This document shows, one piece after another, positions 1 through 64,000 of a stretch of 64,000 bases of DNA. Positions within the stretch are counted from its first letter, which is position 1. Each line of letters begins with the position of its first letter. The notes beneath the pieces were generated by a model. It did not search any database. It saw only the letters and a list, made by a program, of their open reading frames with translations, and had not been told where the DNA came from. Source of the DNA: Marisa cornuarietis. Taxonomy: Eukaryota; Mollusca; Gastropoda; Architaenioglossa; Ampullariidae. The translations under genes and the position numbers were made by a program. The stretch covers positions 8,183,501-8,247,500 of the forward strand of contig SMMW01000585.1 in assembly GCA_004794655.1 (NCBI GenBank). Direction: 5' to 3'.

Positions 1-514
1 AGTGGTTTTTCTCCAGTTTCCTCCATTTTGTGTGTGTGTGTGTCATACTTCAGTGGACAGCATTTTAATAATCCCATAGAAATTGAAGACATAGAAGAAT
101 TAAATCTCTTTCTTATTTACTGATATACAATCATCCTTCATTACTAGTTCTCACCAACAGTCTGAACTGGGTATCCAAATATAAATTTATCAAACTTTAC
201 GTAGGTCTCATTCATCTTTTTAACAAGGCAAGGCTGCACCAGAATGACATTTGTAAAATTATTTTTGATTTTATGGGTTCCTTTTACTGTGAAGGAGCCT
301 CTTTTTAATTACCTATTTTTAAAATCCTTGAGTTATTTCTCAACAAGCCACAGAGACTTGTTTCAGTGGAATCATGGACAGCGGTTTGACTGAAAGAAAG
401 TTTAGCCTGAAAAAAAATTAGGGAAAATATCAGAGTCTGTTTCTTTCATAGTATGGACTGTGTGACAGACAGGAATCTACGACAGTACAAATAATGGTGG
501 TGTAATTATTGAGT
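1..514. other. Intron or upstream sequence of the CECR2-like gene; no exon seen
   Basis: AT-rich sequence with no exon that I can support. It lies 5' of the LINE insertion and of the first recognisable CECR2-like exon (3804), so it is most likely part of an intron of that gene, whose upstream exons lie outside the window. Confidence 0.5.
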
Positions 515-585
515 GATTAAGGTGTTCAATCAATCCTCTTCGTGCTATTTGCACATAAGGCCTCAACCAGAGCCCGCCACTGATG

Positions 586-2211
586 TCAATCGGCTGAAAC
601 CCGCTCCAGGCGACCCCATGTCCAGCCCTTTCCTTTCATCTCCCTTTCCACTGTTCTTCTCCAGGTTTCCTTTGGGCGGCCTCGTTTTCTTCGGTCGTCT
701 GGAGTCCATCGTAGGGCGATTCTGGAGAGGTCTGCTGTCTGCTGGCGAAGCACATGTCCAATCCATCGCCAACGCCTTCGTTGAACCAGCGTGGTGATGG
801 ATTCGGTTTCAGTTCTTCGGTGGATTTCTTCATTGGTGATGGTGTTTGGCCAAAAGATGTTAAGTATGCGCCTGAGGCATCTGTTTTGGAAAACGTCAAG
901 CCTGTTACCGATGTTTTTGGTCATCTTCCATGATTCTGATCGATAAAGGAGGATGCTGATTACATTCGACTTGAAGATTCTCAGTTTGGTCTTCTGGCTG
1001 ATGTTTTTTGCCTTCCATGTGCTCCTGAGTGAGGCGAAGGCCTGGCTGGCTTTTGCCAGTCGGGCTCGAATCTCCACCTCCGCATCCCAGGTGTTTGAAA
1101 TCTTGGACCCAAGATAGGTAAAACTGTTAACTTCCTCAATCTCTTCTCCATTTAGTTTGATGTTTTCTTGGACTCTGGCGTTCACTCTCATACTTTTCGT
1201 TTTCTTTGCGCTGACCTTCAAGCCAAGGTTTCCAGCTGTTTCTGAGAAGGCATTTGTTTTCTCCTGCATGTCTTGGTGGCGGTGTGACAACATGGCAATG
1301 TCATCGGCAAAGTCCAAGTCTTCCAGCATTGTTGTTGCTGTCATAGTCATGGTCCATTTGATCCCTCTCCTCTCTCTGTCGGTGGAATTCTTCATAATCC
1401 AGTCCATGGCCAGGATGAAGAGGAACGGCGACAGAATGCAGCCCTGCTTCACCCCAGTACTGACGTTGAAGGGGGCTGTGAGCTCCGTGTCACAGACCAC
1501 CTGAGATTTGAAGTCGCTGTACAGCATTGCAACGACCTGGACAAGTTTCGCTGGGACTCCATAATGCCTCAGGATCTTCCATAAGGACTCGCGGTGGATG
1601 CTGTCAAAAGCCTTCTCCAGGTCGATGAAGTTGATGTACAGCGGTGCATTCCACTCATTGCTCTGCTCCAGAATCTGACGCAGAGTGAAAATGAGTTCAG
1701 ATCAGGATCGCCCAGGGCGAAATCCTGCTTGCTGGGGCCAGAGGTCTTTCTCAACGGTTGCCGTCAGTCTTGACAAAACAATCTTGCTGAAGACCTTGCT
1801 GGTAATGGAAAGAAGTGTTATACCCCTCCACTTATTGCAGTCTCCAAGATCTCCTTTCTTGGGTAACTTGAAGATGAGCCCTGTCTTCCACGCATCGGGG
1901 ATCTGTCCTGATTCCCAAACTTGCCTGAAGATTTCAGTCAACATGGGAGCTGTTACATTCACATCTGCTTTCAACATCTCTGCTGTTATTCCATCTGCCC
2001 CTGGTGCTTTGCCGCTTTTCATTGCCTTGAGTGCTGCTGTCACTTCTTCCAGGTTTGGCGGGTCTGTGCAGATGTCAAGGTCTGTATCTGCTGGCTGGAT
2101 GTCTACGAGCTGAGGGGGGTTTGGTCTGTTTAGAACCGACTCTAAATGCTCCCTCCAGCGCTGTAGTTTTTCTGCCTCTCCCTGGACAACATTTCCATTC
2201 ATGTTTTTCAC
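586..2211 (-). pseudogene. LINE reverse transcriptase and C-terminal region, one internal stop
   Basis: One frame runs from 2211 to 586 with a recognisable in-frame stop (TGA, 1702-1704) just after the FRPGRS motif. Motifs in order are an ADGITAEML block, KWRGITLLS, QQAGFRPGRS, INFIDLEKAFDSI (motif A with catalytic Asp), GVKQGCILSP (motif B), LDFADDIAML (motif C, FADD), and a C-terminal stretch with SESW, RRWRWIGHVLR and RKRGRPKETWRR. This order fits the RTE-like superclade of non-LTR elements. Apart from the stop, the RT core is well preserved, so the insertion is not very old. Confidence 0.9.
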
Positions 2212-2472
2212 TGGTACTTCACTGTTTTTGAACCTGTTGTTCAGCTGTTTATTGATTTTATACAGTGTCTTCAGGTCATTTTTTCATGCTGCTTCTTCTG
2301 CTTCATCTGCCAGTTTCTCTATGTAGTCCCTTTTGTCGGTTTTGATCATCCTCTTTACCTCTTTGTTTATTTCTGTATATTTTTGTCTGTGTTGTTCTTT
2401 CAGACGTTCAGATCTGGTGTTGTTGATTTTCTGCTTGGTTGACTTTCTCTCTTCTATCCTTTTCCATGTCGC

Positions 2473-3598
2473 TTATCTGATCCACTGTTCTTTCTTTTTT
2501 CGTTGGAAGCCCAGTATTTTCTCTCCTGTTTCCTGTAAGACTCGATTGAAGTCCTCTAAGGTCATCTCCTGTTGGTCCTCTAGTGCCTGGAACCTGTTCT
2601 TTACTTCCACTACAAAGGCACATTTGGTGGCTGGGTCCTTCAGTCTGCCGGAGTCCACTCTCTGCTGACGTGCCTGTTTTCCTCGCGATCGACGTAGCTT
2701 CAGAGAAACTGCGGCTATCACAAGAGTGTGGTCACTGGCAACGTCTGCTCGCCTCTGTAGGCTCTGACATCTTGAAGTGAGCTCCTCCATCTTCGGTTGA
2801 TGATGACATGGTCTATCTGGTTCTTTGTGATCCCGTCTGGTGATGTCCACGTTGCCTTGTGGATGTCTTTGTGTTGGAAGAGTGTGCCTCCAATCAGTAG
2901 ATTGTTTTCTTCACAAAAGTCTGCCAGTCTCTCTCCGTTGTCATTGATGGTTCCAATTCCATGCTTGCCCATGATATGCTCCCTGCAGGTATTGTCACTT
3001 CCCCACCTTGGCATTGAGACCGCCGGTGATGAGCAACATATCATGGGCTCGGACGCTCTCCATGGCTGCCTGGAGCTGATCGTAAAAAAGCATCCTTGTC
3101 TTCTGCCTCGGAGTCTTCTGTTGGTGCATAGCAAACTAGCACTGTCAGCTTGGTGTACTTTGAATGGAATCTTGCTCTCAGAAGCCTGAGTCCATAAGGC
3201 TTCTATTGCACCAGTGTCTTTTCAGTTTTCCTATTGAGGAGTAGTGCTTCTCCTTCAGAGTGTTGGTCGTCTGATCTTCCTGAGAACAGGATAGTATGCC
3301 CTGATGCTAGTCTCCTTTTTCCCGTGCTGGTCCATCTGACCTCGCTGACTCCCAGGATGTCCAAGTTGTACTTGTCAAACTCCTTGACTAGTTGGGGCAA
3401 CCTGCCAGTCTGATACAAGGTCTGGACGTTCCAGCACCCCACCCTCAACTTCTGCTTCGGCTTCAGTAAATCCACCATCGGGGCGCCAGCTCCCTCTCGG
3501 GTTTGACTGTCGTCCGTCATAAGTCCAGTTACCTGGTGTGTTTCATTACCTTTGCCATCCGTAGTGAGTACTCTGGTTTTAGTTTCTGTAACATTCAT
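2473..3598 (-). pseudogene. LINE endonuclease domain, frameshifted
   Basis: The start codon is at 3598. The amino-terminal frame shows the core motifs LRVGCWNVQTL and GVSEVRW, the latter with the catalytic glutamate, typical of EEP-type retrotransposon endonucleases. The middle part continues in a second frame (2718-3134). The end, including the DVASDH motif (the SDH signature), is in a third frame (2473-2850). Two frame changes and a terminal stop break the domain. The third frame is the same one used by the reverse transcriptase downstream, so the ancestral element probably had a single long ORF. Confidence 0.85.
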
Positions 3599-3803
3599 TT
3601 TTTACATGGTGGGGTTGTTAGCCCTACCACAACCTAATTTACCTCTAGGTGAGGTGTCCACCTTAGTCGCCTCTTACGACATGCCTGGCTGGACAGCAGG
3701 GACCCTATTCTTACAATGCTCGCTAAGCAAGCATACCCCGGGGTCCCACGGGGAGATTAAGGTGTTAGAAAGTTCTAAATTTGTTGGCTAACTTTACTTG
3801 CAG

Positions 3804-6800
3804 GAAAAAGAGCGCAGACGAAGAGAGGTTGAGTTTGCACCTAGACGCATGTCCAGTCGACTACTTTCAAAGAAAAAAGGCAGAGAAGAAGCTGTAAGCA
3901 TTAATAAGAACAGTTTGGGGGTTTGATTTTTTTTTTTTTTTTTTTTGCATTGTAAGCATGCAGCACAAATATCAGTGTTATTACATGAAATTCTGTTCAG
4001 CAAGATAGTTTTGTTTTTAAATATGTCTAATCTGGTTCACAGTTACAGAATATTTGAAGGTTTTAACAAACACACATACATCAAATATAGAAATTGTACC
4101 TGCTGTCTAAAAAAAAATACTATTTTGATTTTATTTCCTCAGTGATGTGGCAATATGCCAGAAGAGGAAATAGTAACACCTCATACCTTAAAAATACAAA
4201 ATCTTCCATTTGCACCATGGCATAGTCAGCAGAGTATATGTATTACAGTGCAAGAAAAAAAATTGGAGGGAAAGAAGTCAAGTATACACAGATACATGTA
4301 CTTTGTTTGGATTTTGTTTTTTAATAAGAATATTGTATTGCAAACATTTTCATCTGTAGGAAAAGATCCTGCAGGAAGCAGCTGTTGAAGAGGAGCGCCA
4401 AAGACAGCTGGAGGAAGAGGATAGGAAAAGGCGTATGGAGGAAGAAAAACTGGAAGAGCAGCGTCGTCTGCAGGAAGAGCGTGAACGTGCTCGCGAAGGT
4501 TTTTAATTTCTTGATTTCTTATCTATAATTTCAATTATTACTTCAAATATTTAAATAAAAAAGAGATGTGTGATGGCGGTGTCATTGAATGGTCTACGTG
4601 CATGTTTTAGCAAACAAGTCTTTTGTTCCTCTCCTGGTTTGAAAAACTTTGCTGATTATTTGTGGGAATAAAGGGGTAGGATGGGGGAGAGTGGAAGGGC
4701 TGCAGACAGAGTAGCTGAGCATCTCATTTAAAGACAACAGTTTTAGCTTGTTTGAGATACAAGGATGAAATATTAAGCGAATAACTTTGTTTTCAAAATT
4801 ACTAGAGCTATAAGAGATAGATGGAAAAACAGCTATAAGAAATGTATAAAATAAGCATAAATCAACTGTTTCCACCACAATCCTGATGGAGGTGTACTTT
4901 TTCGTGAATCTAAAAGGAATGAGATTTATCAGATGGACTTTTACACAAGGATTACACAGTCTGTTCTAGCAGGCAATAGTAATAATAGGTATAGCACATT
5001 TCTCCACCATAGGCAAGTTCAGTACACTTTACACTTCATTGTGACCCCAAACTGGCAGCCTGTGTACATTGCACAGATGTGGTGTGACATGATTGGCCTT
5101 CAACTTAAGGAATATAATGTGAACAGCATTATTCTGAGTTCTCAAGATTGTCAAGTAGCCAGTCAGAGCGATTAACAAACAGAGAGTAGTAATAGTCAGA
5201 CATCAAGTAGAAATGAACATTGCTCTTAAAGATGAAAATCAACTATAATATTGCCTTTAATAGGTATCAGGCTCTGCCGTTTGCCATCTGGCACATTATA
5301 CTGCTAGCCATTGCCATTTTTATTTTGTGCAGAAAGGAGGGTTGTGATGGGAAATTTCTAAGCTACCTATAGAAGTTGCTTTCTTTATAGTCTGTTGGAG
5401 ATAGTTATATTTCAGAATGCTTTAGCAGAGGTAATTCTTGGTTGCGGCCTTGCAGGATTCCTGCAAAATTTCGCTGAGGGGCACATAGTTTGAAAGTCAG
5501 CGTGACCAAGCGCAAAAGTACAGTGGCCGGTGCACATTTGAACACCCGATGCAGCACTTAAAAAATAATTGTCATTCCTCGTGCTGGTTTGAAAACGACC
5601 CTCTGGAATTGATGCTAATGATTGGATAGTTTACAAACTGACCAGTTGTTATCCATCTGATCTAACATGCTCCAAATTTTGCGCCAGGAGGTAAATTGGT
5701 GACGTGCCCTCATCAAAAACATTTGAAAAGGAATTGATCCAAGAGTATCAGAAGCAATTGAGTCGAAAATGATGTGAAAGCAACTGTCAACTCTGTTTGA
5801 CTTTTCGTTCATGACCAGAAAAGCAGAAGATGGCCAGAAAGCAGAAATTGATAAGGACAGGAAGAAGCAGAGTGTGCCACACAAATTGTTGGAACTGAAA
5901 ATGAAGACAATCGAAAAATGGCGAAATAGACAATCAAACTGAGACAGAGACCACAAGTCGCATCCAGAGAACCTTTCACTGTGAATGGCTGAAGAAATGG
6001 CTTTGGCTAATGAATGAGGACAACGGCATGAGATGTAAAGTGTGCCTAAAGCACAATAAGAATAACACGTTTACAAGCCCCCGTTGTGTTAATTACCGAA
6101 CGAGCATGCTACACAGACTTCTGACCACAGGCACTCTTTGGAACCAGAAATTCTAAAGAAAGATTTCAGCCAGGTAAACTATTTTTCAATCCTAATTTAT
6201 TTCCATCCTCATGGCCTTTTTGGAACGTACGCCGGTGGTATTGTATAACTCCTAAAAATAACATGTTGCAAACTTTACTTATAGGTGTGCATAGAAAATT
6301 GTATTGTATCAACATTTTGAGGATGATTTCTTCCTAGTATTAAAGATGCAAAAAAGTAATGTGACTATGTATGTTGCAATTATTAGAAAACCATTATTAG
6401 TAAGATTAATTTTTTTCGTTCCCTTTTTGCTAGCTTCACTTGTGTTGTGATTTCAAGCAATTAAAATATAAAATAAAGCTTTGACACCAAGACCGTGTGT
6501 CAAGCGGCAATCAGACTTAAAGACTTCCACACAAGCATGTAAACTGTAAAAGAACTTTATAGGACAAATTCTAGTTTTATAAAGTTAAAAGGAATGCCTT
6601 TGCACAAATAATTTCTGTAAATTCATTCATGCATAAAAAATGTGATGTAGAATTGTGATATTAGTAAAGTGGACCTTCATCATTTTTTTATTTTCTAATT
6701 ATTCGAGGCTGCATCAACTGCTGTAAACAGGGATCTGACAAATACAGATGCCAGTATTCTTGCTGCCCTGCATACTGTCTATTGGATGGCAAAGGAAGAC

Positions 6801-9800
6801 CTGCTAATTTCAAAATTGTCAGAGTTAATTGAATTTCAGAAACAGCACGGATGTGAAAACATTTCATCAGCATGAACTGAAGGAGAAACTGGTAAAGAAA
6901 AAGAATGTTGCTGGGGACACAGTGGAATTTAAGGGCAGCATCACAGGACGTGGAAGCTGTTGGGGTTGCTTTTGCGACAGTCTGTGCAAGAACATTAATG
7001 ACAGGTTCCCAAAAGATGGAGGTGATGTTAGCTCTGCATTTTTAGTACTTTCCATGTGCCCCATCTCTTTCCTGTCTGCAGAAGACACAACAACCTGTGG
7101 AGACAAAGAATTAAGTATCTTGACAGATTTCTTTGGAAAGCCAGCGCAAGTGGGCAGCAAATTCAGTAAAATCTTGCTTGACAAAGCAGCATGTTTAGAG
7201 GACTGGATTGTGGCCAAAGAAACTAATACAGAATGCATATTGGAGATTCCATGAGCTGCTTAAACTGTTATTTGACTTTCACAGGGATTCATTTCCCAAT
7301 TTGCTGTTTCTTTGAAAGCTGTGCCTCCTTATGTCATACCACAGTGCAGACGGTGAGAAAGGGCTTAAGCCATCAAAACCTAATAGTCTTCTTGTAGAAG
7401 TTGTCTAGAGGAGAAACATTTAAATGTTCTCATGAGAATAAAATATGAAAAGGAATCACTTGCTGACCATAACTTCAGTGATGCTGTGATGTTGTGGGGG
7501 GAAACCCCAGAAGGCTGTGTAACGGACACAAGAAGGATAGTGAAGAACATTTCAAGTGACAAGATACAGCCACTGCATTGATGAGACATGTGAAAAGTGT
7601 CTAAACATTAGTTCATAGCCCAATGAGATGGACACAAAGACTAATTGGTTTGCAAATTTAGGATGCTCTGACCACACTAATGATGAAAGATGTTTTATCA
7701 ATGTAAAAAAAAAAGATATCTGTGTAATTAATCGTCAGTTTCTTGTGATTATTAAAGTATTTTGTTGTATTCTGTTGCATACCAAATATTTATTGGAAAA
7801 GCAGTGAAAAAGTGTTTGTTTCAAGGGGCCCTTTGTTTCATTTGAAAGGCCTGATTTTTCCCTTTGAGAGGGCCCCTCTTTTTAATTCCTAGAATTACCT
7901 CTGCTTTAGTGAACATTATTATTGTTTTTTCAAATATCTACATGTTCATAAGATTTAAGTTAAAAATATAATTTTCACATATATATATATATACACGTCT
8001 AGACCATAAATGCGTGAAAGAGTTAAAGGCATTAAAGTAGTATGTGCAAGTGCTGATGTGGATGGGTGGTGTGGTTGTTTTTACAATTTTTGGTCTTCAT
8101 TTTATAGAGGCCTTTGAGACATCATTGGAAAGTTCTAGAATTTTTTTTTTTTAATTTTTTTATTTATTTAATTTTTGCAGAGCGTGCAAAGCGTGTAATG
8201 CTGCGAGAAGAGAGAGCTCGACTTATTGCAGAAGGAAAAGAAATACCCCCAGAACTTATGAATGGGTCAAAACCACTTGACGGGTATGAAATTTGGATGG
8301 ATCTTTTGACTTTATAAAAATTTCTGTTGATACAAAGGGGACAGTCCACATCAAAATCGTCAGAAAACATGCTTTAGTATTTTTTCATTTTCACAGAAAA
8401 AAACTCTTGCCTCTTGCAAAGTGTATCTACATGCCAGATTTGAAGCATTTCTGTTAAGCATTAGTCAAGATATATCAGTGTCTCCTTATTAAGTTGATAT
8501 AATAAGTGACACGAAGTTCTTTCCTTTTTTTCTTACAGAGTAAAAAAGGCAGGATTTGTAATGGCTTTTATAATAACTGTGACTTTGTTCTTTTTGCACA
8601 AATAATTGAAATTGTTTGCCTGGTGGCTAATCAGTTCAATGTCAAAACAATGAAAAAGACTGCCAATGGTCAACATGATTTAAGATTGTCTCTCTTTATG
8701 GAATATTCGAGGATTTTGGAAGCCTCTGTTGGTAGGTGGTGAATTTTAACTCTCTTGGTTTGAAAAGCCACGATCGTGGCTATGCCTGGTAGCACCGGCA
8801 AGGCGCTTTTCATTACTTTTTATTGCAAAGTTCAAGTTTTCTCTTTTCCAAAAATGTGTAGGTTTCTTGGTCTAACGTTTATCTCAGAGCAGCAATAATA
8901 AAAAAACAAACTTCACCCACTGTCATCTTTGCAGTCTTCAGTTATATGCCAGTCATTGTAATGTTACATTTTTATGTTGAACCAAGAGGGTTAAGATTAG
9001 CTCAGAATGGGCATGCATGCAGACACCCATACCTGCAACAATCAATCTTCTTCAGTGTGACCGTCTCTGGGACTTGGACAAGTCTGTCATGTTTTTTTCA
9101 ATAATTTATTTTTTGAATTAAAATTGGCTAGTAGAAATTATGATATATTACTTTCCAATGCTTTAAAACACTGAAAAACAACAAGACGAGCATGCTGTTT
9201 ACCAGTTGACAAGTCAGGGCTAAAGGTGTCAATAAATTCAGTGGGACAGAACAAGAAAGTTGAAAAGGAAACCATCTACAGTTAACCCTAATCCTTTGAT
9301 GGCTAAACTTCCCACATAAAGCCAAGTGTTCTTGTTGCAGTCAAGGGCCAGATGATCAAGTCATGGAAGAAGAAGTGGTGGCCAAGTTACACAAAGGTGA
9401 GAGGCTAAATTGAAAGGAATTTAATAAAAATAATTGCAAGATTTGTATAGCACATGCTTACACTTGTAAGGAGCATGCTTTTAGCACAAGAACAAGAATG
9501 AGACATGGACAACATATGAGGGACAGAAGAATAAACAAGCAACATATGAATGACAGAAGGATGAACAACAGTACTGATGACGAATAAAAGACAAAGAGGA
9601 AGCTAGTAACAAGGACTAGGAGTATTGTGATTTTGCAAAGGAAGATGAGTAAGAAAGTAGCAATAAGCCGAATAGGAGAGAAGGGTGTAAAAAAGAACAA
9701 ATGTGTGGACTGTTGTGAGGACTAATGCTTAAGAAATAAGTGCATTTTCAGTGCATGTTTCAAGGATTTAATTGTGGGTAGGTGGCTGTCATGGACACTC

Positions 9801-12800
9801 GCGTACACGTAGACGCTTGGACATTTGCCCGTTCTTTTCTTCACAAAACAACTCTGCCTCTTTTGCGGGCCTGTATACATTTAATGATATTAACTAAATA
9901 TATGCTACAATGACAGTAGTGGATATGGAAAGAGAGAGTTCCATTGTTTTGCTGCACAGTAACTAAAAATGCTGTGACCATATGTTGTTGTCAGGGTTTA
10001 TGCAGGGTCAGGATTGTTTGTGGATTGTGTGTGCTTTTTGTCATTGCTTTTGTCAGACTAAGCTTCTCTAAAGCGTCATGGAGTGGGTTTTTTTTTTGTT
10101 TGTTTGTTTCAGGAATGCTTGATATCTGTAGTGTCATATAAGAGGCATAAGGTTCTTATTCATTTGGCATGAGATTGCTTTTGTTTGTTGAATGATTCGC
10201 TCTTGTTTCCAGTTATTGCTGCTTGTATGAGGCATGATGAGGCTTGGCCCTTTGTGGAACCAGTGGAGGAAGCATATGCACCTGGCTATTTTGATGTAGT
10301 GAAGGTTTGTTTGTTTATTATCTTGTGCTTTATTGTGCTACGATGTGTGCTTCATCCTGATGCAAAACATCCTGAGTTAGATTTACAGAGAAGAATATTT
10401 TAGCGATGTCAAGTACAGTTACTGGTTATCTTTCCTTTTTCTTAATTTTTATATCCCATGTGCCAAATAAGAAAGAGCTGTCTGTAGGAGGAGCAACCTA
10501 TTTTTTTTCTCTGATGACCTGCCTCTTCTTCTTTGTGCTGTCCAGACTCCTATGAATCTAACAGAGATGGAAAACAAACTTAGTTCTGGCCGATACACAA
10601 GCAAAGAACAGCTTTCTACAGACATGGACCTTCTTGTGGCTAACTGTGAAGCTTACAATGGTGTAGACAGTGGTGAGCAAACCTTTGTATTCTTTTGTTT
10701 AGATAAGTTATGAATGAAAAGGGGGGAAATTATGTTCACATTTGACATATTTGACTGTTGTTTTTTTTTTAAACCTGTGTTACTTTTTAACAATTGACTG
10801 CTGGAAGATGTAATAAATAAGAAAAGTAACATGAAAATGAAGTCCCCCAGTTTCTATCATTGTTTGAACCAATTAAAGTAACAGTTTATAAAATAAGACT
10901 ACAGCATGCATAACTGCATGCAATACTGATGTGTTGTTATTGTAATGTCAAGTGAGCATTCACAAAGCCACCTGATTCAGTGAGAGCCATAATTCTCTCA
11001 CACCAGAACAAAACTATTCACTCACATACCCTGCACAAAGACAAGAAGTCATATATATCACACAACTGATCAAGCATCTCACATTGTTTTTGGCCATTCA
11101 CAAGAAAAAGGGGATGAACAATTTACACATTGGTTGAGCAGCAATCTGCACTAGGTTATCTGCCTTAAACAGATGTTTATACATAATTATACATTGAGTT
11201 TTCTTAATTTTTAACTGTAAAGTGCAAAAGATGCACACAATGCTTTTGTGTTAGTCTAACTGAATTTTGTATATTGTCATAAAATCAGATGTACACTTTG
11301 TCTCATTTCAGATTTTACACTTATGGCTAAAAACTTGCGTAAAGCATTTGAGAGATCTATGCGACGCTTGTTCCCTATTATGAGGGCCCGCTGTCGAGAC
11401 GACGATGAGGAATATGTCATCAGTGAAAAGCAAACAGAAAAAATTGTTCCGAAAAAATTTCGAGTCAGGCGTGAAGCCAGTAGACGTGCTCAGGATTACA
11501 TAGGCGAAGCCCTTTCTGATGCTGTGAGGAATTTTTTGTTTGTTTGTTTGTTTGTTTTGTTTTTTTTTGGTGGGGGGCTTGCTTTTTTTTTTTTTTTTTA
11601 GTACATCGCTAAGCTGTGAGCACTTGGATGAGTGCATTCACTGTATATGTTTGCACGCACTTCCTCCATTCCTGTAAGTTAATAAACTCATTAATCAGTG
11701 AGTTAATCAGGAAAGTTAAAATGAAATGGTAATCTATATGCAGTGTTTTATACTAAGTATAGAAATCTGTTGTTCAGGCACACACTTGTATTGGAACAGT
11801 GATACAGTAGTACTTTCAGAATATACTTTACCATTTATTAAAAGACTTAATTCACAAACTGCATTATGCTCATGCTTATCAATAATTTGCATCAGTTATT
11901 TTGTTTGTGTGTGCTGTTGGCTTGTATTTCGTGCTGCTTTTGAAACCTCTTACATTTGTAATGCAGAATTCTGATGACAGTCTCTCCCACTTGGAAACAA
12001 CCACTATTACATGGAGACCTGCAGGCTCAAATCGCACTTACACTCGAGTACAGTTCAAGGGGTATCCTGATTCAGGGTATATCACGATTCAACCAGCACC
12101 AAAAACTAGCACTGCGGCCATTCCTTCTTCACGTGGTACCACTGTGTTGGACTCTATGTTGCAATCTTCCAGACGTCAGGTGACCATCAGCACACCCCCT
12201 ACACGCTGCACATATGCCTCCAGTCATGGACAGGTAATCGGGCCATGCCTCAGGTCCCCCTCTAGTCAGAGCCTGCGTGACATGCCTCCTGTTCTAACAC
12301 CAGAAACCTCTGTTTCCAAGGACACCACATCTGCAGAGGGCAGTGAAGTTGCACCTCCACCAACTTGGAGTTACAGGAGGGATTTAAACACTGATGGAAC
12401 AGAGAGCGACAAAGAGCCACCTAAGCTGCGGCGTATGGTGCCCAGTCCCAGTCTGCTGAAAGATCAAGAACATCAAAAAAAGACAGTGGGTGAGACAGCA
12501 GGATTTGTGTCGGTGAACCACCCTAAACAGCTGTTGCAGCCAAATCAGCAAGCCATCAATCAGTCTCAAACTGTCCTGTCCAGCAAGGGGGGTGTAACCC
12601 ATGTGACCTTGGGCATGCATCATAGTGGCAGCACTGTGACTCCTGCACAGCCTGCGCCAGCAGCACCAGGTGCTGCAGCTGGAGGTGCACAGGCCCGTGT
12701 GGTACACATCTCACGAGAGGACTACCAACGTCTCCTGGCACAGAACAAGATCCAGGTGTTAAGACCTGGGCCAGGAGGACAGGGCCAGATCATTCGACTG

Positions 12801-14867
12801 CAGGCAGGCCTTCAGCTGATCACTCAGAGACCTAGATTACCAGTTGCTGGTGCACCACCCAGCATTGCTGCAAGGCCAGCAGCGCCCGCAACTAGTGCTG
12901 ATGCAGAAGGATCAGTGACTGTGATATCTGCTGTCTCACCAACGACTGGAGCATCTGATCCTTTAAGAACTGTGTTGCCATCGCAGACTTCAGCGCTGCA
13001 AAATGCTGTGACCTCCAGTTCTGCTGCCACGACAATAGCCAGTTGCACTTTGCAGACCCCAGTGGCAACTGTTATCACCACTGCACATACCAGTATGCCA
13101 GTGACTACTGTTGCTGGTCTGTCCTCTTCATCATTATCTGATCGTCTATGGGGTTCATCTGCTACAGCAGCTTGTGTGTCTCAAAAAAATAAGCCACTGC
13201 CAGCCTCATTTCTACCATGTGTAAAAACCACTAAGGGATTGCATGGCAGTAGCCCTTCCACCGGTGAAAGGACAGATCTGTTGGGTGCTTTGCAGCCTTC
13301 TTCACCTACAGCTGGTGAGGGTGAATCACCAAGAGATTCTCAGTCTGTGAGTCTGCAGACAGTGTCAGATTCAAGACAGACATCTTTTGATGTGAACTAT
13401 AAGACTGATAACGCTGAAAATAGGAAAACTGCTAAGGAATCTGAATTGGTAGGTGAGAAGTCTGAAAACAGCCAAATCAAGAAGTGTGACCCTGATATAC
13501 AAATGGGGGAATTTACTGATTCCCAGACAAAAGACGTGTGCAGAAACATTCAACAACTGAGAGAGAGTGGTGCTAGTAGAACTGGTGAGGAAGTTCATAA
13601 GACAGTCAAGAATACAGATGTACCAAAGATGGCTATCTCATTTAAAGAGCTTGCAAAACGAAAGGAAGAATTGTCAGATCAAGAGGTGCCTGTCTCAAAA
13701 CTAGCAAAGATATCTCATTTGTCCGATCCAGTTTCAGCATCAAACCAAGAGTCGGAAACTGCTATTTCCTCTAATCAAGCACCGATAAGTTGTTTGGCAG
13801 AGGAGGAAGTGACAGCAAAAAGTAAAAATAAGAAAGAGCAGGATGATCACAAGACACAACAGCACAAAACATCTCCATCCTCATCTGAACCGTCTGATAA
13901 AAACTCTAGACCAAACATAAAGAAGTTCTCTCTCTCTGGGCTGTCATCACAATTAGCTATGGCGATGGCTGAAAAACTCAAACGATCTTCGCAGTCTTCG
14001 TCTGATCAGCCTGTTCCAGACATGAAGACCTCACCTTCACAAAAGGTTGCCTCGAGCATGGAGACCGAACTCCTTCCTCCCCTTCTGAATCAAGAAGTTG
14101 CTGCTGAGAAAGGCCCAACCCAGACTCGTCTGACTGCTTTTGAAAGTAAGCACAGAGCAAATGAAGAGACAAAGAGGTCAGAGGCAGATGTGGATTTGCT
14201 GGGACCACCTAACCTGGAGCCAGTGCAAGACAGTGCCATGTCTGGAGCTTCCACAGCTCTACTCTTGGACTCTGTTACAAAAGACTGTGGACTGTTTGAG
14301 TCATTGGGTAATTCATTGGTAGCTAGTGATGTCCTACAGTCTCCACAGAAAGCGTCAGAGGTGCCCTCCAGGTGTACCATTCAGGGAACAGGCATGAAGA
14401 ACAGATCACCTTTGAAACACCCAGATGATAATATATTCCAGAGAATGATGGACTTGAGCAACATTGAGATAAAGGAAGATGCTTTGTTGCTGCCAGGCAC
14501 CACAAGTGACATCAAGGTGGGGATTTTCTTCTCTCCTTCACCTCTGCCTTTCTCTTTCTCTCACTTTCAGAAATGAAGGAGAAATTCATTTGTTCCTGTC
14601 TTCATAGCTGGGACCTACCACTACAGTTAGAGACTGCTTCTTTACAAGGCTCATAGCTTACAGCAAACGCTGTTTCAAAATCATATTTCTTTGTTAAATC
14701 ACTACAAAGAAATCGCATTCCATTGTAGCATGATCGGGATTTTTTTAGCGAACAAAATATGACTCACAAATGTTTGATGTGTAGAGTGCATCTGTTTTTT
14801 AGATGCATACTAATATTCATTTTCATTTTTATTTCAGGGAGCTGGAAATGATGATAAAATGATGTGA
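3804..14867 (+). CDS. CECR2: CECR2-like bromodomain chromatin-remodelling protein, 5' partial
   Basis: Coding exons: 3804-3893, 4360-4498, 8181-8283, 9341-9396, 10213-10304, 10546-10672, 11312-11523, 11967-14516 and 14838-14867 (stop TGA). All have AG/GT borders, phases match throughout, and they sum to 3399 nt (1132 aa plus stop). The first exons give a Glu/Arg/Lys-rich coiled segment. The bromodomain spans about fragment residues 127-222, with the WPF shelf, EPV..AYAP, a PM dipeptide and NCEAYNG carrying the acetyl-lysine-binding Asn. This block matches CECR2 better than other bromodomain families I know. CECR2 is a nuclear partner of ISWI-type ATPases such as SNF2L in nucleosome remodelling. 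The rest is a Ser/Thr/Gln/Lys-rich tail in one 2550-nt exon. The N-terminal part of the protein lies upstream of the window. The orthology call rests on recognition, not on a search. Confidence 0.85.
5426..7901 (+). mobile_element. hAT-superfamily DNA transposon, defective copy 1 (2476 bp)
   Basis: The ends are inverted (CAGAGGTAATTCT at the left, AGAATTACCTC at the right) and an 8-bp direct repeat TGCTTTAG flanks the element (5418-5425 and 7902-7909), the hAT target-site length. Inside on the plus strand are remnants of a transposase: a zinc-finger-like segment (WLKKWLWLMNEDNGMRCKVC, then an NTFTSPRC-type CxxC/C block near 6000-6100), a middle segment at 6829-7254, and a degraded C-terminal hAT dimerisation region near 7255-7450. 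This resembles the ZNF862 / TTF-type zinc-finger hAT family. Several stops break it. It lies in the intron between CECR2-like exons 2 and 3 of this window, in the same orientation as the gene. Confidence 0.85.
8750..8990. mobile_element. piggyBac-like MITE, copy 1 (241 bp)
   Basis: The element starts CTCTCTTGGT, ends ACCAAGAGGG, and is flanked on both sides by TTAA (8746-8749 and 8991-8994), the target used by piggyBac-family transposases. A subterminal palindrome GCCACGATCGTGGC lies near the left end. It is closely similar over its whole length to the sequence at 62419-62658. There is no coding capacity, so it must be mobilised by an enzyme made elsewhere. It lies in an intron of the CECR2-like gene. 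Confidence 0.85.
9420..9800 (-). repeat. Dispersed SINE/LINE-tail-like repeat
   Basis: Read on the minus strand, a segment ends in TGCTATACAAATCTTGC followed by an ATT-rich stretch. The same end type (a GYRC core, then TATAAAT, then ATT/GTT-rich tail) occurs at 20180-20330, 28430-28612 and 47370-47445. Boundaries are uncertain, and I infer a tRNA-derived SINE or a LINE 3' end without being able to choose. Confidence 0.4.
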
Positions 14868-17800
14868 TACAGTGTCCAGCTTATAGTGCAGTCTGATTCA
14901 GATATGATGTCAGTGTTCACAAGATTTTTGTTTTTCACTATTCCCTTTAGAGATAACTTCTCAAGATAGTCACCTTGATACTTTACGTCCATTCTTCCCA
15001 CATGGGTGGTGGAAAAGTGGTGAAGCTTGCAGAAAAGAACAAACTGACAAGATGACATGAACGATAAGCAAGCAAAACGCCCTAATCAGGAAGCTGCTAT
15101 GGGCTGCAGGAGTTAATTTCATGCCAGGTGTACAAATAAACTACAGTGGAGCAAACGAAGCTCCAATAAATGTAATATTGGCCTTCAGTTGAAGGCAAAT
15201 ACATGTAGCTTGCATTTCTTTATTAGGGTATAAAGAATCTGAAGATATGCATTGACAATGAAATGCAAACAAAATTTTCAGCAAGATGCTTCGTCAACTT
15301 GTTTAGACAGTGTTTTGATGATTGATATGAATGTACAATTTTTGAGGGGCTTTTATGTGGGTAGAAATTTAGGTTCGACTAAGTTTCATTGGATAAATAT
15401 CATAATTAGAAAATGAAACCAGAAACAATATCCTGGAGTGTTATATGTTCAAATGTGTTGCTTATGTTGAAAGGCTGTCAAGTATGGGAGCTGTAAAAGG
15501 GAAACTGTTTTAAGGATTTCTTCTATAGCCTTGCTGATTTGAGCTGGTTTGTTTGGGAGGAGAATGATAGAGACACGGCAAATGCCTCTAAAGCCAAGAA
15601 CACAGTCCTGAAGCACATCATAAACTGTGAGACCTTCAGTTTTCTGATATGTGATATTGTGTGATTTTGATAAGAAATTTAAAATATTGTTATATAAAGT
15701 TTTAGTTAAAACTTGTAGATTTTTTTAAAAACTGTAAGTTGGGTTGTGAATATTGTTGTATACTTGTTTACTACACATAGTATTTGACATGCACATTCAC
15801 CTTTTAATGTATCCAGTGTTTTTCTTCAGATGCCAAGCAGAAACCTTACACATTTCTGCAAGTTTGGTGTATTGAGGAAAACACTTAATGCCCATGTATA
15901 AAATTATTGGGCAGGCTATAGATTTTATACATATAATAATCATGATGTCAGAGGCAAATGCCATGCAACAGTTTTTGATCCTCTCATATGATGAAATAGA
16001 TGAGTGAGTGAATAAGTGTTTGTGCAAGGACGCATGCATACATGAATGTCAAATTATTTTTTCAGTACACCTTTGGGAATGATGTCGTGTTTTCAAATTG
16101 TTCATATTTTGCTTTATATATTTGTGAGAAGTGTAGCCTTTGATGAAATGAGCTTTTGAAGAACAAATACATTACAAATAAAAATAATTGGTCACTGTTT
16201 GATTCAGCCATTTACTGATTCGACCATGCACAAATTGATTTGACAGTGACCTTTGGTCAATTAGTCCACAACCCAGAGTTGATTCAGCTGCTAGCATCAG
16301 TCACTTTGATCACAGAGTACAGAAGTTACTATACAATGTAATAACACATTTGTTACTGGTTGTTTTAAAATGAAACTACAGTATTTTTTGTTTTGTTTAA
16401 GGCTTTTTTTAAAGTACAAATTAGGATAAACAAAGGTCAGCGACCATTGTTATCAAATGCAAAATGGATACTGTTTTAAGTAGTGGGGCATAAGTGAAAA
16501 CAAAATACATTCCTTCTGGAGTTTAATTTACACAATAGCAAAGTGATAAGCATGGCATGGCTCATGGCCACAAAGCGTACCTTTGATGATGATGCATTCA
16601 AATTGACTTAATGCAGGGGTCAAATTGACTATTTGTGGTCATGGTTGAATCTGGGATGTGGTCAAATCCACTTATGCAATTGTCTAATCAGCAAATGATC
16701 GAATTGACCAGCCCTCAAATAATTAACATTTGTTTGCATGCGCTGATTTCTATCAAGGCAAATGACAAAACTCACAAAAGCCCCCATAACCTAAATTTAT
16801 CCATGCAAGAAAAATCTTGCAGTCAAGTTAGACCATTTTTAACAGTTCCAATAATGCAAGCCATTAGCATTCCATGAAATTAGGAATAATTATATCTCAC
16901 GCCGACTCCTTTTTTTATGTGTGTGTGAAGGTATTTGCTTCTTTAGGGTTTGTTTTTTTTTTATCTGTATGTAAATCATGGAGGATATCTGAGGGTGGCG
17001 GCATGCATGTTAGTGCCTGCACAAGCCAATTGAAATCTTCATTTTCTTTTCGCTAGTGATAGTGATGTGCTTTTCCATGCTCCGCAGAGTCTTCAACCAA
17101 TGTGCAACTGCGATGACTGCACAATATGTTTGACTAATGTATTGCTCAAAGTATATATGGGTCAAATCAAATACATATACAGCAGTGTTAAACAGTACAC
17201 TGCATATGATTCAAATGTTAGATTATCAACTAAGCATCAAGTAAACACCTTTTGTGTGTAATTACCATCACTGTATAACCACACTGTTTACAGTCTGATT
17301 AAAATACAAGTCACATGATCCTGAATGAGCTTTAAATCTTATGATTGGCTTGTTTACTTCTCCTATGCCAGTCTCAGGCAGTCTGTTAATTTCCACGTGT
17401 TTATTTACAAGTACAAAATTGTTTTCATAATGTTGTATATAGTTCAACAGGAACAAATGAATAGCTGTCGTTTGCCCTGCTTGTATATCAGATAAGTCGA
17501 AGATTATACTGTTCACTGTTTATTACAGACAAGCTGAAGTTTATTCGGCTGTTTGTGGTTCACAGACATCCAAAGCATCAAACATCTTTTAATTGATGGG
17601 CTGTTAGATTTTTTCCTTAATTTGTCATTTGAAACACATTTGGTGGCTTATCAAGTGTACATTACAGTGGGAAGGTTTTGGATTAGGGCTTTTTTAGTTT
17701 TAAACATATACGTTCTTTGGGACAGTCTTTAACAAGAAGATATGCAAATCACTTTTTTTTAATCTCCTTATCCTACGCAAGAACAGTAAAGTTACATATT

Positions 17801-18700
17801 TGTGCAAGCCTTTTGAGTCATTAGCAGTTCTTAAAGATTTACACTTTTTTGTCCTGTAGTAAGATTACTTACAAAGGAATTTTTCTTTTCTTTCATGTTC
17901 AATTACTTTCAGATGTGTTGCATATATATATTTAAGACTTCTTGTACTGCCCAGCAGGACAACATGTATAAAATGTATTACAAAATTACACGCACTAAGT
18001 TGGAAAATCTTTCCCACGTTGGTCTACTGAACTGTTGAGGTATTTCAGTTTTATTTGTTATCAATGGGATAGATTTTTTTCCTGCGCTGTTGCATACCAA
18101 TGAACAATAAAAAAATAGTATGAAGAAGTAGCAGTGTTATCTGTTTTTGTGCAAATGACAAGCGTCAAAACTTTGCACATTCTAAATTACATTAATAACA
18201 GGGTTTTAACATTTTCATAATTTATTTTTTTAAGCAAATGCTTTAACAGTTTGGAGGTTCATACTCAGTCTTTTCTGACTAAAAAATACATTGAGCTTTT
18301 CAAGCAGTCAGCTTGTTTTGCTGTCCTGAGACAGTAATGTTTTGAGTACAACATTCCACCAAAGTAAAAACATGTTACCCTATTGCTGTGTTACTTTTTT
18401 TAATGGAGGCAGCACAGTTTAAAGAATAATGCACTATTGTAAAGGAGGTAAAACATAGTACAGATCACATCTAGATTGCGATTACATTTGCTGCTTCAGA
18501 TTTGTTGGACAAGTCATTTCCATGCCACTGGAATGTTTTGTGACAGCCAGAAATGCACTTTGTGACAGAAAACTCACAACATTTTGTGTAGTGCGATTCA
18601 TGTAATAAACCCTAAAAATTTGTCAAAACATAAATCGTCTTCTGTCTCGATGCTTCTATATCCTTATGAATACATGTGTATTCTCCAAGTTCTTTAAAAA
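14868..18700 (+). other. 3' UTR of the CECR2-like gene, then intergenic; no ORF
   Basis: There is no coding segment that I can support. AATAAA signals at 15135-15140 and 15165-15170, about 270-300 nt past the stop, could end the mRNA. Others at 16177-16182 and 18106-18111 would give a long 3' UTR. An imperfect hairpin with arms GGTCACTGT (16190-16198) and ACAGTGACC (16243-16251) lies inside. Confidence 0.5.
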
Positions 18701-21371
18701 GACTAACATGATTTCAGTGTCTTAGATTACCAAAACCTAAATTAATTACTACAGCATGACGGCAGCGTGAGCAATCGACGAAGAGTGTCATTGCACCATA
18801 TGTTCCTACTCTATGTACGTCTAGTAGCAGCTTACCCGCCTACCACCTCCGACCCCCGTAAGTTTCGTCAAAACTGAGAGCCCGGAACTTTCAGTCCTAT
18901 ATAGCGACTCACCGCGCTAATTTTCTCAGCCAAATAAACTAGATACTGATCGATGACGCCGGTTTCAACAAAAGCACACTTCAGGAAAACGACGTTAAAA
19001 GCTAATCGAAGCTAGTTTTGGTTGAATCCCATCTGTGGTCATAGGAAAACAAAGCGAATGGTATGCTTATTTGATGAACTAAAGGTATAGAAAATAACGC
19101 TAACAAAGTTACTGGTTTAAATTTTTTATTTCGTGTTTTGCAAAGACGCGATATACAATACTTGCACGTTCGCGCACCCCCCTTCCACCCCCCCACCACA
19201 CACACACACACACATACAGACATAAAAACGCTTTATCTCATACCATGTGAAAGTGTCTGCGTCCTCCTTCCTTCCTTCCCCTTCCTTCGAGGACCATCAC
19301 AAGAACAGACGCTTCCTTAATGCGTGCAACTTTGTGTCCTGTTAGCTGCACAACAGTCCTTTTTTTAGAAGTGCGAGGAGCTAGCTATAGATGACCCTTG
19401 TGACCCTGTATCCTTTAAGTTTGACTCAACATCGACACCTTCTAGCGTACTTGTCGATGCTATCAGTGACTATAGCGTGCTGTGAACACCGTTCCACATC
19501 ACAAAGCTTATCGCCGGACGCCCTCGAGCCACTGAAGTTTAACCAATGCCTGTTTAAAAAAAAGAAAGAAAGAAATGCTGACCCTCTGATCTACGGACGT
19601 TCTGTCACACAGCGTCAGGGTGTTGCGTGCGAAAGCCATTTGTGAGATCACGGGTGTACATGGACCTTTGTCGTAGACGCACATCGCCACTGGGTCGTCA
19701 AGCGAACGTCAGTCGCGCATCGAATTTCATTTGACTTCGTTCAAGAGGACTCCTTCGGCTTTTCGTGTTTGGTATCCTGCGACCTGACGAACAGTTACAG
19801 CACGGACGTGTAATACAAGTCCGTGGTTACAGTCAGGGAGTTTCAAGCGAGATCACATGGACTGCAGCGTTCAGACGCCAAGGATTTGATCCGTCGATGA
19901 GGTAGGTAACAAAAAGATTTTGTTCACGTTTTTATCCCCTCTTTTGTAAGAAAAGTGATAGCCATAGTCACCGAATGGTTGAAATAAATGACATACTAGA
20001 AATAAAAATGTTACACCCGCCTTTTTAAAAAGTGACAACCGTAGTCATTGAATGATTGAAATAAATCTACTGGCTACTGGAAATAACAACGATTTGCGAT
20101 AATAGATTGGCGACTGCTTCAGACACGCACACAGCACAGGTTACCCCCCACCACATGCACAAATAGATCGAGCGACGATAAATAATATAAACGCATTTAT
20201 ATGGTGCCTTCCCCCCCAGCACCAGCCGATCCCAAAGCGCTTTACACACATAAAAAGCGCGCGCAGTATTAAACAGACATAAGGATGCGATGAGAGCATT
20301 TCTGAAAGTGCCTGCTGTATCCTTCTCTATCCCTTTAAACATCGAAAAGAGTATTTCTTGACGTTACGATCGTAGCTAAACTTAACGGCATGCACACCAA
20401 AGTCGCTCCACTGTCGCATTCCCCCCCCCCCCCGCGTTCATGTGCATACCTCACGCACTAAGGAGATTCACAGTGTTCGTCAACTGGTCGTATTCATGGT
20501 CTGTCACACCGCTCACTTGCTTAAAAAAAATAATAGTAATAATAATACATTTTCTACGCATTGTTCGGTTGCACTTCTGTGTCCACGACCTGCTGCACCG
20601 CAGAGAAACCGGCTGAAGGTAGCTCCAAGGTGACGCAAGTATCCTTTAGGTTAAATACAAGCGATTCAATTAGTCTTCATGGCCTTTCGCGAAGCGGCAT
20701 TGAGGTGTAGGACAAGCGAAATGCCGGATTTGATAAGAGTGTTATTCACTACTTACATGTAATCCGTGCAGGGCTAGACCTGAGCTCTAACAGCCAAGAT
20801 ACGGGACGAACCAAGTGGAGTTTAAAAGACGAAGGCTTAACTACTCTTCAACATTTTCTTTGTGTATGACTGGTTAGCGCAATAATGTGTCGTTACTTTT
20901 TGTCTGTTAAGTATCGACGTGAAATTTATTTATCGTAGGGCTGTTTTTCTGCTCTAACGACATCTGTGTTACTTCAAATTTTAGTAATACTACCAAATAT
21001 TTCCAGACTGTGACAATGTTCATACGGAAAGATATTTATGGCAGGGAAATTGTAAGGGGGAGGGGGAGACTTTACGAAGAAGCGGGAGGAAATTTTCGTG
21101 AAGCGATCTACTAAAACGGGCATTCACTACAGCAAAGGAATTAAACAGCACAGCAGAGTAATGTGGTTTAGTGAGCTCAAATGTTGTTAGGACAATGACA
21201 ACATCTTTTAAACCCTTGTGCATGATTTGCAGCCACAGACCTGGCCAATCACATAAGGATGGACCGCTGACTGGCCGTGTTCGTTGCACAAAAGCGGCGC
21301 TGTTCACGTACATCCAGAACAAAGAACTCTTCTTCCCGCTGCTTCTAGCAATAATTAAAAAGAAAAACTAG
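18701..21371. other. Intergenic or 5' region of the orphan ORF
   Basis: Base composition is less AT-rich from about 18.75 kb. I see CA and poly-C tracts (CA near 19197-19214, C near 20420-20434) and a SINE-like repeat at 20180-20330. A short ATG followed by a good donor (ATG 19897-19899, donor GTAGGT at 19902) could be a first exon of something downstream, but I could not join it in frame to the ORF at 21.4 kb. No gene is called here. Confidence 0.4.
20180..20330 (-). repeat. Dispersed SINE/LINE-tail-like repeat
   Basis: On the minus strand it carries AAAGCGCTTTGGGATC, a spacer, GGCACCATATAAATGC, then an ATT-rich tail. This end type recurs at three other places in the window (9420, 28430 and 47370 regions). 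Limits are approximate. Confidence 0.45.
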
Positions 21372-21431
21372 CGTTCAGGCAGCTGTAGCTTTACGGATGT
21401 GCATGTTCCGCTTTCTCCTCTCTCCAACTGC

Positions 21432-22607
21432 ATGCTGATAGCAATCGTGATGCTAAGGCCTCGCCTACAGCCTTCGGTATGTAACAACCGGATGAACATC
21501 CCGGTACAGTCATTGGGTTTTTCATCCTCAAACTTTCTGGACAGAAGTCTCTTCAGGAACTGCGGAGTCGCCACGAGAACGTCTGTAATCACTCAAACGG
21601 AGGCAACTGCTTCTCAGGATAGTTGGCTGCATTGTACCTATACTGTACCTCCGTGTACTCCGATCGACACCAAGAGTGACAGGACACTTCCACGCAAACT
21701 CACGCCCGATCTTCAGCAAAGACAAGGCGCGGCAGATTCCAACGGCATCGACGACGAGAAAGCGCGCTGGTCGTCGGTGATGATCAGAGAAGAAATGAAG
21801 CGAGGCAAGCCCCACCGTCCAGAGAGCCACAGAAGTACCAGCACCAACAAAACTGTTAACTTGCCGATGGTCGCCTTCTCGACGTGTGGTGCAGTGACCG
21901 GAAAGAGCAGACGAAAGAGGTCAAAGTGCGAAATGTGGACAGTGACGCAGCTTCCTGTGCTGGCTGTGGCAGGTCAGACGGAGTCTGGGAGGAACCCTAC
22001 AGTCAACGCCCTTGATTTGAGATCTATTTATGGGAAACAATCAAAGATACTGAACGTCAAACCTGGTTTGCCTGGTCAGGGCACGATCGTGCTGCCCCCT
22101 CTTACCCTCTCAAGACCCTGGGGTCAGGCTCAAGTAGGGACAGTCGACGACAGCTTGGGGAGGAAGCGACCAGTTCGGCAGGACACCAGTCGCACGCCAG
22201 CCGGAAAGAAGTGCGATTCAACGTCCTCGCCCGATGATTCTAGAACATTCGTCAACAAGAAGCGGCGCCAGCAACGTTCGGTGCTGTCGGAGGTCATCTT
22301 TGACGCTGGCGGTGGTGTGTGGGAAAACCATCGGCATCCGGTCAGCTGCCTGACCATTGACCACGCGCCCACCACAGCGCACTACTGCGACGTGCTGGGG
22401 CGGCGGTTCTGTCACCGCTGCACGGAGTGGGCGGAGAAGCTTGTGGGCCAGTCGTACGGGGCGAGGCTTGTGGGCCAGTCGCACAGACCGAGCAGGCTGA
22501 TGAGGCTGCCCAGCAAGTCACCAACTCCGACGTGGGTCACTGACCGGGAGCTTTCGTTTACAGGTGTGAGGAAGGTGATTATCACCAAGACAACGAACAT
22601 AAGGTGA
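21432..22607 (+). CDS. Unrecognised intronless ORF, Arg/Ser/Thr-rich (about 391 aa)
   Basis: The frame is open from 21372 to the stop at 22605-22607; the first in-frame ATG is at 21432, with others at 21450 and 21492. I do not recognise the protein. It is basic, with patches such as KSRRKRSK and NKKRRQQR that look like nuclear localisation signals. Near the end it has a Cys/His cluster (HYCDVLGRRFCHRC), followed by two copies of an LVGQS unit. No signal peptide or membrane segment is visible. Such a long open frame is unusual here, and GC is higher than in the flanks. An upstream exon could extend it through an acceptor near 21378. An ATTAAA at about 22870 could serve as poly(A) signal. It may be a lineage-specific gene, possibly part of a male-germline set with the H1/protamine gene 2.5 kb downstream; that link is only positional. 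Confidence 0.5.
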   Translation: MLIAIVMLRPRLQPSVCNNRMNIPVQSLGFSSSNFLDRSLFRNCGVATRTSVITQTEATASQDSWLHCTYTVPPCTPIDTKSDRTLPRKLTPDLQQRQGAADSNGIDDEKARWSSVMIREEMKRGKPHRPESHRSTSTNKTVNLPMVAFSTCGAVTGKSRRKRSKCEMWTVTQLPVLAVAGQTESGRNPTVNALDLRSIYGKQSKILNVKPGLPGQGTIVLPPLTLSRPWGQAQVGTVDDSLGRKRPVRQDTSRTPAGKKCDSTSSPDDSRTFVNKKRRQQRSVLSEVIFDAGGGVWENHRHPVSCLTIDHAPTTAHYCDVLGRRFCHRCTEWAEKLVGQSYGARLVGQSHRPSRLMRLPSKSPTPTWVTDRELSFTGVRKVIITKTTNIR

Positions 22608-25022
22608 AGAATGTGTCGTGATGCTGAAAACAGTGCATTCATATGTTGTGCTTGTATCCATTCTGATCATGCATCACGTAGTGCCAGGCATCTAAAGAGA
22701 GAAAGTTCTCATTTTAAATCTGGAAGAAAGAAACGTCATCTCACTGTTTGTTGGGAGGATGTTAGTTACTTTCAAAGGAGTTGTAGACAGATTTGACTGC
22801 TATTTCATATCCTTTCATAAGCTTTTTTTATTTTTCATAGATCATTTGTGTGTTACTGTTATAAGTGATTAAAATTATTATTGTAAATATTGAGTCACAT
22901 AGCCTGGCAACGTAACTTGTTCTACAGTCACGTCTGGGTTACTGTGACGTGACTTCATCTTTGTCTTGTCGCCAAGTGCCAAACACTGTAAAAGTTTGAA
23001 CGTGGTTCTTCGATCTGTCTCCATGATGTGCACCGATGCTCTTTACATCCCATTAGCATATAAGCTATTGCCGTAGGCAGGCGAAAAGGGTGACAATAAT
23101 GACAACAAAAAGTAAAATGCACTCTAGAGTGGATATGGCATGATTGTATTAATCCTATGGACTGCAGTATAACACAAGCCGTTCTGGTTCACTAGCGAAG
23201 AACAAAACCAGAAAACAAATTAAAGGAATAGATCACCGATGAACATGCAGTGCACTCACACTGCAACCGATGCCGCATACATAAGAAAAACAGATCTGGG
23301 ATCAATGTAGTCACACAGAGATAACGGGACTATGGTGTCGACGATGATCTTACTTCAAGTGATAGTCCAAAAGGACATGGGTGGCATGAAAAGGTAGATC
23401 AGACAAAGCTGAAGACATAATCAGATCCGAAATATATACAGTTAACACATAGGCAAACAATAATGTAGAGATGAGTCCAACACCAAGCAACAGACGCATA
23501 TCTTTGGACTGCAGTCGGTTCTGCAGAGACCAACTCAGTCTTTCGCAAAGTTGTAGCAAAGATCGTATAAGTGGAACTTGAAGTTGTAAGGGCTCAGTGA
23601 ACCATTTAATATTCGTACCCGCGAAACAGTTCCTAAATTCAGCAGTAAATTTGAAATATTTGTTTCTTTTTCCACTTCTCACGACTTAGAGCCAATTAAC
23701 TGTACACAAAACAGACCATAAAGAATGAGCTTTTGTACCTCCAACACGAGGGCTCGCATGCATCGTCTGCTTCTCCTTCTTCTCCTCTTCCTTCTTCTTC
23801 GTCGTCGTCGTGTTGATAGATAAACCGGAAGCAAATTCGGCGATTTGGCCTTCTCCTAGAAAGAAGGCTGGTGAGGGTGAATTCGTCTGCAAGCAGTCCA
23901 GACATTTACACCCTTGCTCAAAGCGGTTAAGGTTAGGGGCATCACTCTCATTTGTCTCACTCTCGGTATTTCTTTCTAAAATTGTTGTCTCAAACAGAAA
24001 GAGCGAGAGAAAATGGGGATTGAGTTTGTGCGTCCATGCCTAGCTTTTGTGATTAATTGCTGATTTATTTCGAAAGTTAAGAATGAAAATTTTAACTTTA
24101 GAAGTGGAAGATTCAAACCAGAATGCTCCAAAATGTAAATACCAAAATAATAAGATATAAACAAAACATGAACGTCAGGCAGCTGCTTGTCACGCAGTCC
24201 GCATCTTTCACTCAGAGGGGACGCCAGTGATGAAGTTTGAGTTCCTGCCACACGCTACTGGCACTCCCTAAATGGCCTAAAATCTAATCTGTCCTCAGTA
24301 CACTGCTTGCGGGGTGAAATAAAACAGGCTGTTTGGAAGTTAGTGTACGACAGCCATTATGGTCATCTGACTGCAAAGTCATGACGTACTCGCGCAATTA
24401 CGTATTTCCTGCCTTTAAAATGACGCTAGCAAGATGGTCAGTCTTTACCTTTCTTTCAACATTCAACATTGTTATGATATATGTATTGCAAAAATTTGTC
24501 TCTAGTGACAGTAAAAGTTTGTAGCACGAAAGACGGGCATTTTGATGCAGATGTTGCTTAGGTGCGACGTTCAAACCTGTTTCCTGCTGAAACTCTTGCT
24601 GATTGCTATAGCTACCGCTGTTTACCAATACAACAGGCGTATGATTGGTTCAACCCTGTCCACACCCTTAGTAAGAAATATTGCAAGACTTTACAGCCAG
24701 CCTAATGCTGGTACTTGTTGCTATGTTACCAATACATCCAATCCAGGCTGCATTTACTCATTTTATAAGTCTTAAAAAAGTTAATGATTATAGGAAAGAT
24801 ATATAACCCTGTATAATCCTTAATTTTCTGAGTCGTTGTCATAATATTGATGTAATAGCAGATGTTGCCATTGGGTTTGTTGGAATGGTGTGGGTCGGGG
24901 TTGGGGCCAGAAACTATGGTAACGAGCGAGAGATGGATGCAGTCGGTTGCCACTTAGAGACAACATAGGGTCTATGGACGGTGAAACATCGTCACCGATA
25001 GCTAAGGCAGACATGGTCAGAG
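22608..25022. other. Intergenic; no confident gene
   Basis: The only object of note is a minus-strand open frame at 23350-23682 with one strongly hydrophobic segment (MRLLLGVGLISTLLFAYVLT), which runs into a possible donor (GTAAGA near 23350). I found no exon to join to it. A run of CGT/CTT triplets lies near 23770-23815. Confidence 0.4.
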
Positions 25023-25034
25023 AATAAAAAGGGG
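25023..25034 (+). promoter_or_regulatory. TATA-like element of the H1/protamine gene
   Basis: AATAAAAAGGGG lies 60-71 bp before the ATG. A start of transcription about 30 bp downstream would leave a 5' leader of about 40 nt, a compact arrangement like that of histone genes. No experimental start is known. Confidence 0.4.
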
Positions 25035-25093
25035 AGAAGTTTGTGCAAGTACTGGAGTCACGCAGGTGTTGCGGCTGCCTGTGGAAGCAGACA

Positions 25094-25504
25094 ATGAAAG
25101 ATAAAGCGAGCCAGGCAGACGGGATCACCGTCGAACAGCTGGTCTCGGCCATCGCCCAGCTTGGGGAGAAGGACGGCTCGACCCTGCAAGCCATAGGCAA
25201 GGTGTTGTGCCAGGAGCGCTTCCCCGTGTCGCAGGCAAGACTCAAGAGCCTCATCCTCAAGGGCGTGCGACGGGGTCAGCTCAAGCAAGGCACCAGCACC
25301 AGAGGTCGCTTTGTCCTGAAATCAGGGGGATCCCGTTCTGTCCGGGCCAGCCGTAGTGATGCCTCGACATCGAGTCGTTTCGGCCGAAGGAGGCGTCGCC
25401 GACGACGACGAAGTCGGCGAAGACGACGCAGTCGGCGAAGACGCCGGAGACGCCGGAGACGCCGAAGTCGACGAAGGCGACGAAGAAGGCGAAGGCGATA
25501 TTAG
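25094..25504 (+). CDS. Histone H1-derived protamine-like sperm nuclear basic protein
   Basis: Intronless, 136 aa. The ATG at 25094 has A at -3. Residues about 9-76 form an H1/H5-type winged helix: ITVEQLVSAIAQLGEKDGST aligns with helix 1 and the following turn of H5, and RRGQLKQGTSTRGRFVLK with the C-terminal helix and beta wing (compare LKQ..G..ASGSF.L in H5). Residues 77-97 are a Ser/Arg linker. Residues 98-136 are almost pure arginine: 9 Arg, Ser, 5 Arg, Ser, 11 Arg, Ser, 10 Arg, Tyr. This combines a linker-histone fold with a protamine tail, as in the PL-type sperm proteins of molluscs that arose from H1. Its role is predicted to be packing of sperm DNA in the spermatid nucleus. All six Arg codons are mixed in the tail. 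A histone 3' stem-loop follows 59 nt after the stop. Cleavage to release the tail is possible but cannot be seen here. Confidence 0.88.
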   Translation: MKDKASQADGITVEQLVSAIAQLGEKDGSTLQAIGKVLCQERFPVSQARLKSLILKGVRRGQLKQGTSTRGRFVLKSGGSRSVRASRSDASTSSRFGRRRRRRRRRSRRRRRSRRRRRRRRRRRSRRRRRRRRRRY

Positions 25505-25563
25505 AGCCGCTGATTAAACTGTATACCTAAATAGAGAAAAACAGGGAAAAAAAAAGCTGACAA

Positions 25564-25579
25564 GGTCCTTTTCAGGACC
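25564..25579 (+). terminator. Canonical histone mRNA 3' stem-loop
   Basis: GGTCCTTTTCAGGACC forms a six-base-pair stem (GGTCCT with AGGACC) closing a TTTC loop, followed by ACTCA. This matches the replication-dependent histone 3' end bound by SLBP, with the usual U-A closing pair. It lies 59 nt after the stop codon of the H1/protamine gene, and no AATAAA lies between. A purine-rich downstream element for U7 is less clear; AAAGACAG near 25604 is a candidate. Confidence 0.9.
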
Positions 25580-26543
25580 ACTCATATTCCGGAGATTCGG
25601 TTACTAAAGACAGTAATGAAACAATCAATGCAATCAAATGTGATGATAATAAGGGAAAATGGACTTATGTCTGTTACAACTTATTAAGGCGGGTACTAAA
25701 CATACCTTAGAGCAGGAGAGAATCATGCTGCCTGACGAGAGGGGAGAACGGGGGGTGTGCCCGGGCCCGCGGCTATGAAGGGGGCCCGGCCTTGATCAGT
25801 GTATTTGTTTCTTTCTTTTCCTTTTCTTTTTCTTTTAAAGAGGTAGATGTTGAGTTTCAACGCTGTAGTATACTATTTCCGGGCATAAGATAGGCGGGCC
25901 TGGGATGGGAAGCGTAGTCAGCGGTATCTCGCTGGACAAGCTTGGAGTCGGAAGGCTGCTGGACACCGAAGATTTATCGCGCATGAACCATCTAGACTCT
26001 AGAAGGACGGTCGTGCATTGAGATATTGAGATTGCTGGTTTTATGTGCGACTAAGGGAGGGGGTGGCTGCTAGCAAATTGGAGTGAAGAGGTGTGGCCAC
26101 TCTGTGAAGCGAGAGGATGGGAGCCCGCCCCTGGGCCCTGGCGCTGCAGCCTCTAAGCAAGAGATGTTAAGGCTGCATTTTTTGTACTTAACGACACTGA
26201 AACTGTCTTCTACCGGTTCTCCATCACTAAACAAACAGCTACATTAGATCCCTGATACCATATTATCCTGTAACACTTCTGCAGCCAGCAAAATAGTACA
26301 CATTACAATGACAATGACCAACTTTATTTGTCCCAGTGGGCAATTTGAATATGGGAATGTGCTCTAGTCGCAAAAATAAAAGACGTAAGGTACGAAATAA
26401 AGTTCGTTGCAAGGTGCAGCGTTAAAAATGTCAACAGTGAAAAAATGAAAAATGAAGTGGGCAAGTGACAATCATATCAGATCAATCATATATATATATA
26501 TATATAACTTACATCAAAGATAACCATGTTTGCACCTACAGCA

Positions 26544-26544
<1 letters not shown>

Positions 26545-26595
<51 letters not shown>
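26545..26595. repeat. (CA)n microsatellite
   Basis: An uninterrupted CA run of 51 bases. A short AT run lies just upstream at about 26488-26506. Confidence 0.97.
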
Positions 26596-26596
<1 letters not shown>

Positions 26597-27474
26597 ATTG
26601 ACAGTTCGTCTGAGATTGAGCAGCTGGACTGCAGATGGCACAAATGATTTCAGGTGTCTGTTACTTTTACATAGAGGCATGGTATAGCTTATTACAAAAA
26701 CATTTTTAAATCGCTGTCCCGCAAATAGTTAGGCATATAAATTTAACACCTACGTAACACCTACGTCGGGGTTGGTAGGGATCTTTTGTATAAAATCCCC
26801 CCCCCCCCTTTCAGTGCAAACGCTGCTTCAATTTGCTGTTCATCCACTGACTGCAGCAAAGTCGGCATATTCTGGCGATTCCGAAGACCATCTAGACGAC
26901 AACCATGTCAGCACCAGGCAGCTCATCAGGACGGCCGACAGTTTCGCAGGTGGAAAAAGACATCATAAAAGTCACTTTATGTTGCCGCACCCCAATGCTA
27001 GATGCTACTATAGTGTAGTACTTAAAACTGCGCTTGTTCCCACTCCAGTGAGCGGGTGATTTCAGATCTTATCCGGGAAATTCTCTCTATACGTCTTCCC
27101 CCTGTATGACATGTAAGGAAGTGTTATAGGGCCTGCCCAACTACGAGCACAGCGTCCTTTCTCTGCACTATGCATATGATGCAGCGTTATTTGCTCAGAT
27201 AAAACTCGTCACAGATCTAGCGGAAGCCCTCATCCCACGTGGAAGAACGAAAGAGCGTGAATGACGTCAGTTTGTCTGAATGGGTATGGATGATGAGAGA
27301 ATCAGAGAAAATGAGAAGGGGCTGAATTGGATTGAGAAGTGAAAGACTTTTTTTTATCTGTAGATAAAATGTATTTGTGTGAAAGAATCTGTATTTGTCT
27401 GCCCCTTGCATGTCATTGGAAGCGAGAGAGTGAGAGTCGCGCTTCCCGAGGTTGTGACAACTATTAAATGTTTT

Positions 27475-27668
27475 ACAGGAAAATGTTTATAAAACATTTT
27501 AAAAAGGTAGAAAATAAGTTTAAAAATAGTTTGAATGTAAACATTACTAAAACATTCTTTTAGATGGGCAAGAAAAACATTTCCGAAAACATTTTCTGCA
27601 AACATGATTCAAACATTTCGTGAGAACATTTATAAAACATTTATAAAATGTTTCAATGCTATCTGGGA
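27475..27668. repeat. Degenerate periodic AAACATTT / AAATGTTT repeat
   Basis: AAAACATTT-like words and their complements recur every 10-25 bases across about 190 bp and end before CAATGCTATCTGGG. This resembles interspersed repeats built from degenerate AACATT/AACGTT units seen in other marine invertebrates. I saw no clear target duplication. Confidence 0.5.
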
Positions 27669-28429
27669 AGAGCACATTTTGTGGTTAGTAACGTTTCTGA
27701 GGTATAGCGTGTATCCCACTGTGAGGATATCATGTGCTATTTTTTGAAGGATGTGTTCGTGATGACTGGGTCAACATATTTGTTGCTTAGTGTTTGAAAA
27801 GTTTATTTGTGGGAAAGTCTGAAGCAATCTACAAGGTTAAGTGCGTTTGTATAAGTGCTTGGTACAGGGTTTTAGTTTGTGTATGTATGTTTAGAGCAGT
27901 CTTTGGTTTTGCCGCAAGGAGTTGTCGATGCCTTTGCTACATAACTGATAAAAGTGGAGGGGGATGTCTTCGAGGCTGTGTGGGTGCTCATTTATGAAGG
28001 GATAATTGCTGAACTTCCTCTTCAGAACTGCAGACGACCGAAGCTCCTCCAGTCCTGGTTGTCTCGAAACAGCTTGGTCACCTGGGATAGAAGATGGCTT
28101 TCTATTTTGGATAGAATGTTCAGCAGACCTATCCCTTGTTGACGGGATGTAGATACATAGTGTTGCATTTTAAAGGTTCTGTGCGCCCCTTCCATAGGAA
28201 ATGGTAGATTGTTCTTTTTTTTAATGTAGTGAGCAATTATACTCTGGAAGTGTTCTCCATTACATAAATAATACAGAACAAGTGCTAGTTACAAGATAAA
28301 GATAATGTTGTTCACTGTATATAAAAAAAACAACTTAAAGGCTTAGGTTATAGCCACCAAGGATCGGACGCAACCGTGACACATGATAAAAAAACTGACA
28401 CTCCATATTAACGGGTAACATTTCTCTTA

Positions 28430-28612
28430 CTTCAAAACGTCTCTTAAAACCTACCTTTATCTCCTCGTGTGTGTGGTGTGGGTGGGTGGGGTATGTGTGT
28501 GTGGGTATGCGTGCTCATGTGTCCATGAGTTCTTTTATGTGTCTGCCTTGAATTGCTGTAGTATGAATGTGCGCTTTATAAATTTGTTATTGTAGTTGTT
28601 GTTGTTGTTGTT
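28430..28612 (+). repeat. Dispersed SINE/LINE-tail-like repeat with GTT tail
   Basis: CGTCTCTTAAAACCTACCTT, then a G/T-rich stretch, then GTGCGCTTTATAAATTTG and a (GTT)n tail. The TATAAAT-plus-triplet tail matches the end type at 9420, 20180 and 47370, here in plus orientation. Confidence 0.5.
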
Positions 28613-29971
28613 GTGTCCACTGTTGCTTCGCTGGTGCCAGAAGTTGACAACCATGTTCCCCCTTCCCCGCTCCTGTCAAACGTACAAAGCACTGCTTTAA
28701 ACAAAGTTTCCGGACTAAGTTTTCCTCACATTCCCATCACTGGGAGATCGTGCTTCTACACTTTAATACCATTCTGTTGTGTTTTTGTATATTTTTGTTG
28801 TATTGAGATCTATAGATGTATGTTCTGTTAATTTTGAGTCTTTGTGAATATTGTGATTTTGTAAAGTTCATAGAGCCTACTTTTAAGAGGGATTAAAATG
28901 CGAACTTTAAAAAAAATTTGACTAGGCATTAATACGTCTAGGTGTGTCTTCATATACTACAATGTAGCCAGTTTGTGCATTGGGTTGCTGCCAGTATAGT
29001 TTATTCTACTTTTTAGCTAGAGAAAATTGATGCCATGGTAAGTAATTGTCAATGGATTTCATTGTTAGTTTACATTTACTGACCGAACAACTTCCCAGTG
29101 GTCTTGTTCAGTCACACGGGCATTTCAGCCAAGAAACCATTCAATACAAAACAAACCCAGAAGTGGGTGAAATTATATATTTAAGAAAGTGAAGAAGTGA
29201 AGATTATATTCTGGAAACGTGTTGTTTGGAACAAGACCGTACTCGTAGAGTTTGTGAAATCACTGGCCTGGAACAAAGGAAATTTTCATTATGCGCTTAT
29301 GACACGCATGCACTCACCGTGATGAAATTCTCCCAGATAGCCTCACTTTAAAATAGACATTCTCCTTATAGCACACAATTTGGAGATTGACACCATTTCA
29401 ACATACTTGTAATACACACTTTTCATGTTTAGTTTTCGAAATCAGTTTATCTTAACGGTATAACTAATTTGAATCCTCACCCTGTTCTCGTCACCCATGA
29501 AATAAATATTCTGTTGTTATTAATCCAAAGATTATAGTGGTAAGAGTTTATATGCGTTTGTGTCATTTTCCTACTCCCATTTACGTCATCACGTAAATGA
29601 AACTAAAAACATTTCAAATTTCGGTGAAAAAATACTTAAACTGTATGCAACATGATTGAGTAAGAGTACAATATAATTTCTATTATGACTCAGGTAATTC
29701 AAACATCTCTGTATAGATAAAGCACTTTTGTATCTCCGAGAGAATGTACGTGTGAGTGTAATGTTGAGTAAATTAATGACCATAACAGAAACGGGGAAAT
29801 GTTGGTGGCGTTCATGATGATGACGAAGACGATGATAAAAAGTTCCTAGCAAGTTTTTAGTTCTTGATTTTTACACGCTGTTCTTACACAAACTTGCATT
29901 TCATGTCTTGGATGACTTGTTTCGACCTAAGGAAATCTGTCATTTTGCAACAATCTTTCAGACACGAGTGA

Positions 29972-31830
29972 TTATGGACTCTTCAGTCGATACAAAATGT
30001 GTGAGTGTAACTGTTCAATGTGTGGAAACTGACCATAAAGCGTGAATGGCTTCTTGCCCACTTGGCTTGGCTCATCGTAGGCCCCAAAGGAGTCAGTTTG
30101 ATAGCCGATTGGAGGAGAGACGCCGTAGGGCTGAACAGTCTTCACGACAGGTACTGCTGACATGCTGACACGAGACTGGCGCAGGCTTGGAAGGTTACCA
30201 TAGTAACTGTTAAAGCCAGAGCCGCTAAGCGTAGCAGGCAGGGAGGAGTATCCTCCGTTGAAGCCAGCGTACTGCTGGTTCCGACTGGGTGGTACTCCAG
30301 AGAATGGTGGGCTGAAGCCGGCGTTCAAGCCAGCACCGGTCTTGTAGTCGTTTGTGTAGACTCCCCTGCCCTGCAGTCCAAAGTTGCTGCCAGCCGCGAA
30401 GTTAATTTGTAACCAGGAAGCAGTCTGTTGTAGGGAGGTACCGAGGCTGGGCCTGAACCGGGTGCGCCCAAACTTGCTGAGAGGCCGAAGGAAGGGTAAG
30501 GAGGCAACTTTGAGGTGACAAAGGCGGAAGAAAAGTCACCATAAGGAACAGAAGAAACTAAACCGGAAATGTAGAGCAGGCAAACCAGAAGCCTGGGACG
30601 AAACTCCTGTGGGAAAAGACGAGGACAACATACAAATAACTAGGAAGAAAAATGTTAAAATTCCTGTCTTAAGATAATAGGGGAAATTTCCCTGCCCTAA
30701 AATCTTCTATAATACCAATCTGTTGAAAGGTGGATGTAGTGAGTTGCAGTGTACAGAATTTGGAGTATGGGAATATGGACCAGACAGCTAGTCAGTCAGT
30801 CAGTCAGTCGACTGTCCCTTATCCATTTTTTAGTTTCGTTGGAAATATGCAGCAAGACTTCTTACTTCTTACGAGCGAAGGTTACGACGAGAGGATGTAG
30901 AAAATAAAACTCTAGAAGCAGAGGCAAAACCTAAGTTTCAAAAAATAGACGCAGCCACCCTTCTCACAAAAATTGATAAACTCTCAAAAACATTAACCAT
31001 GCGTGCGTACATTCTTGTGCGTGCGGTTGCTTTTCTATGTGCATATGTTTATATATGGTTTGTACCCCACGCGTCACCCTCACGTGGTTACACAGGGGTG
31101 GACCTGTCAGGCAAGAAAATACAATAACGCAGAGCGTACGTTTTTTTCAAATTAAACCGATAGTTTTAATTGGTTCCTACGTAGAATGGCGGTGACAAAG
31201 GTATAATCCTTAAGATACAGGTATTTTTTAATAGCACAGCGGAAAAAACACACTCTCGGCGACCATCTACATTATCCATCCAAAAATATAGGAAAAAACG
31301 TTGCCTCACCCCAACCACGACTGTTTATATATATATATATCTTCCAGAATATAAATACCAGAACCCCTCGCCCCACTTCTTGTCTGTCACGTAACCGCAT
31401 CCGGTTACCCAGTGGAGGCTCAGGGTTGTTCCAATGGGAATGTTTTGTATGAGGCACACAACAAAAGACGGGAAAAGACCACAAAAAAAAAAAGAAGAAA
31501 AAGAAAAGAAAGACAAAACGGGGTCGCCGGCATCCTGTGCCTGCCTGACAAATAAAAGAAAAATGACCAGGCATAAAAATAATCTCTTGTAACAACCAGG
31601 GTGTCACATGTTTGTGCGTATGTTTATGTACGTGTGTATGTGTGTTATGTGTTATGTATGCGTGCGTGTACTGTTTGTGTGCGCGCGCTCTTTTGGCTAT
31701 CAGTCCTTTTTTTTTTGTTTGAAATACGTCTTCACAGCATAATATATGAAAATATTTGATACTAAACACTATTAAAATAAAATATTAAAAGGTTATAAAA
31801 ATAATAGCGTGAGCTGAGTTCACTTACCAT
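29972..31830 (-). CDS. Secreted Gly/Ser/Pro/Tyr-rich protein, with a frame break
   Basis: Exon 1 carries only the start codon (31828-31830, ACAATG directly before donor GTAAGTG). Exon 2 runs from 30606 (acceptor TTTTCCCACAG) to a stop at 29972. Joined in phase, the protein begins MEFRPRLLVCLLYISGLVSS, a good signal peptide. It continues as a low-complexity chain rich in Gly, Ser, Pro, Tyr and Asn with motifs such as PPYPSFGL, YAGFNGGYSS and GFNSYYGNLP. Near 30400-30412 the frame shifts by one base. As read, the protein would stop after about 94 residues (stop at 30325-30327), but the following frame keeps the same composition to 29972, giving roughly 210 residues if the shift is repaired. The break may be an assembly error, a recent mutation or a null allele. 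The composition suits an extracellular matrix, shell-matrix or mucus protein, but I recognise no family. Confidence 0.62.
30786..30809. repeat. (GTCA)n short tandem repeat
   Basis: About five tandem GTCA units within the intron of the secreted-protein gene. Confidence 0.85.
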
Positions 31831-34800
31831 TGTAGCTTATATGTTTATGTAGCTATTCATACGAAATAACTCCTATAGACGTATGTCGTAGAATCTCTGG
31901 CGGTTGTTGTTCATGCGTTATGACTCGTATCCATGGAACTAATGGTTTATAAACGGAACGATGAAACCCAATATGGTGACGTCACTGTCCTATTAAACTG
32001 ATTCCTGATTCCTGATGTTTATCAGTGCGTTTCAGAAGGCCTTGCAGCAAGTACATAAGTATGCGCATGAGGGATGAGGTAAAGCGCGTGACTGAGTCAA
32101 AAGGTCATGTACTGACTGATTTTCTGTGGACATTCAGCAAAAGTGAGATTCTATTTTTTCAAAAACTTAAGAGAAAGTGAATGAGATCATGTGCTTGAAC
32201 CACAAAGCTCGAATTTGCTCTCTCAACGAATGTGACATTAGTTCGCATTGTCATTGTGTATACAATTTATATGGCCCAACGTGTTGAAAATTTACGAAAT
32301 AAATTATTTATGCGCAAATCTTTGTCATAAAACTTAGAAAACTGAGCACGCAGCTTAGAACTTGCTGAAAAATATCTGTAGCAGATAAATCGCACTGAAT
32401 ACCTAAAATTACATAAAATTTTGTTGCTAGGCGAAAAAGTATTAAAGGCTTCAATAAACGTTGTCAATGAATGCTTCCATTATCTAAGAAAAGGGAAAAT
32501 ACAATAAACTATTTTAGGGGATTTCGGACAAACTAATGTAAAACCAAAAATAAAGCCCCGGGTCGCTCGATCACGTTTGACAGGTAGTCATTCCTTCCCA
32601 TTAATTTGAAATTGCAAATATCACACGTCTAGTTCCTGTTCTCTTGCCTGGACAGCAGGGTGTGCCTTTTGGGGCACAATCTATAATTAAACAGCAATTA
32701 ACAAAAAGTCAGGTTTGCAGATTGGAAACTGGCCCGGGGCACGTCGTTTCAAGTGAAGGGGGGAGATCAAACTTGCGGGGGTGTCTACCGTAACACAACT
32801 CGCACCCCTTTCTCTTTCTGCCCACCTACCCATCTGTTTTTGTCTTTCGGTTTCTTGCAAAGGTGTCCTCTCAAATTATGGTATTGTCCAGTTAAGTTTC
32901 GTCTGCATAGTAGAAGTACATAGCAGGTTGTTTTGCTTAATAGATTTTACGTTTGAAAGTACTGACGTCTTACAACGGGGAAAAAAATAAACGTTAATAA
33001 TAAACATACTTTAGAGCAATGTACATAAAACCCTATTCCATAACCGAAAAGAATGTTCCTACCAAATTTGCCGAGGGTCGGTTTCGCCTAACACACCCAG
33101 CCATACTTTTTGCTGTATTTATGAAAATATGTGAATTTGGATGGGCGAAGAGGTCAGAGAAATGAAAAATAGGCCAAACTGTTGGAAATCCCCCCCCCCA
33201 CTCCATCCAATACAAGGCTATGTTGTGGTCTATTGTATGAAGTGCTTTAGTGAGATGACTTATGAACATTCTCCTTATCCGCTTGTTCTGAAATCTTCGG
33301 TCTGAATTTTAAACATTATCTGATCGTAGAGAGTGAGTATCAAAACAAAATCTTTTCACATTCTTTTTCGTCTGTTGATTAGTCTGCCTGTTCGTCTCCC
33401 TCTGCAGATTGGTGCAATTCGCTCTCCGTGATTACTGTTTGGTGCCCGATTCTTTGGGTCTTCTGTTTGTCTTTTACTTGTCATTACTGCTGTTCGTCCT
33501 TCCGTTCTTCGTATGCCGGCTGTGGCTTTTGTGTCAAGCACCGAGTGCATGCTCCTTCAGTCATGAGCATGATTATGCACTACAAAAATCACGCGTTTAT
33601 GTTTATTTATTATTGTTACTTTTTTCTGCCAATTTTTAAGTAGTAATAAATAAGTGAAAACTACTCGGCCGAAGAAACTTTAATTAGTACAACAGGGAAA
33701 GGTTAACATCCATAGACTTTAGCCACCTCACCCGACTTTCCATGAACATCTACACTATTCGTATCTGATAAGCACAGAGAAAGTTGGTCTAATTATTTCT
33801 TTATGTATGAATGTAAAACTACTCCCAATTTCTAGGATACCACAACTATGTTGAGGCAACAAACATTTACATCGGTGTCCATCTTGAGCACATGCTGAGA
33901 ACAGATGCTAGCACGTCCATCAAGGTAGTGTTCACTGTTCACTACCACAAGACTCACCAATTCGCATCCTCCCGCACTCATTCCAACACATCTAAGTGAA
34001 AATATATCTTATTTATTTCGGTAAAATGTCAAATGAGATGATGATAACAACCAATGAAATGATTGTGATGAAAGGCAACGGTGATCAAAAAGACGTTGTG
34101 AATGTTACAAGCTAGCGTACATAAGATCTAATTTGTTTTAATTCATGGTCTATTACATCTGGTAATCGACCCAGGACGATGCTAAGTCCTGAACACGATG
34201 TTTCGGTCCAGTGCAGACGATAAACAATTTTAACAAGAAACCTGCTCACACTGCTTGTGGCGCCACCAAGTTTAAGCTACAAAGGGTGATAAACTCAGTG
34301 GCAACGGCGGCACAGCTTAGTAAAAAACATAAAACTAAGCAAGGGGCATCAAAGGGTATGTCTGATAACAATCCATATATTTTCCCCTCTCCAACGCACT
34401 GCTCTCGTCACAAGTGCAGGAGCTACTAACCCTATCCTCCCCCACTTTCCGGTTTGGTTCAAAATTACCATTTTTGTCAATTATTAAATAACACAAACCA
34501 AAGCCTTGTCAGTCTTAGCACCTTCAAGGGTAGATTACCAAAGACAAAAATATATAAGCAAAAAACAGCTTATTAAACTACCTCATGGTTTTCAGTTATT
34601 AACAATATTACTCTTGAGGTAACATTATCATAATGGACGAAGAATAATCTGATACCAACAACTGTGGTAAATAATCATACTACACAGCCTGCTCTCACAT
34701 ATTAGGAAATGAAACAGCTTGCACAGCATAATGATAAAAAAAACAATGCTTAAATTATATATAAATGCGCCATCTGGTAGTGATGACTATTACAAGAGCA

Positions 34801-37800
34801 ACTACAACAAATGAAAGATTATTGCATGTCTTGGTGTACTTCAATGTACCATTCACTACGCTCACAAAGGCTTGTCATTACATTCTAGTCTTTCTGCTTT
34901 GTAAGCTAAAGACAGGTGAAAGAAGCCATAGACCTCCTTATGACAGCAGAGGACATGCAGCTTCATAAGTTCTGTAAAGCATTCAGCAGGAAAATACTGC
35001 ACACAGAAAGCATGTGACATCTGGACATAATGATGTTGTACTACTGTGGTCTTTGTCTACCTTAGTCCAAAAATGTACAACATGTAACAAGGCTTTGCAG
35101 GGCCGCTGCTCAAAAAGGGGTGCAAATGCTTGTTTCTCCGTATTGTAGAGCAAGCAAGCAAGAAGCTGCTTGTATGAAGTTTCTCTCTTAGAGTCTCATC
35201 AATGTCAAAAACAATTACACCAAAACTTGCTGCAGTGATAAAAGTATCCATTTAGATCAATCCACTGTTAATCTAATAATACTATCTCAGACATAAACAT
35301 ACTGAAAAGTATCCATTTAGATTAATCCACTAGTGTTAACAGACTGGGTTAAACTCATCTACAGCAAGAAACTAAGTAGTAAGTTATATTAATGGTAATA
35401 AGCAGTACAATTAAACTGAAACTGACACAATTTAGATTATACGTGTGTCACATCACACTTATCTGCTTTGAAAACCAAAAATCAAATCACACCACAAAAT
35501 AAGATGGTGTTAAAAAATTGGCATTTTACTGGCCTGTGTCTTTTATTTCTACAGAATATGGTAGCATAACCAACAACGCTAGGTGCTGTGCTTCACTTTA
35601 GTGAGGGGGTCTACTGCATGGTATGTTAGCATGCTTTTAATCTTAAACGTAATGAGATTTCTGTCAGCAATCAAAGAATGTTACCAATTTTAACAGGGAT
35701 CTGTAGACAAAAACAGGGTCAGATTTTGAAAACTGACATATATCCTGAAGACATCCATTTGCTACTTAAGAAAAATGTCAAAAGTATACCAACCTGCTGG
35801 ACTGAGGACATTATTATTTTGTTAGGAAGGAGTAATAATAATAATAATATCTCTTAATAATTCCAAAAAGCATATACATCTAACTTCTAAACCGAATTTG
35901 TTCACAACTCACCAAAAACAAATTTACTTATTCTTAACAAGAAAAAGAATTCACTCAAAGCAAGAACGTCTGCTCCTTGCTGACAGTGGTAGAAAATATA
36001 ACATAGTTAACAAATCAGTATTGTCATTCAAGAAAATTCCTTCCTTTTCACTTTAGTCACTGAAAAAAAACCTAACTAAATTTCAAGGAAACTGAAAGCC
36101 TTTACTCAAGAGCTGCGCTTGATTTTAGGACAGATCCTTCAATCATATGACTGTGAACTGTAGGTCCCTGCCTGTGGCTGTTCATTCAAAAGCCCTTCGC
36201 CAGAATGGTAGTCTAGACTACAACAATCCTGGTGCTGAAAGTAAGGGGCACATTTACACCTTAAATCATAGATACTCTGCAGGCACAAATTGTCAAAGAC
36301 ATATTCTGCATCGTGGAATATATATTAGAAAATACTACCTTTGGTGACAATACTCATTGGTCTAAATCAAAGATCACAAATGCAATTAATATTAATGGCC
36401 AGGTCATTTCTTGCAAATCTAATTACATTCCTTTTGGTATGCAGATTCGCTCATGTATAGCTTAAACTAACATTTTACACATGAACCAAGCAAACAGAAG
36501 ATAGTGGCCCCTGTTTAAAGATATACTTTTTATAACCAAAAATGAATTAATGTATCGGATGACTAGAAGTGAATATTAAATGTAATGTTTTCATGCAATT
36601 GCATATATCTACAGAGAGATTAGTGTCCCCTTACTCTCCCCCACAAACAATAGAGAAAGAAATCACAATACATACCAACATACATTCAAACAGTTGTCTC
36701 TTTGTGATTAGAATTATACGTAAAAGTAAAAAAAAAAAAAAAAAAGGCTGAACATGCAAAAAGCAATTGTTATCTTTAGACCTGTATTTTTTTTTTTCTA
36801 GTATTGCCAACTGCATAAAAGTACAGTGGCTATAAGAAAAAAAGGTCACTTTTTTACTTTTCATACTTACATGCATTAAGATGTGTGCTGATAAGAAATG
36901 CATATAATATTAAAAACTGTATCTAGTATAAGCACCATAAACCTACTTAATTGCATAATATGATGAAGACAGAGGCAGGGGGCTCTTATTACAGATATTA
37001 CAGTTGACAGTTCTGGAATACATGTATTCTGATTCATTTCTGTGTTTTGCTCATTTACAGCACCTCTTTCTAACAGTTCACTTTAGTCTGAATGTGACTC
37101 ACTAGAGTTTCTGCCAATTATGTTTTGACCTGCTGTACACCCTGTTCACACACTACTGGCAACAAGGAGGTCATTACAGATGTCATTCATTACTCTTTCC
37201 TAAATACTACAACACTTTACTGTAATACTCATGTTTTGGCTTGTATTACACCCTGTTCACATACTACTGGAAACACAGAGGGCATTCCAGTTGTCATGCA
37301 TTACTCTTTCCTAAAGCTATAGCACTTTACTGTAATACTTGATTTTCTGTCCATAGAGCTCATAAAGTAAAAATAAAAATAAATAAAAAATAAAGCAAAG
37401 CATAAAGCAAAATCACCAACAGCCTCATCCCACAAAATAAATAAAAAGAGAATGATACAAAAAGTGAATTATTTTGTTACTTTGAAGAACTAACCATATC
37501 ATAGGCTGAAATGGCTGTTCTTTATCATAAGATGAAGAAGAAAAATCAGTTACCAGAAAAGTAAGCAGGTGTGTGCATGCATGTACTGTCTGGTTGCATA
37601 TAAAAGGCACTGATAACATGATGTACAACAGCATACAGTATATCTCTCAGAAAGTCTAACATAAGCAATTGTGGAGAAAACGTGAAAGTAAGAATCAATA
37701 AAGACAGATCTTTAATACAAGCTCTCTCTCTCTCTTTCGCTACCTTTTGAACAGGGAAGGATAGACCTATGCATGTGTGGGTATATAAATACATAAGTAT

Positions 37801-40800
37801 ATGGGTGCATGCACATGTATGAGGATTGGTGTGAGAGACAAAGAGACAGCATGCAATCATCTGCTGAATCAGTGTAAACTTATCCTTGAGGAATAAGCTG
37901 GTTCATATAGAATTTATGGGCTGATTGCATATTAATCATTTCAAACTCCATATTACATGAAATATCAGTTTTCAATATGTGGGAAAACAGTGCATCTGCA
38001 TATTACTATTGGTTATTCAGCTTATTCTACCCATCATTTGTTGAAATATTGTTATGTTAAACTGCACAAAAAGCTAGCAGGGGATATTTCTGAAAAGCCT
38101 AGCAGTTGTTTGTAAATAACATCTTTGACAGTTTGTCCCTGAGATCTGTTGCTGTAGGGTCACACAGTAGAGGTCATTGGTGAAGAGGCAGTCTTGCAGG
38201 ATGTTTTGGGTTCTGAATGCCTGTGCTACAGACATTCATTTGTACTGCAGATCTTCAGAAGATACATGTAGTGGGATGTTCTTGGGAAGACAATGACAGT
38301 CTGTTGGCACCACGAAGTTTCTCCTATGATATCAGTGCCATATTGTTTCTTCCACTTTTGGTGATATCTGCTATGATACTTTAAAGTACACTAAGATGAT
38401 AAACACAAACTATGGTAACAATTTAGACTGGATGTCAATGGCACGCTTAACAAGTCTTCATCTTTTGGGAGATGCTGTCTAGGTACTGCAAGAACTGCAC
38501 TACTGATTAAAAAAAACATGATCCATTTCTAAAGACACTAGAATGGAAAATCAAAAATAATGAAATCTTCTATATCCCACCACCTCAAGGGTTTTAAGGG
38601 GGGAGAGAAAGAAGAAAAAAAACTGATTCTCAAGAACATCACAGCTTTTGCTTGAGTTCTGAATGAGTTATGTTTATGTGGAGAAAATATTCAAGTAAGC
38701 CTTGAATAGAACTTGTGCCATTTTGGACCCAGACTTCCTGTTGTAAGAATGCAGTAAAGAAAAAGATGCCAGCAACATTACCTTCACCAAGTATGACTTA
38801 AAAACTGGTTACTAGAACTTGGTTTATTTTTTAAAACAGCTAAGAGAACAAAAGAACAAGACTGAATAAACAATATTAATAACATTGTTTACTAATCTGT
38901 CTGATTTTGTAAAGGAAATGAATTTACTTTGTACAGTCAATATTTCTTTCAATCAGGGTGACAGAAGTTCCAAAAAAGTTTTGTAACTGTAATATTGGGT
39001 GCTCTTTGTTCTCACAATCAAATAATGCTGGTTTCTGAATTACAAGTGGCACGAAAGGGCTTGTTGAGGTGTCATGACTCTGAGATTCTAGAAAACAGAT
39101 GACCCCTCCCCCATTTACAAAACATAAATAAATATATATATTAATATCTCAATTCTATTTGCAAAAACTAAATTCTATTTTTTTCCTAAGTTTGCTTGCC
39201 ATGAAGATAAAATCTGTCCAGCATCTTAAATGTCATCAAGAGATTTTAACCACATGATCAATAAGACTGTGACTGCTAATGTTATGCACAGAATTTGACT
39301 TGTAAGTGATGGTATCAATTATATGTACTTTTACATGTGCAAAAACTACAGTGTAATTTGTTGCACATACTGACTGTACATTTTACATACATATTTTTGC
39401 ACATTTGAGCAATTTCATCCATTTTCACAGCTATTATTTTCAAAACAGTAATACTCATGCAAACATTCACAAATACTGAAAATGCAAGAATACACTCTTT
39501 TTTTCCTCTCTCTCTCTCACACACCTAATTCCAAATATATATCCTTGAAAGAAAAATCAAAATGCAGATGCCATTAACTGCTTAAAAACTTGAATCACAA
39601 TGGCAAAGATGCATTAACGTGCTATTTTATAAACATACTGTGCCAAAATATTATCAAGCATTTCTTTACATAGCTGGAGAAACCAAGACACTCAAAATTC
39701 TTATTAAGTACCCATACAGGATTACACTGCAACAATAAGTGAACAAAACAGCTTGTTCTAGCATTAAGCACTTTTTAAAACCATTACTCATGCAAATCAT
39801 GCTTAGCAAATGAAATTGGTTCTTCAGCATAATTTTAAAACAACAAACTGGTTTAAAAACTCCTTCTAAAATAACTTCTGTGAATATGCTATGACTGAAA
39901 ACAGCTGCAGTCAAATTCTGTGCATTCGATCTGCAAAGCTTTTCTCCTTTTTTATGACTCCTACATGGCCTTTTACAGAATACTGAGCAATTGTTGAAAT
40001 AAAATCTCCAGTTAACTGTTTTGATGATGAGAAAAAGGCGGTAGTGTGGCACGATCACATGAGGACTTCTTGCATATTTGACCAGCTGGTCGTCCCTTTC
40101 TTCCAGCCTTTTTTAAAACACATTTATAAAAAAAGATTTTATATATGATGCTGTATCAAAATGTGGAACAAGGTTGCTTAGTAACCTGAGGATTGATGAA
40201 TTAAAAAAAAAACAGATATTGTATTAGATAATGTGATATCTGCCTTTAAGCTTTTAGCATCTTTTCAAACTGACAATACTGCTTTAGAGAGAATTTATAT
40301 GCCATAAAACATACGTACATACTGAATGCTTATTGTATGAATATAAAACAGATTTCAGATATAATTATTAAATATTTTGGGATGGAATAATCTGAAAAAT
40401 GAAATATTTATAACCTGTTCATAATTTTCTTCTTTAGCTCATCAAGTAATCATCTACCATAATATACTGCAAAATAGGACCTAAAAATAAAGCACTGGAT
40501 AGCAAAATGCTGCTGCAAAGAAGCCACCTATTTGCTAGAAAACCTGTAAACCTCATGATAGTGCCACCTACATACAAATTATTGCTCCACAAAAGGCAGT
40601 TATTAACTGATTTCTAGAGATGATACACTGGTTCTCATTAGACTAGACAAATCTGAAATTGGACTGTCAAAATAAATATATTATTACAATATTTCTATTT
40701 AACACCAAAACCTTCCCATCATTAGAATTTTAACTCCACTACGTCAAAATGTGCAGCAAAGGGTCAGTGGCGTAGGAACCAGGCGGGCATGGGGTCAACT

Positions 40801-42033
40801 GCAACCTCAAAAAAGATACTGAGGAAGCAAGAATGTGAACATCATTCACTATCAGCATGGGGTTTGACCCCGCCCCCACCCCACCCCACCCCAAAGCCAA
40901 GCATCTTACTATATGGGGATGGTGGGTAGAGAAGAGTAAAAATAATCTGTGTTTTAAAAAAAAAGTTCGCATAGTTCATCTTCACCTAGTGGTAATGGTA
41001 AGATGCTAGCAGGTCATATACAAAGAGGACATACGTATCACTGCTGAAATAATGAAGAGAAAGATCTTTATAGTACAATTCACCAAACAATCCAACAGAA
41101 TGTTTATAACATTACACATACAATTTGTCACTTACTGGTGGAAAAGGTTAAAAAAAAAACGCAAATAAAACTCGCACACATCTTTATTTCTCTTATCCAA
41201 CTTCATTATGTCAAAAAGTGAATATTTTCTGCAGCTCTCATCAGCAACAGGCAACAGCTTAATATACAATAATTCATGCTTCTAGCAGTAATTGCACTGC
41301 AATCAGCCACAGGAACCTGTTCCAAACATTTAACAGCTTTCTTTTTGCAATACCTTAACACAATTTACATTAGCAAAGGTGTAATATTCAAACACCTGCA
41401 CACACCTTCATTATCATCAGAAAGTTTGCATTAATTCTATTTTTGAAAAAAACAAGTATTATGCCCTGAAATGAGTGGGTGCATTCACAAATATTCACAT
41501 CTGATTGTCAAACAGAATGTGTACACCTACTCTGACTAATCTTTATACCACTTGGTTCTATCATCAGTTTCCAGTCATGCTCTATAACAACAAAATGCAC
41601 AACCCTTCCTGATTCAACAACAATTTGGTAAATCAAAACACAATAGCAACAGCAACAATAACTGCTTGTCCAGCACGATACATGGCGAGAAAGCTAAGAA
41701 TAGTCTCCCCCTACAGAAAGGCAATGTTGACATTAGAAAATATTACAAAGGAAATCTTCAGGTGACTTAAGCAGCACTTTTACTGCTTCAAACAATTTAC
41801 TGCAACACTTATTACGAGATGTCCACAGATTTATTACTGCTTGTGAACATCACTCTTTACTTGGTGTCAGGACTATATACAATAACTTCTTTATGGTATT
41901 ACCATTGTCTCATTTTCTCTCTCTCTCTCACACACACACACATACATGAAACTGCATCCAGCGTGTTTACTGCAAATTGCCCTATAACTCGCCTTTGCTT
42001 GCTGCACGGTGCCAGTCTCATTGCCGTCAAGGT
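31831..42033. other. Long AT-rich region without a recognised gene; upper end is likely 3' UTR of the sorting nexin
   Basis: I found no supportable exon on either strand. The part next to 42034 is probably the 3' UTR of the minus-strand sorting nexin; AATAAA on the minus strand occurs at 41830-41835 and 41183-41188. Other contents are a tandem duplication at 37121-37342, a 25-base repeat at 35242-35266 and 35307-35331, an ATTCCTG-type short repeat near 31999-32016, and C- and A-rich tracts. Confidence 0.5.
37121..37342. repeat. Two-unit tandem duplication, about 111 bp per unit
   Basis: Units 37121-37231 and 37232-37342 share TGTTTTG, ACACCCTGTTCACA, ACTACTGG, ATTACTCTTTCCTAAA and GCACTTTACTGTAATACT-type blocks at the same spacing, with scattered substitutions, so the duplication is not recent. 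Confidence 0.85.
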
Positions 42034-54654
<12,621 letters not shown>

Positions 54655-55306
54655 CTTCTCTACTCTCAGTAGTTGTTATGACGTCATATACAATGCATGC
54701 TGGGACAATGTCCGCCATTTAATTGACCACGCTTACTGACGCTTACGTTGCTATGACTGTCGAGCTTATTTGCGTACCCGCGCGCGCGAGTGTGTGTGTA
54801 GTTGGGTAGGTGTGTAAGGGTTTCCCTGAATTCTCTCGCAATACAAGTTTACACTAAACAAACAGAAAGAGGATCGAATAAGGATGCTAATAATAATTAT
54901 TAGTTACCATGCATTCCAAGTTGTTCTTAATTGAAGGAAGAAAATCATAACAAAGTCTATATAAGTCTTTTGGTAAAATAGTAGTGTAAAGTCAACAGAC
55001 AATTAATATTGCGAAAAAATTAGGAAATTATTTGAACATTTCTGTCATCAGATGTTTACAATTTATAGCAGACGACGCAAAATAATAATTGATCGAAGAC
55101 AATGAACCTACAATTAGCTTGTTTACTTCCGTAATTCTACAAACTATAGTCTGCGTAATATACTCATTTATTTTATATTATGTTTTATTTATTCGTCATA
55201 AGGTACCATACTTAAAAAAATTGATGAAGGCCGCGTCGGAGGCGATTGGTGAATTGCGTCCCTTGCTGGAGCTCTTTCACACGTCAACCACAATTTCATA
55301 TGAAAC
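54655..55306. promoter_or_regulatory. Head-to-head promoter region shared by the sorting nexin and NSFL1C
   Basis: Only 652 bp separate the two start codons. It contains a perfect cAMP-response element TGACGTCA (54679-54686), a ZNF143/SBS-like GCATGCTGGGA (54695-54705), a YY1-like TCCGCCATTT (54711-54720) and an inverted CCAAT box ATTGG (55245-55249). A G/T- and CG-rich patch is at 54776-54800. No TATA box is obvious in either direction. Together these fit a broad housekeeping bidirectional promoter. Start sites are not known. Confidence 0.65.
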
Positions 55307-58300
55307 ATGGCAGACAGAGACGATCTCCTACTGCAATTCTCTACTATAACTGGTGTGGATGCGGGAAGATCGCAATTTCACTTAGAGTCGGCATCATGGA
55401 ATCTCCAGGTTAAAATAAATATACGATCTATGCCAGTTGCAAAATATGATGAAGACATCATTTTAAAAATGCATTAATTTGTAACAGCGAGAAAAAAAGA
55501 CGGCAGTTAAAGCATTATAGACGTAAAAAGAACGATTTATCGTGTTACGCTATCTCTCTCTGTGTTCTTGCGTGCGTGCGTCCATTCAGGGGGGAATCGG
55601 TCGACGTCAGTTATACCAAGCACGAGTCGATCACAGCCAGGGATGATTCATCGACCAATTTAAAAGCGTAGGCCTAACAAAATCTAAAACCATGAAAAAT
55701 TGTACACCTGTGCTTCTCGATAGAGCGTTACGACACATTAAGATGCTTTTTCAAAAGTATCTGGTGCGATTAAATAGGGGAGTGAAGCCGAGCAGATTAA
55801 ACAGAAGTCAGATTCACAGAGCTGTATAATTTATCCCCATGGGACAGTCTGCCTTGTACAGTGTAATATGGTCGACGGATGACTTGGCCAGATCGACTAC
55901 TATCATTGGTCAAATTAGCAAATGATCATATGAACTAGTGACTAATTCAGGTACAGTTGGGTGGGTTTGTATGTCTGGACAGTTTTCTGATAAGGTCAGC
56001 AATGCACATCACTGGAACATTGAAACAGCAGTGATAATAGAAGTTATATGTAGAAGGCCAGCCATGCTTAATTGAGTAGGCATCATACAATTATTATCTG
56101 AAATTCTTATTGACACTCATTTATGGGTGTTTAAATGAATTTTTATTCAGTCATTCGTTTTGAGTGAGATGTATATTTTTTCATGAAGTCCAAGAACACT
56201 TTGTGTTTTCCACAGTGTCAATCACATTCTTTTTCTTATGCTTTTTTGCTATACGGTGGTGGTGGTGATGATTAAGTTTCTTTATTAAAAGATTTTTTTT
56301 CTTATCAAGTAAGCACCATTTACTGGATATAAATTAGCACAATGTCTAAATGTGTATTGATGTCTTGTGTGTCTCCTAACTATAAACGGCAGACACACAA
56401 TCATCAGTAGCAGCAGCTGTTGAACCAGCAGGATACTTTGTATAATCAAGGGGAGAAAGTAAGATTTACCTCTGTCGTCTTGACATCTGCAGCCAATCAG
56501 AGGCTCAAAACAAGTTTGGTGTTTTTGGCAGAATGTTAAGATTTAGATCACATTATCTTTTGTCTCTTTACTAAACTTCATTCTTTTTATTTTTGTGTAA
56601 CCAGAGTCAGAAGTGCCTTAAGGAACAAGCAGCCATAAAATATTTTCTATTATGCTTTTTTATGTTATTTTGCTTCATTAGGTTGCTTTAGCCAATTTCT
56701 ACGAAGAAGCAGAAAATGAAATGGATGAGGGGAGTGCTGCTGATCCAGTTCAAATTGATGATGTAGATGATGATACGGCACAAGTAGTGTCCAGTCTTGG
56801 TAGTGATAACACAAAAAGTGGCAAGCCATCAGGAAAATCAACAAACAGCAGGTATGGAAACCGAAATACAGTATCCAGAACACTTAATGTTGCTAGTTCC
56901 ATTAACATGCTTGTCAAGATAGAAATTTCTAAAGATGGATATATGTCAAATACAGAGCTAGGCTAATTCTGGTTTATTAGCAAACATTTTATGCTTTTAG
57001 CAGTCTCTTATTTTGCTAAATACTTGAGTGTTCCATGTTGAAATTTGAGTTACTGTTTTAAAAAAGTGTATTTTGGGAATCTCTAAACTAATTGCTGCCA
57101 TTTTTAATGATTGTCAGTAGTGACACAAAAATATGGTTGAACAGAACATTCACAACTCAGCACTTATCATATCACAGCATTCAGATTATTTGTTTAAGAC
57201 TTTATTAGGTCACAGAAATTTTTTTGACTGCAAACAGCAAATTTTTTTTAAATGTTTGAAGAACCAACAAAGACAGTAGGTGAACAACAGAAAATGTTTA
57301 GGATGGTATCCTAAGAAGTTTTGCTTAGTTTCGTTAACTTTGCTAACTTTGCTTTGCTAATGACATCAACCGGGAGGTGGGGAAGGGGAAGAGAATGGGA
57401 ACAACAGACATCAAAGGTGCTTAAAATTGGAAGCAGAGAAAAGATCTCAGAAGGTAACCATATTGGATATATGGAATACAAGAAGAAATCATTCTCAAGA
57501 AGCATCTCATTGAGGTAATACAGACTTGGATCAGTTGGATCAACCACTTCTTTGAAGTCAAATCAATGTGTGACATGCATATCATCACTATAGTGAAATA
57601 AATGTGATGTACATGTTATAAGTGCACTGCTGCAAGTTTAGAATGTTCTTTGGTAGCACCCCTCTCCCAACCTTACACACACACACACACAGACATACTT
57701 TATAGGATGCACTATAAAATGATATCAATGCTATTGACATGGGAAAAAAAACTAAACTACATCAAATTCAACTGTTGCCAAAATTTGCTTTGTGTTGATT
57801 TTCATTTAGAACCATTAGTAAAAATAAATGGGCATCATAAAAATTAGAATAATAATAATGAGCATTCAAACCACACAACGTCACAACCAAAGCAGGTCAG
57901 AATCTTTGTCTTGACCAAAAATAATAAAGAAATGACATTAAAAACACTGGATAACAATAACATGCTGACACCAAACACATTTAGCCACTGAGCCAAAAGT
58001 TCAACCAGAAAATAATAATTTTAAACTTGTGATTTACATATTCATGCTTTCAGCGTTAAAGACAAACATAAGACATGGACAGCATACGAAGAAGAGAAAG
58101 TTGACCAACAGTACTTTGTGGACTGTGATCTACACTCCCTTAGTGGAAACATCAAATAGGTACTACTGTCAACAGCCCAGGAAGGGCTAGGGCGTAGAGA
58201 CAACCCTGGGTCACGAATTACATCCTAGATCAGTGACCAAAGGAGAGCATTTAAGAGAGAAAAGAAGAGCAACCTCAAATACAAAGAATGAATTGTGCCA

Positions 58301-61300
58301 TCATGAAGGGATGTAAGGGAGAAATTGATCAAGGGTCAGTGCCAGACTGTATAGGAGGGAATGGAACAGGGCGACGGCAAAAAGGACAGCTGCTAAGGAC
58401 TCTCACCAAGACAGGTCAACACAAGACCCCTGAAGACATCGAAGACAGTAATCAACTCTTTTTACAACTGAATTTTGCCAGCTATAAAGGGATGAAGGCA
58501 GCTAGGGAGAACTGGATCAAGTCCCAGTCAAATACCATAGAGGAGAGAATGGCACAGGGTGACAGCAAAAAAGCCTACCAACTGCTAAGGACCCTCAACA
58601 AGACAGGTCAACACAAGACCAACCTCTGTCATCAAAGGCAGCCAGCGGAAGACAGATGGGTAACTTTCTTTAATACAACCAAACTGGAATCAGTGAACCT
58701 GTAGACCTACAAGTCCTTGGGAATAAGTCAAGGGAGCAAAGATGCCTGGCATTGACAACATTCCAGCTGAACTGCTCAAGCAGGGTGGGGATGAAACAAA
58801 GGCTTTCACTGCTTTGTGCCAAAGAGTCTGGAAATGCAAAGAATGGCCCCAAAATGGACACGGTCACCATCCATATCCCTCCCAAACAAAGGAAACAGCA
58901 AACAATGTCAGAACTATAGAACAGTAGGGACAATCAGTCACACAGAACTTCATCAGCACTACTGCTGAAGAACTGCTGACAGAAGAAAGATGCTTCAGAT
59001 CAGGTAGGAGCACAGTTGAGCAGATCTTTAACTGTTGCATCCTCATGGAAAAGCATCTTCACCATCAGCGCCACCTCTACCATAAATTCATTTGTCTTAG
59101 TCTTACATGAGGGGCTATGACGTGACAAAATATACAGCATCAAAGAAGATCTCATTCAAGTAATTGATGTGCTATTGAATAGGGCAGTGAGTACAGTTCT
59201 GTTGGAAAACCAAATAGGAGCTTACTTTTGCACGAAAATAGGTGTACATCAAGGTTGCCTCCTATTGCATGCACTGTTCAGCATCTTTTTGGAGAACATC
59301 AAGTGAGAAAGAGAAATTCATTACAACCATCACAGTTCCATACTATTGGTGGAAGCCTGCTTTGCAACCTTTTTGAAGTGTTGACTGACCAGTGGAGACA
59401 GGAAGACAAAATGGGTCAATGAGCAAACAGCTTTCTTTGTCCAGTATTGTGTGGCAACGACTTTGGTATGAAAGTTTTGGGGTTTACTCAGAAACCTTCA
59501 TATTCTGTTACATCAACTTTCTTACACTCTGGTGCATTGTGCCGATTGTGAGTAACTGGTTTTGGCACAATATGGGTACTAAAACTACTGCAAGGCTCAA
59601 AATAAACTCATTACTGGCAGTCATCTGCATTTTGTAACACCACAACAATGTTCCTTACACTTGCACTTTTGACAAGCTGACATTTTTTTTTAGCCTTGTT
59701 TGTCAGATATCCATATACTACAGCATAAAGGGCAGGCAACTGAACTGGGTTGCACACTGGATGGATCTCAGTCTCTGTACTTACACTGCTGGGGCTTTTA
59801 AACAGGTTCCAAACCACACAGTTTTTATTAAATTTCTTTCAGTTTTTCTTTCTGCGATTTTGATTTTGAGCCTTTAATTAGTGTTACGAATGAGATCATT
59901 AGAGCTCAACATGTATTTACATTTGGCTTGGTCTTTAAAAGGTAAAGGGTCCAACTACCTAGAGGCATCAGGTCTTCCACCATCTTTATGTTTAATAATA
60001 TACCTGGTACTCATTTTTGCAGAGCAGTTGCTGGGTGGGAAGGGAGAATTCTCCAGGCACATGTCCAACCAGACCTCAATCAGCCAGTCAAATGTGCTAA
60101 CCTGTTGGCTGTGCTGTGTTCCCTGAGCCCAGATTATTATTTGCTAATATTTTAGACTGCTTTCTAGTAAAATAACTGACAGAGTCTTCTACTTTTCATT
60201 ATTTATATCTCTGTGAGATGCTTAGTGCATAGAAATTGCTGCCTGCTGAGTTTTTTTCTCCTTTCCTTTTGATGCTTCAGATAAATCTTCATTGATCAAA
60301 CATGATAATCATTATTGTAACAGGTTTTGCTGCTATCTGTGCGTTTGATCACTGGCATATGGATAGGTCTTTCTGCCCTATGCCTGTTGATTTTCTTTCT
60401 GCCCTATTCCCATATAAAGCTTGAAAAAATTGAGTACTACTTGTTTTCTTTTGTGTGTCTCACTGTCTGAAATTCATTGCCTCTCTTCCTTTGTAGCATT
60501 CTAGTCAGGTTTAAAAGCACATTTCATCCACTAATTTCTGTTCTGGTGTACAGGTGAATATCACCCCCTCCACATTACCTGATCCTGCATGCTTTGTCTT
60601 CCTGATTTCTTAATTTACATTTATCTGTTCACTTTCTCTAACATTCCTTCTTAAGTATTCTGCTGTGTTTGCAACTTCTGTCTGTTGTGAGAAACATACA
60701 TCTTTTCAATCAACTGTTGTTGTTAATAATAATAATTAGATTATAATCCAATACTGAAAGTGAAATCTCAAGATTTTGCTCAAAATTTTAACTGTAATTT
60801 CAGATTTGCAACAATAAGTAGTTTGCATGGAGACGAAAATTCAAGTTCTGATGAAGAAGGACAGGCATTTTATGCAGGAGGATCAGAAAGAAGGTGAGAA
60901 TTCAAGAACTGCTCGAACTGAATTTCTCGTCCTGAAAATGAGTTCCTCTTAAGATGGAAAAGTATTATTTCTGCTTTTTAAAGACATTTGTCGATGGTGC
61001 TTTTTTATTCATGCTCAACTGTATGCACCCCTTGACTGTATAAGAATTTACATGTATTTCAAGAAAGATGTGGGGGTTGTTTAAAAATGACTTTCTTTTT
61101 TACATTAACAAACAGCGGTCAACAAGTTTTGGGTCCTAGCAAAAGAAAGAAGGACAAATCCAACATCTTAGTTTCAGATATCTTCAAGTCAGCAAAAGAG
61201 TGAGTAGTATTGATATGATGGGGCCGTTTCCATGTACAATCATACCTCCACTGCAAATGGGCTTTAGCACTCGCAAAAAACACTAGTGCACCCCACACAC

Positions 61301-63900
61301 ACCCTCTTTCTTATTCTGACTTATGCCAGTCTTGCCTTTCTCCCACTCTCTTTTATTGTCTACCGTCCCCTTTTTATGTACCTCGGTACCTTATATAATT
61401 AACTGACCCACATTCAAGGACCATCAAAAACATTTCAGAAGAATCAGCTGATCCTGTTCAACACCTTAATGCCCTTGACTACTTTATTCAGGGTAACAAC
61501 GGCAGTCCAGTTGGAAAGATCATAGACTATGGTGCTTTTAATTATTGTTTTATATGAATGTGGCACAAGTATAATGCCTGTAACATAGGAAAGGAACACA
61601 CAACATTTTTGAAGCATTTGAAGAGTATTCTTAATTTAAGGCGATTTAAAGGTTTTGTTATTTCCTACTCACATATGATTTGCCTTAAAACTGTAATTTT
61701 CATAGTAATTCTGCATTAGTGGATATATATTTTATGCATTCATTTATATATGTATGCCTGCATCTGTTTGTGGTGTGTGTGTGTGTGTGTTTTTTGTAAA
61801 GACATGGAGCTGAAGAATTAGACAAGTCAGCTGAACTCCCAAGACCAGGTCGATCAGCATTTATTGGAACAGGCTATCGATTAGGGGAGACTGATGCAGC
61901 ATCAGAAACTGTAGCTGGTCCAAGTGTTAAGCAGCGGCCTACTTCTGTAAGATTTTAAGGATTTCTGTGATGTGGAGTTTCAGGATCAAGTTTTTAGACT
62001 GCTAATGTGTGTGTGTGTGAACAAAAGTGCAGTTTACAAGTTACATGTAAAATTTTTCAAAGTGCTGGACTTTACATTATGTCTACAGAACTAAATTTGC
62101 TAGCCAGAATTTTTTGTCAACATTGCTCACATTGCAGTCTGTACTTATGTAACTGCTTTTTTTTTGATTGCAGGTAGATATGGTACTCAAGATGTGGCAG
62201 AATGGTTTCAGTGTTGATGACGGCCCTTTGCGTGGTTATGATGATGAAGCAAACAGAGAGTTTTTGGACAGCATACGAAGAGGGTGAGGTTTTGAACAGA
62301 ATGATAAAGTTTTCCTTTTCATTCCATCAAGAAATGACTCTTTTCATATCTGTTCTAGATAACAAGAGATATATTTGTGTTCTTTGGTGCTGTCATAGAT
62401 TCATGTTACGATGTTTAACCCTCTTGGTACGACAAGCCACGACCGTGGCTTTGCCGGGTTACACGGGCAAGGTGATTTTCATTACTTTTTATTGCAAAGT
62501 TAAAGTTTTCTCTTTTCCAAAAATGTATAGGTTTCTTGGTCTAATGTTTATCTCAAAGCAGCAATAATAAAAAACAAACTTCACCCACTGTCATCTTCGC
62601 AATCTTCAGTTATAAGCCAGTCATTGTAATGTTATATTTTTATCGTGAACCAAGAGGATTAAGGCAGGTAGTGATACTTTTTTGTCCACTTTGTGTTAGT
62701 GAGGTGCCATCAGAACTCATTCGCTTGGCTCGAGGAGGTGAAGTCAATCTGAACATGGAGGATCATCGACAAGAAGAGTATGTTAAACCCAAAACCATGA
62801 TCAAAGCATTCTCTGGTCAGGGACATATGCTTGGCAGGTGGGTGTCAGCTAACTTATTGGATGCACTTCACCACATTGGCTAAAAATAAACAGATAAAAG
62901 TATATAAAGACCTCCGTATTGTGGCCTCCTCTCAGATAGACCTAAAAAAATTGTCATGGATGTATTTCACTATATAAATGTCATCTCTATGACTACCTCC
63001 CTAATGCAACTTGCTACTGACAGTTTGTGCTCTATTGTGATTTTTTTTTTTAAGTTGCTTGTTGAAGAAAATTAGGTACATTTTAGAATAGACTGCTGCT
63101 GGCCAAAAGTTTGCCCTGTATTACAACTTTTTGCAGAAATAACAAATATAAAACATAATTAAAATATAAAACAAATATGCAAAAAAAAATTGAGTACATT
63201 TTGAAAGAGACCACCTGTTCACTGGTGATTTCAACAAAAAACCCTATCATCCCAGCCATATTGACCACCAGCCTGAGTTGAATTGACCCTGCCATAACTA
63301 TATCATCAATCATCATACGTATGCCTACATCATCCCAACACTAACAGTTGAATTGGTGCAGCTTTGAAATAGTGTAACACTTGATGGCCATCACAAAATA
63401 ATGATTTATCAGTAGGCGGAGCTTAGCAGATACTGTGACATCGCTCTGATTCTGTCGTCTTTTCACCGCATTTGGAGATTCATTTAACCGATCAAAAAAA
63501 AAAAATCTCTATCACCTGGTTCACCTCATCAATGGCACACAACTCCACACTTCCCTGTAAACAATTGACCATTACTTGAACCTTGCTCCTTTCTGCTCAA
63601 AAGGATTGTACCTGTGAAGTACTACCATTACTCTAAATAAAGTTCTGCCATTTATTCTTTAGTTTGGAGGTTAGTATTAAATGTATGTACAAACGTCATT
63701 CATTTTGATACCATCAGCATGCTGTTTTTTGTTTTCATCCTTCTGAGCTTTTTCTTTTAATTTATTAGCCCAGCTCCTGCAGTTGTGATATCTAATCCTT
63801 CGTCTGGGGATGGTGGTGGTGCAATATCTGTGTCACAAGTTAGCGTTGACTCATCCAAGCCTCTTACTACCTTACAGATAAGGCTGGCAGATGGACAGAG
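55307..63900 (+). CDS. NSFL1C: NSFL1C (p47), p97/VCP cofactor; 3' partial
   Basis: Coding exons: 55307-55408, 56682-56851, 60804-60893, 61116-61199, 61802-61946, 62174-62283, 62700-62837 and 63769-63900; phases agree and the window gives 323 complete codons. Residues 1-45 are the UBA domain ([22 protein letters not shown] split as in p47). An acidic stretch leads to [13 protein letters not shown], a p47 hallmark. Next come [22 protein letters not shown] and the SEP domain at about 198-265 ([44 protein letters not shown]). The UBX domain starts near residue 305 ([13 protein letters not shown]). The last 50-60 residues of UBX lie beyond the edge. p47 links the ATPase p97/VCP to Golgi and ER membrane fusion and to ubiquitin. 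No damage is seen. Confidence 0.96.
58288..59400 (+). mobile_element. Fragment of a second non-LTR retrotransposon (reverse transcriptase region)
   Basis: Plus-strand remnants in several frames. [20 protein letters not shown] and [15 protein letters not shown] (58505-58610) match the region before the RT of a common endonuclease/RT family. [20 protein letters not shown] (58745-58805) is the RT N-terminal motif, [13 protein letters not shown] a GRS motif (58995-59040), [15 protein letters not shown] a following block, and [15 protein letters not shown] motif B (59235-59280). Both ends are missing, and frameshifts and stops are frequent. A block ending in ACAGGTCAACACAAGACC appears twice (about 58349-58436 and 58526-58620). 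It lies in the second intron of NSFL1C, sense to the gene, and differs in sequence from the RTE element at 527-3754. Confidence 0.8.
62419..62658. mobile_element. piggyBac-like MITE, copy 2 (240 bp)
   Basis: CCCTCTTGGT at the left, ACCAAGAGGA at the right, TTAA on both sides (62415-62418 and 62659-62662), and the same interior as copy 1 at 8750-8990, including a GCCACGACCGTGGC palindrome. It lies in the intron before the seventh coding exon of NSFL1C and ends 41 bp before that exon. Confidence 0.87.
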
Positions 63901-64000
63901 GTAAGAAAACACTATTATATCTTTTTTGTACAGTCAGTTTTTTCCCTAATGAATGTTGTTTTATTTACATCCTTGTATGTACAGTATCATTACAGTTTCT

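Follow-up and report, generated by a model that had tools for sequence, protein, structure and literature searches.

The window, that is the whole 64-kb stretch of DNA analysed here, contains 26 ATG-initiated open reading frames (ORFs) of at least 90 codons. One of them encodes a small basic protein in which a linker-histone domain is followed by a protamine-type arginine tail (Table 1). Translation of 25094-25504 (+), from an ATG to a TAG, confirmed the limits given in the original prediction, and the single open frame agrees with its description of the gene as intronless, although an intron in the 5' UTR would also be compatible with it. The ATG is the first of the open frame and has an A at position -3. 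The whole protein has a calculated mass of 16.2 kDa and a charge of +45.5 at pH 7, and Arg accounts for 45 of its 136 residues. No second copy of the gene was found in the window by tblastn with residues 1-97 (next best match, E 2.2). As read from the sequence, the gene itself is well supported.

Table 1. Features of the fusion gene and its flanks (positions in the window).
Feature	Position	Strand	Basis
Possible TATA-like element, AATAAAAAG, some 70 nt upstream of the ATG	25023..25031	+	Resemblance to consensus only; putative
In-frame TAA, 69 nt upstream of the ATG	25025	+	Direct sequence reading
Linker-histone/protamine fusion ORF, single exon, 136 aa + TAG	25094..25504	+	Translation
Winged-helix (H1/H5 globular) domain, residues 13-76	25130..25321	+	Pfam PF00538 and predicted model
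Ser/Arg linker, residues 77-97, 8 Ser and 4 Arg of 21	25322..25384	+	Translation
Protamine-type tail, residues 98-136	25385..25501	+	Composition, repeat listing
Histone 3' stem-loop, 6-bp stem and UUUC loop, then ACTCA	25564..25579	+	RF00032, consensus match, folding
AAAGA, only purine-rich candidate downstream element, 26 nt after the stem	25606..25610	+	Pattern listing; short

An ORF ending at 14576 (+) precedes the fusion gene by about 10.5 kb. This ORF belongs to a gene for a bromodomain protein, whose exons were located at 4423-14459 by tblastn with the Babylonia areolata protein. Among the 8000 candidates scored, three matched the ORF at E<=0.001, namely Littorina saxatilis (31% over 96%), B. 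areolata (43% over 29%, with the bromodomain) and one further sequence (41% over 38%). The two named species, the nearest named matches of this neighbour gene, both belong to Caenogastropoda, which assigns the contig to a snail of that group. The long C-terminal half of the bromodomain protein (4423-14576 (+)) is poorly conserved. Broken retrotransposon pieces, which in our reading of the sequence are of non-LTR type, occupy 586-3598 (-), with an RVT_1 match at 589-1527 and a second one at 1705-2202 just under the Pfam cut-off. In a GC-richer stretch, a 391-codon ORF at 21432-22607 (+) had no Pfam match at E 0.1.

The winged-helix domain

An H1/H5-like winged helix had been predicted at about residues 9-76. 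The Pfam linker-histone family PF00538 matched the whole protein with 26.7 bits and residues 1-97, with the tail removed, with 27.9 bits (E 2.8e-6, residues 16-75), both scores exceeding the curated cut-off of 22.4 bits. An AF2 model based on a 51-row alignment contains three helices and two strands, all within residues 13-75, and both spans are thus slightly shorter than the predicted one. The same order of elements was obtained in a single-sequence model, at low confidence (pLDDT 49). When 1000 PDB chains were re-aligned to the AF2 model, the best three were H1 chains. Structure prediction returned the expected winged helix, with a fold that agrees with the H1/H5 globular domains of known structure, in a model that leaned towards H1 since its alignment consisted of H1s.

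In local alignments to four H1/H5 domains, three of the scores were reached by none of 1000 shuffles and the H5 score by 4 of 1000. Ten columns are invariant with respect to eight H1 proteins from the profile search, including G28, L63, Q65, G66, G71 and F73, and alignment with H1 proteins shows that the wing of the winged helix is shortened by two residues. BLASTP of residues 1-97 gave no match to the H5 domain and a 19-residue match to H1x (E 5e-4), so most of the similarity to H1/H5 comes to light through profiles and through gapped alignment compared with shuffles. NCBIfam contained nothing relevant (one match, E 0.23) and PHROGs gave no match. By name, all 12 PDB sequence matches of residues 1-97 were TAL-effector repeat proteins. 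They were set aside in favour of PF00538, because no single stretch passes the threshold and the summed score is inflated by repetition; the repeats shown for the best two matches reach at most 10.8 bits each.

The arginine tail

The composition given for the tail in the original prediction matches the translation exactly, as assembled: 35 Arg in the last 39 residues, three Ser and a final Tyr. The tail has neither Lys nor Cys, the last Lys of the protein being residue 76, and on its own it has a calculated mass of 5.9 kDa and a charge of +34.8 at pH 7. In the AF2 model, residues 92-135 are drawn as helix with block pLDDT of 70-87, and linker residues 79-89 have pLDDT below 50. Helices drawn by AF2 on Arg runs are poor evidence for or against disorder. 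The C-terminal tails of PL proteins are described as disordered (PMC13148410).

All six Arg codons are used in the tail (15 CGA, 5 AGG, 5 CGC, 5 AGA, 4 CGG and 1 CGT). Its DNA is a degenerate array with periods of 9, 18 and 27 among others, in which an 18-bp unit is present in 5.8 copies with 80% matches (25395-25498). Compared with CGA, the 39 codons carry 34 differences, distributed as 14, 1 and 19 over codon positions 1, 2 and 3. At most one of the 34 differences falling at position 2 has a probability of 1.9e-5 if the positions change alike, and a neutral simulation from a pure CGA array (100,000 runs) kept 24 Arg on average and 34 at most, against 35 observed; both calculations assume independent changes, which repeat duplication violates. 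The near-frozen second codon position suggests selection for Arg; repeated copying of Arg-coding units would, however, preserve Arg even if there were no selection. The open frame over the tail is no evidence by itself, because all six frames are free of stops there. Most likely, a short Arg-coding repeat expanded to form the tail, whose Arg was then maintained by selection. A replacement of Lys by Arg in the tail, as proposed earlier, is not supported, since the degenerate 9/18-bp array points to Arg-repeat expansion rather than to point-by-point change.

If an H1 gene had recently given rise to a pseudogene or retrocopy that acquired a microsatellite-like tail by chance, this copy would also display a tandem array in a single exon. 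It would be in line, too, with the search for orthologues, in which residues 1-97, compared with 5.8 billion proteins, gave none with E<=0.001 among seven word-sharing candidates. Canonical H1 genes are themselves intronless, and the single exon is therefore no sign of a retrocopy. This origin appears very improbable, as the start, the stop, the winged-helix core and the 3' stem-loop are all intact and the codons of the array hardly vary at position 2.

Positions 25360-25530 (+), which include the tail, form an open stretch of 56 codons in frame +2, rich in K, T, A, S and P like an H1 tail. In tunicates, the Lys-rich tail of H1 has reportedly come to be read in another frame. After shuffling of the Arg codons, the probability of finding as many Lys or more in frame +2 was 0.12 and that of a stop-free frame 0.22; the corresponding figures for uniform Arg codons were 0.033 and 0.024. 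Thr represents 10 of 38 residues in frame +2 versus 4.7% in pooled H1 tails. A frameshift origin from the Lys-rich tail of H1 is not claimed; the controls suggest that the H1-like look of this frame is for the most part a mechanical by-product of the Arg codons.

The histone-type 3' end

A histone 3' stem-loop, overlooked in the original prediction, was found 59 nt past the stop codon. It is a perfect match to GGYYYTYTYCARRRCCAC, which we take to be the histone stem-loop consensus, and is the only site with at most two mismatches in the 64 kb. Searched on both strands, 60 first-order Markov copies of the window contained no instance of the core pattern with pairing. The folding energy of the stem-loop is -9.3 kcal/mol (z -2.5), and 3 of 200 shuffles were as good. 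RF00032 scored 24.4 bits (E 1.7e-4 in 601 nt) without reaching the gathering score of 34, and the stem-loop was not listed in a whole-window Rfam scan at that score. Given the PF00538 match and this independent stem-loop, it is very unlikely that the fusion gene is there by chance. Pattern listing over the interval from the stop codon up to 25800 gave no AATAAA; a variant, ATTAAA, is present at 25513, ahead of the stem-loop. In the excerpts of PMC6210712, such a palindrome is reported near the stop codon of Lucina pectinata histone mRNAs, and a polyadenylation signal in Mytilus "orphon" H1 genes.

The stem-loop is a feature of replication-dependent histone genes. Along with the lack of AATAAA up to 25800 and the H1 fold (PF00538 and the best re-aligned PDB chains), it would fit a replication-dependent H1 variant, germ-line or somatic, that remains bound to nucleosomes, where its Arg tail would tighten linker DNA binding with no histone-to-protamine exchange. 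The Arg enrichment of H5 is thought to have such a tightening effect (PMC4584325, in part). We nevertheless regard this variant as unlikely. The Lys-rich C-terminal domain typical of somatic H1 is absent, no Lys being found after residue 76, and the 35 Arg and no Lys in 39 tail residues stand against 38.1% Lys and 1.8% Arg in pooled H1 C-terminal domains (71 of 124 proteins, those with a GSF[KR][LM] motif and more than 40 residues after it). Moreover, the length of the tail is that of the PL peptide as described in PMC13148410.

Relation to PL proteins and protamines

In the parts of the literature used here, PL proteins are described as H1-derived, with a winged helix and a stretch of 30-50 Arg/Lys-rich residues in the C-terminal half. 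They are traced to replication-independent genes of the H5/H1.0 type, and removal of the basic stretch is on record for some molluscs, for tunicates and for a liverwort (PMC13148410). The earlier comparison with PL proteins is in keeping with this class description, the fusion protein having a winged helix and a 39-residue C-terminal stretch that, with 35 Arg, is an extreme, Arg-only version. P-type free protamines are Arg-rich throughout and devoid of a winged helix; the whole protein differs from them, and the tail alone would fit. The uniqueness implied for an H1-protamine intermediate did not stand, since precursors with a winged helix and a protamine peptide are published for honeybee, wasp and spiders, and H1-derived PL proteins or such precursors are on record in bivalves and tunicates as well (PMC5550673, PMC13148410 and PMC11607694, each in part). 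The snail gene is thus a further case of the known H1-derived PL class. What appears distinctive in it is the all-Arg tail without Lys, the small size and the 3' end of replication-dependent type.

According to the excerpts of PMC11607694, spider protamines correspond to the C-terminal portion of an H1-H5-like protein, the precursors being those of Araneus ventricosus (GBL99906 / AVEN_19411.1) and Steatoda nobilis (P1 and P2). Cleavage was inferred in the spiders, in which protamines of the size of the tail, but no precursor, were detected. Like the snail protein, these precursors combine a winged helix with a C-terminal protamine (about 6.2-6.5 kDa, and 5.9 kDa for the snail tail); their winged helix is described as being without the C-terminal hairpin, and the snail wing is two residues shorter. 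The spiders belong to another phylum, and the likeness is drawn from the published description, not letter by letter. The hymenopteran proteins Am-PL1, Nv-PL1 and Nv-PL2 are also described with an N-terminal winged helix and a basic PL peptide in the C-terminal half, but Nv-PL1 has 216 aa and a basic peptide with Arg, Lys and several Cys, compared with 136 aa and a tail without Lys or Cys in the snail (PMC13148410, in part).

Among molluscs, PL-I of Spisula and the PL-II/PL-IV precursor of Mytilus are H1-derived sperm proteins. The excerpts of PMC5550673 describe the Mytilus precursor as cleaved and Spisula PL-I, of more than 50 kDa, as the single PL type of mature sperm. PL-I proteins are described as rich in both Arg and Lys, unlike the snail protein beyond residue 76, and the PL-I of Mullus surmuletus, a vertebrate, is listed as polyA+, whereas the snail gene has the histone stem-loop and no AATAAA in the interval searched (PMC4584325, in part). 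A free gastropod protamine of 106 aa is reported in Monodonta turbinata (PMC12216123, in part) and was compared by description only.

From the sequence evidence, the fusion protein of this caenogastropod snail is most likely a sperm nuclear basic protein of PL type, derived from H1. Such a protein would be made in the male germ line, where its winged helix would position it on DNA as H1 does. The tail, with a charge of about +35 and the size of a free protamine peptide, would then neutralise and condense the DNA. This sperm PL reading is weakened by the absence of a detected orthologue among the 5.8 billion proteins compared and by the S-phase character of the 3' end, for stem-loops of this type characterise the histone mRNAs of S phase, and spermatid proteins are made after replication. 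The three tail Ser and the linker Ser could be phosphorylation sites that moderate binding during deposition, serine phosphorylation being reported for protamines in general (PMC11607694, in part).

The fusion protein is possibly a cleaved precursor, in which a cut within the linker may set the tail free, in the manner of Mytilus PL-II/PL-IV. In another version of the PL reading, the 16-kDa fusion would remain uncleaved and would itself, as a very short PL-I, be the mature sperm protein. Spisula PL-I is a precedent for this (PMC5550673). Reports that the Arg/Lys region is cleaved off in certain molluscs, in tunicates and in a liverwort (PMC13148410) argue the other way, as does the cleavage inferred in spiders (PMC11607694), and we hold the uncleaved version at somewhat short of an even chance.

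We also put forward, tentatively and with more doubt than confidence, that the protamine arose directly from a replication-dependent H1 gene. The stem-loop end would have been kept and the C-terminal domain replaced by an expanding Arg-codon repeat, as opposed to a gradual Lys-to-Arg change in a replication-independent gene of the H1.0/H5 type. If this were true, the mRNA would be non-polyadenylated, and poly(A)-selected testis libraries would therefore miss this gene and similar ones. The stem-loop thus raises the question of whether PL genes derived from replication-dependent H1 genes exist and have been overlooked by poly(A)-based transcriptomes.

The compact H1-plus-protamine gene is that of a gastropod, a member of a class with a known free protamine (that of Monodonta; PMC12216123, in part). 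Since H1 and protamine are joined in a gastropod, the H1 origin of mollusc protamines could be tested by comparing orthologues that have the winged helix with others that lack it. Among the literature matches listed, none mentioned a gastropod H1-fused protamine gene in its title or in the opening of its abstract; few subscription journals were covered, and this absence is unproven.

A profile search with four H1 domains gave 1782 proteins at E<=0.01; its length limits of about 53 to 170 aa left out longer H1s and PLs and made it a partial survey. No comparable Arg tail was present among the 120 matches listed of the 1782, in which the highest number of Arg in any 39 residues was 9 (P0025). 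In the five most Arg-rich proteins, the longest Arg run was 4, in the unrelated bromodomain protein. Two of the linker histones, P0029 and P0040, are labelled Pseudomonas aeruginosa and Acinetobacter baumannii, respectively. Both probably represent contamination, P0040 being very like the Papilio H1 P0037.
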